From Anaerosoma tenue (lineage in GTDB: Bacteria; Actinomycetota; Coriobacteriia; Anaerosomatales; Anaerosomataceae): a stretch of 64,000 nt of DNA. The stretch is taken from contig NZ_JALNTY010000002.1 of the NCBI RefSeq assembly GCF_023161965.1, positions 460,552 to 524,551 on the forward strand, given 5' to 3'. Positions 1 to 64,000 of this stretch are shown in pieces (position 1 is the first letter of the stretch; each line of letters opens with the position of its first letter). The translations under genes were made by a program, and so were the position numbers. The notes below the pieces were generated by a model. That model saw nothing but the letters and a program-made list of their open reading frames with translations. It was not told the DNA's origin and ran no database searches.

Positions 1-2
1 AT

Positions 3-650
3 GACCCCGGGTCGGCCTCGGCCGCCTTCGTTGAGCGCAAGGCGCACGACGTCATCATCGCCACCGGTTACGGTCGGCACGTCGCCAAGGAGCGCTTCGG
101 TTGCGCCGCAGTCACCGAGATCACCGCGTACGGGCTCGGCTCGGCCGCACTGTTCCCCGAGGCCGCATCCGTGCTCGACATCGGCGGGCAGGACACCAAG
201 GTGATCTCACTGGGACAAGCCGGTCGCGTGGTCGACTTCGAGATGAACGACAAGTGTGCGGCAGGCACCGGGAAGTTCCTCGAGGTGATGGCCCGCGCGC
301 TGGGCTTCTCGCTGGAGGACATGGCCGAGAAGGCCCGGGAGGCCCGGGCAGGCATCGCCATCTCGAGCATGTGCACCGTCTTCGCCGAAAGCGAGGTAAC
401 CGGTCTGGTGCACCGTGGTGAGGACCGTGCACGCATCGCGCGAGGTCTGCACGAGGCCATCGCGAAGCGCACCCTCGGTTCCCTCAAGCGTGTGAACGCC
501 CGCGGACCGCTCGTCTTCGCCGGAGGTGTAGCCAAGAACCCGGCGATGGTGGACCTTATCAGCAGCGGATTCGTCGGCGAAGTGTTGGTGCCCGACGAGG
601 CGCAGATCGTCGGCGCGTACGGTGCGGCGCTCAGTGCAGCGCGGGAGTGA
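3..650 (+). CDS. 2-hydroxyacyl-CoA dehydratase activase family protein (5' truncated)
   Basis: The C-terminal 215 residues of an ASKHA-fold ATPase of the HgdC/BadF family are present; the start lies before the window. These proteins use ATP to inject a low-potential electron into a partner Fe-S dehydratase or double-cubane protein. Visible are the phosphate-binding LDIGGQDTK motif, a GGVAKNP motif near the C-terminus, and two cysteines (fragment residues 85, in KCAAGTG, and 124, in SSMCTVF). Their 39-residue spacing equals that of the two [4Fe-4S] ligands of HgdC, so a cluster bridging a homodimer is expected. The reductase or dehydratase partner is not in view, so the substrate is unknown. 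The DsrE-like gene follows after 12 bases and is probably co-transcribed. Confidence 0.9.
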   Translation, partial: DPGSASAAFVERKAHDVIIATGYGRHVAKERFGCAAVTEITAYGLGSAALFPEAASVLDIGGQDTKVISLGQAGRVVDFEMNDKCAAGTGKFLEVMARALGFSLEDMAEKAREARAGIAISSMCTVFAESEVTGLVHRGEDRARIARGLHEAIAKRTLGSLKRVNARGPLVFAGGVAKNPAMVDLISSGFVGEVLVPDEAQIVGAYGAALSAARE

Positions 651-662
651 GAGGAGTATCCG

Positions 663-1001
663 ATGTCGAAGCGGATCATGATCACGAGCGATACGTTTGG
701 GAAGTCGAACGCCGAACTTGGCGCCATCCTTATGCGCAGCTTCCTGGTGTCGCTGGCGCACGAGAGGAACGCGCCGGCCGCCATCATGCTGAACAACGAA
801 GGTGTCAGGCTGGCATGCGAGGGGTCGGAGGCTCTCGACGAGTTGCGTATGCTCGCCGACGCGGGCGTTGTGATCACTGCGTGCGGGACATGTCTGAAGC
901 ACCTGGGGCTCCAGGACAAGCTTGCCGTGGGCGTTGAGGGCACCATGCCCGGACTGGTCGCTGCGGTATGCGGTCCCGACGAGATCGTCACGATCGGCTG
1001 A
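663..1001 (+). CDS. DsrE-family, YedF C-terminal-like protein
   Basis: This 112-residue protein matches the DsrE-like C-terminal half of the selenium-metabolism protein YedF and lacks the N-terminal TusA half. It has an alternating beta/alpha pattern and a conserved CGTC pair (C74, C77), the expected persulfide or redox site. DsrE proteins relay sulfur or selenium, but the acceptor here cannot be told. GAGGAG lies 6 bases before the ATG, and the gene is 12 bases behind the activase, an arrangement consistent with one operon for a sulfur/selenium or Fe-S reductase function. The family call is good; a selenium role is inference. Confidence 0.75.
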   Translation: MSKRIMITSDTFGKSNAELGAILMRSFLVSLAHERNAPAAIMLNNEGVRLACEGSEALDELRMLADAGVVITACGTCLKHLGLQDKLAVGVEGTMPGLVAAVCGPDEIVTIG

Positions 1002-1099
1002 TGGTGGTCCTCCCGGCCATAGAGGGGTGTCCGGCGGTATCTGCACAGGTGCCTGATGGGACTGTTACTCTGGTGCCACCCGAGCCGGAGACCACCTGC

Positions 1100-1804
1100 A
1101 TGCCCTTGTACACCGTCGATCTCCACAACCACACGCCGCTGATCCCCACCGACTACCGTGGGGATGTCTCCACCACGCCGCGCCAGATCGTGGAGCGGGC
1201 GCTTGAGGCGGGCATCGACGTGTGGGGCATCGCCGATCACTGGAGCGTGGGGTACGGCGATCGTGTGGTGGCCGCCGCCGAGGAGGTCTTTGCCGAGACT
1301 GGCCAACGGTTGCTCGTGTTGCCCGGCGCCGAGCTGCGGATACGCCACCAGGACGAGGAGACCCACATGGTGGCGCTCTTCCCGCCGCATGAAGAGGTCG
1401 AGCGGTTCGGTACGCTCCTCGGCTCGTTGGGCCTTGAGGATCCGGTCGCCCCGCTCGACCAGCTTCCCTGCTTCGCACACGATCGCGACCCGCTCGAGGT
1501 GGCACGGCTCGTGGACGAGGCCGGCGGTCTGTGTCACATCGGACACGTGGACCGCACCTTCGGCGAGTACTGCTTCATCGAATCCGACCTGGTGCACGAC
1601 CTGGCCGAGTGCGAGCACGTGTCGGCCGTGGAGCTGATCGATCATGGCTCGCGCGAGCGGTTCAGGGACGGACTTGCGATCGCGCACATCTCCTCATCGG
1701 ACTCGCACTCGCTCGAGGAGATGGGTCGACGCACCGCGGTGCTGGAGATGCCGGAGCTCTCCTTCGAGGGTCTGCGATCTGCGTTCGGGGCTGCCCGCGG
1801 CTAG
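1100..1804 (+). CDS. PHP-domain metal-dependent phosphoesterase
   Basis: A 234-residue PHP-superfamily protein. The metal-binding motifs appear in order: DLHNHT (H9, H11), IADHWS, an internal GAELR acidic motif, IGHVD, and SSSDSHS near the C-terminus. A trinuclear metal site and phosphoester hydrolysis are expected for the family; the substrate is unknown. An upstream extension of the frame exists, but the ATG at 1100 has GGAG 9 bases before it and begins directly with the first PHP strand. The stop codon overlaps the stop of the convergent mutase gene through a shared CTAG. Confidence 0.82.
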   Translation: MPLYTVDLHNHTPLIPTDYRGDVSTTPRQIVERALEAGIDVWGIADHWSVGYGDRVVAAAEEVFAETGQRLLVLPGAELRIRHQDEETHMVALFPPHEEVERFGTLLGSLGLEDPVAPLDQLPCFAHDRDPLEVARLVDEAGGLCHIGHVDRTFGEYCFIESDLVHDLAECEHVSAVELIDHGSRERFRDGLAIAHISSSDSHSLEEMGRRTAVLEMPELSFEGLRSAFGAARG

Positions 1805-3144
1805 TCGCGTGCGCTGAGCGGCTTCAGGTCTTCGGCGCGGGGGATGCCGAGCGCCAGGTGCCCCGTGATCCGATCGGCGAGGAACGCCGAGCGGTCCGCC
1901 GCATCGAGCGCGAGCGGCAGGACATCACCGCCCCGGAGCACGCCGAGCGAGCCGTGGGCACACGAGGTCTCTCCGTAGGCGGTGACTTCGTCGGCTCCCG
2001 CGACGCCGCCCGCGATGAGCAACGGCACCGCGCCACCGCCGTGGTAGAGAGGACCGGCGGCGGGCGTCTGGTGGTCGGGACAGACCGCGACGACGATCTC
2101 ATCGCGCTCCACCAGTGGCACGAGCGGCGCGAGTGCGCGGTCGACCGCTGCGATCACCTCGGCCTTGCGTGCGGGGTCCTTGCGGTGGCCGGCCATGTCG
2201 GTCCGCTTCGTATGCAGATGGACGAAGTCGTAGCCCTCGGCCATGAGCTCGAGTGCCGCGTGCACGCGCACAGCCACATCGGCCTCGGGATCGCGCGCGG
2301 TGCCGAACTCGCGGTGGTGGAGCCCGACAGCGGCGCCGAGTCCCTTGTACAGCGGACCCGAGCCGAGTGTGACGCCCCGCATGCTGAACCGGAGCGGGAA
2401 GGGTGTGAACCGCGCCGGAGCGCCCGCCCATTTCACGAGCATGGCGTCGAGGGGACGGCCGGTGAGCACCGTACGCGATCGTCGGATCCACTCGTTGAGC
2501 ACGCGCGCCGTGTGATCCGCGGCGTCTGCGTCCGGCGCCTCCTCAAGCGGCAGCACCGCGAGGACGGTGGTGTCGGCGTGCAGCGGGTCGGCGTCGCTGA
2601 CGTGATGGGAAAGAGAGCGCCCGTCGAGCGGGCGCAAGAAGAGCAGCCCCTGCAGAGCGCCCGTGTGCACGAAACGGAGCGAGACGCCGTCGATCTCAGC
2701 GTCCAGCGTGGTGTCTGCGAGATACGCGGCCTCCCCCGTGCGAGGGTCGGGCCGCTCGTCGATCCACAGCATGCCGTCACGCTCGGTTACCCGGGTGGCA
2801 TTGGCGCGCACCACCACCTCGCCGGGCGCCGGTGCGTATCCCTCGCCAAGCGCTTCCAGCAGGCCGCGCCCGGGAAACTCCTCCGGTGCGTATCCGAACA
2901 GAGCGAAGTGCGCCTGGTGGGAGCTGGGAGCAAGTCCGGGGCCGACCGGGTAGAGCAGGCCGGTCCGTCCGAGCGAGGCGAGCGCGTCAAGGTTCGGGGT
3001 GCGGGCGGCCTCTATGGGCGTGCGCGCACGCGGTGATCCGCCCGGGACCCCCGGTATGTCGCCTGCGAGCTCGGGGTACGGCCGATCGCCGGCCCCGTCC
3101 GGGACCACGAGGATGATCGGGCGATGTGGGTGCGTGCCGGGCAT
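1801..3144 (-). CDS. apgM: 2,3-bisphosphoglycerate-independent phosphoglycerate mutase, archaeal type
   Basis: A 447-residue member of the alkaline phosphatase superfamily resembling archaeal-type iPGM. It interconverts 3- and 2-phosphoglycerate in cytosolic glycolysis and gluconeogenesis. The N-terminal VVPDGAGD metal motif, the ARTPNLDALA segment, the SHQAHFALFGY segment and a late DHQTP metal ligand motif fit the family, as does the length. GGAGG lies 8 bases before the ATG. The gene is monocistronic and converges on the PHP gene with a 4-base stop overlap. Confidence 0.88.
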   Translation of the reverse strand: MPGTHPHRPIILVVPDGAGDRPYPELAGDIPGVPGGSPRARTPIEAARTPNLDALASLGRTGLLYPVGPGLAPSSHQAHFALFGYAPEEFPGRGLLEALGEGYAPAPGEVVVRANATRVTERDGMLWIDERPDPRTGEAAYLADTTLDAEIDGVSLRFVHTGALQGLLFLRPLDGRSLSHHVSDADPLHADTTVLAVLPLEEAPDADAADHTARVLNEWIRRSRTVLTGRPLDAMLVKWAGAPARFTPFPLRFSMRGVTLGSGPLYKGLGAAVGLHHREFGTARDPEADVAVRVHAALELMAEGYDFVHLHTKRTDMAGHRKDPARKAEVIAAVDRALAPLVPLVERDEIVVAVCPDHQTPAAGPLYHGGGAVPLLIAGGVAGADEVTAYGETSCAHGSLGVLRGGDVLPLALDAADRSAFLADRITGHLALGIPRAEDLKPLSARD

Positions 3145-3232
3145 CGCGTGCCTCCTTGGTCCCCGTGCGCCAGCCGGTCCGCTCGGGCTAGTATGTCACA
3201 GGGGACTGTCATCACGGCGAGGGGAGAGCGGC

Positions 3233-4021
3233 ATGGATCACGCGCGGGAGGATGAGATCGGCCGTCGGGCACGCGAGCGCTTCGGGCCACGTGCCGATGC
3301 GTATCGCGAGAGTCCCACCCACGCCGGAGGTCATGACCTCGACCTTCTGATCGAATGGCTGCAGCCGCGGCCTGCCGAGCGCGCACTCGACGTCGCCACG
3401 GGTGGAGGCCACGTGGCCCTCGCGCTGGCGCGCAGCGGCGCCGACGTGGACGCCTGCGACATCACTCCCGAGATGCTGGAAGCGGCCGGACGGCTCCTGG
3501 CCGACAACGACTGCACGGCGACGTTCGCCGTGGCCGAGGCGACCGGCCTGCCGTATCCGGACGCCACGTTCGACATCGTGACGTGCCGGATCGCCGCACA
3601 CCATTTCCCTGACGCCCAGGCGTTCTTCACCGAGGCGGCGCGCGTACTCAAACCGGGTGGCAGGCTCGGCTTCCAGGATCAGACCCTCCCGCCGGAGGGT
3701 CCGTCGGCGGTGCTGACCGACGCGTTCGAGCGCACCAGGGACCGGAGTCACAACCAGGCATACAACGTGGATGGCTGGGTCACGATGATCGAGCGCGCGG
3801 GGCTCGAGGTCGAGCACACCGAGTTGGTGGACAAGCGTCACGACTTCGCCGACTGGACCTCACGCCAGGACTGCGATGAGGCCACTGTGGCAAGCCTGTA
3901 CGAGCAGATGAGCGAGGCGCCGGAAGGGATGCGTCGCTGGCTGGAGCCCGGGTACGAGGGGGAGAGGCTCGTATCGTTCCGCAACCGGCACGTGGTGGTG
4001 CTTGCACGCAAGCCTGCGTGA
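3233..4021 (+). CDS. Class I SAM-dependent methyltransferase
   Basis: A 262-residue protein with a Rossmann-fold methyltransferase core: motif I LDVATGGGHVALAL near residue 50, an acidic DITPEML strand end, and a post-motif segment DIVTCRIAAHHF followed by ARVLKPGGRL. It resembles the UbiE/Methyltransf_11 group, which methylates quinones, small molecules or lipids; the acceptor cannot be assigned. The chosen ATG has a purine-rich GGGGAGAG site just upstream; the frame continues upstream without a better start. It stands alone between the mutase and the molybdopterin lipoprotein. Confidence 0.85.
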   Translation: MDHAREDEIGRRARERFGPRADAYRESPTHAGGHDLDLLIEWLQPRPAERALDVATGGGHVALALARSGADVDACDITPEMLEAAGRLLADNDCTATFAVAEATGLPYPDATFDIVTCRIAAHHFPDAQAFFTEAARVLKPGGRLGFQDQTLPPEGPSAVLTDAFERTRDRSHNQAYNVDGWVTMIERAGLEVEHTELVDKRHDFADWTSRQDCDEATVASLYEQMSEAPEGMRRWLEPGYEGERLVSFRNRHVVVLARKPA

Positions 4022-4089
4022 GCGAAGGTCGCGCGCACTCCCGTTGGGGAATGAACCACTGACGGCGAACGCACGACGCGGAGGACCCC

Positions 4090-4764
4090 GTGAACGTCCG
4101 GACAGCGCTGATCTGCACGCTCGCGATGCTCGCTCTCTCACTCGGCGGCTGTGCCGGTGAGGAGGCGCCGGATGCCGGCCCCGTCAGGCTCGACGACGTG
4201 GAGGTGTTCGAGTACGAGGGCGAGCGTCTCGACTCGCCGGACGACTTCCGAGAGAACTCGATCGCCGGCCCGCAGGATGTCGACGTCGACGAGTACCGTC
4301 TGCGGGTGACCGGCCTGGTGGATGATCCTGCCGAGTACACCTACTCCGAGGTGACGAGCGGCTTTCCCGCCTACGAGAAGGTGGTGCAGCTCGACTGCGT
4401 GGAGGGCTGGAGCGCCAGGGTGCTCTGGGGCGGGGTGCTGGTGCGAGACATCCTGGACGCGTCCGGGGTGCAGGACGGCGCGCGAAGCGTGGTGTTCCGC
4501 GCGGTGGACGGCTACACAACCTCGTTCCCGGTGGAGTACCTCTACGACAACGACATCGTCCTCGCCTACTCGATGAACGACGAGATCCTGCGCCCAGAGC
4601 GCGGCTTTCCGTTCCAGGTGGTGGCCGAGGACAAGTGGGGTTACAAATGGTGCAAGTGGGTCGAGGCTATCGAGCTGGTGGCCGATGAGGATCCGGGCGG
4701 TTACTGGGAGGACCGCGGGTATGCCAACGACGGGGACCGCGACAAGTCGTTCTTCGGGGACTGA
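4090..4764 (+). CDS. Molybdopterin-dependent oxidoreductase-type lipoprotein (SUOX Mo-Pt domain)
   Basis: A 224-residue exported lipoprotein. A hydrophobic signal ends in a lipobox LGGC, followed by an acidic linker and a compact oxidoreductase molybdopterin-binding domain of the sulfite oxidase/MsrP class. The single cysteine in QLDCVEGWSA is where the molybdenum-coordinating cysteine of the family sits, and the ARVLWGGVLVRDIL and WGYKWCKWVEAIEL segments are typical. Periplasmic-face reduction or oxidation of a small substrate is likely, but no haem partner subunit is adjacent. The start is GTG with an upstream GGAGG. MscL follows after 15 bases. Confidence 0.82.
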   Translation: MNVRTALICTLAMLALSLGGCAGEEAPDAGPVRLDDVEVFEYEGERLDSPDDFRENSIAGPQDVDVDEYRLRVTGLVDDPAEYTYSEVTSGFPAYEKVVQLDCVEGWSARVLWGGVLVRDILDASGVQDGARSVVFRAVDGYTTSFPVEYLYDNDIVLAYSMNDEILRPERGFPFQVVAEDKWGYKWCKWVEAIELVADEDPGGYWEDRGYANDGDRDKSFFGD

Positions 4765-4779
4765 GCGAGGAGGCGTGTG

Positions 4780-5223
4780 ATGCTCAAGGAGTTCAAGGAG
4801 TTTGCGATCAAGGGCAACATGGTCGACCTGGCGATCGGCGTCATCATCGGCGGAGCGTTCGGCGCCGTGGTCAGCTCGCTCGTGAACGACCTGGTGATGC
4901 CGCTCGTGGGCGCCCTGCTCGGCGGAACCGATTTCACCAACATGTTCTGGGTGGTCACCGAGGGCGCCACGCCCGGACCGTATGCAACACTCGCGGCCGC
5001 CACCGAGGCGGGCGCCGCCACCCTGAACTACGGCGTCTTCATCAACACGGTCATCAACTTCCTGATCATCGCCTGGGCGATCTTCTTCGTGGTGAAAGCC
5101 ATGAACAACATGCGCAAGAAGGAAGAGGCCGAGGAAGCGGTCACCACCAAGGAGTGTCCGTACTGCAAGAGCCAGATCGCCCTCGACGCCACCCGGTGTC
5201 CATCCTGCACGAGCGAGCTCTAG
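4780..5223 (+). CDS. mscL: Large-conductance mechanosensitive channel with C-terminal zinc ribbon
   Basis: A 147-residue homologue of MscL, the pentameric membrane pore that opens under hypo-osmotic tension. The N-terminal amphipathic helix and first transmembrane segment ([20 protein letters not shown]), the periplasmic loop and the second transmembrane segment (around residues 85-107) are intact. In place of the usual short cytoplasmic helix tail there is a zinc-ribbon motif, C126-x2-C129 and C140-x2-C143. GAGGAGG lies 6 bases before the ATG; a GTG codon immediately upstream is in frame but less well placed. Confidence 0.93.
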
Positions 5224-5230
5224 CCGCGGA

Positions 5231-5974
5231 TCAGTCCTCCAGCAGCCTCCGCACCACAGCGTTGAAGTCGGCGGCGGGCGCCCCTTCGCGTTCCGCCCGC
5301 CAGGCGTCGATCACGGCCCTGCCGACCGGCTCGAAGAAGCCGGTCAGGTAGCGCTCGTAGGCGTCTTCGTCGTAGGTGACGGATCCATCGAAGTTGACGT
5401 AGTTGCCCGAGAGCTGACAGCCGAGTTGGCCCTGCTCCTGCTCCCACGCGTGACCGGTGAGATCGGCGACCTCGGCGCCGGACAGACCGCGTATGGGCTG
5501 CAGGAGCGGTACGCCGGCGTATCCGAGCACGCGGATGGAGGCGTCGATGCTCTGCGGGGTCTGCGAGAGCTTGATGCGCCCGTCATGGGTGTCCCGCTCG
5601 CCCGAGATCACCGGCGCGTCGCCGTGCGACCAGGAGAGCGGTATGCGCAGGAGGTGCAGGTACAGGTGGCATGCGAGACACGGTGAGAACGTCACGCCGA
5701 AGCGCTGCCTCAGTTCGGCCGCCGGACGGGCGTTCATCGCAGACCAGAGGGCCGGGTCGGAGAGGGCCACCGGTTCGTGCACCACGGTATCGGCCGGAAC
5801 GAGCGATCGGAGCACCGACACCGCCCGCGCCGGTGCGTCGCGGTCGCCGGTCTCGGTGCCCGTGAACGCCACGGTGGGCACCAGTTCGTGGAATCCGTGA
5901 TCGCGGGTCGCCGCCACGGCCGCGGCCACGCTGTCACGGCCGGCGATCTCCACGATGGCAAGCGGTGTCTTCAT
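5231..5974 (-). CDS. PP-loop ATPase-like protein of unknown function
   Basis: A 247-residue protein resembling the adenine-nucleotide alpha-hydrolase (PP-loop) superfamily. Residues 9-15 (EIAGRDS) sit where the SGGxDS pyrophosphate loop is expected. A CxxC pair (C99, C102) precedes a helix, then ISGERDTHDGRIKLSQ (123-138) resembles the second half of tRNA- or cofactor-thiolating PP-loop enzymes. Such enzymes adenylate a substrate; none can be named. The frame runs far upstream, antisense to the trehalose gene, but only the region from the ATG at 5974 shows protein-like composition. It is divergent from the trehalose operon with about 150 bases between. Confidence 0.6.
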   Translation of the reverse strand: MKTPLAIVEIAGRDSVAAAVAATRDHGFHELVPTVAFTGTETGDRDAPARAVSVLRSLVPADTVVHEPVALSDPALWSAMNARPAAELRQRFGVTFSPCLACHLYLHLLRIPLSWSHGDAPVISGERDTHDGRIKLSQTPQSIDASIRVLGYAGVPLLQPIRGLSGAEVADLTGHAWEQEQGQLGCQLSGNYVNFDGSVTYDEDAYERYLTGFFEPVGRAVIDAWRAEREGAPAADFNAVVRRLLED

Positions 5975-6121
5975 ACATAGAGTGTACCCGAGCCGCCCGC
6001 GCGTTGCGCGGTGGCGCCACCGCTCTGAGCAGCGCGTATGGTAGTGTTGAAGCACGGAACCAGCCGGAGGGGACCTCGAGGAACCGGGTGGTGTGCCGTC
6101 TGATCGTCCCCGGATCCAGCC

Positions 6122-8317
6122 ATGGAACGTCTGATACTCGTCTCCAATCGTTTGCCGGTGAGCATCGACCACGACGAGGAGCGTGGATTCACGTTCACGC
6201 CCAGCGTCGGCGGGCTGGCGACCGGACTCAGCTCGTTCCACGCCGACCACGAAAGCCGCTGGGTCGGTTGGGCCGATGTCGATGCGGCGGAACTCGGCGA
6301 TGCTGGCATCGAACACGTGCGCGACACGCTCGACCGGGAGCACGGCTGCACTCCGGTCTTCCTGAGCGCCGAGGACGCCGCGGGCTTCTACGAGGGCTTC
6401 TCCAACAGCACGATCTGGCCGCTGTTCCACCACTTCACCCAGTACGCCGAGTTCGACAGTGCCACGTGGGAGAGCTACGTGAAGGTGAACCGGACCTTCT
6501 GCGACGCCGTGCTGGCGGTGGCCCGGCCCGGAGACACCATCTGGGTGCAGGACTATCAACTGATGCTCTTGCCCGCGATGCTGCGCGAGCGGATGCCCGG
6601 GGTGCGGATAGGGTGGTTCCTGCACATCCCCTTCCCGAGCTTCGAGATATTCCGCATGCTTCCGTGGCGGCGCGAGGTGCTCGAGGGGCTGCTCGGCGCC
6701 GACCTCATCGGCTTCCACACTTACGACTACGCCCGGCACTTCTTCGGTAGTTGTCGTCGTCTGCTGGGGCTTGAGGAGCAGATGGGACGCATGCTGGTGG
6801 ACGGCCGCCTGGTGTTGGTGGACGCGTTCCCGATGGGGATCGACTACGAGCGCTATCGCGACGCGGCGCGGACACCCGAGGCACGGGCCGAGGCGGAGCG
6901 GATCGGCATGCGAACCGGTGATGGCAGCGTGGTTCTCTCGATCGACCGGCTGGACTACTCGAAGGGCATCCCCGGACGTCTGCGCGCCTTCGGGGCGTTC
7001 CTTGAGCGGTACCCCGAATGGCTGGGCCGGGTCACGATGGTGGCGGTGGCCGTTCCTTCGCGCGAGAACGTGGAGACGTACCGGCAGCTCAAGACCGAGG
7101 TCGATGAGCTGGTGGGTGGCATCAACGGACGGTTCGGCACGATCGAGTGGACGCCGATACGCTATTTGTACCGGTCGCTCCCGTTCCACGCGCTCGCGGG
7201 TCTGTACGGTGCAGCGGATGTTGCGCTGGTGACGCCGCTCCGTGATGGGATGAACCTCATAGCCAAGGAATATCTCGCGGCGCACGACGACGGCGCCGGC
7301 GTGCTTGTGCTTTCGGAGATGGCCGGCGCCGCCCGAGAGCTCGGCGAGGCGCTTCTGGTGAACCCCTTCGACCTCGACCAGGTGGTCGAGGCGCTCCATC
7401 GGGCGCTGGTGATGGACGAGGACGAAGCCAGGGCGCGCAATGCGCTCATGCAGCGGCGCATCAAGCGGTACACGGTCACCAAGTGGGCGGAGGAGTTCTT
7501 GGAAGGGCTGAAGCGCATCACGGACGAGCAGGAAGGCCTCGACGCGCGGCTCCTCGACACACCGCAGCACGACCAGCTGCTGCAGGAGTACCGGGACGCC
7601 GGACACCGGCTCGTGCTGCTCGACTACGACGGCACATTGATGCCGTTCGCGCCGCGCCCCGAAGACGTCGCCCCCAGCGACGACGTTCGGCGCATCGTGC
7701 GGACGCTGAGCGAGGATCCGGCCAACGAGGTGGTGATCGTGTCGGGCCGCGACCGCGAGACGCTCGAGGCGTGGCTCGGCGACCTGGACGTGGACATCGT
7801 GGCCGAGCATGGCGTGTGGCTGCGAGGGCGCAGCGGCGAGTGGGTGACGATCGAGCCCATGTCCGACGCGTGGAAGCCACGTGTGGCGGCGCTGCTCGAG
7901 ATGTTCGTGGACCGCACCCCCGGCTCGTTCGTGGAGGAGAAGGACTTCTCTCTCGTCTGGCATTATCGCCAGGTGAACGGTGAGATGGCCGAGACGCGCG
8001 TACTCGAACTCAAGGCGGCGCTCGCGAGCGTGGTGACCGACTGGGGGCTCGCCGTCATGGACGGCAACAAGGTCTTGGAGATCAAGGCCGCCAACGTGGA
8101 CAAAGGGCGCGCAGCCCACCGATGGATGTGCCGCGAGGACCTCGACTTCATCCTTGCGCTGGGCGACGACAGGACAGATGAGGATGTGTTCGAGGCCGCA
8201 CCGGAAGGCGCGTGGACCATCAAGGTCGGGCCGGGTCCCACGCAGGCCCGGAACTCGGTGCGTGGTGTGGGGGACGTCCGATCGCTGCTCACCCGGCTCG
8301 CCGGGATCGACTCCTGA
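6122..8317 (+). CDS. otsAB: Bifunctional trehalose-6-phosphate synthase/phosphatase
   Basis: A 731-residue fusion. Residues 1 to about 470 are a GT20 trehalose-6-phosphate synthase (opening RLILVSNRLPV, then SVGGLATGL, VQDYQLMLLP, LDYSKGIPGRLRAF and a late GMNLIAKEY motif), which joins UDP- or ADP-glucose to glucose-6-phosphate. Residues from about 490 are a HAD-type trehalose-6-phosphate phosphatase, with the nucleophile and acid in LDYDGT (D501, D503) and a late GDDRTDEDVF metal motif. Together they make trehalose in the cytosol for desiccation and salt protection. Bacterial enzymes are usually separate, so the fusion is notable. TreT follows after 14 bases. Confidence 0.95.
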   Translation: MERLILVSNRLPVSIDHDEERGFTFTPSVGGLATGLSSFHADHESRWVGWADVDAAELGDAGIEHVRDTLDREHGCTPVFLSAEDAAGFYEGFSNSTIWPLFHHFTQYAEFDSATWESYVKVNRTFCDAVLAVARPGDTIWVQDYQLMLLPAMLRERMPGVRIGWFLHIPFPSFEIFRMLPWRREVLEGLLGADLIGFHTYDYARHFFGSCRRLLGLEEQMGRMLVDGRLVLVDAFPMGIDYERYRDAARTPEARAEAERIGMRTGDGSVVLSIDRLDYSKGIPGRLRAFGAFLERYPEWLGRVTMVAVAVPSRENVETYRQLKTEVDELVGGINGRFGTIEWTPIRYLYRSLPFHALAGLYGAADVALVTPLRDGMNLIAKEYLAAHDDGAGVLVLSEMAGAARELGEALLVNPFDLDQVVEALHRALVMDEDEARARNALMQRRIKRYTVTKWAEEFLEGLKRITDEQEGLDARLLDTPQHDQLLQEYRDAGHRLVLLDYDGTLMPFAPRPEDVAPSDDVRRIVRTLSEDPANEVVIVSGRDRETLEAWLGDLDVDIVAEHGVWLRGRSGEWVTIEPMSDAWKPRVAALLEMFVDRTPGSFVEEKDFSLVWHYRQVNGEMAETRVLELKAALASVVTDWGLAVMDGNKVLEIKAANVDKGRAAHRWMCREDLDFILALGDDRTDEDVFEAAPEGAWTIKVGPGPTQARNSVRGVGDVRSLLTRLAGIDS

Positions 8318-8331
8318 GAGGATGAACGTCA

Positions 8332-9543
8332 GTGAAACGGCTTGAAGACTACCGGGGCATCGTCTCCGACGAGATAATCACCGATCTGCACAGGCGGACG
8401 TCGCTGCTGCACGACAAGCACGTGGTGCACATGAACTCCACCGCGCAAGGCGGCGGGGTGGCAGAGATGCTGTATGCGCTCGTGCCGCTTATGAACGACG
8501 TGGGCGTGGACGCTGGATGGCGCGTGCTCGTTGGCAGCGACGACTTCTTTGGCGTGACCAAGAAGTTCCACAACGGGCTGCAGGGCGACCGGGTCAACCT
8601 CACCGAGAACAAGAAGCGCCTGTACGTCCAGGCCAATGAGAGCTTCTCGCAATACAACCATATCTCGCGTCACGACGCGGTCATCATTCACGATCCGCAG
8701 CCGTTGCCCATCATCCGCTTCTACAAGAAGCGTCAGCCCTGGATATGGCGCTGCCACATCGACCTCACCTCGCCGGATCCTGAGCTGTGGGAGTTCCTCA
8801 AGGGATACATCATGCGCTACGACCTCATGATCGTGAGCCACGAGCAGTATCTGCGGCCCGACCTCACCGTGGAGCAGCGCGTGATCAACCCTGCGATCGA
8901 CCCGCTCAACCAGAAGAACATCAGGCTGCCCGAGCGGACCGTGATGAAGTACATCAAGCGGCACGGTGTCCCGCTCGACAAGCCGCTCATCACCCAGGTC
9001 TCACGCTTCGACAAGTGGAAGGACCCCGAGGGCGTGGTGGAGGTCTTCAAGCGGGTGCGCGAGCGGGTCGACTGCAGGCTGGTGCTCGCAGGCAACATGG
9101 CCACCGACGACCCGGAAGGGCTCGCCATCTATGAGCGCGTCCGCAAGCGCGCGGGCCGGCTCATCGAGAGCGGGGACGTCATATTCCTGCTCGGAGCGAG
9201 CGACACAGCCATAAACGCGCTGCAGCGCGTCTCGAGCGTCGTGCTCCAGAAGTCGCTGCGGGAGGGCTTCGGACTCACCGTCTCGGAGGCGATGTGGAAG
9301 GGCACGCCGGTGGTCGCCGGTGCGGTGGGAGGCATCCCGCTGCAGGTGATCGATGGCGAGACGGGGTTCCTGGTCGATCCCGCCGATCTCGACCAGACGG
9401 CGGACCGTGTGGCCACGCTGCTGGAGGACCCGGTCCTCGCCGGGGCGATCGCCGAGCGGGGTGTGGAGCACGTGCGCGAGCACTTCCTCGTGACCCGTCT
9501 GCTCGGCCACTACCTCGAGCTCCTGGCCGAGCTGATCAGGTAG
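8332..9543 (+). CDS. treT: Trehalose glycosyltransferring synthase (GT4)
   Basis: A 403-residue GT4-family glycosyltransferase. The N-terminal VHMNSTAQGGGVAEML segment and the RCHIDLTSPD region are characteristic of TreT. The C-terminal domain has LREGFGLTVSEAMWKGTPVVAG, the nucleotide-sugar binding signature. TreT makes trehalose directly from NDP-glucose and glucose, and can run in reverse. The start is GTG with GAGAGGA 9 bases upstream. It is the second gene of an operon with the OtsA-OtsB fusion, so the cell holds two trehalose routes under one transcript; TreT may serve recovery of glucose from trehalose. Confidence 0.9.
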   Translation: MKRLEDYRGIVSDEIITDLHRRTSLLHDKHVVHMNSTAQGGGVAEMLYALVPLMNDVGVDAGWRVLVGSDDFFGVTKKFHNGLQGDRVNLTENKKRLYVQANESFSQYNHISRHDAVIIHDPQPLPIIRFYKKRQPWIWRCHIDLTSPDPELWEFLKGYIMRYDLMIVSHEQYLRPDLTVEQRVINPAIDPLNQKNIRLPERTVMKYIKRHGVPLDKPLITQVSRFDKWKDPEGVVEVFKRVRERVDCRLVLAGNMATDDPEGLAIYERVRKRAGRLIESGDVIFLLGASDTAINALQRVSSVVLQKSLREGFGLTVSEAMWKGTPVVAGAVGGIPLQVIDGETGFLVDPADLDQTADRVATLLEDPVLAGAIAERGVEHVREHFLVTRLLGHYLELLAELIR

Positions 9544-9546
9544 CGT

Positions 9547-10095
9547 CTACTGCCGCACGCCCTCGATGTCCCAGTGGGCCGTATACAGGTGTCCTTCGCT
9601 CGCCGAGTCGATCGTGCCGATCAACTCGCCGCTGAAGGCGTCGTCGCCGACCATCATGCCGTGCAGCTCGATGGTGCTGGTCCACTCCGTACCGGTCTCG
9701 TCAACGTATGTCGCTACGGCATGGTAGACCCACCCGTCATCCTCGGGCATCAGGAGTCCCTCATACCGGTGCTCGTCGGTCAGCATCGTCATGCTGTCGC
9801 CCGACACGCTCCACTCATACGTGGCGCCGGGCTGATCGGCCGCCGGGGTCATAGCCTGGTTGTCGATCTTGGTCAGGACGGTGCTCACCGTCCATGTCCC
9901 GCTGAGGTCGGAGAAGTCCGCGGTGTCCATCGGCTCCTCGGGCATCTCCACCGGGGGCTCTGACAGCGTTTCGTCCGTGCCTTCGGTGACTGCGGGTTCC
10001 GATTCCTCAGGCTCTTCCGAGCCGCCGCATGCCGTGAGGCCGAGCGCGAGGACGAGAGCGGGCACCAGCAGGAGAGCGAGCAGTGACCTGCGCAT
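9547..10095 (-). CDS. Hypothetical lipoprotein
   Basis: A 182-residue lipoprotein of unknown function. A signal peptide with many leucines ends in the lipobox LTAC (C23), then an acidic Ser/Glu/Pro linker (to about residue 60), and a beta-rich C-terminal domain with a DLSGTWTVST opening, which suggests a lipocalin-like or small beta-barrel ligand fold. The ATG at 10095 was preferred over an upstream in-frame start because AGGAGGT sits 8 bases before it and the signal peptide begins there. It converges on treT with 3 bases between stops. Confidence 0.75.
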   Translation of the reverse strand: MRRSLLALLLVPALVLALGLTACGGSEEPEESEPAVTEGTDETLSEPPVEMPEEPMDTADFSDLSGTWTVSTVLTKIDNQAMTPAADQPGATYEWSVSGDSMTMLTDEHRYEGLLMPEDDGWVYHAVATYVDETGTEWTSTIELHGMMVGDDAFSGELIGTIDSASEGHLYTAHWDIEGVRQ

Positions 10096-10298
10096 TCCAA
10101 CCACCTCCTGCATGGGAGTGTACCCCGACGCGGACATGCGAGCAGTGCAGCCACTGCATCGTTGACGCTCGCGGCTGGCGCTGAGGCGGTGCATGCGCTA
10201 CAACTCTTGTCAGAAGGTGGAGGATTCGGGGGAGTCCTCGTGCAGGGGCCGGCACGTGCGCGGCACGTGTGGCACGGAGCGCAGGGGGTTTGAGATCC

Positions 10299-11192
10299 GT
10301 GTCGGAGATCCACCTTATCGATGTAGAACCACCGTTGTCAGGCGGATTCCTCGAGTATGCGCGGTTGCACGGCGCGCAGCATGACGATTCGTATCTGGCG
10401 CCTGAGCACTGCGCGGCCTTCGACTCCGCTCACGAACCCGCCGTGGTGGCGGTGGACGGTGACGGCCTCGTGGTGGGGGCGGCATCGGTCATGCGGGATC
10501 TTGCCTCGGGTGACGGCATGATGCGTTTCCGCGTCCTGCATACACTCCACCCTGAGTATTACCCGGCACTCGTGGATCGCATTCTCTCGAGGTTGCCCGA
10601 AGACGCCAACCGAGTGACCGTGCTCCTGCCCGAGCATGCGGGGGACGTGGAAGAGGCGCTCGAGGCGGCCGGGTTCGGTGCGTGCAGACGCGCGTACGTC
10701 CTACGGCACCTGGATCCCCGGAACGCGCCCCGGCTGGACTATCCGTCGGGGACCCAGACCAGGCCCGCCACCCCGGCCGTGGCCACCGACTGGGCGAACA
10801 TAGTCAACTCGGCCATGCACGGGCAGCCCGATCATGTCGACACCACGTACTCGATCGCAGGGGAGACGCTCGGCGCCCCCCGGGTACTCGGTGGTGCGTC
10901 GCTGATCGCGTACCGGGGCGGATCACCGGCGGGTGGCGTGCTCACCGTGACCGACGCTACGGACCCGTGCGCCGCCGAGATCACCATGCTCGCCGTCGTC
11001 CCGTCACACCAGGGCATGGGTCTCGGGCGTGCCCTGTTGCACGACGCTGTTGCCACGGCGGGGCGCGGCGGGTGTCGATCTGTATCCCTGGCGGTGAGCA
11101 CGTTCAACCGCCGTGCGGTCGCCCTGTATCTGGATGCAGGGTTCCGTGCCCAAGACGTCCGGGTCTGCTGGCAGCGCACCGTTTCACTGTGA
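10299..11192 (+). CDS. GNAT-family N-acetyltransferase, first of two paralogues
   Basis: A 297-residue protein whose C-terminal half is a GNAT domain: ITMLAVVPSHQGMGLGRALL carries the acetyl-CoA pyrophosphate loop (Q-x2-G-x-G), followed by ALYLDAGF near the end. The N-terminal half has a second, degenerate GNAT-like layout. It is clearly paralogous along its whole length to the gene at 11966 (shared EHGAEHDD-like opening, VVGAASVMR, RFRVLHT segments). The GTG at 10299 was chosen because it aligns with the paralogue's ATG and has GGGGG about 10 bases upstream; a GTG at 10269 is possible. The acceptor is unknown. Confidence 0.8.
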   Translation: MSEIHLIDVEPPLSGGFLEYARLHGAQHDDSYLAPEHCAAFDSAHEPAVVAVDGDGLVVGAASVMRDLASGDGMMRFRVLHTLHPEYYPALVDRILSRLPEDANRVTVLLPEHAGDVEEALEAAGFGACRRAYVLRHLDPRNAPRLDYPSGTQTRPATPAVATDWANIVNSAMHGQPDHVDTTYSIAGETLGAPRVLGGASLIAYRGGSPAGGVLTVTDATDPCAAEITMLAVVPSHQGMGLGRALLHDAVATAGRGGCRSVSLAVSTFNRRAVALYLDAGFRAQDVRVCWQRTVSL

Positions 11193-11312
11193 TGCACGCT
11201 CGCGACCGGGCCCACCGGTCATCCGTGGCCTCCGCCTCGTACGTCTCCGTGCCGGTTCCGGCGCAGTCACGGTATGCTTGCACAGGCGATCTGCGAAACC
11301 GGGAGGAGGGGT

Positions 11313-11969
11313 ATGCAAGGCGGTCAGGAGACCATACCGCGACAGCCGGACCTCCGAACCGGCCGCGAGAGCACGACCATCGAATGGACGTACCGGATCC
11401 CGCTCCTCACGAGCAGGTTCATGCTGTGGGATTTCGTGCGGGTCACCGTGATGTCCGTCTCGATCATGTACGTGCTCGTGGCGCTCATGGGGTGGGTGGT
11501 GGACGGCGAACCGGCCCTTCTCCCGCTCCAGGTCCCGCTGATGGTGGGCGGCATACTGCTCGCGCTCTTCTTCATCGTGGGTGTGCTGCTGGGCAATCGC
11601 TTCACCATGACGTTCGTCGTGAAGCCGGATGGCGTGACGTACTCCTCCGGTGCTCGTGAGAAGAGATGGAACCGGGCGGCGGTGCTCTTTGGGGCGCTCG
11701 GACGGAGCGCCACCACCACCGGCGCCGGCCTTCTGGCCACGGCGAGCGAACAGGGCGGCTGGAAGTGGTCGGATCTTCACTCGGCACGCTACTTCCCCCG
11801 TCAGCGAGTGATCTCACTGCGGAACTCCTGGCGCACCGTGTTGCGCCTGCACTGTACGGCCGAAGACTACGAACGGATCCGGGCAGCTGTGGCCGCCGGG
11901 CTCGAGCGCGGGGCGGCCGTGCGCGGCACCGGGGCTCCGGTCTCCGGCGGAACAGGGGGCCGGGGATGA
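11313..11969 (+). CDS. Two-TM membrane protein with a PH/YcxB-like cytoplasmic domain
   Basis: A 218-residue protein of unknown function. Two adjacent hydrophobic helices (about residues 40-65 and 75-100) are followed by a soluble segment with alternating short strands (TFVVKPDGVTYSSG, ISLRNSWRTVLRLHC), which recalls bacterial PH-like/YcxB domains. The GGGAGGAGGGG site just upstream supports this ATG rather than the earlier in-frame one. The gene is bracketed by the two GNAT paralogues; its stop overlaps the second GNAT start by four bases (ATGA), so the two are translationally coupled. Confidence 0.65.
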   Translation: MQGGQETIPRQPDLRTGRESTTIEWTYRIPLLTSRFMLWDFVRVTVMSVSIMYVLVALMGWVVDGEPALLPLQVPLMVGGILLALFFIVGVLLGNRFTMTFVVKPDGVTYSSGAREKRWNRAAVLFGALGRSATTTGAGLLATASEQGGWKWSDLHSARYFPRQRVISLRNSWRTVLRLHCTAEDYERIRAAVAAGLERGAAVRGTGAPVSGGTGGRG

Positions 11970-12856
11970 GGCTCGAGATCATCGACGTGACCCCCGAGAC
12001 CCGCCAGGTGTTCCTGGACTACGTGGCGGAGCACGGCGCCGAGCATGACGACACGTTCACCCGTTCGGACGATCTTCTCGCGTTCGACCCCGGTCACGAA
12101 CCAGCCGCGCTGGCCCTTGCCCCCGATGGCACGGTGGTGGGCGCCGCATCCGTCATGCGTGAGGGATATGTGGAGAAGGCGAGCGCGCGGTTCAGGGTGC
12201 TGCACTCCACCGACTACATCGCGTACCCGCTCCTGATCGAGCGCGTGCTGACCCGGATGTCGGCGCGCACGAGGCGGGTGTTCGTGTTCCTGCCCGATGC
12301 CGACGACTACGTGCAGAAGGCGGTGGCTACGGCCGGCTTCTCTGTGACACGGCAGGCGTACCTGCTGGAGCACACCGATCCCGGCGCAGTGGAGCCCGTC
12401 GCTCCCCCAGAGGGCTTCACGGTGGGACCCGCAACGCCGATGGTCGCCGGTATGTGGACCGAGGTGGTGAACGCCACGTTCGCAGAGTACCCGTGCAGGC
12501 ATGTCATGAGCGTGGAGGAGGCACGGGTGGCGTTGCCCCGTCCGGGCGTGGTGAGAGCGGGGACGCTCATCGCTCACAGGAGCGGTAGCCCGGCGGGCGC
12601 CGTGCTCACCATCGCCCATGCCGATGAGCCTGGCACCGCCAGGATCGACACGCTCGCCGTGGTACCCGCCGAACAGGGCAAGGGGCTCGGCAAGACGCTC
12701 CTGCACGCGGCGCTCCGGGCGGCGGGAGATGCCGGCATCTCCCGCGTGCTGCTCACCACAGTGCCGAGCGAGGAGCCATCGCTCGGTCTATATGCCGAGT
12801 CGGGGTTCCACATCGCCCAGGCGCGGATCTGCTGGGAGGCCGACCGCACTCGCTGA
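11966..12856 (+). CDS. GNAT-family N-acetyltransferase, second paralogue
   Basis: A 296-residue acetyltransferase paralogous to the gene at 10299. The C-terminal GNAT motif A is TLAVVPAEQGKGLGKTLLHAAL and motif B ends SLGLYAESGF. The N-terminal half again looks like a second, cofactor-less GNAT fold, the arrangement seen in mycothiol synthase-like and other tandem GNAT proteins; the target is unknown. ATGA overlap with the upstream membrane protein indicates one operon. The seryl-tRNA synthetase follows after a 150-base spacer that carries a TATACT -10-like element at 12903, so it probably has its own promoter. Confidence 0.82.
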   Translation: MRLEIIDVTPETRQVFLDYVAEHGAEHDDTFTRSDDLLAFDPGHEPAALALAPDGTVVGAASVMREGYVEKASARFRVLHSTDYIAYPLLIERVLTRMSARTRRVFVFLPDADDYVQKAVATAGFSVTRQAYLLEHTDPGAVEPVAPPEGFTVGPATPMVAGMWTEVVNATFAEYPCRHVMSVEEARVALPRPGVVRAGTLIAHRSGSPAGAVLTIAHADEPGTARIDTLAVVPAEQGKGLGKTLLHAALRAAGDAGISRVLLTTVPSEEPSLGLYAESGFHIAQARICWEADRTR

Positions 12857-13008
12857 GCCGTGTGGGTCTCGAGTCTCCGGGCGCGCGCCGGGTAGCCTCG
12901 GCTATACTCCAAGACGACATCGACACATGATCCGTCTGGGTCATGACACCGCCGTTGTGTCGACGCGCACAACGGTCTCGCGACGATCCCGGACCATGGG
13001 AGGCCCAC

Positions 13009-14292
13009 ATGCTCGACGGACGCTACCTGCGGGAGAACCTGGACGCCGTACGCGACGCGATGGGTGCGCGCGCGGGCGACTGGGATTTCGACCGCTTCAT
13101 CGCACTCGACGATGAGCGTCGCGGGCTGATCGCCGAAGTGGAGAGCAGGCAGGCCGTACGCAACGATCTCTCCAGGCGCATCGGCGAGCTGATGAAGTCG
13201 GGCCAGCGCGACGAGGCCGAGGACGCCAAGGAGCGCGTGCGCGCCGTCAACGAGGAGATCGCGGAGATCGATGCGCGCCGTACCGGGGTGGAGGCCGAGG
13301 TGCGCGAGATGCTGCTCACGATCCCGAACATCCCGCATGAGAGCGTTCCGACGGGCGCCGACGAGAGCGACAACGTGGAGGTGCGCCGCTGGGGCACGCC
13401 GCCCACGTTCGAGTTCGAGCCGGTGGCGCACTGGGACCTCGGCCCGGATCTCGGGGCCATCGACTTCGAACGCGGGGTCAAGCTCGCCAAGAGCCGCTTC
13501 GTGGTCCTCGGTCGCGATGGAGCGCGTCTGAACCGCGCGCTCATCAACTTCATGCTGGACACCCATGGCGCACGAGGGTACCGCGAATGGTCGGTGCCGG
13601 CCATGGCGAACAGTGAGACGCTGCTGGGCACGGGGCAGCTTCCCAAGTTCGCCGACGACCTGTTCCACACCGACGACGGGCTCTATCTCATCCCCACCGC
13701 CGAGGTGCAGCTCACCAATCTCCACCGTGACGAGGTGCTGGAGGCGGCCGATATGCCGCTCCGCTACTGTGCGTACACGCCGTGCTTCCGTGAGGAGGCG
13801 GGCGCAGCAGGGCGTGACACGCGCGGCATGATCCGCGTGCACCAGTTCGACAAGGTGGAACTCGTCAAGTTCGCCCGGCCCGAGGAGAGTCTCGACGCGC
13901 TCGAATCGATGGTCGCCGACGCCGAGCACATCCTCCAGAAGCTCGGCCTGGCGTATCGCACGATCGTGTTGTGCACCGGCGACATGGGCTTTGGCGCGGC
14001 CAAGACCTACGATCTGGAGGTATGGCTGCCGAGCTACAACGACTACAAGGAGATCTCGAGCTGCAGCGACTGCTGGGATTTCCAGGCCCGTCGCGCCAAC
14101 ATCAAGTACCGCTCACCTGGTGAGTTCAAGGGTTCGCGCTTCGTGCACACCCTGAACGGCAGCGGGCTGGCGGTGGGGCGCACCCTTGTGGCCGTTCTCG
14201 AGAACTACCAGCAGGAGGACGGCTCGGTGGTGGTGCCCGAGGTCCTGCGGCCCTACATGGGCGGACAAGAGGTCATCCGGAGGGAGCGGTGA
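13009..14292 (+). CDS. serS: Seryl-tRNA synthetase
   Basis: A 427-residue class II aminoacyl-tRNA synthetase that charges tRNA-Ser (and tRNA-Sec where present). The N-terminal 110 residues form the long antiparallel coiled-coil arm that grips the serine tRNA variable arm (Glu/Arg-rich, AVNEEIAEID). The catalytic core shows motif 2 (CFREEAGAAGRDTRGMIRVHQF) and motif 3 (GSGLAVGRTLVAVLENYQ). GGGAGG lies 7 bases before the ATG. The overlapping TGATG couples it to a small lipoprotein. Four serine tRNA genes lie within the same window. Confidence 0.97.
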   Translation: MLDGRYLRENLDAVRDAMGARAGDWDFDRFIALDDERRGLIAEVESRQAVRNDLSRRIGELMKSGQRDEAEDAKERVRAVNEEIAEIDARRTGVEAEVREMLLTIPNIPHESVPTGADESDNVEVRRWGTPPTFEFEPVAHWDLGPDLGAIDFERGVKLAKSRFVVLGRDGARLNRALINFMLDTHGARGYREWSVPAMANSETLLGTGQLPKFADDLFHTDDGLYLIPTAEVQLTNLHRDEVLEAADMPLRYCAYTPCFREEAGAAGRDTRGMIRVHQFDKVELVKFARPEESLDALESMVADAEHILQKLGLAYRTIVLCTGDMGFGAAKTYDLEVWLPSYNDYKEISSCSDCWDFQARRANIKYRSPGEFKGSRFVHTLNGSGLAVGRTLVAVLENYQQEDGSVVVPEVLRPYMGGQEVIRRER

Positions 14293-14912
14293 TGGGCGCC
14301 CGGTCAGCACTCCTCGCGCTCGGGGTCGCCGGCGCCCTGCTGCTTGCGGGGTGTGGCGCATCAGAGCCGGAGCCGACGGGGGAGGAGACGACCACACCGG
14401 TCGCGGTGTCTCAGCCGGTGGCGCTCGAGGGTTTCGATGCGATCGCCGCCGACGGGACGCGGGAGACCGAGGCGCTGGATGCGGCGCCCGCGATCTTCGA
14501 GGTGGAGCGCGCTGGCGGCTCCTGGCCGAACGCTGACTGGGATGCGCTGGCGTTGGCAGAGCCGAGGCTCGTGGCATACCTGGTGCGAGTGGAGTTCGAG
14601 GGGCAGGTCGCGCTGTTCGAGGTGCGCGCCGACGGGGTTCCCCACAACCTCTACGCCTACCACAAGGCGTTCGACAGTGGATCGATCATCTGGACGCCCG
14701 CCGAGGACGCTCGGGGTGGCAGTGTGGGGGCGCAGAGCGCCGGCGAGGTCCGATCCGTTTCGGCGGTCGAATCCGTGATGCGTGACGCGTTCCCGGAGGA
14801 CCCGCTCACGGTGAGCATCGCCGGCTACCGTGTGGCGTACGTTGCCGACGGTGTGCAGCCGCTCGTGATCGAGGTGGCGCCCGACGGGTCGGTCATCTCG
14901 GTCAGTATGTGA
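14292..14912 (+). CDS. Hypothetical lipoprotein downstream of serS
   Basis: A 206-residue protein with a signal peptide and lipobox LAGC (C21 counting from the ATG at 14292), a Glu/Thr-rich linker and a soluble domain with no recognised signature. A GTG directly before the ATG is in frame; the ATG overlaps the serS stop as TGATG, so translation is coupled. The stop overlaps the convergent Rrf2 gene by 11 bases. I do not recognise the family; an exported ligand-binding or envelope role is only a guess. Confidence 0.7.
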   Translation: MGARSALLALGVAGALLLAGCGASEPEPTGEETTTPVAVSQPVALEGFDAIAADGTRETEALDAAPAIFEVERAGGSWPNADWDALALAEPRLVAYLVRVEFEGQVALFEVRADGVPHNLYAYHKAFDSGSIIWTPAEDARGGSVGAQSAGEVRSVSAVESVMRDAFPEDPLTVSIAGYRVAYVADGVQPLVIEVAPDGSVISVSM

Positions 14913-15369
14913 GGCTGTTCTCGACCTCGAGGGCGGCCCTCAGAGTGTCCGTGTCGCTCGCGAAGGCCTGCCCGCGCGCCACGTGGGCAAGCGTCACCGA
15001 CTCGAGTCTCGACATCACCATGTGGTCGAGCGACGCCCACATGGTGTGAACGCCGCAGTGCGGCGAGCGTGAGCAGGACTCGGGCTCACGCGCGCACTGT
15101 GACAGTGAGAATCCCGGCTCACAGGCGAGGATGACCTCGGCCATCGTGATGTCCATGGCAGGACGCGCCAGGGATATCTGGTAGTCGCGGTAGCCGGAAC
15201 GCCGGATCAGGTGCGACTCCACCAGGAACGCCGCTATCGTCGCGCCGAAGCTGTCCGGGACCTGGGCCAGCTCGCAGAGGTCTCTAAGCGAGAGCGTGGC
15301 TCCTGGTGGCAGTTGTGCGAGCTCATACATCATGCGGACGGCGTAGTCTGTCCGGCGAGTGATCGGCAT
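14902..15369 (-). CDS. Rrf2-family transcriptional regulator with Fe-S cysteines
   Basis: A 155-residue regulator of the IscR/NsrR/RsrR group. The N-terminal winged helix begins ITRRTDYAVRMMYELA and continues through TLSLRDLCELAQVP. Three cysteines near residues 90-105 (C-x6-C-x5-C) occupy the place of the cluster ligands in IscR and NsrR, so sensing of Fe-S status, nitric oxide or redox state is likely. The ATG at 15369 follows GGGGG; the upstream extension is not protein-like. An AT-rich patch at 15423-15437 lies upstream and may hold its promoter or self-operator. Confidence 0.88.
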   Translation of the reverse strand: MPITRRTDYAVRMMYELAQLPPGATLSLRDLCELAQVPDSFGATIAAFLVESHLIRRSGYRDYQISLARPAMDITMAEVILACEPGFSLSQCAREPESCSRSPHCGVHTMWASLDHMVMSRLESVTLAHVARGQAFASDTDTLRAALEVENSLTY

Positions 15370-15515
15370 CGTGCCCCCTGCACATCCGTGTCGCGGCGCA
15401 CCCCCGGCGCCGAAATCATCGCTAGATAATAACAAGGTTTCGCGGAGAATGCGCTATAGCCTGCGGGCGGAGGCGTTGTATGTGCCGAGCGGCCCGAATA
15501 GGCGTACAGGCGGCG

Positions 15516-16004
15516 CTACATGTCGGCCAGAAGAACCCTTCGTGCCGTCTCCACAGCGTCCTCCGGGGCCTGGGCATCGAACAACCGTCCGCGCCCGGCT
15601 GTCCGTATCGCGGCGCCGGGGTCCCAACCGAGCACGATGACCGGCTTGCCGCTCTTCAGGGCGAGCGCTACCTCCGACACCGTGCCCGGACCGCCCGGCA
15701 GAGCGATCACCACGTCGCTCGAGAGCACGTTGATCACGTTCCGTGCGTCACCCATGCCTGTGCGGATCCCCACGTCCACATACGAGCTCGCCTCGGCTCC
15801 ATCGGGTCCGCGCAGCACGCCGATCACAAGCCCTCCGGCATCACGGGCGCCGCGGGACGCCGCGTCCATCACGCCGGATGCCGTTCCGCCGGTGAGCAGC
15901 ACCCAGCCATGTCCGGCGACCAGTGCGCCGAGCCGGTGCGCCGTCTCGTATGCCGACGTGTCGAGCGGCTGCCCTGATCCCATCACGCCTACGACCGTGC
16001 GCAT
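15516..16004 (-). CDS. LOG-like (SLOG superfamily, TIGR00725-type) nucleotide-binding protein
   Basis: A 162-residue Rossmann-like protein. It has GVMGSG near the N-terminus, LLTGGTASGVMDAASRGA, and the signature LPGGPGTVSE, all typical of the TIGR00725/LOG-like group. LOG enzymes release free cytokinin bases from nucleotides; the bacterial TIGR00725 branch is largely uncharacterised and is thought to bind nucleotides or cobalamin-like ligands. GGAGG lies 9 bases before the ATG at 16004. The beta-propeller gene ends 31 bases upstream on the same strand, so the two may be co-transcribed. Confidence 0.8.
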   Translation of the reverse strand: MRTVVGVMGSGQPLDTSAYETAHRLGALVAGHGWVLLTGGTASGVMDAASRGARDAGGLVIGVLRGPDGAEASSYVDVGIRTGMGDARNVINVLSSDVVIALPGGPGTVSEVALALKSGKPVIVLGWDPGAAIRTAGRGRLFDAQAPEDAVETARRVLLADM

Positions 16005-16035
16005 GCGTAGAACCTCCTCCGGCGAGTCGGGCGGC

Positions 16036-17727
16036 TTACTTCGCGATCTCGGCGAAGTGCTCGTCATAGCGTCCGCCCTCCGCGGCGGCGAACACGTCGT
16101 AGCCGGGTATCTCGTACACGCGCAGCCGGTTGTCCAGGAAGTCGCTGAACACGAGCAGGCTGCCGTCGTCGGAGACGTCGAGCGCGGTGGGCTGGTTGCC
16201 CGCTATCAGCGCGTCGAGCGGGCGCCCGTCGGTGGTATCGAAGACGAGTATGGAGCCCCACTCGGGCCCCGGGAGGTAATAGGTCTTCTCGTTGTTCTCG
16301 CCCCGGCAGCTCACGAACAACATCTTCCCGTCGGGGGTGAGGTCGATCGTGTTCGGCTTCTCGTCGGTCTCCACGAACTTCGTGGTCGACCCTGTCGCCA
16401 TGTCGTGGACCCAGACGAGGTCGTCGGCCATGTCGGAGATGAAGAGCCGGCCCGTGGTCTCATCGGCCACGATATGGCGGAGCGCCCCGCCGCCGGTGAA
16501 GAGCGTGGTCACCTCGCCCGACTCGAGGTCGATGCGCTCCAGATGGCCCGAATCGAACCCGGCCACGTAAAGCGAACGGCCGTCGCCGGTGGCGTACATG
16601 CCCCGCGGTGTGTTGGAGACGCCGATGCGCCTGACGAGCTCACCGGTCTCGAGGTCGATGATCGAGACGTCGTCGCCCGACCAGTTGGATGCGTAGAGCG
16701 TCTTCTCGTCCGGTGAGAGCTCCACCCATTTCGTCCAGGCGCTGCCCGTGTCGAATTCCCGGAGCACCGCCCGTGTCGCCACGTCGATCTCGAAGCATTT
16801 GGCGGTCTCCATCTGCGACGTGTAGGCGAGCGTCCCCGAGCGGTTGAAGATGACCTCCACAGCGCCGTGCTCGCCGATGTCCACACCGCCCAGGATCTCA
16901 CCGGTGCGCGGATCGAAGATCTGTATGGAAGGGGGCCCGTTGAGGATGCTCGTCCAGGCCTCGCTGCCGTCGTGCGTCACCGAGACGCCCTTCGGCGCCC
17001 CGAGCGTGGTGATGAGCCCGATGCCGTGCAGCACCTGCCCCTCGGGGTCGAGGTGGTACTCGAGCGTCGTGGTGGTGTCGATGCTCATCTCGCGGGTGAA
17101 GGTGTTGTAGCCCGGGAGCTCGATCGTGAGCGTGTACAGCCCGCTCGGCACCTGGATGTCCATAGGGCTCGGCCCCTGATGCGCGATCGAGCCGTCATGC
17201 GACAGTGTCACGGAGGCGCCCTCGGGATCTGTCACCACGGCCACCTGCTGTGGCAGCGGCAGGAGGTCGTAGGAGAGCCGTTCGTGCCGCCCCTGCCTGA
17301 CCTCGATCGTCGAGCTTACCGGCTCGAACCCGGTGCGTTCCACGTACACGGTGTACTCGCCACGCTTCAGGTCGGCGACCTCGAGCGTCCCCGTACCGGC
17401 CACCGACCCGTTGAAGAGGATCATCGAGTCGGACGGGTTGGCGGTTATCGTGACCGTCGCCGGCCTGGTGAGGAGATACACGCTCAGCGCTATGGCCGCG
17501 ATCACCACGAGCACGAGGACGGATACCACACGCCTGGCGTTCCGGGATAGAGGCCGTCTCCGTCCGCGTCCGCCGCGCCGTTCGTGGGTTCGCGGAGGGA
17601 CGTACTGCGATCTTCCGCCGCCAGAGCCGCGGGCGCTCCGCGAACCGGCCCTCCCCGGGTCGATCGTGCGGTACCGTCCGTGGAACGTCTTCCTCGGGCC
17701 GCGTCTCCGGCTGCGGTACTGGTCCAT
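16036..17727 (-). CDS. Membrane-anchored PEGA and beta-propeller (YVTN-repeat) protein
   Basis: A 563-residue protein. About 60 basic, Arg/Gly-rich residues are followed by one transmembrane helix (VVSVLVLVVIAAIALSVYLL), then two PEGA-type beta domains (VTITANPSDSMILFNGSVAGTG and VVTDPEGASVTL segments) and a C-terminal seven-bladed YVTN-like beta-propeller with repeating SPDEKTLYASN / TPDGKMLFVSC units. The bulk is outside the membrane and is likely a carbohydrate- or protein-binding surface scaffold. The frame extends upstream through the tRNA region, but the ATG at 17727 has GGAG 7 bases before it and is the first sensible start. Confidence 0.82.
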   Translation of the reverse strand: MDQYRSRRRGPRKTFHGRYRTIDPGRAGSRSARGSGGGRSQYVPPRTHERRGGRGRRRPLSRNARRVVSVLVLVVIAAIALSVYLLTRPATVTITANPSDSMILFNGSVAGTGTLEVADLKRGEYTVYVERTGFEPVSSTIEVRQGRHERLSYDLLPLPQQVAVVTDPEGASVTLSHDGSIAHQGPSPMDIQVPSGLYTLTIELPGYNTFTREMSIDTTTTLEYHLDPEGQVLHGIGLITTLGAPKGVSVTHDGSEAWTSILNGPPSIQIFDPRTGEILGGVDIGEHGAVEVIFNRSGTLAYTSQMETAKCFEIDVATRAVLREFDTGSAWTKWVELSPDEKTLYASNWSGDDVSIIDLETGELVRRIGVSNTPRGMYATGDGRSLYVAGFDSGHLERIDLESGEVTTLFTGGGALRHIVADETTGRLFISDMADDLVWVHDMATGSTTKFVETDEKPNTIDLTPDGKMLFVSCRGENNEKTYYLPGPEWGSILVFDTTDGRPLDALIAGNQPTALDVSDDGSLLVFSDFLDNRLRVYEIPGYDVFAAAEGGRYDEHFAEIAK

Positions 17728-17932
17728 CGTCACGCTCCGTCGCCTGATGGGACGAACGCGGGGTGCGGCGCATACCGGATCGATAAGGCGTGGCGCGCCT
17801 CTATGGGCCGATGCCGCCCCCTGCTGCATCTTACTTGAGGCGCGGCACCACGTCACACGGTTGAGGCATGAGCCGCCATACGAGTGTGCGCATACGGGCC
17901 GATGGGATACATAAGCACGGACGATCGCCCAT

Positions 17933-17967
17933 GAAGAAAGGACCCCGCGATCCAGCCGCAGAGTCCT
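17933..17967 (-). terminator. Rho-independent terminator after tRNA-Arg
   Basis: Reading the minus strand, an 11-bp stem (two of the pairs are G-U) with a 7-base loop, arms at 17957-17967 and 17939-17949, is followed by TTTCTTC. It begins 14 bases past the CCA end of tRNA-Arg and would end the tRNA transcript. Confidence 0.8.
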
Positions 17968-17980
17968 CGTGAGACGTGTG

Positions 17981-18057
17981 TGGTGCGCCCTGCAGGATTC
18001 GAACCTGCGACCTTCTGATTCGTAGTCAGACGCTCTATCCAGCTGAGCTAAGGGCGC
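17981..18057 (-). tRNA. tRNA-Arg(ACG)
   Basis: A 77-base cloverleaf including an encoded CCA. The acceptor stem is GCGCCCT/AGGGCGC, the D-loop is AGCTGGATA type, the anticodon loop CTACGAA gives ACG (read as ICG after deamination), and the T-loop is GTTCGAATC. TadA, the deaminase that makes inosine in this tRNA, is encoded at 27187. Confidence 0.97.
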
Positions 18058-18108
18058 GTATGTGCGCGAGGCTAGAGTATCCTGCACGCTCGCACACGAG
18101 ATGTCAAA

Positions 18109-18202
18109 TGGCGGAGAGTGAGGGATTCGAACCCTCGAAGGGGCTATTAGCCCCTTACTCGCTTAGCAGGCGAGCGCCTTCAGCCGACTCGGCCAACTCT
18201 CC
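18109..18202 (-). tRNA. tRNA-Ser(GCT)
   Basis: A 94-base class II tRNA with a long variable arm (paired AGGGGCT/AGCCCCT) and encoded CCA. The anticodon loop CTGCTAA gives GCT, decoding AGC/AGU. It lies 51 bases upstream of tRNA-Arg on the same strand. Confidence 0.96.
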
Positions 18203-18251
18203 GCTTGAGAGAAGCGCCGCCCATTGTAGCAGGGAGCGCATGAGCGCGCGA

Positions 18252-18341
18252 TGGCGGAGGGGGTGGGATTCGAACCCACGAGACCCTTGCGGGCCTACTG
18301 GTTTTCAAGACCAGGGCGATCAACCACTCTGCCACCCCTCC
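18252..18341 (-). tRNA. tRNA-Ser(TGA)
   Basis: A 90-base class II tRNA with encoded CCA. The anticodon loop CTTGAAA gives TGA, decoding UCN codons ending in A/G. It is the first of three minus-strand tRNAs and has its own promoter just upstream. Confidence 0.96.
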
Positions 18342-18351
18342 GCGCAGGGCG

Positions 18352-18379
18352 ATTATAGCCCGTCACCTGTCAGGGACAA
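18352..18379 (-). promoter_or_regulatory. Promoter of the tRNA-Ser(TGA) cluster
   Basis: On the minus strand, TTGTCC (18374-18379) and a perfect TATAAT (18352-18357) are separated by 16 bases, ending 10 bases before the tRNA 5' end. Confidence 0.75.
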
Positions 18380-18458
18380 GCATCGGCAACGTGCCGTGGG
18401 CAGGAGCGGGCACCCTGGTCTGGTATACCTGTAGGTAGGGTCCTGAGCGGGGCCATCG

Positions 18459-20273
18459 ATGATGAGAAGGGAACCAGGCGCACCCCAGATGCAGACCGAG
18501 CAATGTGATGTAGTCAAGAAAGACCGTGTGGACTTCGTCAAGAACACCTTCGAAGCGATCAAAGCGCGAGCGCACTATCTGCGTAACTGGCGTCTCTTCT
18601 ACAAATGGTCCATCGCCGCGGGACTCGTGGGCGTGCTGGGTGGCATCGGCGCGCTGCTCTTCAGCTACACCCTCGACGCGATCACGCCGCTCTTCGACTC
18701 GGTGGCAGCGGCTCTACCCGATCCCCGTCTGATCGCGATCATCCCGGCGGCTGGCGGTCTGCTCGTGGGGATCATCCGTCATGTATGGATGCCCGAGGCG
18801 TTCTGCAGCCCGTGCGCCACCGACGCGATGATCGACATCATCCACGAGGATGGCGGGCGCTCCAAGTTCAAGGTCCCGTTCGTGACGATCCTGACCGCTT
18901 CGATCACTCTCGCCTCCGGCGGGAGCGCCGGCCGGGAGTGTCCCACGGCGCTGATCGGCACAGGTTTCGGTTCGATCAGCTCGACCATCATCGAGAAGCT
19001 CCATCTCGACAAGCTGCTTGGATTCTCCTTCACCAAGGACGATGTCCGCGTGCTGGCCGTATGTGGTGCGGCCGCCGGTATAGGGGCGGTGTTCAGGGCG
19101 CCGATCGGGAGCGCGCTGTTCGTGACCAGCGTGCTGTACATCTACGGCATGGAATACGACCTCGTGTTGCCTTCGATGATCTCGTCGGCAACGAGCTACC
19201 TGCTCTTCTCGGTCTTCTATGGCTTCGAGCCGCTGTTCAACGCGCCGTTCATCTGGGCGTTCAACGTCTTCGACCTCTCCGTGGTGCTCCTGATCGGCGT
19301 GCTGGCGAGCCTCGTCGGCATCCTGTACCTGAAGGTCTTCTACGGCATCTTCAGGCGGTTCAGGAGCATGGCCATGCCCGACTGGCTCAAGCCCGCTCTG
19401 GGTGGTCTTCTGATGGGCATCCTGGTCCTGTTCATCCCGCGCGTGTGGGGCATGGGCTACGGGACGATCCAGGACATCATCGACCTGCAGCTTGCGCTGC
19501 CGATGCTGCTCCTCCTGGTGATCGCCAAGATCCTGGCGAGCTCGCTCTCGATCGGCTCGGGAGGAGCCGGCGGCGTCATCGCACCGTCGCTCTTCATCGG
19601 CGCGGCGCTCGGAGGTGCGGTGGGCACGATGGCCACGCAGCTCTTTCCCGGCGCCGAGGCCCACCCCACGCTGTATGTGATCGCGGGCATGGGCGCACTG
19701 TACGCGTCGGTGGGGAAGGTCCCGCTTTCAACGGCGATCATCCTGTGTGAGACGACACGCAACTACACGATGATCATCCCGCTCATCGTGGCAACCACTG
19801 CGGGCTTCCTGGCATCCGGCACCAGCACGATCTACGAGAGCCAGCATGCCGACGCCACCCGTGAGACCGCCGACATCCTGCGCCGGGTGCCCGTGGAGCG
19901 GGTGATGGCGAAGGATCCCTTCGTGCTCCGTGAAGATACCAGCGCTCAGGACGTCCTCCGTGCTGTTGGGACGTCGGGGCATCACGGGTTCCCCGTGGTG
20001 AACGACGATGACCACCTCGTGGGGGTGGTGAGCTGGACCGATGCGCGCGCACTGCCGTACGAGGAGCGCGCCACCACGCCCGTCTCCGAGATCATGACGA
20101 GAGAGCTGATCTGGTTGCGCCCCACCGACAGCACCCGTACGGCGCTCGACATGATCGAGCACAACAAGATCGGACGTGTGATCATCGCCGAGCCGGATGG
20201 CAAGCGGGTCCTCGGTGTGGTGACACGGGCCGATCTCATCAATGCCTACTCGGAGTGGATCAGCGCCACCTGA
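18459..20273 (+). CDS. CLC-family chloride channel/transporter with C-terminal CBS pair
   Basis: A 604-residue CLC protein: about 18 hydrophobic helical segments (residues 45-450) and two CBS domains (about 477-540 and 545-604), which usually bind adenine nucleotides and gate transport. The gating glutamate is kept as E160 in GRECP, where most homologues have GREGP. The later GGVIAPSLFIG segment matches the GxFxP ion-binding motif. The first anion motif, normally GSGIP- or GHGVPE-like, reads FCSPCATDAM here. Anion/proton exchange is therefore likely but the selectivity may differ. The ATG at 18459 is weakly supported; Met at 18489 is an alternative. Confidence 0.88.
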   Translation: MMRREPGAPQMQTEQCDVVKKDRVDFVKNTFEAIKARAHYLRNWRLFYKWSIAAGLVGVLGGIGALLFSYTLDAITPLFDSVAAALPDPRLIAIIPAAGGLLVGIIRHVWMPEAFCSPCATDAMIDIIHEDGGRSKFKVPFVTILTASITLASGGSAGRECPTALIGTGFGSISSTIIEKLHLDKLLGFSFTKDDVRVLAVCGAAAGIGAVFRAPIGSALFVTSVLYIYGMEYDLVLPSMISSATSYLLFSVFYGFEPLFNAPFIWAFNVFDLSVVLLIGVLASLVGILYLKVFYGIFRRFRSMAMPDWLKPALGGLLMGILVLFIPRVWGMGYGTIQDIIDLQLALPMLLLLVIAKILASSLSIGSGGAGGVIAPSLFIGAALGGAVGTMATQLFPGAEAHPTLYVIAGMGALYASVGKVPLSTAIILCETTRNYTMIIPLIVATTAGFLASGTSTIYESQHADATRETADILRRVPVERVMAKDPFVLREDTSAQDVLRAVGTSGHHGFPVVNDDDHLVGVVSWTDARALPYEERATTPVSEIMTRELIWLRPTDSTRTALDMIEHNKIGRVIIAEPDGKRVLGVVTRADLINAYSEWISAT

Positions 20274-20308
20274 GGCGCGTTGGGACCGAGCCCGACGCTG
20301 TCTGCACG

Positions 20309-21964
20309 TCACTCGTCCTCGGCGACATGCCCCGACATCGGCACGATGAGCACGGGTACGTCGAGCGCGTCTAGCACCCGGTGCTGCATCGTGCGCAGCG
20401 GTGAGAGCCCGGGGCCGAGGCGCGAGCCACGGAGCGGCGCGCCCATCGCCACGAGGTCGGCGTCGAGTTCTGTCGCCAGCGCCGCGATGCCGTGGTCGAG
20501 CGTCCGGTCGGGCCGCACGGTGGTCTCTACGGTGTACCCCTCGGCGCGAAGCGCTTCGGCCAACAGCGTGAGGTGCGCCTCGGCGTTACGGAGGGCGTTC
20601 GTGGAACGCCGTGCCCGGTCGAGCGGCATGATGTGCGCGAGGATGACCGTGGGCTTGCAGCCGGCGTCGCACCCTGCGGCCTCGATGGTGTTGAGCAGCC
20701 GTTCGGGCGGGAGCGCGGCGCTCACCGGCATGAGGATGGTGCGGGTCGTACACGCCGGCAGGTCCTCGGAATCCTCGGCGGGCGGGATCTCCATCGTGCA
20801 CGAGACCGCACGCTTGGTGAGTGCCGGCCCTGCCACCTCGAAGACGACGATCGCGGCGAGGATCACGGCGTTCACCGTGGCGCCTGACTCGGGAAATGTC
20901 TGCGCTGCGTCGAGCGCAAGACCGACCGCGACGCCCGCCTGGGGCGCCATCCCGAGTCCGATCCATGCCGACTGGCGGAGGTCGTAACGGGCGGTGAGGC
21001 CACCCGCCAGTCCGGCGAGGAACTTGCCGGCGGTGCGTGCAAGGATGTAAGCCACGGCCAGTCCGCCGGCCGCCAGTACGGCGGCAAGCTCGAGGTGGGC
21101 CCCCGCGAGGGTGAAGAAGATGATGTAGACGGGGTACTCCACCGTCCTGAGCGACCGGAACACACGCTCGCGTTCGCCCCGGTCCTCCTCCACGGTAGCG
21201 GCCACCACGCCCGCCACCAGAGCCGCGAGCAGGCTGGAGAAACCGAGCGCCTCGGCAGCGGCCACCACCAGGAGCACGGTGACAAGCCCGAGCACCAGGA
21301 GCTCGCCGTCCTTGAAGACGCGCCTGAGCAGCCAGCCCAGCACGAAGCCGCCCACGACGCCGACCAGCAGGCCTCCGCCCACCTGGGCTGCTGTGTCCGC
21401 CATGGCCTCACCGAAGGTGGCGTGGATCTGCAGTGACAGCATCAGGAACGGCGCCGCGACCGAGTAGGCGACCACGGTGAACACCGAGTCGAGCGCGGAG
21501 GCGCCAAGCATCGTGTCGCAGGCGCGGCTCTTGGCCTCAAGCTCGGAGATCACGGCCATGATGGTAGCGGGCGCGCCGGAGATCGCGATGATGGCCAGAA
21601 GCCAGATCGACACGGGGTCTTCAGGCGCGAGCAGCCAGAGCGCGACGCCCACAAGCGTGCCGGGGAGGATGATGTTGAGGATCGACATCACCCAGAACGA
21701 CGCCTCGTGACGTCGCAGCATCTTGCGTGTGAGCTGCTCGCCGATGAGGAAGACGATGACGCCGAGCGCGAGCGGTTCGGCGAAGGCGATGGAATGCATG
21801 AGCTCGCTCGAGAGCAGGCCGATCCCGTGCGGCCCGGCGAGAATGCCCACCAGCAGGAATCCCGTGACCGACGGGAGCCGGAGCCGTGCGGTCAGGCGCG
21901 CGCCGAGGTAGCCGAGCGCGATGAGCGTCCCGATCACGAGCAGGTCGAGCCAGATGACGTCCAT
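20309..21964 (-). CDS. CPA2-type cation/proton antiporter with a universal-stress-like C-terminal domain
   Basis: A 551-residue protein. Residues 1-390 hold about 12 transmembrane helices of the Na+/H+ exchanger CPA2 family (opening LGARLTARLRLPSVTGFLLVG, then AGPHGIG). The C-terminal 150 residues are a soluble alpha/beta domain ending DADLVAMGAPLRGSRLG...VLDALDVPVLIVP, which matches the nucleotide-binding half of universal stress proteins. Ion exchange at the inner membrane regulated by nucleotide is the likely scheme. GGAGGAG lies just before the ATG at 21964; the upstream part of the frame is not protein-like. It is convergent with the CLC gene. Confidence 0.88.
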   Translation of the reverse strand: MDVIWLDLLVIGTLIALGYLGARLTARLRLPSVTGFLLVGILAGPHGIGLLSSELMHSIAFAEPLALGVIVFLIGEQLTRKMLRRHEASFWVMSILNIILPGTLVGVALWLLAPEDPVSIWLLAIIAISGAPATIMAVISELEAKSRACDTMLGASALDSVFTVVAYSVAAPFLMLSLQIHATFGEAMADTAAQVGGGLLVGVVGGFVLGWLLRRVFKDGELLVLGLVTVLLVVAAAEALGFSSLLAALVAGVVAATVEEDRGERERVFRSLRTVEYPVYIIFFTLAGAHLELAAVLAAGGLAVAYILARTAGKFLAGLAGGLTARYDLRQSAWIGLGMAPQAGVAVGLALDAAQTFPESGATVNAVILAAIVVFEVAGPALTKRAVSCTMEIPPAEDSEDLPACTTRTILMPVSAALPPERLLNTIEAAGCDAGCKPTVILAHIMPLDRARRSTNALRNAEAHLTLLAEALRAEGYTVETTVRPDRTLDHGIAALATELDADLVAMGAPLRGSRLGPGLSPLRTMQHRVLDALDVPVLIVPMSGHVAEDE

Positions 21965-22367
21965 TCGCTCCTCCGGGCAGTGACGGGAGTGTGTCCCAAG
22001 AGAAGGGTAACGCAAACAGCCACCCGCTGTGACGCGCCAGCCAGGGCCGCTCGTTACCGTATGGTAAACTACGAGACCTGGCCCCACCGGGCCGGAGCGT
22101 CGTCCGGGGACGGAGTGGACATATGCAGTGCCGTTCATTCGGCTGGCTGCACCGGGCACGCTGACCCATCGCGCTCCACTCCTGTTCGCGCAGAGCCTCT
22201 GCCGCAGTGCGGAGATCGCGGTCGGCGCGATCATGACACGGTGACAGACAGAGATTGTTCGATGCTATCTGGCGACCGGTGCATCGGCAGCGCCCGTAAT
22301 CGGAAATAAGAAACCAGGGTGCGCCATTCGTTGTACAGCGTTGCCACATATCCGGGGAGGTGTCTCA
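21965..22367 (+). promoter_or_regulatory. 403-base divergent intergenic region and long leader of the betaine transporter
   Basis: No gene is seen. The region separates the antiporter from the betaine ABC genes. It holds a palindrome TTACCGTATGGTAA at 22054-22067 followed by TAAACT, which may be an operator on a promoter, and then roughly 290 bases of probable untranslated leader. Within the leader a perfect 7-bp hairpin, GATCGCG/CGCGATC with a 5-base loop, lies at 22214-22232, and CGATGC/GCATCG arms at 22260-22286 can pair. No known riboswitch consensus was recognised. Confidence 0.45.
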
Positions 22368-23663
22368 TTGAGCCTGGTAGAGGTCAAGAACGTCTACAAG
22401 GTCTTCGGCGGCAAGGCCGATGAAGCGGTCAAGATGCTGGAGGCCGGCAAGTCCCGTGAGGAGGTCGCCGAGGCGACCAACACGGTACCGGCGGTGATCG
22501 ACGCGTCGTTCGATATCGAGCGGGGCGAGATCTTCGTCGTGATGGGGTTGTCGGGTTCGGGCAAGTCCACGCTCGTCCGGTGTCTCAACCTGATGCACCC
22601 GCCAACGAGCGGGTCGGTGAAGGTCGACGGCCGGGAACTGCAGTCGCTCGACGCGGGTGAGCTCCGTGCGCTTCGTGCGGAGAAGATCAGCATGGTCTTC
22701 CAGCACTTCGGACTGTTCCCTCACCGTACGGTGCTCGACAACGCGGCGTGGGGCCTCGAGGTACGTAAGGTCCCGGACGAAGAGCGTCGCAAGAAGGCGG
22801 CTGAAGCGCTTGAACTCGTGGGCCTCGGCGGCTGGGGCGATTCCTACCCGGGTGAATTGTCGGGCGGCATGCAGCAGCGAGTCGGCCTCGCACGAGCACT
22901 TGCCACGGATGCGGACGTGTTGCTGATGGACGAGGCGTTCTCCGCTCTCGACCCGCTCATCCGGAGCGAGATGCAGGAGCAACTCGTCGGCCTTCAGCGG
23001 GACCTCGAGAAGACGGTCATCTTCATCACGCACGATCTCAACGAGGCGATGTTCCTGGGCGACCGGATCGCCATCATGAAGGATGGCCGGATCGTGCAGA
23101 TCGGCACGACCGAGGAGATCCTTCAGGATCCGGCCGACGACTATGTGCGGGCGTTCGTCCAGGACGTTGACAGGTCACGCGTGCTCACCGCAGAGGCCGT
23201 GATGGAGGAGCCGGTGGCGAAGATCCTCAGACGCGAGGGGCCGAAGGCCGCGCTCCTGGAGATGAAGGCCCGTCAGACGACGGGGCTGCTGATCGTCGAT
23301 GAGCGCAGGCGGCTCGTGGGCGGCACCACTGACGACGCGGTCGTCAAGGCGGTGCGGTCGGGCCAGCATCAACTCGAGCCTGTGATCTCACGCGAGGAGA
23401 TCGCCACGGTCACCCCCGAGACCCCGCTCGTCGATCTGCTCATCCCGTCGGCAGAGAACCGGCTGCCGCTTGCTGTGGTGGACGAGCACGACAGATTGCT
23501 TGGCGTGATCCCCCGCATCACCCTCCTCAACGCGCTTGGAGGGACCGACAACGGTGACGGTGACAGCGACGACGGCGCCACTACGTCCGAACCTTCGGAC
23601 GCGCGGAGCGGCGAGGCGCCATCGACGCCCTCCGGCGATGAAGGGGAGGGGGTGCGGTCATGA
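22368..23663 (+). CDS. proV: Glycine betaine/proline ABC transporter ATP-binding protein
   Basis: A 431-residue ATPase of the ProV/OpuAA class that drives uptake of compatible solutes. An N-terminal extension of about 55 residues precedes the Walker A GLSGSGKST; the Q-loop is FQHFGLFPH, the signature LSGGMQQRVGLARAL, Walker B VLLMDEAFSALDPL, and the switch histidine ITHD. C-terminal tandem CBS domains (about 265-390), used for ionic-strength or nucleotide sensing, are followed by an acidic Asp/Ser-rich tail. The start is TTG, chosen because GGGGAGGTG is placed just upstream; an upstream TTG at 22341 is in frame but lies before this site. ATGA overlap with the permease. Confidence 0.93.
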   Translation: MSLVEVKNVYKVFGGKADEAVKMLEAGKSREEVAEATNTVPAVIDASFDIERGEIFVVMGLSGSGKSTLVRCLNLMHPPTSGSVKVDGRELQSLDAGELRALRAEKISMVFQHFGLFPHRTVLDNAAWGLEVRKVPDEERRKKAAEALELVGLGGWGDSYPGELSGGMQQRVGLARALATDADVLLMDEAFSALDPLIRSEMQEQLVGLQRDLEKTVIFITHDLNEAMFLGDRIAIMKDGRIVQIGTTEEILQDPADDYVRAFVQDVDRSRVLTAEAVMEEPVAKILRREGPKAALLEMKARQTTGLLIVDERRRLVGGTTDDAVVKAVRSGQHQLEPVISREEIATVTPETPLVDLLIPSAENRLPLAVVDEHDRLLGVIPRITLLNALGGTDNGDGDSDDGATTSEPSDARSGEAPSTPSGDEGEGVRS

Positions 23664-24514
23664 TGAACCTCGACGCATATCGGCTGCCCGTTGGTGACTG
23701 GATCGACGCGGCGGTCGACTGGATGACCGCGAACCTCGGCTGGCTCTTCGACGCCATCGCCGCGTTCCTGAAGTCGATGATCGAGGGCCTCGAGACGGGG
23801 CTCCTGTTCCCGTCGGCGCTCATCTTCGTGGTGCTGGTTGCCGCCATCGCGTTCTACGCGAAGGGCTGGCGTTTCGCGCTCTTCACCGCGATCTCGTTCG
23901 TCGTCGTGGCGATGATGGACCTCTGGGACGCGACGATGTCGACGCTCTCGCTTGTGCTGGTGGCAAGCATCGTGGCCCTGCTCATCGGCATACCGCTGGG
24001 GATCATCGCCGCCCGGAGCGACCGCTTCAGCGGGCTCATCAAGCCGGTCCTGGACCTCATGCAGACCATGCCATCGCTGGTGTACCTGATCCCCGCCATC
24101 GTGTTCTTCGGCATCGGGCAGGTGCCGGGCGTGGTCGCCACGGTCGTGTTCGCCATGCCGCCCTCGGTCAGGTTGACCGAGCTCGGCCTGCGCCAGGTGG
24201 ACGCCGAGGTCGTGGAGGCGGGAGAAGCCTTCGGCGCCTCGCCGATGAAGATCCTCACGCGGGTGCAGATACCGCTGGCGCTCCCCACGATCATGGCGGG
24301 CGTCAACCAGGTGATCATGCTCGCGCTGTCGATGGTCGTCATCGCCGGCATGGTCGGCGCGGGCGGTCTCGGCGCCGTGATCTTCCGTGGTGTGACCCGT
24401 CTCGACGTCGGTCTCGGTTTCGAAGGCGGTCTGAGCATCGTGATCATCGCCGTCTTCCTGGACCGTATCACCGCCGCGTTCGGCGACCGTGCGTCGAAGC
24501 GAGTCTCGCACTAG
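23660..24514 (+). CDS. proW: Glycine betaine/proline ABC transporter permease
   Basis: A 284-residue membrane protein with about 7 hydrophobic segments and the EAA-type inner-membrane loop (VEAGEAFGASPMKILTRVQIPLALPTIMAGVNQVIM), matching ProW/OpuAB. It forms the pore that the CBS-ATPase drives. The start overlaps the ATPase stop by four bases. No substrate-binding protein follows; instead a strong hairpin closes the operon. A betaine-type binding protein is encoded alone at 47905. Confidence 0.93.
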   Translation: MMNLDAYRLPVGDWIDAAVDWMTANLGWLFDAIAAFLKSMIEGLETGLLFPSALIFVVLVAAIAFYAKGWRFALFTAISFVVVAMMDLWDATMSTLSLVLVASIVALLIGIPLGIIAARSDRFSGLIKPVLDLMQTMPSLVYLIPAIVFFGIGQVPGVVATVVFAMPPSVRLTELGLRQVDAEVVEAGEAFGASPMKILTRVQIPLALPTIMAGVNQVIMLALSMVVIAGMVGAGGLGAVIFRGVTRLDVGLGFEGGLSIVIIAVFLDRITAAFGDRASKRVSH

Positions 24515-24543
24515 CGGAGGCGCCCCACATCGTCGTATCGCAC

Positions 24544-24576
24544 AGAAGACCCCGTCCGATTCGGACGGGGTCTTCT
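24544..24576. terminator. Bidirectional terminator after proVW
   Basis: Perfect 16-base inverted repeat, AGAAGACCCCGTCCGA and its complement, with almost no loop, lies 30 bases after the permease stop and 29 bases before the stop of the convergent small membrane protein. The A/T-rich outer ends give U-containing tracts on both strands. Confidence 0.75.
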
Positions 24577-24604
24577 GCTGTACGCATGGAGCCGGGCGTT
24601 TCCG

Positions 24605-24919
24605 TCAGGCCGGCCCTGCCGCCGCGGCTCCTGTGGACGCCGGAGCGGGATGAGGCGGCGCAACGGAGCCCCGCTTCACCTTGGTGAAGACCATGATGAA
24701 GTAGGGGATCGCGGCCACCTGCACGAACAGCATGAGCAGCACCCACAGGAGGCGGTTGTTGCTCGACGCCGTGCCGCCCGGGTACTCCCACTCCTCACGA
24801 AGCGCCGCGTCGATCACCATCCAGAGCCACAGTAGAGGGGCCGCGAGCGATACGAGCACGGTGAAGACCGTGATCTGAAACACGCTGAGCCCCACGATCG
24901 TTCCAAGCAGTTCCATCAT
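24605..24919 (-). CDS. Small two-TM membrane protein (PLDc_N-like)
   Basis: A 104-residue protein with two hydrophobic helices separated by a short loop that includes EEWEYPGG and NNRLLWVLLMLF, the pattern of the PLDc_N domain found at the N-terminus of cardiolipin synthases and in stand-alone membrane proteins. The C-terminal 20 residues are Ala/Pro-rich and disordered. AGGGTG lies 7 bases before tandem ATG codons. The function is unknown. Confidence 0.7.
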   Translation of the reverse strand: MMELLGTIVGLSVFQITVFTVLVSLAAPLLWLWMVIDAALREEWEYPGGTASSNNRLLWVLLMLFVQVAAIPYFIMVFTKVKRGSVAPPHPAPASTGAAAAGPA

Positions 24920-24971
24920 CCGTACACCCTTTCCAGATCAAGGCAGGCTGACCTGCCACCCCTTCTTCGTT

Positions 24972-25706
24972 CTAGCCGACGGTCTCGACCGTCACTTCTC
25001 CCAGCCCCCGGCGGAGGATGATGTCGAAGCTCACGGGGGTGTCCCCGTAGGCGTCGTTCACGAGAGCGTCCCCATCCTGCGTGAAACCGTCCGCGTGGTA
25101 GGCGCCGATGCCGTCCTGGTAGCCGACGATCCGCACGCCCACGTCAGCGGGCACCCGGAGCGTGAAGGCTCCTGCCCCGGCGTTGATCTCGGCGGAGAGG
25201 TCGTGGCGTGGTGTTCCCGCAAGATCGATCGTCGCGTCACCCGCACCCATATCGACGCGCAGGCGCCGCAGGTCGAGGGAGCCGAGGTCGAGGTCGCTCT
25301 CGCCGGCGCCCATCGCGACCGTGAGCTCGGTGGGCAAATCATCCGACAGGGCTATGTCCCAGTCGTACCGCATCCGGCCGGAGAGATCGATCCTGGGCCG
25401 GGTGGGGGTCTCGACCACGAGCGAACCCTCGCTGCCGCTCACGTCGTACCGCACCTCCGGCCGCCACTCGGCGTCCGAGAACTCGTAGGTGGCGTCCATC
25501 ACACCGTCGGCTCCACCGGTCACGTTGAGCCTCCCCGCTCCCATGCGTATGGTGACGGCGAGTTCCGTGGCGCCTTGAGGCGCGATGCTGTCGCTCTCCG
25601 TTGTCGCTTCGCCCGCATCGGGAAGCTCCACCCGCACACACCCGGTGAGCGCGACAGCGGTGAGCGCAATGAGCGCCAGCGTGCATATGATCGTGATCCT
25701 GCGCAT
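24972..25706 (-). CDS. Toastrack/DUF4097-like lipoprotein
   Basis: A 244-residue lipoprotein. A signal peptide with lipobox LTGC is followed by a right-handed beta-helix type domain made of short strands with repeated MGAG turns (IRMGAGRLNVTGG, VAMGAGESDLDLG, VDMGAGDATIDLA, INAGAGAFTLRVP). This is the toastrack/adhesin-like layout of LiaF- and DUF4097-family proteins that sit on the outer face of the membrane. The ATG at 25706 has GGAGGAA 7 bases upstream. It is the last gene of the PadR-HAAS operon, 23 bases behind the HAAS gene. Confidence 0.8.
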   Translation of the reverse strand: MRRITIICTLALIALTAVALTGCVRVELPDAGEATTESDSIAPQGATELAVTIRMGAGRLNVTGGADGVMDATYEFSDAEWRPEVRYDVSGSEGSLVVETPTRPRIDLSGRMRYDWDIALSDDLPTELTVAMGAGESDLDLGSLDLRRLRVDMGAGDATIDLAGTPRHDLSAEINAGAGAFTLRVPADVGVRIVGYQDGIGAYHADGFTQDGDALVNDAYGDTPVSFDIILRRGLGEVTVETVG

Positions 25707-25729
25707 GACTGTTCCTCCTTGTTTCATCT

Positions 25730-26626
25730 TCATGCGGCGTTTGCGTCGGTGTATCTGCCAACGAGCAGCGCTTTCGCGTACGAGGCGTGCAGACTGCCGA
25801 GCCCCCGGCAGAGGTGTAGCGTGAGCACGAATCCCAGCAGGCCGGCCATCACCACGAGCGGGGCGGCCCAGGGGTCGAGCATGTAGCCGTACCCGTCCAT
25901 CTGCAGGAGCGGGTAGCTCGTGAACATCTGTGCGACCGGATACGCCACCGCGGTGGCCGAGACGGTAAGCGCTGTGACGACGATGCTGAAGTAGATCACG
26001 CCGAGCGGCAGCTGCAGCACCATATAGAGGATGCTGGTCCAGGTGCGGCGGTCGGTGAGCCAGTGCTTCACGCGCTCGAACACGTCACCCTCCGGCAGCG
26101 CTCCTCTCGGGCGGCGCGGCATCCGGACTCCCAGAAGCACCTCCACGATGCGTCCCTCAGCCAGCGAGAGCGCTCTGATGATCGCGAAGAACAGGAGGAG
26201 TACGACGAGGCCGATCCCGATCGGCAGGAGGCCCAGCCCGGCGGGCAGCAGTGCAGCCACGACGGCGAAGTAGAGGCTCCCGGTCAGGAGCGTGAGCACG
26301 AGGTAGAACAACGCTCCGTATCCGCGCGCGTCGGCGACGATGCCGAAGAAGCGCCCCAGGGGTCCTGAGGTCCGCGCCGCGGGCGGGGCGCTCAGCGCGC
26401 GGGCGACGGTGATCTCCGTCTCCAGGTATGCAGCGGCGACCTCGTCGGGCGTCCCGTAGCGATCGACCGCCGCGGCGAAACACGCTTCCTCGCCTTCCGC
26501 CGAGCCGGCACAGGCCGACATCTCGGCACGGAGGTACTCCTCCGCGTCGTAGAGCGCGTCTTGCACGAGTGCGGGGTCGGCTCCGGAGAGCGCCGTCCTC
26601 AGCGCCTGCAGGTATCCATCGATCAT
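25730..26626 (-). CDS. HAAS (DUF1700-like) domain membrane protein
   Basis: A 298-residue membrane protein. Residues 1-70 are the alpha-helical HAAS/DUF1700 signalling domain (DALYDAEEYLRAEM, YGTPDEVAAAYLETE). Four to six hydrophobic helices follow in two bundles (about 105-165 and 205-290), resembling the bacterial sensor membrane domain. HAAS proteins are nearly always encoded next to PadR regulators and are thought to pass an envelope signal to them. The start is 1 base behind the padR stop (TGA C ATG), so translation is coupled. Confidence 0.82.
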   Translation of the reverse strand: MIDGYLQALRTALSGADPALVQDALYDAEEYLRAEMSACAGSAEGEEACFAAAVDRYGTPDEVAAAYLETEITVARALSAPPAARTSGPLGRFFGIVADARGYGALFYLVLTLLTGSLYFAVVAALLPAGLGLLPIGIGLVVLLLFFAIIRALSLAEGRIVEVLLGVRMPRRPRGALPEGDVFERVKHWLTDRRTWTSILYMVLQLPLGVIYFSIVVTALTVSATAVAYPVAQMFTSYPLLQMDGYGYMLDPWAAPLVVMAGLLGFVLTLHLCRGLGSLHASYAKALLVGRYTDANAA

Positions 26627-26627
26627 G

Positions 26628-26996
26628 TCAGCTCCGACCCCCTTGCAGTGTCCTGTCCACGAAGTCACGCGTCTTGTGCCATGCATCCGACCAGGCATCG
26701 AGCACCGCCACGCCTTCGCCGGTTATCGAGTAGTACTTGCGGGGAGGCCCGCTCACCGATGGCTCGACCCGGCTCGAAAGCAGGCCCTGGCCTTCCAGCG
26801 ACCGGAGGACCGGGTAGAGCGTCCCCTGCTTGATCGCGATGCCGTCAGCCTCGGCCTCCTCAAGCCTCTTGGCGATCTGGTAGCCGTAGAGCGGCTCCTC
26901 CGAGCGGTTGAGGACCGAGAGCAGCACGAGCGCGACGGTCCCCGCATTGAGCTCCTTCTGGAACTTGCGGACAGCCGAGTCTCCTGTCTCGGTCAC
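26628..26996 (-). CDS. PadR-family transcriptional regulator
   Basis: A 122-residue PadR winged-helix protein. The core LSVLNRSEEPLYGYQIAKRLEE, IKQGTLYPVLRSLEGQGLL and GPPRKYYSITGEG segments are diagnostic; a short C-terminal helix gives dimerisation (subfamily 2 length). It likely represses its own operon with the HAAS and toastrack genes, because two near-identical palindromes cover its promoter. The start is GTG with GGAGGT 8 bases upstream. Confidence 0.92.
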   Translation of the reverse strand: MTETGDSAVRKFQKELNAGTVALVLLSVLNRSEEPLYGYQIAKRLEEAEADGIAIKQGTLYPVLRSLEGQGLLSSRVEPSVSGPPRKYYSITGEGVAVLDAWSDAWHKTRDFVDRTLQGGRS

Positions 26997-27029
26997 GGAA
27001 CGCCACCTCCTCGATCATGGATCCGTTAG

Positions 27030-27048
27030 TAGTGAGAAGTTCACACTA
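27030..27048. promoter_or_regulatory. Putative PadR operator, downstream site
   Basis: TAGTGAGAAGTTCACACTA, a 19-base palindrome with one mismatched pair, lies about where transcription of the padR operon should begin. It shares 15 of 19 positions with the second site 33 bases away. Confidence 0.6.
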
Positions 27049-27058
27049 GTTCGTACCC

Positions 27059-27086
27059 ATAATAGTGTGAAGTACACAGTAGTCAA
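27059..27086 (-). promoter_or_regulatory. padR operon promoter
   Basis: On the minus strand TTGACT (27081-27086) and TATTAT (27059-27064) are separated by 16 bases, one of the best sigma70-type promoters in the window. Its spacer is filled by an operator-like palindrome. Confidence 0.72.
27063..27081. promoter_or_regulatory. Putative PadR operator, promoter-spacer site
   Basis: TAGTGTGAAGTACACAGTA is a second copy of the 19-base site, filling the space between -35 and -10. Binding here would block RNA polymerase. Centre-to-centre distance to the first copy is 33 bases, about three helix turns. Confidence 0.6.
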
Positions 27087-27186
27087 GGGTGAATCTCGCG
27101 CGTTCGTACCAGCGCAACGTTGCGGTCCTGCACGAGCGGCACCTGAGCGCGTCGCCGAGGAGCGTGCCGTGGTGTAGCATCGGCAC

Positions 27187-27651
27187 ATGGACGAAGACGC
27201 GGTATACATGTCGCTTGCGGTCGAGCAGGCACGTCGAGCTGCGAGCGAGGGCGAGGTCCCGATAGGGGCGGTGCTGGTGTGCGACGGCGCGGTCGTCGCA
27301 CACGGGCGGAACGCGCGGGAAGGCGCGGCCGATCCCACCGCGCATGCCGAGATGATCGCGATCCGAGAGGGGGCGGAGCGTCTTGGCAGATGGCGCCTCA
27401 CCGGATGCACGCTGTACGTGACGCTTGAGCCGTGTCCCATGTGCGCGGGGGCGCTCGTGAACGCTCGCATCGACCGGCTCGTCTACGGCGCGGCAGACCC
27501 GAAGGCGGGCGCTGTCGGCACGTTGTACGACCTCTCCAGCGACGCGCGTCTCAACCACCGCTACGAGGTCACCGCGGGCGTGCTCGGCGATGAGTGCGGG
27601 GCGCTGCTACGGAAGTTCTTCAGGGATCTGCGGGCATCACGCGACGACTGA
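27187..27651 (+). CDS. tadA: tRNA-specific adenosine deaminase
   Basis: A 154-residue zinc deaminase that converts A34 to inosine in tRNA-Arg(ACG). The zinc site is HAE (H53, catalytic E55) and PCPMC (C83, C86), spaced as in TadA; the C-terminal FFRDLR helix is also typical. Its substrate tRNA is present at 17981. The ATG at 27187 fits the family start, though no strong ribosome binding site is visible. It is divergent from padR. Confidence 0.93.
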   Translation: MDEDAVYMSLAVEQARRAASEGEVPIGAVLVCDGAVVAHGRNAREGAADPTAHAEMIAIREGAERLGRWRLTGCTLYVTLEPCPMCAGALVNARIDRLVYGAADPKAGAVGTLYDLSSDARLNHRYEVTAGVLGDECGALLRKFFRDLRASRDD

Positions 27652-27664
27652 CAGGGGGACGCGC

Positions 27665-29518
27665 ATGAGACGCTCTGCTGTGCGTTGGGTATGTGTGCTG
27701 GCGCTGACGCTGACCGGGGTGCTCGCACTCGGCACGCCGGCGGCGTTCGCCAAGTCGTACGAGATGACGCGCGTGTGGATAGACGCCACCGTGGCGCCCG
27801 ACGGCTCGATGACCGTCGTCGAGGAGCGAACGTACGACTTCACCGGCGACTACACCTTCGCGTTCTGGGAGCTGGACAAGGGCGGGGCCGACGGCGTCGA
27901 GGTGCTCGGCATGGCAGGCCCGGAAGGCGAGTACTCCAAGACGAGCGACAGCGGGATCGATCCCAACCGCACTCCGCAGACGTACACCGTTGTCGATTAC
28001 GGCTCGTACTACGACGTGCGCGCGTACTTCCGGGCCGAGGACGTGGAGCACACGCTCACGCTGCGCTACAAGGTGTACGGCGCCGCCACCCGGTGGCAGG
28101 ACACCGCCGAGCTCTACTGGAAGTTCATCGGCGAGCGGTGGGACCTGCCCGCCGAGGACATCCGCGTGCACATCACGCTTCCCGCAGGCGTGACCCGCGA
28201 GGATGTGCGGGCCTGGGCGCATGGCCCGCTGGCGGGCGAGGTCGTCCTGAACGACGACGGCACCGTTGACCTGCTGCTGGCCGACCTGCCGGCGCTCACC
28301 TTCGTGGAGGCCCGCGTGCTCTTCCCCGCAGAGGCGCTTTCCGAGGCGCCCGTGGTGCCGCAGGACATGGTGCAGACCGTGCTCGACGAGGAGGGCGCCT
28401 GGGCGCGAGAGGCCAACCGTGACCGTCTCATGGCCCGTATCGTCTTCTGGGGCTCGATGCTGCTCGCCGGACTGCTGCCGCCGATCGCGCTCGTGTTCAC
28501 GTTCCTGTACTGGCGCAAGCACGGCAAGGAACATGACACGCAATTCCAGGGCGAGTACTTCCGCGAACTGCCGTCGGATATGCGGCCCGCGCAGGTCTCC
28601 GCGCTCATGAACATGGGGCAGCCGTCCGACACGGCGTTCCCCGCCACGCTGATGGATCTGATCGACCGCGGCGTGATCGGCATCGAGCGCATGACGTACG
28701 AGGAGAAGGCGTTGCTCGGCCTCTCCACCAAGCAGGTGGAGACCTACCGGCTCGACCGCCGGAAGGATGCCGAGAAGAAGCTCACCGCGAGCGAGAAGCG
28801 GTTGATCGACCTGATCTTCCGCGACATGGCGGTGGCCGACTCGGTGACGATGGAGGAGCTAAAGGAGCTGGCCAAGAAGCAGAGCAAGGCCCAGATCTGG
28901 AGCAGCGGCATGAGCCTGTTCAAGAGCAAGGCCGTCGAGGACATCACCAAGCAGGGTCTGCTCGAGGCCAAGGGCGGCCGGGCGGTCGGGATGTTCGTGG
29001 CGCTCGGCGTGCTCACCGCCATGACCGGCCTGTTGCCCGTGGTGTTCGGCGGCAGCGGCTGGTTCATCCCGTGGAGCCTCCTGATCGGGGCGGTGATCGT
29101 GGGCTTCGGCACGCAGATGTCGCGGCGGTCACCGGAGGCGGCGGAGCTTGCGGCCAAGTATGAAGGCGTCCGCAACTACATGCGGGACTTCGGGAGGATG
29201 GATGAGAAGCCGCCCGAGTCGGTGATACTGTGGCGTCACTTCCTCACGCTGGCCGTGGTCTTCGGCATGGCCGACCAGGTGATCAGGACCCTCCAGCTCA
29301 AGGTGCCCGAGGTCATGACCGATCCGATGATGGGCACGTGGATGTGGATGACCTCTCCCGGCATGAGCGGTGTCTCGCCGATGAGCTCCCTGTCGCAGGG
29401 CGTGAGCAGCGTGGCAAGCACCGCGGCGAGCCACAACTCGTCGTCCTCAGGCGGCGGTGGCGGGTTCTCCGGCGGTGGCGGCGGCGGTGGCGGCGGTGGC
29501 GGTGGCGGCGCGGGTTAG
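27665..29518 (+). CDS. DUF2207-domain membrane protein with glycine-rich tail
   Basis: A 617-residue protein. A signal peptide ends around AFAKS, then an extracytoplasmic beta-rich DUF2207 domain (about 30-240), a transmembrane helix (about 260-282), a cytoplasmic segment with a winged-helix-like LMDLIDRGVIGIERMTYEE region, and two further membrane helices (about 435-475). The tail is Ser-rich and ends in a long run of glycines (FSGGGGGGGG). This is the standard DUF2207 architecture; the function is unknown. GGGGG lies before the ATG at 27665; the gene starts 13 bases after tadA and may be co-transcribed. Confidence 0.85.
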   Translation: MRRSAVRWVCVLALTLTGVLALGTPAAFAKSYEMTRVWIDATVAPDGSMTVVEERTYDFTGDYTFAFWELDKGGADGVEVLGMAGPEGEYSKTSDSGIDPNRTPQTYTVVDYGSYYDVRAYFRAEDVEHTLTLRYKVYGAATRWQDTAELYWKFIGERWDLPAEDIRVHITLPAGVTREDVRAWAHGPLAGEVVLNDDGTVDLLLADLPALTFVEARVLFPAEALSEAPVVPQDMVQTVLDEEGAWAREANRDRLMARIVFWGSMLLAGLLPPIALVFTFLYWRKHGKEHDTQFQGEYFRELPSDMRPAQVSALMNMGQPSDTAFPATLMDLIDRGVIGIERMTYEEKALLGLSTKQVETYRLDRRKDAEKKLTASEKRLIDLIFRDMAVADSVTMEELKELAKKQSKAQIWSSGMSLFKSKAVEDITKQGLLEAKGGRAVGMFVALGVLTAMTGLLPVVFGGSGWFIPWSLLIGAVIVGFGTQMSRRSPEAAELAAKYEGVRNYMRDFGRMDEKPPESVILWRHFLTLAVVFGMADQVIRTLQLKVPEVMTDPMMGTWMWMTSPGMSGVSPMSSLSQGVSSVASTAASHNSSSSGGGGGFSGGGGGGGGGGGGGAG

Positions 29519-29694
29519 GATGCACGCGCGCAGCGGCGACCGTTTGGTGAGCCGCTTAGCGGTCTGACTGTGATGCATGAGCATGATAGCCGCTCGTCGG
29601 ATGAATATCGCCGTTCGTCTACAGAAGGGCTGCGTGCAAGCCGATTCTTCTTCCATATGGTGTGTACGCTCATCGTCCTGGGAGAGGGGTCCCT

Positions 29695-30159
29695 ATGGTC
29701 CGGCGCGTCGTTCTCGCGGGAATCGCGCTCGCGTTCCTGCTGCCTTCGTCCGCATTCGCAGCAACCGGTGTTCCGGTGGCGCTCAGCACCGGAGCCGGCG
29801 TCGCGGCGCTTCTTGCGGCTGCCGCGCTCCTGCTGGTGATGCTCTCCCTCCGCAGGCTGGCGCATGGCTCGGCGATCGCCGACAACATATCGTTTGCAGT
29901 CCTGGCGGCCCTGTGTCTGGCAGCCTCGGTGTTGGTGGGATGGCTCGCGCGGCTTTTCGGCACGCAGGTGTCGCCCGAGTATGCGCGCCTGAGCGCCGAC
30001 CTGCTCGGTCTGCTCGCGATGGTCTTCTTCGGCATCTACTTCTTTCGCGTGAGGCGGGCGATGTCGAAATTTCTGAACAGGCTCACCGGCGAGGAGCAGA
30101 TGCTGACCGCGGTGCTCGACGAGGACGCGCTTTCCGTGACCTCCCCTGGCGAGGAGTAG
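29695..30159 (+). CDS. Hypothetical membrane protein
   Basis: A 154-residue protein with an N-terminal signal-like helix and three further hydrophobic helices (about 25-48, 65-85, 98-120), then a charged C-terminal tail (VRRAMSKFLNRLTGEEQML). No family was recognised. GGAGAGGGG lies before the ATG at 29695, which is why the longer upstream form was rejected. A 76-residue gene follows after 4 bases, so the two form a pair. Confidence 0.65.
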   Translation: MVRRVVLAGIALAFLLPSSAFAATGVPVALSTGAGVAALLAAAALLLVMLSLRRLAHGSAIADNISFAVLAALCLAASVLVGWLARLFGTQVSPEYARLSADLLGLLAMVFFGIYFFRVRRAMSKFLNRLTGEEQMLTAVLDEDALSVTSPGEE

Positions 30160-30163
30160 GGCG

Positions 30164-30394
30164 ATGGGCAACGTCGTCGCGGAGCGGATAGAGGGGGTTC
30201 TGACGCCCCTGGTCGGTCAGGTGCTGGCGCGTGCCGCCATCGACCTCGAGGCCCGGCGTCTTGGCAAAGACAGTGAGACGATCACCTATGGAGACGTAGG
30301 GGAGCTGGCGCAGCATCTGGCGAAGCAGCTCACGCCCTTCGTGGGCCAGGACATCGCGCAGGCCGCGGCGCGTCAGGTACGTGATCTTTCGTAG
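30164..30394 (+). CDS. Small helical protein with internal duplication
   Basis: A 76-residue cytosolic protein, predicted all-helical. Two similar segments are visible: LTPLVGQVLARAAIDLEAR (residues 13-31) and LTPFVGQDIAQAAARQVRD (57-75). They are joined by TITYGDVGELAQHLAKQ. A short helical-hairpin dimer or a DNA- or protein-binding fold is possible. The start is 4 bases after the preceding membrane protein, which suggests coupled translation. I recognise no family with certainty. Confidence 0.6.
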   Translation: MGNVVAERIEGVLTPLVGQVLARAAIDLEARRLGKDSETITYGDVGELAQHLAKQLTPFVGQDIAQAAARQVRDLS

Positions 30395-30427
30395 GCCGAC
30401 CGAACGGCCTGACGCGTCGCGTGACGA

Positions 30428-30456
30428 TTGCCCGCGTGACGCTCGGCCGCTATACT
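30428..30456 (+). promoter_or_regulatory. Promoter of tRNA-Ser(GGA)
   Basis: TTGCCC at 30428 and TATACT at 30451 are separated by 17 bases. The element closely resembles the promoter before tRNA-Ser(CGA) at 48942. Confidence 0.8.
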
Positions 30457-30492
30457 CGCCATGCGCTGCGGCCGGAGGGCCGGGCCACAACC

Positions 30493-30586
30493 GGAGAGTT
30501 GTCCGAGTGGTTGAAGGAGCACGACTGGAAATCGTGTGTGCCGGCTTGAACCGGTACCCAGGGTTCGAATCCCTGACTCTCCGCCA
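30493..30586 (+). tRNA. tRNA-Ser(GGA)
   Basis: A 94-base class II tRNA with a long variable arm and encoded CCA. The anticodon loop CTGGAAA gives GGA, decoding UCC/UCU. The T-loop is GTTCGAATC. Confidence 0.96.
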
Positions 30587-30596
30587 TGAGAGCATG

Positions 30597-30624
30597 CGTG
30601 GGCCGTCCGTGAGGGCGGCCCACG
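30597..30624 (+). terminator. Hairpin terminator after tRNA-Ser(GGA)
   Basis: A 12-bp stem, CGTGGGCCGTCC with its complement (one G-U pair) and a GTGA loop, starts 11 bases after the CCA end. The following U content is low. Confidence 0.6.
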
Positions 30625-30682
30625 TGCTTCAGCCCCCGTTTCAGACTCCCCCTGCGATCCCGATCCCCGCTACTATGGAGCA

Positions 30683-31891
30683 ATGAAGACACACCGCCTC
30701 GCGATCATCTTCGCGATCATGCTCGTGAACATGCTCGCGCTGGGAATCGTCGTACCACTGCTCCCGTATCTCGCCGAGGCCACGGGCGCCTCGGAGTTCC
30801 AGACAGGGCTCCTGGTGGCCACGTATCCGCTGTCCCAGCTCTTCGGCGCACCCCTTCTCGGCCGTCTTTCCGACCGCTTCGGCCGCAAACCGGTCCTTGT
30901 CGCATCGGTCCTCGGGACCGCGATCGGCTTCGTGGTGCTCGCTGTGGCGCGGGTGCTCCCCGTGCTGTTCCTGGGACGGATGATCGACGGTCTCACCGGC
31001 GGGAACATCAACGTGGCGCAAGCGTACATCACCGACGTGACCGACCGGGCGCAGCGCGGTAGGGCCCTCGGCCTTATAGGGGCCGCGTTCGGTCTCGGTT
31101 TCGTGATCGGCCCGGTGGCCGGCGGCCTGCTGGCGGAGATCAGCTATGCCACCCCTGCATGGCTGGGGGCGGGCCTCGCCCTGCTCAACATGCTTGCCGT
31201 GCTGCTGTTCCTGCCCGAGTCGCTCAGCGCGGAGGCGCGAGCGAAGATGACGGCGCGGAAGCTCACGCTCTTCGACGTTCCCGCCTTCAGGCACGCGCTC
31301 TCACACCCGCGCGTGCGGCCCGTGCTCACCGTCCGGTTCATCACCGGGGTGTCGTTCGCCATCTTCGAGACGATGTTCGCCCTCTGGGCGATGGCGGCGC
31401 TTGGTTTCCAGCCGAGTCAGACCGGCATCTTCCTGGGCTATCTGGGCGTGCTGAGCGCGATCGTGCAGGGCGGGTTGATGGGCCGGCTCACACGGCGCTT
31501 CGCCGACGACACGCTTCTCATGACGAGCGTGCTGGTCACCGGCGCAAGCCTGTGCGTGTGGGGCTTCGTGGCGAACATACCGCTGCTCGTGCTGCTGGTG
31601 CCGCCGCTCGCCTTCGGTCTTGCCGTCGGGCAGACGACCATGACGAGCATGCTGTCCAAGTCGGTGGGGCGCGAGGAGGTAGGGTCGGTCCTCGGCATAC
31701 AGACGTCGATCATGAGCCTCACGCGCGTGATCGCGCCGATCATCGGCGGCTTCCTGCTGGAGAACGCGACGGTATGGTCGCCGGGACTTCTGGCTGGCGT
31801 GCTGACGCTCGGTATCGCACCCTACGCCTGGAAGTCCCTGTGTCTCGCGCCCGGGCGTGCCTCGTGCGAAGCATCGTTCGACGACGAGTAG
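30683..31891 (+). CDS. MFS transporter, tetracycline-pump-like
   Basis: A 402-residue major facilitator with 12 predicted transmembrane helices. The loop 2-3 motif GRLSDRFGRKPVL and the later LGLIGAAFGLGFVIGPVAGG (motif C of drug/proton antiporters) place it in the DHA1/TetA-like efflux group. The substrate is unknown. It is monocistronic, with the thymidine kinase start 31 bases downstream. Confidence 0.87.
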   Translation: MKTHRLAIIFAIMLVNMLALGIVVPLLPYLAEATGASEFQTGLLVATYPLSQLFGAPLLGRLSDRFGRKPVLVASVLGTAIGFVVLAVARVLPVLFLGRMIDGLTGGNINVAQAYITDVTDRAQRGRALGLIGAAFGLGFVIGPVAGGLLAEISYATPAWLGAGLALLNMLAVLLFLPESLSAEARAKMTARKLTLFDVPAFRHALSHPRVRPVLTVRFITGVSFAIFETMFALWAMAALGFQPSQTGIFLGYLGVLSAIVQGGLMGRLTRRFADDTLLMTSVLVTGASLCVWGFVANIPLLVLLVPPLAFGLAVGQTTMTSMLSKSVGREEVGSVLGIQTSIMSLTRVIAPIIGGFLLENATVWSPGLLAGVLTLGIAPYAWKSLCLAPGRASCEASFDDE

Positions 31892-31922
31892 GAGTACGGT
31901 TCCCGCAACAAGGAGGTCCGGC

Positions 31923-32492
31923 GTGGAGGAGCGGGTTGGGCGGCTGCATGTGATAGCCGGCTGCATGAGCAGCGGCAAGACCGGAGAGCTGATCAGGCTG
32001 CTGTCGCGCCATGCGGTGATCGGCGACAGCATGGTGATATACAAGCATGCCGTTGACTCACGTGACGGCTGCATGGCGCGCTCGCGGCTGGGGACCGAGA
32101 TGGAGGCCCGTGTCGTGGACCGGCCGGACAGGATCGCGGGAGACGGCTTCCGGGTGGTGGGAATCGAGGAGGCGCAGTTCTTCGGCGACGGGCTGGTGCC
32201 GGTGGTGCGTGGGCTCCTGGCCGACGGCAACCACGTCTACGTGACCGGGCTCAACCAGGACTTCCGGGGTGAGCCCTTCGGCGTGATGCCCGTGATCATG
32301 TCGCTGGCCGACGAGCTCACGCTGCTCACCGCCATCTGCCAGAAGTGTCACGGGGTCGCCACACGGACACAGCGCATCATCGACGGTTCTCCCGCGCCGT
32401 GGGACTCGCCGCTGATCCTGGTGGGCGGGGCCGACTACTACGAGGCGCGCTGTCCCGACTGCCACGAGGTGCCGGGCCGGCCGGTCGCCTAG
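31923..32492 (+). CDS. tdk: Thymidine kinase (type II)
   Basis: A 189-residue cytosolic kinase that phosphorylates thymidine in the salvage pathway. The P-loop GCMSSGKTGEL, the IEEAQFF Walker B-like motif and two CxxC zinc ligands (CQKC and CPDC) are all present. The GTG at 31923 is preferred over the upstream in-frame ATG because AAGGAGG stands 6-7 bases before it. Its stop overlaps the stop of the convergent response regulator within a CTAG. Confidence 0.93.
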   Translation: MEERVGRLHVIAGCMSSGKTGELIRLLSRHAVIGDSMVIYKHAVDSRDGCMARSRLGTEMEARVVDRPDRIAGDGFRVVGIEEAQFFGDGLVPVVRGLLADGNHVYVTGLNQDFRGEPFGVMPVIMSLADELTLLTAICQKCHGVATRTQRIIDGSPAPWDSPLILVGGADYYEARCPDCHEVPGRPVA

Positions 32493-33451
32493 CGGTAGCG
32501 CGCTCCCGGTTCGTGCCGGCGCTCGAGCACCACGTTGCTGCCCGGCAGCGAGCGGGCGTAGGCGAGCAGTTCCTGGCCCACGTCGGTGAGCGCGATGGCC
32601 GAGTCGGGGAAGTACTCGGTGATCCGTATCACCGCCACCGACATCGTGAGCGGCCCGTGTTCGGTCTGCTCCCCGGTACGGTCGCGGGTCACGAAGAACC
32701 CGCGCTCCCGGTCCTCGTCTTCGTAGTAGTCCATGATGCTGCTGTCGAAGTCGTTCACGAGCTCGCGCGCCACGGCTTCGATCCTGTCCACGTCGCAGAT
32801 GAGCACGAAGTCGTCAGCGCCCATATGGCCGAGGAACGCGTCGTCGCACCCGGTGAACCGCATCGTCTCGAGGATGAGGCCGGTCACGTGACGGAGCAGG
32901 AGGTCGCCCCGCGCGAACCCGTAGCGAAGGTTGAAGGCCCGGAAGCCGTCGAGGTCCACGAACGCGACACCGAACGGCTGCTGGCGTACAAGGTGGAACG
33001 CCATGCGTTCCTCGGTGAGCGCGTTGGCGGGAAGGCCCGTGAGAGCGTTGGCGAAGCGCTCCCGGCGCATCCGGCGGACGACCATCTGGATGCGCGCGTC
33101 GAGCACCATCGGATCGATGGGCTTCGAGATGAAGTCGTCGGCGCCCGCCTCGATCGCCATGATCTCGAATCCCGACTCCGCGAGGCTGGTCATCACGAGC
33201 ACCGGGATGTTGCGGCCGTGCGGATCCGCCTTGATACGCTTGCAGACCTCGAAGCCGTCGATATCGGGGAGGTTGAGGTCGAGCAGGATCGCATCGGGCG
33301 TGAAGTCGGCGAGTGCGTGAAGCCCGGTGACGCCGTCCTCCGCCGATGTGACCTGGTAGCCGCGCTCGTTGAGCGCCATCGTGATCATCTGGCGCAGGGT
33401 CGCGGAGTCCTCCACCACCAGGACGCTGTACTGCTCGGCATCGGTCTTCAT
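32489..33451 (-). CDS. Response regulator with receiver and degenerate GGDEF domain
   Basis: A 320-residue protein. Residues 8-125 form a complete receiver domain (acidic E14-D15, phospho-acceptor D58, conserved lysine K110). The C-terminal half begins LTGLPAN, as GGDEF domains do, but the active-site loop reads GADDF (211-215) and the normal GGDEF signature is absent. Diguanylate cyclase activity is therefore doubtful; it may bind GTP or act by protein contacts. No histidine kinase is adjacent. A GAGGT site precedes the ATG. Confidence 0.85.
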   Translation of the reverse strand: MKTDAEQYSVLVVEDSATLRQMITMALNERGYQVTSAEDGVTGLHALADFTPDAILLDLNLPDIDGFEVCKRIKADPHGRNIPVLVMTSLAESGFEIMAIEAGADDFISKPIDPMVLDARIQMVVRRMRRERFANALTGLPANALTEERMAFHLVRQQPFGVAFVDLDGFRAFNLRYGFARGDLLLRHVTGLILETMRFTGCDDAFLGHMGADDFVLICDVDRIEAVARELVNDFDSSIMDYYEDEDRERGFFVTRDRTGEQTEHGPLTMSVAVIRITEYFPDSAIALTDVGQELLAYARSLPGSNVVLERRHEPGARYR

Positions 33452-33583
33452 GGGTGCCCCACCTCACCGGTTGCTGCCACTCGCGCCACGCCCCCTTAGC
33501 ATAAGCCTCCGGAGCCACGATGGCGACATGGGCGCGGTTCTTGCTTCTGCAGTGCCGAACCACCGCTAGTGAGAGGATTCGCC

Positions 33584-33898
33584 ATGGACTCCACGACCCC
33601 CGCCGCGGTCACCGTGAGGATGATCGCGCTGCTGCACACGTACCGTCGCGAGCGCGGGCTGCCCGTGCTGGTGTCGCTCGAGGTGCCCGAGAACGGCACG
33701 AGGGCGATCGACATCGCCCGGGATCTCGGCCTGCCCATCGAGCGCATCGAGGGACTGTTCCTGAACGGTCGTCTGCTCGGTCTGGGCGCAATGGTGATGC
33801 CCGGAGACCGCGTGGCGTTCGTGCCGCAGGGCACACCCGCGTCGCATCCCGCGTTCTTCGGCCGCGCCGGGATAGAGGAATACGCCGTCAGCGCCTGA
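33584..33898 (+). CDS. MoaD/ThiS-like ubiquitin-fold protein
   Basis: A 104-residue protein with the beta-grasp pattern of MoaD/ThiS (VRMIALLHTYR, VLVSLEVPENGTRAIDIARDLGLP, GLFLNGRLLGLGAMVMPGDRVAFVP). The C-terminus continues past the usual end and lacks the Gly-Gly required for activation, ending YAVSA, so it is unlikely to be a sulfur carrier in the classical way. GAGAGGA precedes the ATG at 33584. No ThiF/MoeB partner is nearby. Confidence 0.65.
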   Translation: MDSTTPAAVTVRMIALLHTYRRERGLPVLVSLEVPENGTRAIDIARDLGLPIERIEGLFLNGRLLGLGAMVMPGDRVAFVPQGTPASHPAFFGRAGIEEYAVSA

Positions 33899-33913
33899 CC
33901 AGCGGCGCCGTCT

Positions 33914-35323
33914 CTACGAGCCGTTTCCCCCGATCAACCCCGTGACCGAGTCCTTCGCGTCGCCGAAGAGCAGGATCGCCTTGGGGTCGTCGTAGAGCGG
34001 GTTGGGGACCCCCGAGTAGCCCGGACGGCCGTCGAGGTTGCACACGATCACCGCGCCGGCTTCGTGCACGCGCAGGATCGGCATGCCCGAGATGGGCGTG
34101 TCGGCCGCCGTGATCGCCGCGGGGTTCACCACGTCGCTCGCGCCCACGACGATCGCCACGTCGGTCGACGCGAAGTCGTCGTTGATCGCGTCCATCTCGT
34201 AGAGGTCGTCGTAGTCCACGTCGGCCTCGGCAAGCAGCACATGCATGTGTCCTGGCATGCGTCCCGCAACAGGATGCACGGCGAACCGGACGAGCTTGCC
34301 GGCCGCCGAGAGACGCTTGGCCAGCGCGGCCACCTCATGCTGCGCCTGCGCGAGCGCCATGCCGTAGCCGGGCACGATGATCACCGAGGTGGCGCCGGCG
34401 AGCACCGATCGCGCCTCCCTCAGCGCGTCATCGGCCGAGGCGGCGGGGCGTGGGCCGGCCTCACCGATCGCCGAGGCGGGCTCGGCCGGCGGGGCCGCCT
34501 GAGACGCCGCGAGTTGGCGGCCGGTGAGGATCGCCCCCACGCTGCGGTTCATCGCCTTGGCCATCACAAGCGTGAGGATCGTGCCTGACGATCCCACCAT
34601 CGCGCCGGCCGCCACCAGCATCTGGTTGGCGATGCTCACGCCCACGAACGCCGCGGCGAGTCCGGAGAACGCGTTGAGGAGCGAGATCATCACCGGCATG
34701 TCGGCGCCGCCCACGCGGATGGAGAGCGCGGCGCCGAGCACGAGCGCGGCGCCCGCGAGGATCGCCACGGCGGCTATCCGCTGCACGCCGGTGACCGAGA
34801 GGAGGAGCACGCCCATCGAGGCCACGGCGGCGACCAGCATGAGGATGGCGAGGTCGTGGCCGGGCGCGGTGCGGGGCCTGCCGTCCATCCGGCCGTCGAG
34901 CTTGGCCGCCGCGATGGCGCTTCCCGCGAGCGCCACGCCGCCCACGAGGGCGGCCGCCACGCCGAACGCCACGGGCAGCACGCCCGCCTCGGCGTCCATC
35001 CGCGCGAGCTCCACCGCCGAGACGATGAGCGACGCCCCGCCGCCCGCGCCGTTCTGGAGCGCGATGAGCGCGGGGATGCGGGTCATCGTGATGCGCGCCG
35101 AGACGAGCAGACCGAGGGCGCCGCCAACCACCGCAGCCGCTGCCACGACCCACGGCTCGGCGATGGTGTGGCGCGATACGAGCAGGCCGAGGGCGGCCGC
35201 GAACGCGAGCGCGGTGGTGATGTTGCCGCGCCGCGCGCCCTTGGGAGTGCGGAACTGTGCGATCCCGGCGATGAACACCGCGATCACCACAAGATCGATA
35301 AGGAGGTCCTGCCAGTGGTCCAT
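33914..35323 (-). CDS. pntB: NAD(P) transhydrogenase subunit beta
   Basis: A 469-residue membrane protein. About nine hydrophobic helices (1-260) are followed by the NADP(H)-binding domain III (VIIVPGYGMALAQAQHEV, FAVHPVAGRMPGHMHVLLAEADV, NPLYDDPKAILLFGDAK). With the two alpha subunits it couples hydride transfer between NAD(H) and NADP(H) to the proton gradient. The ATG at 35323 is preceded by GGGG. It is the third gene of a three-gene operon, 31 bases behind the small alpha subunit. Confidence 0.95.
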   Translation of the reverse strand: MDHWQDLLIDLVVIAVFIAGIAQFRTPKGARRGNITTALAFAAALGLLVSRHTIAEPWVVAAAAVVGGALGLLVSARITMTRIPALIALQNGAGGGASLIVSAVELARMDAEAGVLPVAFGVAAALVGGVALAGSAIAAAKLDGRMDGRPRTAPGHDLAILMLVAAVASMGVLLLSVTGVQRIAAVAILAGAALVLGAALSIRVGGADMPVMISLLNAFSGLAAAFVGVSIANQMLVAAGAMVGSSGTILTLVMAKAMNRSVGAILTGRQLAASQAAPPAEPASAIGEAGPRPAASADDALREARSVLAGATSVIIVPGYGMALAQAQHEVAALAKRLSAAGKLVRFAVHPVAGRMPGHMHVLLAEADVDYDDLYEMDAINDDFASTDVAIVVGASDVVNPAAITAADTPISGMPILRVHEAGAVIVCNLDGRPGYSGVPNPLYDDPKAILLFGDAKDSVTGLIGGNGS

Positions 35324-35354
35324 CAACGCCCCGTTCGGTGTTGGTGCTGTCCGG

Positions 35355-35633
35355 TCACTGCTGCCTGAAGAACGCGGCCATGCGGCCGGTGACGGCGAAG
35401 CCGCCCACCAGGTTGAACGCCGCCAGCACGATGGCAAGCGCACCCAACCCCGCCTCCACGCCCGAGATGCCGGTGGTGAAGAGCAGCATGGCGCCAAGGA
35501 TGGTCACGGCCGAGATGCCGTTGGTGAACGCCATCAGCGGGGTGTGCAACCGCTGGGGGACCCGTGATATGAGCACGTAGCTCAGTGCGGTCGTCACAGC
35601 GAACACCCCGAGCATGAGCAGTACCTCTTGCAC
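35355..35633 (-). CDS. pntAB: NAD(P) transhydrogenase subunit alpha, membrane part
   Basis: A 92-residue protein with three hydrophobic helices corresponding to the C-terminal membrane part of E. coli PntA, here a separate gene as in Rhodospirillum and many Gram-positives. The RLHTPLMAFTNGISAVTILGA segment is highly characteristic. It lies between the soluble alpha subunit (26 bases away) and pntB. Confidence 0.95.
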   Translation of the reverse strand: MQEVLLMLGVFAVTTALSYVLISRVPQRLHTPLMAFTNGISAVTILGAMLLFTTGISGVEAGLGALAIVLAAFNLVGGFAVTGRMAAFFRQQ

Positions 35634-35659
35634 GATGCGGCTCCTTGGATAGCGGTCTG

Positions 35660-36823
35660 TCAGCCGAGCAGGCCCATGGCGTGCAGCGCACCATGATGCA
35701 CGATGTCGCCGTTGCGTGTCACGAGCGTGTGGCGGACGATCTCGTCGTCCAGGTCGGGCGCGTCGAGCCCGTTCTTGAAGAGGTTCTTCACGAACTCAAG
35801 CATGTTCTTGCCGTAGAGCCAGCTTGCGTGCACCGGCACCGAGCCCGGGATGTTCACGTACCCCATCACGTTCACGCCCGACACGACGGTCTCCTGCGCC
35901 GGGACGGTGGCCGAGCAGTTCCCACCCTGGTCCACCGACACGTCCACGATCACGGAGCCCGCGCGCATCGAACCGATCATCTCGTTGGTGATCAGCACCG
36001 GCGCCACCTCGCCCGGCACCAGCGCGCTCGCGATGATGATGTCGGCGCTCGCCACGGAGGATGCGATGGCCTCGCGCTCTCGCGCGAGCCACTCGTCGGG
36101 CAGCGCGCCCGCATAGCCGCCTTCGCCGATAGCGTATTCGTCCGGCGCCTCGAAACCCACGATCTTGGCACCGAGACTCATCGCTTCCTCACGGGCCGCT
36201 GCACGGATGTCCACCGCTTTGACCACGCCGCCGAGCCGCTTGGCTGTGGCGATCGCCTGCAGCCCGACCACACCGGTGCCGATGATGAGGATCTCGGCGG
36301 GTCGGGTGGCCCCGATCGCGGTGCCGATCATCGGCACGAACTTGGGGAGCGCCGCGGCGGCCATGATGACCGACTTGTAGCCGGTCACGGTGGACATCGA
36401 CGAGAGCGCGTCCATGCTCTGCGCGCGCGAGATGCGCGGGATGCCGTCCATGGTGAGCGAGGTGATATCGCGGTCGCGCAGCGAGCGGACGATGTCGTGG
36501 TTCGCCGGTGCGGCGGGGTGCAGGAAGGTGATCAACATCGAGCCTTCGCGCAGCATATCGGTCTCGTGCTTGCCCACGGCATCGTTGAAGTGCGGCTGCT
36601 TCACCTTGAGCACGATGTCCGCGCGTGAGAAGAGCTCCTCCGCGCCGTCCACCATCCGTGCACCGGCAGCTTCGTACTCGGCGTCGCTATGCAGGGCCCC
36701 CATGCCGGCGCCCGTTTCCACGAGCACGTCGAAGCCCATACGCACGTAGGCCGCGACCTCTTCGGGGAGTGCCGCGACCCTGTGTTCGCGCTCGAGTATC
36801 TCCTTCGGAATCCCGATGACCAT
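35660..36823 (-). CDS. pntAA: NAD(P) transhydrogenase subunit alpha, NAD-binding part
   Basis: A 387-residue soluble subunit (domain I) related to alanine dehydrogenase. It has GIPKEILEREHRVAALPE at the start, the mobile-loop/NAD-binding LIIGTGVVGLQAIATAKRLG Rossmann motif, and SVIVDVSVDQGGNCSAT. It binds NAD(H) on the cytoplasmic side. GGGAGG precedes the ATG at 36823; the upstream extension is not coding. It is the first gene of pntAA-pntAB-pntB, divergent from carbamate kinase with a 188-base regulatory gap. Confidence 0.95.
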   Translation of the reverse strand: MVIGIPKEILEREHRVAALPEEVAAYVRMGFDVLVETGAGMGALHSDAEYEAAGARMVDGAEELFSRADIVLKVKQPHFNDAVGKHETDMLREGSMLITFLHPAAPANHDIVRSLRDRDITSLTMDGIPRISRAQSMDALSSMSTVTGYKSVIMAAAALPKFVPMIGTAIGATRPAEILIIGTGVVGLQAIATAKRLGGVVKAVDIRAAAREEAMSLGAKIVGFEAPDEYAIGEGGYAGALPDEWLAREREAIASSVASADIIIASALVPGEVAPVLITNEMIGSMRAGSVIVDVSVDQGGNCSATVPAQETVVSGVNVMGYVNIPGSVPVHASWLYGKNMLEFVKNLFKNGLDAPDLDDEIVRHTLVTRNGDIVHHGALHAMGLLG

Positions 36824-37011
36824 GGTTCCTCCCGATCTCCTGTCGACGGCCCATCCTGTATAAACTGACCCTTGTGCTGTATACCATACGCGGAGCCCCG
36901 TAGCCCCACCCTCTATGTTCCCCGGGCCTGGGCCACGGACACGCCGAGCGGGTATCATCATGTTCTCGGTAGCAGAGACGCCGATCGGACGCCTGAGAGG
37001 CTGGGACACGG

Positions 37012-37956
37012 ATGCGCAAGCCGACGATCGTGGTAGCGCTGGGCGGCAACGCCCTCTTGCGCCGCTCCGACCCCATGACCGCCGAGGTGCAGCGCGCCAA
37101 CATCAAGGTGGCGGTTGAGGCGCTCGCGCCGCTCGCCGAGGACCACAACCTCGTGCTCGCTCACGGCAACGGTCCTCAGGTGGGGCTGCTGGCCCTGCAG
37201 GCCGCGTCGTACCCGGCGGTCGAACCCTACCCGCTCGATGTGCTGGGCGCCCAATCCCAGGGCATGATCGCGTACATGCTCGAGCAGGAGCTCGGCAACG
37301 TGCTTCCGCCCGACAAGCCGATCGCCACGTTGCTCACAATGGTGGAGGTCGACCCCGACGACCCCGCGTTCGACGATCCCACCAAGTTCGTCGGCCCCAC
37401 CTACGTCAAGAGGAAGGCAGACGCTCTTGCCGGGAAGAAGGGCTGGGTCTTCAAGCGGGACGGCGGACTGTGGCGTCGGGTGGTGGCGTCTCCGGAACCC
37501 AGGCGGATCTTCGAGCTGCAACCGATCAGGTGGCTCATCGAGAAGGACGCGGTGGTGATCTGCACCGGCGGAGGCGGCATCCCCACGGCCTTCTCCAAGG
37601 AGCGGCCCAACACGCTCATCGGCGTGGAGGCCGTGATCGACAAGGACCTCGCGAGCGAACTGCTCGCGAGGGAACTCGGCGCGGCGCTCTTCATCATGGC
37701 CACCGATACGGACGGCGTGTACCTCGACTGGATGAAGCCCGGGCAGCGCCGCCTTGGCTGGGTGACGCCGGACGAGCTGGAGGCGTATGAGTTCCCTGCC
37801 GGTTCGATGGGGCCCAAGGTGGAGGCGGCCACGCGCTTCGTGCGGGCGACGGGCAATCGCGCGGCGATCGGCAGGCTTGAGGACATCACGAGGATCGTGG
37901 CTGGCGACGCGGGTACCAACATCGTAGATGACGTGCCCGCGGACAGGCGGGCGTAG
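37012..37956 (+). CDS. arcC: Carbamate kinase
   Basis: A 314-residue amino-acid-kinase-fold enzyme that makes ATP from carbamoyl phosphate and ADP (or the reverse). The opening [13 protein letters not shown], the HGNGPQVG loop, [10 protein letters not shown] and [11 protein letters not shown] segments fit ArcC. No arginine deiminase or ornithine carbamoyltransferase is adjacent, so its pathway (arginine, agmatine, purine or cyanate) is open. Divergent from the transhydrogenase operon. Confidence 0.93.
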
Positions 37957-37998
37957 GCGGCTGGCCGGCGCGTCCGGTCGTGACGACAGGGGGTCGTG

Positions 37999-38934
37999 AT
38001 GCGTGTCGCGATCGCAGGCGGCAACGGATTCATCGGCAGGCGGCTCACGGATCAGCTCCTCGAGGCCGGCCATGATGTGACCTGGCTCTCGCACCGTCCC
38101 GGCCGGTACCGGCTTGCGGGGGGTGTGACCGAGGTCGCCTTCGAGTACATGGCGCCGCTCGGCGACGGGCCGCTTCCGGAGTGGGCCGAGGCGGTCGCCT
38201 CCGCAGACGTGGTGGTGAACCTCTCGGGCTACCCGATCGTCATGCGGTGGAACGACGAGCGCAAGCAGCTCCTGCGCGACAGCCGGGTGTACACGGCCCG
38301 GGCGCTCAAGGAGGCGATCAGGCGCGCGCGAGAGGGAGGTGGCGGTCCCTCGGCATACATCGGCGCGAGTGCGGTAGGCATCTACGGCGACGAGGGCGAC
38401 ACGGTGCTCGATGAGAGCGCTCCGGCGGGGACCGACTGGCTCTCGCAGCTAGGCGTGGCATGGGAACGCGAGACGTTCGCGGTGGGCGACGAGACCGGCG
38501 TGCGGGTCGTGGCGGTGCGCACGGGTCTCGTGCTCGGCAGCGAAGGGTTCCTGCCCAAGGTGGCGCTGCCCGCCAAGCTCTTCGTGGGGGGTCCCGTGGG
38601 GAGTGGGCGCCAGTGGACGCCCTGGATACACGCCGCCGACATCGCCGGCATATACAAGTTCGTGATCGAGCACGACGACGTCTCCGGCCCGGTGAACGGC
38701 ACGGCGCCGCAGCCGGTGACGATGCGCGAGTTCTCCGGAGCGCTCGGCCGCGTGTTGCACCGGCCATCATGGCTTCCGGTGCCAGGCTTCGGGTTGAGGA
38801 TCGTGCTGGGCGAGGTCGCGCCGTACATGGTCTACAGCCAACGTCCCACCACGCGGAAGCTCGAGGATGCCGGCTATGAGTTCGCCTACCCGGAGTTGGG
38901 TCCAGCGCTCGAGTCCGCGGTGAAGGAGCTGTAG
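37999..38934 (+). CDS. TIGR01777-type NAD(P)-dependent epimerase/dehydratase-like protein
   Basis: A 311-residue Rossmann-fold protein of the YfcH/TIGR01777 group. The dinucleotide loop is AIAGGNGFIGRRLT; the VVVNLSGYPI, SASAVGIYG-like (GASAVGIYGDEGD) and PWIHAADIAGIYKFVIE segments and the C-terminal DUF1731-like VPGFGLRIVLGEVA are diagnostic. The substrate is unknown. The ATG at 37999 has GGGGG upstream; a GTG immediately before is in frame. Confidence 0.88.
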   Translation: MRVAIAGGNGFIGRRLTDQLLEAGHDVTWLSHRPGRYRLAGGVTEVAFEYMAPLGDGPLPEWAEAVASADVVVNLSGYPIVMRWNDERKQLLRDSRVYTARALKEAIRRAREGGGGPSAYIGASAVGIYGDEGDTVLDESAPAGTDWLSQLGVAWERETFAVGDETGVRVVAVRTGLVLGSEGFLPKVALPAKLFVGGPVGSGRQWTPWIHAADIAGIYKFVIEHDDVSGPVNGTAPQPVTMREFSGALGRVLHRPSWLPVPGFGLRIVLGEVAPYMVYSQRPTTRKLEDAGYEFAYPELGPALESAVKEL

Positions 38935-39024
38935 CGACTCTGCGCGGGCGCTTGAGCGCATGATCGAGCCCGCTGTTCGAGTATCATGTGCGCACCGCAC
39001 GCGAACGGGCGAGGAGACGCGCAG

Positions 39025-39774
39025 ATGAAGAAGCTCAGCTGGAAGGTGAAGTTCGGGCTCGTGCTGGTGGCTCTGAGCGCGGTGATGCTCTACGCGCATT
39101 CGGTCGCTTTCCACCACAGCGACCTGCACGAGTTCGGCCCGTTCCTCCTCACGCACGAGATCGCGATGATGCCGCTCGAGGTGCTGGTGGTGACGCTCGT
39201 GATCCACTCGTTGCTCGAGCGTCGCGAGCACGAAGAGAAGATGCACAAGCTCAACATGGTCATCGGCGCGTTCTTCAGCGAGGTGGGCGACGAATTGCTG
39301 CGCCGGACGGCCGGGTTCGATGAGACGGTGGAGATCCGCGAGCACTTCCTGGTGAGCAACGAGTGGGACTCACGTCGCTACGCCACGGCGAAGACCGCGA
39401 TCCTCGGCTACGACTACGGCATCAACGCGCGCGCTGAGGATCTCGAGGCGCTCGGCGGGTTCCTTGCCGGCAAGCGGCAGTTCCTGCTGGGCTTGCTGCA
39501 GAACCCCACGCTGCTGGAGCACGAGACGTTCACCAATGCATTGTGGGCAGTCTTCCATCTCTCCGAGGAGCTCGGCTACCGTCCTGGCTTTGCGGATCTG
39601 CCCGAGAGCGACATCGTCCACCTCAACGGCGACCTTCAGCGGGCATACGCCGCGATCGCGGTGGAGTGGCTCGACCACGTGCGGCACCTGCAGAAGGAGT
39701 ATCCGTACCTGTTCTCGCTCGCGGTACGTCGCAATCCGCTCGATACGGGCGCGTCCGTGGTGGTGGGCGGGTAG
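39025..39774 (+). CDS. Membrane protein with long cytoplasmic helical domain
   Basis: A 249-residue protein of unknown family. Two hydrophobic helices (about 7-25 and 40-60) are followed by a Glu/Arg-rich coiled segment (LLERREHEEKMHKLNMVIGAFF) and an all-helical domain of about 170 residues. GAGGAG stands before the ATG at 39025, which excludes 13 upstream residues. It is preceded by the epimerase gene (90-base gap) and followed convergently by an RDD protein. A sensory or scaffold role is possible. Confidence 0.65.
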   Translation: MKKLSWKVKFGLVLVALSAVMLYAHSVAFHHSDLHEFGPFLLTHEIAMMPLEVLVVTLVIHSLLERREHEEKMHKLNMVIGAFFSEVGDELLRRTAGFDETVEIREHFLVSNEWDSRRYATAKTAILGYDYGINARAEDLEALGGFLAGKRQFLLGLLQNPTLLEHETFTNALWAVFHLSEELGYRPGFADLPESDIVHLNGDLQRAYAAIAVEWLDHVRHLQKEYPYLFSLAVRRNPLDTGASVVVGG

Positions 39775-39801
39775 GGCTCACCCGCAGCATACGGGACCCT
39801 T

Positions 39802-40455
39802 TCAGGCTCGCAGCACCACGCTGCCGCTCAGCAGGTCGTGCAGCGCCTGCTTCCGGCGACTCCACGCCGCCATCAGAAAGCCGAGCATCAATGGAGCCGC
39901 CGACAGCGGCTTGAGAGCCGTGCGCAGCACGGATCTTCCGATTCCGGCCCGATCGCCGTCTGTCCGCGCAACGCGCAGTCGCATCACGAGTTTCCCGGGT
40001 GATGCTCCGCGTCGCGTAGCCTCAGGAAGGGCGAAGTACAGGAGTGCCACCAGCACAGCCATGAGCCAGCGTCCACCGGAGATCAGCCACAGCGCACGGC
40101 CAAGTGCGACGCCGTCGGGGGCGAACGCGGTGCTCTCAAGGATGCGCGTGGTGGCGAAGTCGTAGAACCCCGACATCACGAACCACAACAGGCCGATGAG
40201 AACGCCGTCGATGAGCGCTGCGATGAAGCGCCGCCAGAAGCCGGCGTACCGGAGGGCCTGCACGGTGGCGGGCCATGCTGGTGCGGTCTGCGGAGCGGCA
40301 GCGGGTGCTGGCTGGGGCGCCGGAGCGGGTGCGGGAGCGGCCTGCGGTGCCGGTTGCGCCACCTGTGGCGCGGGGGCGGGCTCCATCGGCGCTCCACAGC
40401 GCGTGCAGAACCTGTCGCTACCGGATACCTGCTGACCGCACTTCACGCAGTACAT
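39802..40455 (-). CDS. RDD-family membrane protein with N-terminal zinc ribbon
   Basis: A 217-residue protein. Residues 1-24 form a zinc ribbon (CVKC and CTRC), followed by an Ala/Pro/Gln-rich low-complexity linker (about 25-60) and an RDD domain (GFWRRFIAALIDGVLIGLLW, GASPGKLVMRLRV, ALHDLLSGSVVL) with three or four membrane helices. RDD proteins have been linked to Na+/H+ exchange and other transport, so the role is not certain. Confidence 0.85.
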   Translation of the reverse strand: MYCVKCGQQVSGSDRFCTRCGAPMEPAPAPQVAQPAPQAAPAPAPAPQPAPAAAPQTAPAWPATVQALRYAGFWRRFIAALIDGVLIGLLWFVMSGFYDFATTRILESTAFAPDGVALGRALWLISGGRWLMAVLVALLYFALPEATRRGASPGKLVMRLRVARTDGDRAGIGRSVLRTALKPLSAAPLMLGFLMAAWSRRKQALHDLLSGSVVLRA

Positions 40456-40501
40456 GGGTCACCCTCCTGATGCGGCGGAACGCAGACCGGTGTGGGCGCT
40501 G

Positions 40502-43500
40502 TCACGGCGTTCCCCCCTCGGCAGGAGCCTGCATCTGGTCGAGCTCCTGCTGCATCTGGTTGAGAAGGTCCTCAAGCTCCATGTCGCCCGCCTCGGGCTC
40601 CCATCCCAGGTCGGGCGTCTCGGCGCTGTGCCGCGACAGGACGGCGGGCGGCGCCATCAGGTAGAGCTTGTCGCCCGGGAGCTTCTGGAGGTGACCGTTG
40701 AACACGAGGAACATCGGCATCCATACGCCCGACTCGCGGCCCTGGATAGACCACGACTGCGTGGACGCGTTCCATGTGCCGCGGATCGGGATGGTGTCGC
40801 CCCAGTGCATCGTTCCGTAGAAGTCGCCGCCCGCCTGCTGGACGATGTCGATGCGCATGAGTCCGCCCTCGCTGAACGGCACGGATCCCGCCCAGGTGCC
40901 GGTGACGTCCTTCGAGGTGCGCTCCTCGTCGCCGTACTCGAACTCGGCCACCTTGCTCAGCGGCCCTCGTGGCGAACCCGGTATCGCGGCGACCTCCTGG
41001 TACGCGACCCTGATCTTCGGGCGCATACCCGCACTGAGCGCTTCGGTCATGTTGATGAGGGTGACCGCGTCGCGCTGCCCGATGCCCTGCAGCATCCGGA
41101 AGAGCTGGTTCTTGCCCGTCTGCCTGTCGGCGTCCAGGAGCTTGTCGATGAGCTCGAGCGGGAACTCGGCCTTAGGCTCCTTTACCGAGAAGGTGGTCGT
41201 CTTCCCGTCGGGCATCGTCAGTGTGACCCGGTAGCCGGATATCAACGCCCCTGAGCCATCGGGCTTGAGCACCTCGGCCGCCGGACTCGGCTTCCAGCTC
41301 ACCGTCACCTGCTCGTCCTTGACGTCCACCGTCGGCGCCGCCCCGGGGTACATGCCGAAGACGACCGGCCCGTGGTCGGTCACCGCGTCACCTGCCGAGG
41401 CGACCGTATCGGGTGCGGTGACGTATGTCTCAGCGCGCATGACGTGGAAGCGGCGTTGCGTGGGGAGCACGCAGCCGCCGGTGATCTCGTCCCACTCACC
41501 CTTGCCGGCGGCGGGGACGCTCAGCCGGACTACCGCCCCGCGTTCTTCGACCCCGAGGGTGGAGAGCACGTATACGGGGTCGGTGGGCGTGCTCGCGCCG
41601 GGCTGAACCGGCGCACCTGCGATGTCGATCTGCGTGATGAGCGTTGAGAGCGGAGAACCGCCCTTCACGAACCGCATCACGTGCATCGGGTGTGCGGCGT
41701 CTATGGTGGCCTTTGGGGTCCTCGGGGTCGTGCCGGTGCCGGTGTGCGCGGTGGCGAGGTCGTCCCCCGAGGCGTAGGTGAAGGCGTAGAAGACCTTCTG
41801 GAGCGACTCGGGGGTGCCGCCGGTGGTGCGGTACAGGCTCGCGACGCCGCCGCCGCGCAGAGAGGCGACGTCTTCGTACAGCCTGGGCAGGAACTGCTCG
41901 CGGGCGCCGCCGGTGGTGAAGTAGTAGTCGCGCAGGAACTCGAAGAAGTACGACTCACCGTAGCCGTGTTGTTGGTTGGGTTTCGCTCCCGAGGAGTCGA
42001 AGAACTCCATCGGGTCGAAGAACGCGTCGTACGAACGCTTCGTGGTGTCCCACGTGGCGGCGTACTTCTTCTCGGTCACGTAGTACTTCTCGGCCTCGAG
42101 CTCCAGGAGCACGGCGGTGGCCTCGTTGAACCACAGGTAGGCGTTGCGGTCCATGTACACGTACGCGGATTGCACCACGTGGAAGAGTTCGTGCATCGCC
42201 GCCATCTGGATCTCGTCGAAGGCCGCCTTCTGCGCGGCGTCGAAGGCCGAGGGGGCGGCATCGGGGATCTTGGTGCCGTCGAGCACGATGAACGGTGAGG
42301 ACGTCCAGGTGTTGTGCGCCTCGCCGTACAGTTCAGGCGCGAGCGGCTTGTCGACGATGTAGACGTCAACGGCGATGCCGTACTTCTCGACGCCGGGCTT
42401 CCGGAAACCGCGATGGTCGAGGTACTCGCGGCCACGGTCGAGCGCGGTGAGCGCGTTGCCCACGCGGGTCGGGAGGCACGCCTCCCTCAGCCAGGTCTCG
42501 CTCCGCACTCGCTCCCGGAGCGCTTCGAAATCGGGATCGGCGTGGAGGGCCGCCAGGCGATCCAGCCGCTCGGCCATCTGTGCGCCGAGATCGCGGACGT
42601 CGGAGAAGGGGTCGAGCGCGGGAGATGCGGAGGCGCTGTCGCCCGGCGCGGTACCCGAGGACGTTGCGAGGTCCGCGGGTGTGAGCCGATGCTTCCTGAG
42701 CAGGTCCGCGTATTCGTCAGCGGCCGCTTTCACGGCCGCGGGGTCACGGCTCGGCCACGTCTTGGGGTACATCACCCGGAAGTCCTGTGCGCCGGGAGTC
42801 CAGTAGATGGCGGAGAATTCGCCCGCGGGGATCTCCGCCCGGTCCTTGATCACGAGAGTGGTCGCTGCGGCTACCAGCATAGGGATCAGCACGGGGAGCC
42901 ATGTGCCGTTGTGCCGTGTCTCGATTGCGAGCGTGCCACGCCGCAGTTCGGAGTCCACAAGGAAGACGGCGCCGTCATCGGCGACCGTTGCGATACCCAC
43001 ATCGTCCCAGAGCTGCTCCGGTATGCCCAGCTCCTCAAGGTCGAACGACATCGTCACGGGCTCGTAGAAGAGGTCGCCTTCGGTCATACCGGCGTCGATG
43101 TCGAAGCCTCCGAGCGCGATGAGCCCGTGTGACTGCACCGCGGCATCCGCCGACGCCATCTCGGCCGTATCGAGGGGACGCGCTGTGAATGTGCGCTCGA
43201 CGTCGAGCGCCCCTGCGGGTGCGTCTATCCTGATGCCCGGCAGAGGCTCTTCACGTACCGCAGGGGTGTCCGGACGTACGGGGCCGGCGGGCCGTGGTGC
43301 GCCGCCGCTATCGCCTCGGAAAGCGCCTGCGATCACGTCGGGCAGCAGTCCCCATCGGCCGGAGCGCGCGAGAGGGACGCCTGCGAAGAGGGTCGCCACC
43401 AGTAGCGCGATCGCCGTGCCGCCCGCGATGAAAGCGGTCGTGCGGCGCTTTCGTGCCGGACGCCGCCCCGTATCGGCAGCGGGGAAGGTCCCTGCGAAAT

Positions 43501-43651
43501 CGGGGTGCTGGGAGAGCGGCATCCATGCGGCTGACGCACCTCCGGAGACTTGAGCGTCGCGCCGTATGCGGCCTTCGGCCACCCATGCTTCAAGCGTCGG
43601 TCTGTCTACGGGACCGTAGACGGCCCCGTCGGCCCCGGCGACGTGGTACAC
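40502..43651 (-). CDS. Large exported protein: GYF_2 domain, membrane anchor, gluzincin-like metallopeptidase motif, FN3-like domain
   Basis: A 1049-residue protein I do not recognise as a named family. Residues 1-55 look like a GYF_2 domain (YGPVDRPTLEAWVAEGRI). One transmembrane helix (about 72-92) makes the remaining 950 residues extracytoplasmic. A HELFH motif (H487, E488, H491) followed 19 residues later by E510 in WFNEATAVLLE matches a gluzincin zinc-peptidase site. Near residue 800 a fibronectin-III-like segment (TVSWKPSPAAE...ISGYRVTLTMPDGK) is seen, and the C-terminus has a beta-sandwich-like WAGSVPFSEGGLMRI region. Secreted proteolysis or surface remodelling is inferred. Confidence 0.75.
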   Translation of the reverse strand: MYHVAGADGAVYGPVDRPTLEAWVAEGRIRRDAQVSGGASAAWMPLSQHPDFAGTFPAADTGRRPARKRRTTAFIAGGTAIALLVATLFAGVPLARSGRWGLLPDVIAGAFRGDSGGAPRPAGPVRPDTPAVREEPLPGIRIDAPAGALDVERTFTARPLDTAEMASADAAVQSHGLIALGGFDIDAGMTEGDLFYEPVTMSFDLEELGIPEQLWDDVGIATVADDGAVFLVDSELRRGTLAIETRHNGTWLPVLIPMLVAAATTLVIKDRAEIPAGEFSAIYWTPGAQDFRVMYPKTWPSRDPAAVKAAADEYADLLRKHRLTPADLATSSGTAPGDSASASPALDPFSDVRDLGAQMAERLDRLAALHADPDFEALRERVRSETWLREACLPTRVGNALTALDRGREYLDHRGFRKPGVEKYGIAVDVYIVDKPLAPELYGEAHNTWTSSPFIVLDGTKIPDAAPSAFDAAQKAAFDEIQMAAMHELFHVVQSAYVYMDRNAYLWFNEATAVLLELEAEKYYVTEKKYAATWDTTKRSYDAFFDPMEFFDSSGAKPNQQHGYGESYFFEFLRDYYFTTGGAREQFLPRLYEDVASLRGGGVASLYRTTGGTPESLQKVFYAFTYASGDDLATAHTGTGTTPRTPKATIDAAHPMHVMRFVKGGSPLSTLITQIDIAGAPVQPGASTPTDPVYVLSTLGVEERGAVVRLSVPAAGKGEWDEITGGCVLPTQRRFHVMRAETYVTAPDTVASAGDAVTDHGPVVFGMYPGAAPTVDVKDEQVTVSWKPSPAAEVLKPDGSGALISGYRVTLTMPDGKTTTFSVKEPKAEFPLELIDKLLDADRQTGKNQLFRMLQGIGQRDAVTLINMTEALSAGMRPKIRVAYQEVAAIPGSPRGPLSKVAEFEYGDEERTSKDVTGTWAGSVPFSEGGLMRIDIVQQAGGDFYGTMHWGDTIPIRGTWNASTQSWSIQGRESGVWMPMFLVFNGHLQKLPGDKLYLMAPPAVLSRHSAETPDLGWEPEAGDMELEDLLNQMQQELDQMQAPAEGGTP

Positions 43652-43694
43652 GGCGTTCCCCCTTCACCGTCCGCGCGGATGTGCACAGGCTGCG

Positions 43695-43706
43695 TGTGTC
43701 ATGACA
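43695..43706. promoter_or_regulatory. Perfect 12-base palindrome upstream of the metallopeptidase gene
   Basis: GTGTCATGACAC lies 44 bases before the start of the 1049-residue gene and 42 bases after the KamA stop. A -10-like TACACT is nearby on the minus strand. It may be an operator, but there is only one copy. Confidence 0.3.
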
Positions 43707-43748
43707 CGTCAGGCACAGTGTAGCGCGACCGGGCTTTGGCGGCCTCTG

Positions 43749-44885
43749 CTAGGCCGGCGCCAGGTCGTCCAGCCAGACGGCGTCGTCGTCGCGCCGGTAG
43801 ACGAGCATGCGGCCCTCGTCGGCGGGATCCTTCGCGCGGTGGTAGCGGGCGTAGATGTGATCGTCGTCCATGCCGACGACCTCGACCTTCCCGCTGGTGT
43901 GCGACATGCAATAGCGTGCTCGCCGGGAGAGTCCGGACACACGCGAACGGGCCTCGGCGATCACCGATAGCGCCCGGGTGATCGGGACTGCGAACGACGC
44001 GTTCCCGGTGGTGGGCCGGCACTGGAAGATGTAGTACTGCGGGCAGCCGAGGTCAGTGCACGCCTGCAGCAGATCGGCGAGCGTGTCGGGGTGGTCGTTG
44101 ACGCCTGCGGTGATGGGCGACTGGTTCACGCACCTCACCCCCAGCCTCTGCACGAGCTCGAGCGCCTCCACCGCTACCGGGGTGAGCTCCCGCGGGTGGT
44201 CGAAGTGACACATCAGGTAGATGCTCTTGCCCGAGGCGGTGGCGCGCCGGAGCAGCGCGTGAAGCCGTTCGTCGGTCAGCACGCGCGCGGGGTTGTACGC
44301 GAGCATCTTGCTGCCGAGGCGGACCGTGTGCAGGTGGTCGATCCCGAGCATCGACTCCACGATCTCGGCGAGCCGTGAGGTGGGCAGGGCGAGCGCGTCG
44401 CCGCCGGTGAGCAGCACATCGGTGATCTCAGGGTGCTGTCGGATGTACGAAAGCCCGGCGGAGATGTCCGGCGACGTCTCGCGGCCCCCGGCGCTGAAGA
44501 GCCGCTTGCGGAAGCAGTAGCGGCAGAACGCCGCGCACTGGTCGGTCACGAGGAGGAGCGCCGTGTCGCCGTACTTGTGCTGGAGTCCCGGCAGCCGCGT
44601 GTTGGAGGCCTCGTCGGAAGCGTCGTCGGCGCCGAACGCATCCAGTTCGCTCACATCGGGGACCACGAGGCGGCGTATCGGGTCGTGGGGGTCGCTCCAA
44701 TCGATGAGGCTGAGGTAGTAGTCGTTCGCCCTGAACGGGAAGCGTCTCGTGACACGTTCCAGCCCCTGGCGCTCCTCGGCGCTCAGATGGTCGAGTCCCC
44801 GCACGCCGATCATGCAGCGTGCCGCCTGGCCGAGTGGCTCGGGCTCGTGCAGCCCGAGCGGGCCGGATGTGGTCACCGTCTTCAC
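43749..44885 (-). CDS. KamA-family radical SAM protein (aminomutase-like)
   Basis: A 378-residue enzyme related to lysine 2,3-aminomutase. The SAM cluster motif is C117-x3-C121-x2-C124 (CAAFCRYC), followed by RKRLF, TDVLLTGGDAL and NQSPITAGVND. The aspartate of GVND, which in lysine aminomutase contacts the substrate amino group, is kept. The second substrate aspartate (YQCD in the classical enzyme) is replaced by arginine (FQCRPT), and the PLP-lysine region reads HTSGK where PGGGGK is usual. The product is therefore not simply lysine 2,3-aminomutase. No EF-P or lysine-fermentation gene is near. Confidence 0.82.
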   Translation of the reverse strand: MKTVTTSGPLGLHEPEPLGQAARCMIGVRGLDHLSAEERQGLERVTRRFPFRANDYYLSLIDWSDPHDPIRRLVVPDVSELDAFGADDASDEASNTRLPGLQHKYGDTALLLVTDQCAAFCRYCFRKRLFSAGGRETSPDISAGLSYIRQHPEITDVLLTGGDALALPTSRLAEIVESMLGIDHLHTVRLGSKMLAYNPARVLTDERLHALLRRATASGKSIYLMCHFDHPRELTPVAVEALELVQRLGVRCVNQSPITAGVNDHPDTLADLLQACTDLGCPQYYIFQCRPTTGNASFAVPITRALSVIAEARSRVSGLSRRARYCMSHTSGKVEVVGMDDDHIYARYHRAKDPADEGRMLVYRRDDDAVWLDDLAPA

Positions 44886-44969
44886 GTTGGTGCTCCCTCC
44901 TACGGATGCGCACGTGGCGCTTCGTGGCCCCAGAGCGGCGTAAAGACGGTGAAGGCCGCGTCTGGGAGT

Positions 44970-44996
44970 CTATGGGGGCGCATCGCGCCCCCATAG
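44970..44996. terminator. Hairpin between the amino acid ABC operon and the KamA gene
   Basis: A perfect 12-bp stem, CTATGGGGGCGC with its complement and an ATC loop, lies 81 bases past the glnQ stop. Only short U tracts flank it, so termination strength is uncertain. Confidence 0.6.
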
Positions 44997-45077
44997 GATG
45001 ACTATCTCCACATTCGAGCCGGGCCAGTCACGGCCACCGGCGCGCGCGCCCGGGTGTCGACTGCAGCCCCATCCGCA

Positions 45078-45806
45078 TCAGAGGATCTGGCTCAGGAACG
45101 CCTGCGTGCGTTCCTCGCGTGGGTTCTCGAACATCTCCGACGGCGTCGCCTCCTCGATGATCACCCCGTCGTCCATCATGATCACGCGGTCGGCCACCTC
45201 TCGGGCGAAGCCCATCTCGTGGGTGACCATCACCATCGTCATGCCCTTCTCGGCGAGGTCCTGCATGACCTGGAGCACCTCGTTCACGAGCTCGGGGTCG
45301 AGCGCCGAGGTCACCTCGTCGAAGAGCATGATGTCGGGATCCATCGCAAGCGCCCGGGCGATCGCCACGCGCTGCTTCTGCCCGCCCGAGAGCTGCGAAG
45401 GCCAGGCCTTCTCCTTGTCGGGCAACCCCACTTTGTCCAGGAGGTCGCGCGCGATCGCGTTCGCCTCCTTCTGTGAGAGCCCCTTCACGTTCACGGGGGC
45501 GATGGTGATGTTGTGCAGCACGTTCTTGTGCGGGAACAGGTGGAAATGCTGGAACACCATCCCCATGTGTTGGCGCACCTTGTCCAGGTTGCTCGTGGCG
45601 GGGTCGATGAGGTCGCCGTTCACGTAGATCTCGCCGCCGGTGGGGTACTCGAGGAAGTTGAGGCAGCGAAGCAGCGTGCTCTTGCCCGAGCCTGACGGCC
45701 CGATGACGACCACCACTTCACCCGGGTCGATGGTGAGGTCGATGCCCTTGAGGACCTCCAGGTCGCCGAAGCTCTTCCGGAGTCCCTTGATCTCGATGAT
45801 GCTCAT
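45078..45806 (-). CDS. glnQ: Polar amino acid ABC transporter ATP-binding protein
   Basis: A 242-residue ATPase of the GlnQ/HisP class. It has Walker [11 protein letters not shown]-loop [11 protein letters not shown], signature [15 protein letters not shown], Walker [14 protein letters not shown] and switch [15 protein letters not shown]. It powers import of an amino acid through the adjacent permease; the start overlaps the permease stop by four bases. Third gene of the operon. Confidence 0.95.
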
Positions 45807-46468
45807 CGCGCAGCCTCCTGTCGATGGGGCGTGAGCCGGACCTCAAGCTTGTTCACGACCCACGTGAAGATGACGACGAGGACGAGATAGTACATACCTG
45901 CCACGAGGTAGGTCTCGAACGGCTGGTAGTTCGCGGCGGATGCCGTCATCGCGTTGCTGTACAACTCCGGTACGCCGAGATACGCAACGAGCGAGCTGTC
46001 CTTGAGGCCGATGATGAACTGGTTTCCGAGCGGTGGGATCGCCCTGCGGAACGCCTGCGGCAGGATGATTAGCCGCATGGCCTTCCTTCTCGACATGCCG
46101 AGCGACCTGGCGGCCTCGGTCTGGCCGCGATCGACGTTCTGGATCGCGCCACGGAATATCTCGGCCACGTACCCGCCTGCATGGAATGCGAGCGCGAGCG
46201 AGCCAGCCCAGAAGGAGCTCAGGAGGATGATCTCGCTGATGCCGAAGTACAGGAACATCAGCTGTACGATCAGCGGAAGCCCTCTCGTGAGGCCGATGTA
46301 GCCGTTGGCTACGAGGTTCGCCACGCGGTTGTTGGAGAGCTTGAGGAACGCGAATATGAGGCCGATCACCACCGCCAGCACCAGCGACACGGCGGTGAGT
46401 TGCAGCGTCATCCCCGTCGCCTTCAGGAAGCCCCAGAAGTGCTCTTGGATAACGGTCACGAATGCCAC
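45803..46468 (-). CDS. glnP: Polar amino acid ABC transporter permease
   Basis: A 221-residue membrane subunit of the HisM/GlnP type. About five hydrophobic helices and the EAA motif ([35 protein letters not shown]) are clear. It pairs with the ATPase immediately downstream. A stem-loop in the 98-base gap separates it from the binding-protein gene. Confidence 0.95.
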
Positions 46469-46488
46469 GGATGTCTCCTTACGGTGAG

Positions 46489-46517
46489 CGGGGGCCGGCC
46501 CGTGAGGCCAGCCCCCG
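46489..46517 (-). promoter_or_regulatory. Intercistronic stem-loop between binding protein and permease genes
   Basis: A stem of seven plus four G-C pairs with one mismatch and a CGTGA loop, without a U tract. Such elements usually stabilise the upstream part or partly terminate, giving more binding protein than membrane subunits. Confidence 0.55.
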
Positions 46518-46566
46518 TGGTCACATCACCGGATGGACCGGTGCGGTGCCGTCAGTAGAGTGCGGT

Positions 46567-47382
46567 CTATTCGCCGAGGATGTTCTCGTCGAACCACCGC
46601 AGACTGATCTCCTCGTACGTACCGTCGGCGATCATGTCCTCGAGAGCCTGGTTGATCTCGGCGAGCAACTCGCTGTCGCCCTCCTGGACCGCGATACCCA
46701 TCTCGTCAGCCATGAGCACGTCGCCTACCGCCTCGATCTCGAGGCCCGACTCGTTGCGGGCAACAAGACCCACGAGCTTGTCGGTGATGACCGCGTCAAC
46801 GCGGCCGGTGGTGAGGTCCTGCAGCGCCACGACGTCGCTGTCGTAGGTCACGAGGTTGCCTTCATCGGTGAGCGTCGCCGCGAGGTCGAGATAGGTCGAG
46901 GCCTTCAGCACGCCTACCTTCCGACCGTCCAGATCGTCAGGACCGTTGATGTCGGTCGTGCCGGTCTGCACGAAGATCTGCGGGCCCGAACGGTAGTAGG
47001 GGCGGGTGAAGTCCACCTGCTCCTCGCGCTCTGCGGTGATGCCGTGCGACGCCACGAGAGCGTCGTACTTACCGGCCTTGAGACCCTGGATGAGCGTGTC
47101 GAACGGCACCGGCGAGTTCATCACCGGAGTGCGGCCGATGCGCTCGGCGATCTCGTTGGCGATGTCCACGTCGAAGCCGACGATCTCGCCACCCTGGTCG
47201 AAGCTGAAGGGCTTGTACGCGCCGGAGTTGGCGAAGACGAACTCTTCGGTCACCTCGGCATCGGTGTCGGTGCCGGTATCGGCACCCGTGTCGCTGTCCG
47301 TGGTCCCGTCGCTACAGCCAACGGCCAAAGCCGTCATGATGGCGAGCGCCGAGAACAACAGGATCGTGCGCAGTCTCTTCAT
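46567..47382 (-). CDS. Polar amino acid ABC transporter substrate-binding lipoprotein
   Basis: A 271-residue type II periplasmic-type binding protein. A signal peptide with lipobox AVGC, then an Asp/Thr linker and the two-lobe fold (PFSFDQGGEIVGFDVDIANEIAERIG; YDALVASHGITAEREEQVDFTRPYY). The conserved arginine and aspartate positions for amino acid binding are in place; histidine, glutamine, arginine or cystine are all possible ligands. GGAGG lies 9 bases before the ATG at 47382. First gene of the operon, with a good promoter 127 bases upstream. Confidence 0.92.
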   Translation of the reverse strand: MKRLRTILLFSALAIMTALAVGCSDGTTDSDTGADTGTDTDAEVTEEFVFANSGAYKPFSFDQGGEIVGFDVDIANEIAERIGRTPVMNSPVPFDTLIQGLKAGKYDALVASHGITAEREEQVDFTRPYYRSGPQIFVQTGTTDINGPDDLDGRKVGVLKASTYLDLAATLTDEGNLVTYDSDVVALQDLTTGRVDAVITDKLVGLVARNESGLEIEAVGDVLMADEMGIAVQEGDSELLAEINQALEDMIADGTYEEISLRWFDENILGE

Positions 47383-47508
47383 TCCGTCGGACCTCCGTCC
47401 TTGGGGGTACGGACACCCCGATCCGTTCCGCCAGCGCGCGCGGTACGGGTCGGTATGTGCGCCGAGAACACCGTCCGGCACACGACGGAATGAACCAGGG
47501 ATGACGCC

Positions 47509-47537
47509 ATTATACCGAATCGGCAACGGAACGACAA
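47509..47537 (-). promoter_or_regulatory. Promoter of the amino acid ABC operon
   Basis: On the minus strand TTGTCG (47532-47537), 17-base spacer, perfect TATAAT (47509-47514). Confidence 0.75.
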
Positions 47538-47594
47538 ATTTATGCGACCCATGCTGGACGAGAGGCATTCCGTATGCTATAAGCGGCACTTCGT

Positions 47595-47623
47595 TTGGGG
47601 CGCCGGGGGGTCTCTGCTATACT
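47595..47623 (+). promoter_or_regulatory. Promoter of the betaine binding-protein gene
   Basis: TTGGGG (47595-47600), 17-base spacer, TATACT (47618-47623). The same -10 is used by the serine tRNA promoters. Confidence 0.65.
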
Positions 47624-47841
47624 CGGACTTCGGTTGCCGGGATACCGGCGATCACGGGGTCATGGATCGCGTGATGTGATGTGTGGTCTGGATCACTCCG
47701 CGGAGGATCTCCGACAGGTTGGTTCAACGCACGTGCTCTTCCGGTCCCAACGTGACCGGGAGGGTCTGGCGGGGTAGAGAGTACACGGCGTATTCGTCCC
47801 CGATCCGCTTGTGCGGCAGCCTTCACGCACTCTGGCTCTGT

Positions 47842-47875
47842 AGGCCTCTGTCCGGCATCGCCGGCGATGAGGCCT
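47842..47875 (+). promoter_or_regulatory. Leader hairpin upstream of the betaine binding-protein gene
   Basis: Outer arms AGGCCTC (47842-47848) and GAGGCCT (47869-47875) enclose an inner stem CCGGC-ATC-GCCGG, with a small internal loop. An alternative perfect palindrome CATCGCCGGCGATG uses the same bases, so two structures compete. The AAGGAGG of the gene lies 18 bases downstream. Confidence 0.5.
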
Positions 47876-47904
47876 TGTACGTGCACCGAAGACAAGGAGG
47901 GACC

Positions 47905-48852
47905 ATGGAAATCGCACGAGGAAAGGGTATGCGGCTCATTCTGAGTCTCATGCTCGCCGTCGCGCTTCTCGGCATGTCTGCCGTGATGGCCGGCTGCGAC
48001 GCGGATACCACCGATGGTGACACGAACGGTGACGCTAACGGCGAGACCCCGTCGGTAGACGCCGATCCGATCGAGATCGGTTGGGTGCCGTGGGACGAGG
48101 ACATCGCCGTCACGTACCTGTGGAAGCACATCCTCGAGGGCGAGGGCTATGAGGTCAACCTGACGCAGCTCGATATCGCACCGGTCTACGCCGGTGTGGC
48201 CGAGGGCGACCTCGATCTGTACCTCGACGCGTGGCTGCCGATCACGCATGGCGACTACGCCGACGAGTACGACGAGAACTGGGAGTACCTGAGCATCTGG
48301 AACAACAACGGCCTGCTCACCTGGGCCGTGCCGGACTACGTGGACGTCCAGTCGATCGCCGACCTCAAGGGCCAGTCTGACATGTTCGACGGTCAGATCA
48401 TCGGCATCGAGGCGGGCGCCGGTCTGATGAGGCTTTCGAAGGACGCCGTCATCCCCGGCTACGGTCTTGAGGAGTACACCCTCGTTGAGGGTTCGACGAG
48501 CGCGATGCTCGCAGAGCTCGATCGTGCCGTGAGCAACGAGGAGCCCATCGTCGTGACGCTGTGGCGTCCGCACTGGGCCTACGGTGCTTATCCCATGCGT
48601 GATCTTGAGGATCCCGAGGGCCATCTTGGTGGCGCCGAGGAGCTGCACGTTGTTGCCCACAAGGGCTTCAGCGACGAGTATCCCGAGGTTGCCGAGTGGC
48701 TCACGAACTTCAAGCTGAGCGACGAGCAGATCGGCTCGCTCACGAACACCGTGATCCAGGAGTACGGCACGGGCCAGGAGGCCGAGGGTGTCGAGGACTG
48801 GCTGTCCGATCCGGCCAACCAGGCGCTCGTGGACGGTTGGCTCGGCAAGTAG
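47905..48852 (+). CDS. Glycine betaine-type ABC transporter substrate-binding lipoprotein
   Basis: A 315-residue lipoprotein of the OpuAC class. A signal peptide with lipobox MAGC is followed by a Thr/Asp/Asn linker and the mature domain (IEIGWVPWDEDIAVTYLWKHILEGEGYEV, LDLYLDAWLPITHGDY, VVTLWRPHWAYGAYPMRDL). The several tryptophans of these segments are suited to caging a quaternary ammonium. AAGGAGG lies before the ATG. It stands alone with its own promoter and terminator. The matching ATPase and permease are probably those at 22368-24514, which lack a binding protein. Confidence 0.9.
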   Translation: MEIARGKGMRLILSLMLAVALLGMSAVMAGCDADTTDGDTNGDANGETPSVDADPIEIGWVPWDEDIAVTYLWKHILEGEGYEVNLTQLDIAPVYAGVAEGDLDLYLDAWLPITHGDYADEYDENWEYLSIWNNNGLLTWAVPDYVDVQSIADLKGQSDMFDGQIIGIEAGAGLMRLSKDAVIPGYGLEEYTLVEGSTSAMLAELDRAVSNEEPIVVTLWRPHWAYGAYPMRDLEDPEGHLGGAEELHVVAHKGFSDEYPEVAEWLTNFKLSDEQIGSLTNTVIQEYGTGQEAEGVEDWLSDPANQALVDGWLGK

Positions 48853-48899
48853 TATCGCTTGAGCCACGCGGGCACTGCTCGCTGGCTTGATGGGCGCAA

Positions 48900-48928
48900 C
48901 GGGCCCCGGGCGTTCTGTCCGGGGCCCG
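48900..48928 (+). terminator. Terminator after the betaine binding-protein gene
   Basis: A perfect 10-bp stem CGGGCCCCGG/CCGGGGCCCG with a 9-base loop, 48 bases after the stop; little U follows. Confidence 0.6.
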
Positions 48929-48941
48929 TCCCATGCGCGGA

Positions 48942-48970
48942 TTGCCCGCGCTCCGCACGGTAGGTATACT
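48942..48970 (+). promoter_or_regulatory. Promoter of tRNA-Ser(CGA)
   Basis: TTGCCC (48942), 17-base spacer, TATACT (48965). The first nine bases (TTGCCCGCG) and the -10 are identical to the promoter of tRNA-Ser(GGA) at 30428. Confidence 0.8.
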
Positions 48971-49006
48971 GCGGCATTGCCGCCTTCGCGCAGGCGGCAC
49001 CCACCC

Positions 49007-49099
49007 GGAGAGGTGGCAGAGTGGTTGAATGCGGCGGTCTCGAAAACCGTTTAGCGGGTATCCCCCGCTACGAGGGTTCGAATCCCTCCCTCTCCGCCA
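49007..49099 (+). tRNA. tRNA-Ser(CGA)
   Basis: A 93-base class II tRNA with encoded CCA, a variable arm paired AGCGGG/CCCGCT, and anticodon loop CTCGAAA giving CGA (UCG codons). Confidence 0.96.
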
Positions 49100-49178
49100 G
49101 TAGCAGCATAGATGTGGGCCCGGTCTCCTCACCAGGAAGCCGGGCCTACGTGCATCTTGGCGCGGTCGTGATATTATG

Positions 49179-49194
49179 ATGAACTGCAATTCAT
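49179..49194. promoter_or_regulatory. Palindrome upstream of the TetR gene
   Basis: ATGAACTGCAATTCAT is a 16-base palindrome with a single mismatched pair, directly after a -10-like TATTAT (49172-49177). It is a likely TetR self-operator. Confidence 0.5.
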
Positions 49195-49255
49195 GTTATG
49201 GCGACCGCCGGACTTCACGTCGGCGGATGGAATACGATCGGATGACGTAGTCGTG

Positions 49256-49801
49256 ATGCAATCACTGCGTGCGGACGCACGACGCAACCGCGCAAGGATC
49301 CTGGAGACCGCCCGGGCACAGATCATCGCGCACGGGCCGGATGTTGGGATGAGCGAGATCGCGAGTGCAGCGGGCCTCGCCGTGGGGACGTTGTACCGCC
49401 ACTATCCCACGAAGACCGACCTCGTGGCTGCCGTGATCACCGAACAGGTCGAGCGCCTGGCCGAAGCCGCTGAAGCAGCCTGGGTCCGGGTGGAGACCGG
49501 TTCCACCGCGAGCGATGAGCTACTCGTGTTTCTGCGCGGAGTGATCGGGGCTGCCGCCGATAACGGTGCGCTCAGGGTGGCCGCCCAAACACTCGGCACC
49601 GAATTCGCATGTCCCCCCGCTACAGCACGTGGTACGGCTGCTCTGCGGAAGATCATCGCCGCCGGCCAGGACTCAGGGAACATCCGCCGGGACCTGACCG
49701 TGACCGACCTCTACCTCCTTGTGGCTACTGGACCGCTTGACCATCCTGAACAGACCCGCGAGCGCTGGCTTGAGCTCGTCAGTCCCGGCTTGCTGCCGTA
49801 G
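49256..49801 (+). CDS. TetR-family transcriptional regulator
   Basis: A 181-residue repressor. The N-terminal helix-turn-helix (ARILETARAQIIAHG, GMSEIASAAGLAVGTLYRHYPTKTDLVAAV) is clear; the C-terminal ligand domain is divergent. It starts 27 bases ahead of the fused ABC exporter on the same strand, so it probably controls that gene and itself. The exact start is uncertain: the ATG at 49256 fits the family N-terminus, but the ribosome site is poor and the frame is open to 49193. Confidence 0.85.
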   Translation: MQSLRADARRNRARILETARAQIIAHGPDVGMSEIASAAGLAVGTLYRHYPTKTDLVAAVITEQVERLAEAAEAAWVRVETGSTASDELLVFLRGVIGAAADNGALRVAAQTLGTEFACPPATARGTAALRKIIAAGQDSGNIRRDLTVTDLYLLVATGPLDHPEQTRERWLELVSPGLLP

Positions 49802-49828
49802 CGCCCCGCTCTTACCGAGAGGCCCCCG

Positions 49829-52800
49829 ATGCTTCAGCTCCACAACATCTCCAAGTCCTACACCACGGGCGACTTCACGCAGGTCGCGCTGGGTGGTGTG
49901 TCCATCGCGTTCCGGGACAGCGAGTTCGTGGCCGTCCTCGGTCCTTCGGGCTCCGGGAAGACCACGCTCCTCAACATCGTCGGAGGCCTGGACCAGTATG
50001 ACTCCGGCAACCTGGTCATCGACGGCGTCGCGACCGAGGACTACAAGGACCGCGACTGGGACACGTACCGCAACAACCGCATCGGCTTCGTCTTCCAGAG
50101 CTACAACCTGATCCCCCATCAGACCGTGCTCTCCAACGTGGAGCTTGCCCTCACGCTCTCAGGCGTCTCTCGGCTGGAGCGACGGCGTCGCGCGATCGAT
50201 GCGCTTGAGCAGGTGGGCCTCAAAGACCACGTCCACAAGAAGCCCAACCAGCTTTCCGGCGGACAGATGCAGCGGGTGGCCATCGCCCGCGCGCTCATCA
50301 ACGACCCCGAGATCCTGTTGGCCGACGAACCTACCGGCGCGCTTGACACCCACACAAGCGCACAGGTGATGGCCCTCCTCACCGAGATCGCCAACGACCG
50401 CCTCGTCATCATGGTGACCCACAACCCGGAGCTTGCCGAGACGTACGCGACTCGCACCGTCAACCTCCTCGACGGCCAACTCGCCGACGACAGCGATCCC
50501 TACTGGCCGCAAGAAGACGCGACCCGGTTGAGCCAGAAGAGCACCAGGAAGACCTCGATGTCGTTCCTGACCGCCATCGCGCTCTCATTCAACAACCTCA
50601 TGACCAAGAAGGGCCGGACGCTGATGACTGCCTTCGCGGGCAGCATCGGGATCATCGGCATCGCTGCCATCCTGGCTCTGGCGAACGGTGTGAACGAGTA
50701 CATCGCGAGTGTCGAGGAGGACGCGCTCTCCTTGTACCCGCTGACGATCCAGAGCCAGGGTATGGACTTCACCTCTCTGTTCGCGGCATCAGGCGACATG
50801 GCCGAGGGGATGGATGAGGGCGGCGGCACGGGTGCCGTGGCGGACGGCAGCGACGTGCGGGAGCTGCGGATGATGACGCGGATGTTCGAGTCCGTGGGCT
50901 CCAACGACCTGGCGGCGCTCAAGGTGTATCTGGACGGGAACGGCGGGGGCATCAACGACCACGTCAACCTGATCCATTACTCGTACAACGTGACGCCGCA
51001 GATCTTCAGCCCGGACACCTCAGGCGGCGTTCGCCAGGTCAACCCGGACACCACCTTCTCCGCTCTCGGCTTCGGCGCGTCGTCGAACTCCCTGATGGCC
51101 TCCAGCATGAACACCAACGTGTTCGGGGAACTGGTGGATGACATCGCGATGATCGAGGACCAGTACGACGTGATGGCCGGACGCTGGCCGGCGGCGCATA
51201 ACGAGACGGTGGTCGTACTGACACCCAACGGCGGGGTCAGCGACTTCATGGCCTACGCGATGGGGCTTCGCGACGCTGCCGAGCTGGACGCCATGGTGGA
51301 GCAGATGATCAACGACGAGGAGATCGTCACGCCGGGCGACACCCAGTCCTACACGTACGACCAGCTCATGGGCGTCTCGTTCAAGCTCGTGAATGCGACG
51401 GACTACTACGCCTACGACGAGCAGTACGACGTCTGGACCGACAAACGGACGGACACCGAGTACCTCAAGCGGCTGGTCGAGGACGGCGAGGACATCCGTG
51501 TCGTGGGTGTCATCCAGGCCAAGGACGGGGCGACCGCGACCGCGCTGCAGCCCGGGATCTACTACACGTCGGCGTTGACCGCCCATCTTGTGTCGGAGGC
51601 GGCCGGGACCGAGATCGTGCGCATGCAACTGGACGAGCCAGCCACGAACGTGTTCTCGGGCCGGACCTTCCTGGACGAGGAGGAGAACCCGGACAGGGAC
51701 GGTTTCGACCTGGCATCGCTGGTGACCGTGGATGAGGGCGCGATGGCCTCGATGTTCAGCTTCGACGCGTCGCAACTGGCGTTCGACGCTTCTGCGCTGG
51801 ACATCTCGATGGAGGACTTCAGCCTGGATCCGTCGGCCATGCCCGCGCTGGATACGACAGACCTGCTTGCGGGGCTTGACCTCGATGACGCGCTCGCCGG
51901 ACTCGACCTGACCGAGGGGCTGGGCGAGATCGACCTGGAGGCGGCACTCGCCGACATAGACTTCGCGGCACTCATCGACGGCATCGACTTCGGGGTGGAC
52001 GCGGAGCAGGCCGCTGACGTGGCTAACCGGATGGTGCAGGGCTACCTGGAGTTCTGCACCGCGGAGGGTCTGGATCCGGTGGACACGCAAGCCAACTTCC
52101 CGCTCTTCCTCGAGTCCACCGACGGCGAGGCCATCCTGGCAGAGGCCGAGGCGCTCTTCAGTGGGGCGGAGACCGGCCTGAGCGAGTTGCAGAGCCGGCT
52201 GCTCGCGGCGCTGACCGAGAGTCTCGGCGATGCTGTTCAATCGCAGATCGATTCGGTCTCAGCGGCGATAGGGGAGCAGCTCCAGGCGAGCATGGCCGCT
52301 TACATGCAGCAGGTGCTCTCCATGGTCGCGGAGCAGGTCACCACTGAGCTTGGCACTGCTCTGCAGGAGCAGATCGGCGCCGCTCTGGAGTCGTCGATGA
52401 GCCAGCTCACGAACGACATGTCGGGCCTCATGGGCATGGACGCAGACGCCTTCAGTGAGATCTTCCAGTTCAATATGGACGAGGAAGAGCTGACGCAGTT
52501 GATGCTGTCGATGATGGTGACCGAGCAGAGCTCGTACGACGGCAATCTGGCCAAGCTGGGCTACGCCGACTTCGCGAAACCGTCCAGCATCGACATCTAC
52601 CCGCTCGACTTCGAGAGCAAGGGCCGGGTCATCGAGATCCTGGACGGCTACAACGAACAGATGGAGTCCGAGGGCGCCGACGACAAAGTGATCACCTACA
52701 CCGATATCGTGGGCACCCTGATGTCCTCGGTGACCGATATCGTGAATGTGGTGAGCTACGTGCTGGTGGCCTTCGTAGCGATCTCCCTGGTGGTGTCGTC

Positions 52801-53152
52801 GATCATGATCGGTGTCATCACCTACATCTCCGTGCTGGAACGCATCAAGGAGATCGGCATCCTGCGCTCCATCGGCGCGTCGAAGCGCGACATCCGGCGG
52901 GTGTTCAACGCCGAGACGCTGATCGTCGGGTTCGTGGCAGGACTACTGGGCATCGGTGTGACGCGCCTGCTCATCATCCCCGCCAACGCTGTCATCAACG
53001 CCAGCTTCGATATCGAGAACGTCGCCATACTGCCCGGCATCGCCGCTGCCGCCCTCGTGGTCATCAGCATGGGTTTGACGTTCCTGGCCGGACTGATCCC
53101 GTCGTCGGCCGCGTCACACAAGGACCCGGTGGAGGCGCTCAGGAGCGAGTAG
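49829..53152 (+). CDS. Fused ABC exporter (MacB/FtsX type) with very long extracytoplasmic domain
   Basis: A 1107-residue fusion. Residues 1-225 are an ATPase of the LolD/MacB class (Walker [10 protein letters not shown], signature [15 protein letters not shown], Walker [12 protein letters not shown]). A first membrane helix (about 260-285) is followed by about 680 extracytoplasmic residues and three C-terminal membrane helices in an FtsX/MacB domain ([28 protein letters not shown]). Residues about 640-720 are an acidic stretch of Leu/Asp-rich imperfect repeats, and about 790-870 are Gln/Ala-rich and probably coiled coil. Such mechanotransmission transporters export peptides, lipids or antibiotics. 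Likely controlled by the TetR immediately upstream. Confidence 0.9.
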
Positions 53153-53154
53153 GG

Positions 53155-53173
53155 GCGGCATGGTCCGTGCCGC
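53155..53173 (+). terminator. Weak hairpin after the ABC exporter
   Basis: A 6-bp GCGGCA/TGCCGC stem with a 7-base loop begins 3 bases after the stop, between convergent genes. No U tract. Confidence 0.3.
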
Positions 53174-53180
53174 ACGCGTC

Positions 53181-54152
53181 CTATGACACGACCTCGCTTG
53201 GCTCGGACGTTGACCGGCGCCTCCACATCATTGCCGCACCCACGAACATGGCGGCCAGCCCTGCGAGCGCCAGGTATCCGATCCAGGTGCTCAGTGGCTC
53301 GAAGAGCGCTCCAGCGAAGTGTGCAACGCTCTCGTCGGAGGCCGAGAACGTCGAGCGCATGAGGCTCTCGATCCGCTCGGTCTCTCGAGCGGTGACAGCC
53401 CCGGCGATCACCCCGCCGATGGCGAGCGAGACCCCCGCGCCGAAGAGCGCATGCCGTGCCTGAGGTGCTGCCGTGAAAGCGAGGAGCAGCGCGACTGCCG
53501 TCGCCCAGGGCAAGTACGGGCGGGCGCGCCCGAGGAGCCTGAGCAACTCGAGTCTGTCCGCTATGAGTTCTGCGTTGAAGACGACGACCTGCATCTGCCG
53601 GATATCGTCAGGGACGAGACTCGTGATGAGACGTCGAATGAGAGGGCTCTCGGCCTGTTCGATGAGCAGATCGATATACGGGCCCAGTGCGACGCGTATC
53701 TCTGCACCGTCGGTCACCGACTCATCGGTGGTTGCGTGCACTGCCCCGACCAACCCGATGTGCCATCGACGCATCTCGCCGAGCCACAAGTCGCCGAAGG
53801 TGTCGGTTCTCACGGCGGCTTCGATCTTCTGACGGACGAGCGAGTCAAGATCCGCAGCGAGCTGGTCGATCACCGGGATATCGAAGTCCGGAGCGACCAG
53901 GTCCGTGATCTGACGTATGTCGATGACGTCCATGACGGCGTCGGAGATGGTGGTGGAGGCTTGCATCCGCGCGCCGTCATCGTCCACGATCGGCTCGATG
54001 GCTCTCATGAATGTCGGTGTGTCGAGCAGCACCGTGTCAGCCCAGTACGCAAGGATGGATCCGTAGGCGCAGACCGCTGCCACGCCGACCAGCAGCACGA
54101 CCAGCGCTCGTCTCACCGTGACAATGATCGCGAGGCTTCGTGAGTGCTCCAA
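53181..54152 (-). CDS. Membrane protein with large extracytoplasmic domain
   Basis: A 323-residue protein of unknown family. One N-terminal membrane helix (RALVVLLVGVAAVCAYGSIL), about 180 extracytoplasmic residues rich in Asp and Ile with helical periodicity, then three C-terminal membrane helices and a basic tail. The TTG at 54152 was chosen because GGAG is 6 bases upstream; a GTG at 54227 would add 25 residues. It is convergent with the exporter and divergent from the Fe-S protein. Confidence 0.65.
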   Translation of the reverse strand: MEHSRSLAIIVTVRRALVVLLVGVAAVCAYGSILAYWADTVLLDTPTFMRAIEPIVDDDGARMQASTTISDAVMDVIDIRQITDLVAPDFDIPVIDQLAADLDSLVRQKIEAAVRTDTFGDLWLGEMRRWHIGLVGAVHATTDESVTDGAEIRVALGPYIDLLIEQAESPLIRRLITSLVPDDIRQMQVVVFNAELIADRLELLRLLGRARPYLPWATAVALLLAFTAAPQARHALFGAGVSLAIGGVIAGAVTARETERIESLMRSTFSASDESVAHFAGALFEPLSTWIGYLALAGLAAMFVGAAMMWRRRSTSEPSEVVS

Positions 54153-54294
54153 GTGCGGCTCCTTGGGCGAGTAGACGACGAGGTGGCCACATCCACGGCG
54201 CACATGGTGTATACCCCCGCCACTCACCTACCTCTTTGCGTTGGGTAATAGACTGGACATACGTTGTGATGCTGGACAACAGCCAGGGGGAGAT

Positions 54295-55575
54295 GTGTCA
54301 CACATCACCACAAAGTCCGGTTACACGGAGTTCGTCGACCGGTTGAACCGCTTTCCCCAGGGCGCGCCTCCGTCGGAGACCCTCTACAAGATCCTCGAGG
54401 TGCTGGTGAGCGAGCGCGAAGCCCAGGTGCTCGCACAGCTCCCCATCAGGCCTTTCACGGCGCCACAAGCCGCTCGCCTCCTCAGGATGAGCGTGGCCGA
54501 AACCCGCGACGTCCTGGACGGACTTGCCGATCGCGCCGTTCTCGTCGATACGGAACGTGACGGTGAGACGACCTACACACTGCCTCCGCCGATGGCGGGG
54601 TTCTTCGAGTTCTCGATGATGCGCATGCGCGGCGACGTCGACCAGAAGCTGCTCGGCGAGCTGTTCTACCAGTACATGAACATCGAAGAGGAGTTCATCA
54701 AGAACCTGTTCGTGAGGGGCGAGACACAGATCGGCCGGGTGTTCGTGCACGAACCGGTGCTGTCCAGAGAGAATGCGCTTCACGTGCTCGACTACGAACG
54801 CGCCACCGAGGTGGTCACGTCTGCGACGCACCGGGGGATCGGCGTGTGCTACTGCCGGCACAAGATGATGCACGTTGGTCGCAACTGCGATGCCCCCATG
54901 GAGATATGCATGACCTTCAACGGCGCGGCCTCGTCGCTGATCCGGCACGGCTACGCACGCGAGGTGGACGTCGCCGAGGGGCTCGATCTGCTGCAACAGG
55001 CCTACGAGCAGAACCTGGTGCAGTTCGGCGAGAACGTGCGCGAGAGGGTCAACTTCATCTGCAACTGCTGCGCGTGTTGCTGCGAGGCGATGATCGCGGC
55101 GCGCGACTTCGGCATGCTCAACCCCGTGCACACGTCGAACTTCATGCCTACGGTCGATGAGACTGCGTGCAGCGGGTGTGGGCGGTGTGTGGACGTCTGT
55201 CCCGTAGGGGCGATCGGCCTCGTCTCTGCGAATGACCCTCACGATTCGAGATCCCGGATCGCGCGGGTCGATGAGGAGATCTGTCTCGGGTGTGGGGTGT
55301 GCGTGCGAACCTGCTCGCGAACCGCGCTCAGTCTGCGCTCTCGTCCGGCGCGTGTCATCACACCGCTCAACTCGACGCATCGCGTGATCGTGATGGCTAT
55401 CGAGCGCGGGAATCTCCAGGACCTGGTCTTCGACAAGCGGGTACTGTGGAATCACCGAGCGCTTGCGGCCCTGCTCGGTGTGGTGCTGAGGCTGCCGCCG
55501 GCGAAGCAGGTGCTTGCCAGCAGGCAGATGAAGTCGCGATACCTGGAGTACCTGATCGCCAGATTCGCGCCGTAG
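54295..55575 (+). CDS. Cysteine-rich ferredoxin-domain protein with N-terminal helix-turn-helix-like region
   Basis: A 426-residue protein. The N-terminal 100 residues (FPQGAPPSETLYKILEVLVSE, LPIRPFTAPQAARLL) resemble a winged helix. Central cysteines include CYCRHK, NCDAPMEIC and the striking ICNCCACCCEAM cluster. Two [4Fe-4S] ferredoxin motifs follow (CSGCGRCVDVCP and CLGCGVCVRTCS). The family is common in strict anaerobes and is thought to shuttle electrons, but its partner is unknown. The start (GTG at 54295) follows closely after GGGGGAG and matches the conserved family N-terminus; TTG at 54241 is an alternative. Confidence 0.82.
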   Translation: MSHITTKSGYTEFVDRLNRFPQGAPPSETLYKILEVLVSEREAQVLAQLPIRPFTAPQAARLLRMSVAETRDVLDGLADRAVLVDTERDGETTYTLPPPMAGFFEFSMMRMRGDVDQKLLGELFYQYMNIEEEFIKNLFVRGETQIGRVFVHEPVLSRENALHVLDYERATEVVTSATHRGIGVCYCRHKMMHVGRNCDAPMEICMTFNGAASSLIRHGYAREVDVAEGLDLLQQAYEQNLVQFGENVRERVNFICNCCACCCEAMIAARDFGMLNPVHTSNFMPTVDETACSGCGRCVDVCPVGAIGLVSANDPHDSRSRIARVDEEICLGCGVCVRTCSRTALSLRSRPARVITPLNSTHRVIVMAIERGNLQDLVFDKRVLWNHRALAALLGVVLRLPPAKQVLASRQMKSRYLEYLIARFAP

Positions 55576-55623
55576 CGTTCATGGGATGCGTGTAGGGTTC
55601 CAATCAGACCGCGGAGGTTCCAT

Positions 55624-56511
55624 GTGACACTGAAGACCGGTCTCTTGCTTGCGTTGATCACGCTCTCTGAGGCGACGATCGGTGTCTTCGTCAAGCTGAC
55701 GGACGGGCTCATACCGATCCTGACCCTCAACTTCTACGCTCTGGCAGCAGCAGCGGCATTCTTGCTGGTCGCCTTCCCTCTCGCGGGAAACAGGAACGAC
55801 CTGCCCCTCGACAACTTGAAAGACACGCTTGTCGTGGGCCTGCTGATAGCGTTGCAGATAAGCGTCTTCAACTACGCCATGACGCTGGCCCCGATCGCCA
55901 ACGTCGTGATCTTCTGGAGCGTAGCTCCCTTCTTCACCTTCATCCTTTCGACCGTCTTCCTTGATGAGAAGCCAAGGTGGACCCACGCGGCCATCTTCGC
56001 CATCGCTCTGGCGGGCATCGTTGTCGCGAAGCCCCTTAGTGGCGGCCACATGACGGGCAATCTGGTGGCTCTGGCGGACGGCGCCGTTTACGCAGCGCTG
56101 GTCACCTACATGCGACACGAGGGCAAGAACGATTCAGACAACGACATAGCCTGGTCGATGCTTGTAGCTGCGCTGGTGCTCTCTCCATCGATCTTCATAT
56201 TCGGTCCGGGCGAGGTGGGGGCCATGATCCCGTATCCCGCACTGGGGATCGATCTACCGGTTGTCCTCTGGGCCCTGTGTCTCGGAGTCGTATCCACCGG
56301 GTTCGCCTACTTCGGCATCTCTCTCGTGCTCAAGAAGATCCGCGCCAATACCTACTCGTTGGTAGACGTCATCGTGTCCCCGGTGGTCGCCTCTCTTCTC
56401 GGCTATCTGGTCTTCGGAGAGGTGCCGGGCACGGGCATGGTCGTTGGAGGCGCGCTGCTCCTGGGATCCGGCTTCTGGCTCACCAGGGAGATGTCCGGGA
56501 ACGCCGCCTGA
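55624..56511 (+). CDS. DMT/EamA-family transporter
   Basis: A 295-residue membrane protein with ten predicted helices in two EamA repeats; the second ends GYLVFGEVPGTGMVVGGALLLGSGF, a typical repeat terminus. It probably exports an amino acid, nucleoside or metabolite. The start is GTG with GGAGG 7 bases upstream. Confidence 0.87.
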   Translation: MTLKTGLLLALITLSEATIGVFVKLTDGLIPILTLNFYALAAAAAFLLVAFPLAGNRNDLPLDNLKDTLVVGLLIALQISVFNYAMTLAPIANVVIFWSVAPFFTFILSTVFLDEKPRWTHAAIFAIALAGIVVAKPLSGGHMTGNLVALADGAVYAALVTYMRHEGKNDSDNDIAWSMLVAALVLSPSIFIFGPGEVGAMIPYPALGIDLPVVLWALCLGVVSTGFAYFGISLVLKKIRANTYSLVDVIVSPVVASLLGYLVFGEVPGTGMVVGGALLLGSGFWLTREMSGNAA

Positions 56512-56702
56512 GACTCGCGCCCTCGCTGGAGGGTGGGCGGAGGTCATCGGATTTGCCGGAGTGGATGTCCCGACGATCAGTGCACGCCCGGCACCGCTCG
56601 GCGTGAGTGGAGGGCGGCGGGGCCGGGTACGTAGTCTGTGTCTCGTGCCCGGCGGATGGCACAGGGTGCGGGCATCCTGATCACGAGGGAACGGGAGGCC
56701 CA

Positions 56703-56813
56703 ATGGCGATTCCGGCGAGATCAGAAGTGGTGGGCTCGCGTGTCTTGGGCGCTGAGATCGTGTCGGACAATGGGGCCACACATACGATCGATCTGCCGAT
56801 CGTCGTCGGCTAG
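56703..56813 (+). CDS. Possible 36-residue leader peptide or small protein
   Basis: A short frame encoding MAIPARSEVVGSRV...DLPIVVG. It begins at an ATG with a well-spaced GGGAGG, and ends 8 bases before the GTG of the DedA gene, which itself has no visible ribosome site. This suggests either a real small protein or a leader whose translation delivers ribosomes to dedA. No homologue is recognised. Confidence 0.4.
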   Translation: MAIPARSEVVGSRVLGAEIVSDNGATHTIDLPIVVG

Positions 56814-56821
56814 GCCGCGCC

Positions 56822-57445
56822 GTGCTCGACACGCTGTTCTCTCTCCTCGAAAGTCACGGCTATCCGATCGTGTTGGCGGTGGCGGCACTTGAGAACACGT
56901 TTCTCGTAGGGATGTTCGTTCCGGGGCAGGCGGTCATCCTTGCGGCCGGTCTCGCGTCGCGCTTCTCCGGCCTCGACCCGATCTACGTTGCAGGATCGGC
57001 GGCTGTCGGCGAGATCATAGGCAACGCGATCAGTATCGCCATCGGCAGGCGCGCCGGCCCCCGTCTGTTCGACCGCTGGGGTGGCTGGCTGGAGCGTCAT
57101 GGCGCTGACGTTGAAGGGGCCCGTGAGTATGTCCGAGAACGCGGGGCGATCGCGCTGCTACTAGGCCGTCCTGCGTGGGGGATCAAGAACCTTGTCCCGG
57201 CGATCGTAGGAGCATCCGACATGTCGCCGTGGAAGGCGCTGCTGTACGTGCTCGTAGCTTCCGCGGTGTACTATCCGGCGCTCGTGGGCCTTGGCTGGCT
57301 TCTGGGGCTCGGTGTCAGACAGGCCGCAAGTCTGGCCACATGGGCCGGTGTGGCGGCGACCGCTCTCGTGCTGATCGGGGTCGGTGTCGCGGTGTGGCGC
57401 ATGCGGAAGAAGATCCAGGGCTCCGATGGACATGATGGTCAGTGA
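56822..57445 (+). CDS. DedA-family membrane protein
   Basis: A 207-residue DedA protein, with the N-terminal re-entrant/helix segment (YPIVLAVAALENTFLVGMFVPGQ), the E-x-F-P-like motif region, the glycine-rich GEIIGNAISIAIGR segment and the later GRPAWGIKNLVPAIVGASDM loop, which corresponds to the family's F/R-x3-R-x3-AG region. DedA proteins flip or recycle polyprenyl phosphates or phospholipids and maintain envelope energetics. GTG start; translation may depend on the small frame just upstream. Confidence 0.88.
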   Translation: MLDTLFSLLESHGYPIVLAVAALENTFLVGMFVPGQAVILAAGLASRFSGLDPIYVAGSAAVGEIIGNAISIAIGRRAGPRLFDRWGGWLERHGADVEGAREYVRERGAIALLLGRPAWGIKNLVPAIVGASDMSPWKALLYVLVASAVYYPALVGLGWLLGLGVRQAASLATWAGVAATALVLIGVGVAVWRMRKKIQGSDGHDGQ

Positions 57446-57509
57446 CTCCCCGCCACTGCCCGCCTTGTGGCCCGAGGGCTACCCGGCCTGAGGACGTGAT
57501 GCAGTCAGG

Positions 57510-58316
57510 ATGAGCATCGATCGGATCAGACGCAGACTCTACGAGGTTCTTGAGACCGCGATCGCGGTCGATCGGGTCAGCCGTGCCTTCGACATGGCCC
57601 TCACCGTGCTCATCCTTGCGAACGTGCTCGCAGTCGCACTTGGGACCGTTGACTCGATCCAGCGGCAGTACGGTGGGGCCCTTGTCTCATTCGAGGTGTT
57701 CTCGGTAGTCGTGTTCACCATCGAGTATGTGCTACGTCTTTGGGTGGCCGTCGAGGACCCGCGCTATCGTCGTCCGGTCGCGGGCAGGTTACGCTACATG
57801 GTGTCGTGGCCGGCAGTCGTGGATCTCGTCGCGGTGCTGCCGTTCTACCTGCCTATCACCGGCATCGATCTACGCTTCGTGCGGCTGTTGCGCCTTCTGA
57901 GACTCCTGCGAGTCTTGAAGCTCGGGCGGTATTCGAACTCCATGCAGGCGCTCATCGACGTGCTCAGCGCGAAGCGCTCAGAACTGTGGTCTTCTCTCAC
58001 TGTCCTGGCCATCTTGCTGTTCTCGGCGGGAGGGCTCATGTACTACGTCGAGAACCCCGGCCAGCCACAGGTGTACTCCAGCATCCCGCAGGCACTGTGG
58101 TTGTCGGTGCAGTCGTTCTCCGGCAACTCGGTAGCCACGCCCATCACCACGATGGGGCGCATCATCTCTGCAGCCATCAGCGTGTTGAGCGCGGGTCTCT
58201 TCGCGTTGCCGGCGGCTATCCTTGCGTCAGGGTTCTCCGAACGCATCCAGCGGGAGATCGCCGAGGAGTACGCTGAAGCGGTCGATGATGACGAGCCCTC
58301 GGCCGATCGTGGCTGA
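57510..58316 (+). CDS. Six-TM voltage-sensor ion channel with non-canonical pore
   Basis: A 268-residue ion_trans protein. S1-S3 are followed by an S4 with arginines every third residue (RFVRLLRLLRLLRVLKLGR), then S5, a pore loop and S6 ending FALPAAILASGF, as in bacterial Kv channels. The pore reads ALWLSVQSFSGNSVATPITTMGR where homologues have [31 protein letters not shown] is replaced by SFSGNSV and two pore-helix residues are missing. K+ selectivity is therefore not expected. No frameshift would restore the motif. An acidic C-terminal tail is cytoplasmic. Confidence 0.85.
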   Translation: MSIDRIRRRLYEVLETAIAVDRVSRAFDMALTVLILANVLAVALGTVDSIQRQYGGALVSFEVFSVVVFTIEYVLRLWVAVEDPRYRRPVAGRLRYMVSWPAVVDLVAVLPFYLPITGIDLRFVRLLRLLRLLRVLKLGRYSNSMQALIDVLSAKRSELWSSLTVLAILLFSAGGLMYYVENPGQPQVYSSIPQALWLSVQSFSGNSVATPITTMGRIISAAISVLSAGLFALPAAILASGFSERIQREIAEEYAEAVDDDEPSADRG

Positions 58317-58339
58317 CGGGCGGCAGGGGGCTCCTCGGG

Positions 58340-58516
58340 CTACTCGGTGAGCTCGGCGGACTCGAGCGTCATGTGACACGCCCAGCACGCGCTCTGGAAG
58401 TGGCCCGCTGGCGATTCCTGCGCGGGGTTGATCGTGGTGAGCATGAAGTGCATCGCGATCCACAGGAACAGCAGCACGCCAACGCCGACGCCGATCCAGG
58501 TTGCCGCCCTCTTCAT
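58340..58516 (-). CDS. Tiny membrane-anchored c-type haem-motif protein
   Basis: A 58-residue protein. A basic start (MKRAATW) leads into one hydrophobic helix (residues 7-27), then a short extracytoplasmic part containing SACWACHMT, a single CxxCH haem attachment motif (C44, C47, H48), with a methionine right after it and H39 as a possible distal ligand. GGAGGT lies 4 bases before the ATG. It may be a mini-cytochrome electron relay or a haem-binding accessory subunit. No other cytochrome gene is adjacent, so the partner is unknown. Confidence 0.7.
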   Translation of the reverse strand: MKRAATWIGVGVGVLLFLWIAMHFMLTTINPAQESPAGHFQSACWACHMTLESAELTE

Positions 58517-58638
58517 GGGACCTCCGTGCAGTAGACTTCTGCGCCCGAACTCGATGATAGCGTGACGTCCCGTTGCGCGTCAGTGGTGGCTGACCGATGA
58601 TGAGGCGGAGCGTGATGCCACGACTTCGAGGGGGAGCC

Positions 58639-59370
58639 ATGGAGTTCTGGAGCAGCTACTGGTGGCCGTTGATCACTGCGATCATCGGTTTCGTGTACGT
58701 TGGCCTATTGGCGCGGCAGTGGTACACGCGTCGCAAGCCGCACCAGCTTGCGTGGGCGTTCGGCTTCCTGCTCTACGCCGTGGCCGCCTTCATGGAGTTC
58801 TACTCGGAGTTCACCCAGAACTGGGACCCTACCGTCTACCGCTTCTACATCGTCTTCGCCGCCTCGATGGTGGGCTTCCTGGGGCTTGGCACGCTGTATC
58901 TGGTGACCCGGAAGCGCACCTGGGGGCACGCCTACCTGGCCTTCAACCTCGTGATGCTCGCGGTCTTCCTGTGGGGGGCGTTCACCACCGAGCTTCACTA
59001 CGAGGCGTTGCAGCCGGGCATCGTGGTCGGCGGCGCGGGCCTGGGCGCGGCGGGCTCGTTCCCGCGCATCATGTCGCTCGCCTTCAATATCCCGGGCACG
59101 CTGCTCCTGATCGGCGGCTCGACTTACTCGATCATCCGCTTCTGGCCCAAGAAGGCGTACCGGTATCGCGTGTGGGCCAATGTGCTCATCATCATCGGCA
59201 CCCTTGCGATCGCCGGGGCCGGCTCGATGGCGCGCGCCGGAGCCACGCAGGGCCTCTACTTCGCCGAGATGGTCGCCAGCGCTATCCTGCTTGCCGGCTT
59301 TCTCATGGCGAGCACGCTGCAGAAGGGAGCCGAGGCGGCCCGCACGGAGGGACAGGGGCGTCGCACGTGA
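58639..59370 (+). CDS. Seven-TM membrane protein
   Basis: A 243-residue protein with seven predicted membrane helices and short loops, opening MEFWSSYWWPLITAIIGF. It has no retinal lysine and no kinase domain; the family is not recognised. GAGGGGGAG is just upstream of the ATG at 58639. The last four bases overlap the start of the tocopherol-cyclase-like gene (GTGA), so it belongs to that operon and might house or transport the pathway's lipid substrate. Confidence 0.72.
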   Translation: MEFWSSYWWPLITAIIGFVYVGLLARQWYTRRKPHQLAWAFGFLLYAVAAFMEFYSEFTQNWDPTVYRFYIVFAASMVGFLGLGTLYLVTRKRTWGHAYLAFNLVMLAVFLWGAFTTELHYEALQPGIVVGGAGLGAAGSFPRIMSLAFNIPGTLLLIGGSTYSIIRFWPKKAYRYRVWANVLIIIGTLAIAGAGSMARAGATQGLYFAEMVASAILLAGFLMASTLQKGAEAARTEGQGRRT

Positions 59371-60398
59371 ACGACCTGCTTGCCGCAACCGCACGCTCGG
59401 CGCCACTCGCCCATCGGTTCTCCAAGCTGTGGCATCCCGACTGGTACCAGGACGGCCCCAAGCGGCGGGGCTACTTCGAAGGCTGGTACCTCAAGTGTGT
59501 GGATGCCGACGCACGGCATGCGGTTGCGCTCATCCCCGGGATCTCGCTCACGCCCGACGGAGTCGGCTCCCATGCGTTCGTGCAGCTGATCCGTGCCGGT
59601 GGGACCACAGCGTACTGGGAATACCCGGCCGAGGAGTTCCGCTTCGCGACCGATCGCTTCGAGATCGAAGTGGGGCCCAACCGGTTCTCCTCGGAAGGCG
59701 CGTGGCTCGATGCCGATGGTGCGGCGGGTCGGCTCACAGGTGAACTGCGCTTCGGCGAGTGGGTGGGCTGGCCAGTCAGGCCGCTCTCGCCGGGTGTCAT
59801 GGGTTGGTACCGGTTCGTGCCGTTCATGGAGACGTACCACGGTGTGCTCGGGCTCGATCACGCTGTGGACGGCGGTCTTGAGATCGACGGCGCCAGCCTC
59901 AGCTTCGACGGCGGGCGCGGCTACGTTGAGAAGGACTGGGGCCGATCGTTCCCGAGCGCGTGGGTCTGGGCGCAAAGCAATCACTTCGGGACGCCGGGGA
60001 TCTCGATGATGATCTCGGTAGCCCGCATCCCGTGGCTCGGCGGTTCGTTCGTGGGCTACATCGTAGGGCTGCTGCACGATGGGGAGCTCCACGAGTTCAC
60101 CACCTACAACGGCGCGAAGATGCGGGCGTTCTCCATCCGGGACGGTGAAGCGCGCATGGCGCTTGAGCAGGCCGGCTTGCGTCTCGAACTCACAGTCGAG
60201 GGCGCGCATCCGGGGGAACTCCGCTCGCCGGTGCTCGGCGCGATGGACGGCACGGTGTGGGAGAGTCTCGATGCGAGCATCGGCGTGAAGCTGACCCGTG
60301 GAGACGCGCTCCTGTTCGAGGGCCGGGGGCTGCACGCGGGCGTGGAGCTCATGGATCAGGCCGGGGAGCTTGAGGCCGGTCTTACGCGGAGGAAGTAG
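59367..60398 (+). CDS. Tocopherol cyclase-like protein
   Basis: A 343-residue protein matching the tocopherol cyclase family (two beta-barrel-like lipocalin-type halves). Typical segments are the N-terminal WYQDGPKRRGYFEGWYLKC and the central GYVEKDWGRSFPSAWVWAQSNHF. Plant and cyanobacterial members close the chromanol ring of vitamin E; non-photosynthetic members act on other lipophilic substrates or are uncharacterised. No homogentisate prenyltransferase is present here, so tocopherol synthesis is unlikely. The start is GTG, overlapping the preceding stop. Confidence 0.85.
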   Translation: MNDLLAATARSAPLAHRFSKLWHPDWYQDGPKRRGYFEGWYLKCVDADARHAVALIPGISLTPDGVGSHAFVQLIRAGGTTAYWEYPAEEFRFATDRFEIEVGPNRFSSEGAWLDADGAAGRLTGELRFGEWVGWPVRPLSPGVMGWYRFVPFMETYHGVLGLDHAVDGGLEIDGASLSFDGGRGYVEKDWGRSFPSAWVWAQSNHFGTPGISMMISVARIPWLGGSFVGYIVGLLHDGELHEFTTYNGAKMRAFSIRDGEARMALEQAGLRLELTVEGAHPGELRSPVLGAMDGTVWESLDASIGVKLTRGDALLFEGRGLHAGVELMDQAGELEAGLTRRK

Positions 60399-60462
60399 AC
60401 GGGGCATCGCAGCACCGTCAGACTTCGACGTGTCAGCGCGCCTCACAACTGGAGACATCGCG

Positions 60463-61386
60463 ATGAGACCTGCAGACCTTCGGCGCTACGTGAGGAACAC
60501 CGAGAAGACCGTCGTGCCGGGCACGGTGGCGATGCGGGTTCAGGGCATGGGCATCCTGCGCAAGCTGCCCCGCTGGCTGCAGAACCGCATCGTCGAGCAC
60601 GGGTCGCGTACCGATCCGTACATGAGCTTCATCGTGGAGCCGTACGCGGTCTTCCTGTCCTTCGAGATTACCGATCCGGACGCGGCCGGGCGGCTCCTCC
60701 CGCCGGGCTATCGCCTGCATCCTTCGGCGATGTTCGCTGACACGCCCCCGCGACCCTGTGCGATCGTGAGCGCGTTCAACGTGCACACCAACGTCTTCTG
60801 GGGCAGCCGGGTGGAGTTCTACCTCATGGCCGAGAACGCCGAGACCGGTCTGCTCTCGTGGATCATCGAGGAATACGAGAGCAACGCCCCGAGCTACGAT
60901 CCGGCAAGCGGCTTCGCACTGCCGAGCACGTCGCATTCTGTCGTCTCCACCTCGTATCGCGGTGAGGTCATCGTAGAGATGTCGAGCGAGCAGTCCGGCA
61001 ACGGCCTCTCGCTCGTCGCCGACATGACGAATGCCGTGCGCACCCCGCTCGACCAGCGCGTGTGGGTGGAGGGCAACCTCTCGGTCGACTACGGCAGCGA
61101 CCTGCAGCAGTCCACCAAGCCGTTCGGTCTGATCTTCGATCCCGGGGAGATGGCCGAGGCGCTGAAGCTGCCGCTCGAGGACATCTCGCTGTGCGTGAAC
61201 ACGTTCGGGCGAGGCATGCTCGACCCGAAGCCCTTCGAGGCGGCGGTCTTCCCGTACGCGCAGCATTTCGTCACCACGACCTACCCCACGGCGACATCGA
61301 TGCGCACGGCCGAGGATCTCGAGCGCGCGGTGGACGAGATGAACGACAGGCTGGGAGCCGTCGGAGAGAGCACATGCGAAACGTGA
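60463..61386 (+). CDS. Hypothetical protein of the tocopherol-cyclase-like operon
   Basis: A 307-residue soluble protein I cannot assign with certainty. It is beta-rich, and some segments (VFLSFEITDPDAAGRLLPPGYRLHPSAMF, ...VEFYLMAENAETGLLSWIIEEYES) resemble acetoacetate decarboxylase-like folds, but a catalytic lysine could not be placed. The ATG at 60463 has GGAG 8 bases upstream. Its end overlaps the next gene by 13 bases, so the two are coupled. Confidence 0.6.
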   Translation: MRPADLRRYVRNTEKTVVPGTVAMRVQGMGILRKLPRWLQNRIVEHGSRTDPYMSFIVEPYAVFLSFEITDPDAAGRLLPPGYRLHPSAMFADTPPRPCAIVSAFNVHTNVFWGSRVEFYLMAENAETGLLSWIIEEYESNAPSYDPASGFALPSTSHSVVSTSYRGEVIVEMSSEQSGNGLSLVADMTNAVRTPLDQRVWVEGNLSVDYGSDLQQSTKPFGLIFDPGEMAEALKLPLEDISLCVNTFGRGMLDPKPFEAAVFPYAQHFVTTTYPTATSMRTAEDLERAVDEMNDRLGAVGESTCET

Positions 61387-62009
61387 GGGTCGCATGTGTA
61401 GGCGACAGCATCACCCGCGGGACGTTCGCCTGGCGCCGGAGGGTCAACGCGTACCCTGCACAGTTGCAGGAGATGCTCGGGAGCGGGTACCGCGTACGCA
61501 ACTTCGGTGTGAATGCACATGCCGCACAGCGGTCCGCGGACTTCCCGTACTGGAGCAGTAAGGCGTTCGCTGAGAGCTCCTCGTTCGCTCCCCACATCGT
61601 GCTCATCATGCTCGGCACCAACGATTCCAGAGGCGACAACTGGAAGAGCCTGAGCGCGTTCGCCCACGACTATCGGGAACTGGTCGTCCACTACCTGTCC
61701 CTCGATTCACACCCGGCGGCATGGCTGCTCACGCCTCCGACGCTTTTCCGGCTCGGACGCAGCACGAAGGTCCGCTACGGCATGGACGAGCTGGCGCTGG
61801 CGGAGATGTGCGGCGCGATCAAGGAAATCGCGGACGACCTCGGCTGCGGGCTCATCGACGTCAACGCCATCACCGCCGAGCATCCGGAGGCGCTCAGGTT
61901 CGACGGGGTGCACCCCGGAGCGGCGGGTCAGACGCTGATCGCCGAGGCGGTCTTCGAGGCGCTGTCGGGGAGCATCGCGTCTCAAGACCAAGGAGATACG
62001 CATGTCTAG
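61374..62009 (+). CDS. SGNH/GDSL-family hydrolase
   Basis: A 211-residue esterase-type hydrolase. Block I GDSIT (catalytic Ser near residue 10), block II NFGVN, block III GTND and block V DGVHP (catalytic Asp and His) are all present. It probably removes an acyl or acetyl group. No signal peptide is seen, so it is cytosolic. It overlaps its neighbours on both sides (13 and 8 bases), tying it into the same operon. Confidence 0.88.
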   Translation: MRNVRVACVGDSITRGTFAWRRRVNAYPAQLQEMLGSGYRVRNFGVNAHAAQRSADFPYWSSKAFAESSSFAPHIVLIMLGTNDSRGDNWKSLSAFAHDYRELVVHYLSLDSHPAAWLLTPPTLFRLGRSTKVRYGMDELALAEMCGAIKEIADDLGCGLIDVNAITAEHPEALRFDGVHPGAAGQTLIAEAVFEALSGSIASQDQGDTHV

Positions 62010-62826
62010 CACACTCAGCGGCAAGGTCGTGGTGATCACGGGCTCAACGCGCGGCATCGGCCGTGCGATGGCCGAGGCCTGCGCCGATGCGGGCGCGACC
62101 GTGGTGGTGAGCTCTCGCACTGTGGGCGCGGTCGATGAAACGGTGGAGGCACTCAGAGACCGCGGCGCGCAGGCTTCGGGAATACCGTGCGACGTGGCCG
62201 ACCCGGCAGCGCTTGAGGCGCTGCTGGCACACGCGATCGAGACGCACGGCGGCGTAGACGTGTGGGTGAACAACGCTGGTATCTCGCTCGGCCTGCGCAC
62301 TCACATCGACACGTCGCCCGACGAGATCCGTTCGATCGTGGACATCAACCTCATCGGCACGATGCTGGCGTCCAGGATGGTGGTGCCGTACTTCGTCGAG
62401 CGTGGAAGCGGTGTGCTCATCAACGTCTCCGGCAGGGGAGGACGGGGAGACGCGGCAGCGTACACGGCCGCATACGCCGCCACCAAAGCGGGCGTGATGG
62501 TCTTCACTCGGAGCCTCGCGGCCGAGCATGAGGACGATCCCGTCTCGATCCTCGTGTTCATGCCGGGGATGGTGGACACTGACTTCTACGGCGCCGACAT
62601 GGCCGTGACGCCAGGCCTGGAGCCGATCGTGGACAACGTGCGGGTCGTGCTCGACGCCATCGGCACGCCGATCGAGGCGGTAGGTCCAGCGCTTGTGGAC
62701 GCCGCATGCACCGTTCCGGGCAAGGGATCGGGTGAGGTGCGTCGTGCGGGCAGTGCCGTACGGGGCATGCTCGGCGGCTTCAAGCTGATGTGGGCACGCA
62801 TCACGGGACGCATGGAACCGATGTAG
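62002..62826 (+). CDS. Short-chain dehydrogenase/reductase
   Basis: A 274-residue SDR. The cofactor loop is TGSTRGIGRA, then VNNAG, and the catalytic region INVSGRGGRGDAAAYTAAYAATKAG, which keeps Ser, Tyr and Lys. Asp/Arg positions after the first loop (SSRTVG) suggest NADP(H). The last 40 residues form an extra C-terminal segment. Last gene of the 58639-62826 operon; the substrate is presumably a ketone or alcohol made by the same pathway. Confidence 0.9.
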   Translation: MSSTLSGKVVVITGSTRGIGRAMAEACADAGATVVVSSRTVGAVDETVEALRDRGAQASGIPCDVADPAALEALLAHAIETHGGVDVWVNNAGISLGLRTHIDTSPDEIRSIVDINLIGTMLASRMVVPYFVERGSGVLINVSGRGGRGDAAAYTAAYAATKAGVMVFTRSLAAEHEDDPVSILVFMPGMVDTDFYGADMAVTPGLEPIVDNVRVVLDAIGTPIEAVGPALVDAACTVPGKGSGEVRRAGSAVRGMLGGFKLMWARITGRMEPM

Positions 62827-62852
62827 CGGCGCCAGCGCACTGTGCGTCCCGG

Positions 62853-63431
62853 CTACACGAGCCCTACCGCGCCAAGCGCCGCCTCGATGATCGTCGGGTC
62901 GGCCGAGTCGTCAGCGAAGACATCATGCACGCATCCCGGAGCCGAGAGCGAAAGGCTTATGGGCTGCATCAGGCAGCCGAGATAGCACGACGCGAGCACG
63001 CGTGCATCGCCGTCGCGTACGCCGCCCTCCGCTCGCGCGCGCTCGATGACGCTGGCGATGATGTCGATGGGCAGGTCATCGGCGGGCATGCTGGCGAGCG
63101 CCGCGGGCGGGGCCTGCACAAGGGCGAACACAAACGCCGCGGGCCGCTCTCGATACAGTGCGAGCACGCGGGCGGCCATCGCGCGGAGCGATTCCAGCGG
63201 TGTGTCGCGCCGCGAGGCGGCGACCAGCTCCTCCCCGAAGAGCGACATGGCCTGCAGGTGCAGCTCGCGCGCCAGGTCCTCCTTGGAGGCGAAGTGTCGG
63301 TAGAGGGCGCCCTCGGACACGCCGGCCGCCTGCGCGATATCCCGTATGCGGGTGGCGTCGTAGCCGGTGCGTGCGAAGCAGGACAGCGCAGCATCCACGA
63401 TCGCCGCCTGACTGCTCGGCCTCGGTGTCAT
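62853..63431 (-). CDS. TetR-family regulator
   Basis: A 192-residue TetR/AcrR regulator: AAIVDAALSCFARTGYDATRIRDIAQAAGVSEGALYRHFASKEDLARE is a complete helix-turn-helix domain. The C-terminal domain has few charged groups and two cysteines late on. It overlaps the nitroreductase gene by four bases (ATGA), so it is the downstream member of that pair; convergent with the SDR gene. Confidence 0.9.
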   Translation of the reverse strand: MTPRPSSQAAIVDAALSCFARTGYDATRIRDIAQAAGVSEGALYRHFASKEDLARELHLQAMSLFGEELVAASRRDTPLESLRAMAARVLALYRERPAAFVFALVQAPPAALASMPADDLPIDIIASVIERARAEGGVRDGDARVLASCYLGCLMQPISLSLSAPGCVHDVFADDSADPTIIEAALGAVGLV

Positions 63432-64000
63432 GATGCGGTGTGGGGAACGAACCGGGCCACTTCATCGTTCCGGTCGGTGGTCCATCGTCCGGAGACACCC
63501 GCATGCTCTGCGCCAAGCTCGGCGTGGAGCATCGCGATACCGAAGTCGATCGGCGCGGTCCAGTAGACCTTCGGGGCTTCCGTGATCACGAGCGCGTCGC
63601 CGTCCATGTGCAGCCTCCATGGTTGCTTGTTGGCTCCCGAAGGGGCCAGGCGCAGGGCCGCGGCCGCCTCCCGCGCCCATGCAGGCCAGTCCCCATGACC
63701 GGGCGCGATCGTATCCATCGGCAGCCGTTTCCTGGCGCTCAGCGAAGCCCGCATCAGCTTCTCCGAGATGCCGGTCTTGTCGGTGGCGTGTCCCAGTGCG
63801 GTGATTGCGTGCACGCGCTCGCCCTCGCCGAGTTCGGCAAGCCGGCCTGCGCGCTCGGGGTCGAAGGATGCGGCGATCCAGCACGTATCGAGCCCGAGCA
63901 TGGTGGCCTCGAGGATGACCGCCTCGCCCACGTAGCCGATGTCGTGAGCTGCGTCATCCGTGCCCACGAACGCCACGAGCGACGGGGAATCCTCCACCCG
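63428..64000 (-). CDS. Nitroreductase-family flavoprotein (5' truncated)
   Basis: At least 190 residues of a nitroreductase-like FMN protein; the N-terminus is beyond the window. Visible are the domain-end motif GYVGEAVILEATMLGLDTCWIAASFD and a repeated flavin-binding segment AAALRLAPSGANKQPWRLH, which is usually N-terminal; its position here indicates an extended or tandem arrangement of the putative TM-nitroreductase type. Transcribed ahead of the TetR gene with a four-base overlap. Confidence 0.78.
   Translation of the reverse strand, partial: RVEDSPSLVAFVGTDDAAHDIGYVGEAVILEATMLGLDTCWIAASFDPERAGRLAELGEGERVHAITALGHATDKTGISEKLMRASLSARKRLPMDTIAPGHGDWPAWAREAAAALRLAPSGANKQPWRLHMDGDALVITEAPKVYWTAPIDFGIAMLHAELGAEHAGVSGRWTTDRNDEVARFVPHTAS

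Follow-up and report, generated by a model that had tools for sequence, protein, structure and literature searches.

A study published in 2016 reported tocopherol-cyclase-like proteins from heterotrophic bacteria and found no activity of the Arabidopsis tocopherol cyclase on menaquinol-4 (PMC4963081). The Anaerosomatales in culture are anaerobes capable of chemolithotrophic growth, and two of them gave no detectable respiratory quinones (PMC9686372). The window analyzed here, a stretch of 64,000 nucleotides from a genome of 2.1 Mb, carries a gene for a tocopherol-cyclase-like protein inside a block of five genes on one strand, which we call A to E, with two genes converging on its end:

Gene A, 58639..59370, + strand, multi-spanning membrane protein of 243 aa, no Pfam family
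Gene B, 59367..60398, + strand, tocopherol-cyclase-like protein (PF14249) of 343 aa, GTG start, predicted lipocalin-type fold
Gene C, 60463..61386, + strand, protein of 307 aa from an undescribed family, no Pfam or NCBIfam name
Gene D, 61374..62009, + strand, SGNH/GDSL hydrolase of 211 aa
Gene E, 62002..62826, + strand, short-chain dehydrogenase (SDR) of 274 aa
TetR-family regulator, 62853..63431, - strand, convergent with E (Pfam)
TM1586-type nitroreductase, 63428..64000, - strand, extending past the window edge (Pfam)

The initial annotation read the frames and junctions of the block correctly: A and B overlap by 4 bases, B and C are separated by 64 bases, and C/D and D/E overlap by 13 and 8 bases, respectively. 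Homologues of all five genes keep the frame, so A to E are real genes and not chance readings. Pfam matches identify B (PF14249, E 1.9e-17, cut-off passed), D (GDSL lipase/SGNH, E 3.6e-20), and E (SDR, E 4.3e-48) and confirm the adjacent minus-strand TetR and nitroreductase pair; A and C match no Pfam family. Seven transmembrane segments were initially assigned to A, and hydrophobic segments are visible in its sequence. Gene E has the TGxxxGIG and YxxxK motifs of SDRs. No terminator-like site was seen inside the block. There was no sign of a phage or defense cassette: PADLOC gave no match for the block and PHROGs gave only generic lipase/tail matches, for D alone. Divergent from A, an ORF of 58 aa at 58340-58516 (- strand) has one hydrophobic segment and a CWACH heme-binding motif and is possibly a tiny membrane-anchored c-type cytochrome.

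Conservation of the five genes across the order

Across 69 genomes of the Coriobacteriia order (Anaerosomatales by nearest named relatives), all five genes occur together only in the window genome. Gene A is present in 44 of the 69, mostly at other loci, and gene B in 27, with three further matches outside the order in the same search. Gene C is intact in 14 and fragmented in two more. The initial annotation proposed a lipid-modifying or isoprenoid pathway and named scattering of the five genes in relatives as evidence against it; that is largely what we find. Because A, B, and C-D are separately located in nearly all relatives, a fixed five-gene pathway is unsupported. Co-occurrence exceeds expectation for B with C (10 of 14; within-family permutation p about 0.02-0.03) and for A with B (24 of 27; p about 0.05-0.07). 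The excess is weak after within-family permutation, and functional ties among the unlinked genes are possible because of it.

Genes C and D form the most recurrent part. They are adjacent in five genomes (G000, G012, G018, G020, and G052), reversed as D-C in G061, and near each other in G056, such that the two are linked in 7 of the 14 genomes with intact C, a count that, like those for E and Hcp, comes from the loci read. The order B-C-D recurs once outside the window, in G020. A genome of the same genus, G016, carries B but not C-D; alignment of these two loci holds through the end of B and breaks off beyond it, a pattern that fits insertion or loss of C-D immediately after B. In G052, a member of another family (f5), an E orthologue 88.7% identical to that of the window lies beside a frame-broken D copy, ∼9 kb from an intact C-D pair; this second D copy (L194:17147-17520) is directly behind the intact E orthologue. 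In G012, C-D is accompanied by a divergent nitroreductase 67% identical to that of the window, and A and B are absent. An MsrA gene is downstream of D in G020, and other neighbors of C include RibD_C-type, GNAT, ADH, and peptidase genes. A TetR gene was not found beside C at other loci. A decayed copy of C with an internal deletion and a broken frame is present in another member of the order (G005; L099, about 8744-9340).

In the C tree, the families of the order are intermixed. Families f1 and f12/f15 are each placed at more than one position in the C tree, and the window C is 82% identical to that of G052 (family f5) versus 73% to that of G013, a member of its own family. Several genomes of the same family likewise have a C more distant from the window C than that of G052. 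Horizontal transfer and differential loss both fit this distribution; we suggest that C-D is a patchy core that probably moves horizontally. A search of about 390 sampled Actinomycetota genomes outside the order turned up no C, nor did one of phages and viral contigs. A homologue with 37% identity and an extra C-terminal hydrophobic segment is on a plasmid of Lactococcus garvieae, where MerR, SDR, and ArsC/Spx-type genes are its neighbors. The plasmid SDR was rejected as an E orthologue (29% identity). The plasmid homologue (L152:6125-7114) overlaps the end of a resolvase-family gene.

Gene A has a usual locus of its own. Eleven of the 15 loci read, all of them from the family of the window genome, have A between an unnamed gene of 297 aa and genes for a Crp/Fnr regulator, YgbA_NO, a ferredoxin, and a hybrid cluster protein (Hcp), with two divergent WYL regulators. 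The order in these loci is WYL-WYL, unnamed, A, Crp, YgbA, ferredoxin, Hcp (L179, L180, L182-L189, and L192). Four loci from other families lack the Hcp/YgbA/Crp context, and in the window none of Crp/Fnr, YgbA_NO, ferredoxin, or Hcp is beside A. In other bacteria, Hcp and YgbA are part of the response to nitric oxide. Gene A is likely tied to nitric-oxide defense.

Genes B and C and the possible prenyl lipids of the host

The initial description of B as a tocopherol-cyclase-like protein in a nonphototroph holds. Its match to PF14249 scores 63.8 bits against a cut-off of 26.6 and covers profile positions 144-332 of 335. A structure model built from 45 sequences has a pLDDT of 91.5, and its best structural matches are CghA, Fsa2, Phm7, AttH, kievitone hydratase, and 25-phosphosteroid lyase (Z about 17-23; top match Z 23.0, rmsd 3.4, 295 residues aligned). 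By this model, B shares the lipocalin-type fold with AttH and Diels-Alderases. The nearest named matches of B are in Coriobacteriia and Anaerosomatales metagenome-assembled genomes (MAGs), and further relatives are in MAGs labeled Bacteroidales, Heimdallarchaeota, Clostridia, and others. No neighbor of B recurs in 47 genome_contigs loci or in 20 loci of the order. Tocopherol or carotenoid genes beside B were considered and rejected, since among the top 25 of 223 families no neighbor family recurs in 114 flanking proteins of the genome_contigs loci, a scope under which single cases may exist. A DUF1611 gene is near B in the opposite direction in three loci (L173-L175), and in G052 a B-like protein and a DUF1611 protein share one frame of 772 aa (L004:4574-6889, G052:C41).

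Gene C is strongly conserved, with about half of its alignment columns invariant across the order. Sequence searches match it neither to solved structures nor to PF06314 or DUF2071 (no Pfam match at E 10; hmmsearch no better than reversed sequences), and C was rejected as a named acetoacetate decarboxylase (ADC) or DUF2071 protein. Profile alignment to acetoacetate decarboxylase with hhalign gave P 0.008 over one short motif, with a score of 25.5 versus at most 23.8 across 30 column shuffles. When a poor model (built from two sequences; pLDDT 36) was compared with known structures, its ten best matches were all of acetoacetate-decarboxylase type, over residues about 61-250 and with Z of 4.2-5.2. 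An acetoacetate-decarboxylase-like fold for the product of the gene at 60463, a comparison proposed in the initial annotation, is weakly suggested by this low-confidence model and one motif. No lysine is invariant across 15 C homologues, which excludes classical Schiff-base chemistry even if the fold is right.

The initial claim that no prenyltransferase is present holds for the operon but not for the genome, which encodes two UbiA-family proteins, both matched best by MenA models. One is MenA above curated cut-offs (L157:7902-8819) and the second is MenA-like (L158:7875-8885), in an order in which quinones were undetectable in two cultured members. Since MenA is encoded, prenylated naphthoquinols are possible in the window genome. 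Phytoene/squalene synthase (SQS_PSY) was not found in the 69 genomes of the order. The presence of MenA and the lack of a carotenoid or squalene synthase narrow the likely substrates of B.

Explanations for the block

We favor, with about even confidence, the explanation that the block is a single transcription unit whose parts differ in history and were joined in this lineage, with C-D-E predicted to act on a lipophilic ester and B to act apart. The parts are an order-wide A, an order-wide stand-alone B, and a patchy accessory core of C-D with the SDR E, located beside the TetR/nitroreductase pair. Separate histories are indicated because the five genes are together in only one of 69 genomes and because the downstream flank of B switches between G020 and G016. 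The core is predicted to modify a small lipophilic ester: D would hydrolyze the ester in the cytosol, E would oxidize or reduce the alcohol or ketone so freed, and C would bind or convert the oxo product by other chemistry, perhaps as an acetoacetate-decarboxylase-like barrel that lacks a Schiff-base lysine. The order of reactions across C-D-E is a guess from enzyme classes. Several fold relatives of B act on isoprenoid side chains or by cyclization. Like them, B could catalyze an acid-catalyzed addition to, or cyclization at, an isoprenoid double bond. The likeliest class of endogenous prenylated substrate would be a MenA-made naphthoquinol, though the plant enzyme rejects menaquinol-4.

A TetR-controlled island that detoxifies oxidized or nitrated small molecules and reactive nitrogen species, with the nitroreductase, SDR, esterase, and C degrading or reducing toxicants and with A derived from an Hcp-type nitric-oxide stress locus, is doubtful though still credible. 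The usual association of A with Crp/Fnr, YgbA_NO, ferredoxin, and Hcp (11 of the 15 loci, each in the family of the window genome), the nitroreductase beside C-D in G012, MsrA downstream of D in G020, and the MerR, SDR, and ArsC/Spx-type neighbors of the plasmid C homologue are all consistent with it. However, stress genes are not constant beside C, which also neighbors RibD_C-type, GNAT, ADH, and peptidase genes. The functional link initially suspected for the TetR/nitroreductase pair recurs for the nitroreductase, which adjoins C-D in one relative (G012). No TetR gene was found beside C at other loci, which speaks against the island. In a dedicated lipid or isoprenoid pathway, as initially proposed, the five products would act one after another on a single prenylated lipid: B would cyclize it into an antioxidant of chromanol type, D and E would trim and oxidize it, and A would sense or export it. 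The tight gene overlaps, the B-C-D order in G020, the co-occurrence of B with C and of A with B above chance, and MenA in the genome argue for such a pathway. We nonetheless consider it unlikely: A and B are both widespread in genomes that lack C-D-E, no neighbor of B recurs across the 47 genome_contigs and 20 order loci, plant tocopherol cyclase does not use menaquinol-4 (PMC4963081), and the two cultured Anaerosomatales yielded no respiratory quinones (PMC9686372).

A last possibility is that genes with no function in common lie side by side by chance in a compact genome, which would fit the differing contexts of A, B, and C-D, upstream and downstream, across the order. Such an origin is quite improbable, as C and D are neighbors in several families, once in reversed order, and E recurs together with a D copy in G052. 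An extended version of the favored explanation, in which C founds a lysine-free branch of the ADC fold and together with D and E performs an undescribed, horizontally moving ester transformation, coupled in this species to a cyclized menaquinol-type lipid that B would make under nitrosative stress, seems to us very unlikely.

Comparison with known systems

Gene B shares PF14249 and the motifs YxEKxWG and FPxxWxWxQxNxF with tocopherol cyclase (VTE1) and with the heterotroph tocopherol-cyclase-like proteins, and it belongs to the latter group (PMC4963081). The second motif is present in B as FPSAWVWAQSNHF. In the first, where phototroph enzymes have an exact YxEKNWG (PMC4963081), B reads YVEKDWG; this change from N to D distinguishes B from VTE1, and the D is invariant in 45 B-type sequences. 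The host differs as well, with only MenA-like UbiA members and no SQS_PSY in the window genome. Relative to the AttH/CrtC-type lipocalin-like superfamily, the model of B matches over nearly its whole length (256-297 residues), but sequence identity is about 8-12% and no polyketide, carotenoid, or sterol genes were seen near B. New here are a confident model of how a tocopherol-cyclase-like protein from a heterotroph folds, the occurrence of B-type proteins across Anaerosomatales, Bacteroidales, and other phyla, and a likely setting of gene A in nitrosative stress.

The likeness of C to the acetoacetate decarboxylase superfamily is weak, consisting of a D..AA..LLP.GY motif and the matches of the low-confidence model, and C differs in its lack of both a Pfam ADC or DUF2071 match and the invariant lysine. 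As a strongly conserved, patchy, and unnamed family, C is worth a structure. Gene D has all four blocks of SGNH/GDSL esterases (GDSIT, FGVN, GTND, and DGVHP), corresponding to the GDS, Gly, GxND, and DxxH blocks it has in common with AxeA1-type and lysophospholipase L1-like enzymes (PF13472). Unlike these, D is a stand-alone protein with no evident signal peptide and is tied to C, and this recurring partnership of an esterase with an unnamed conserved family is likewise new.
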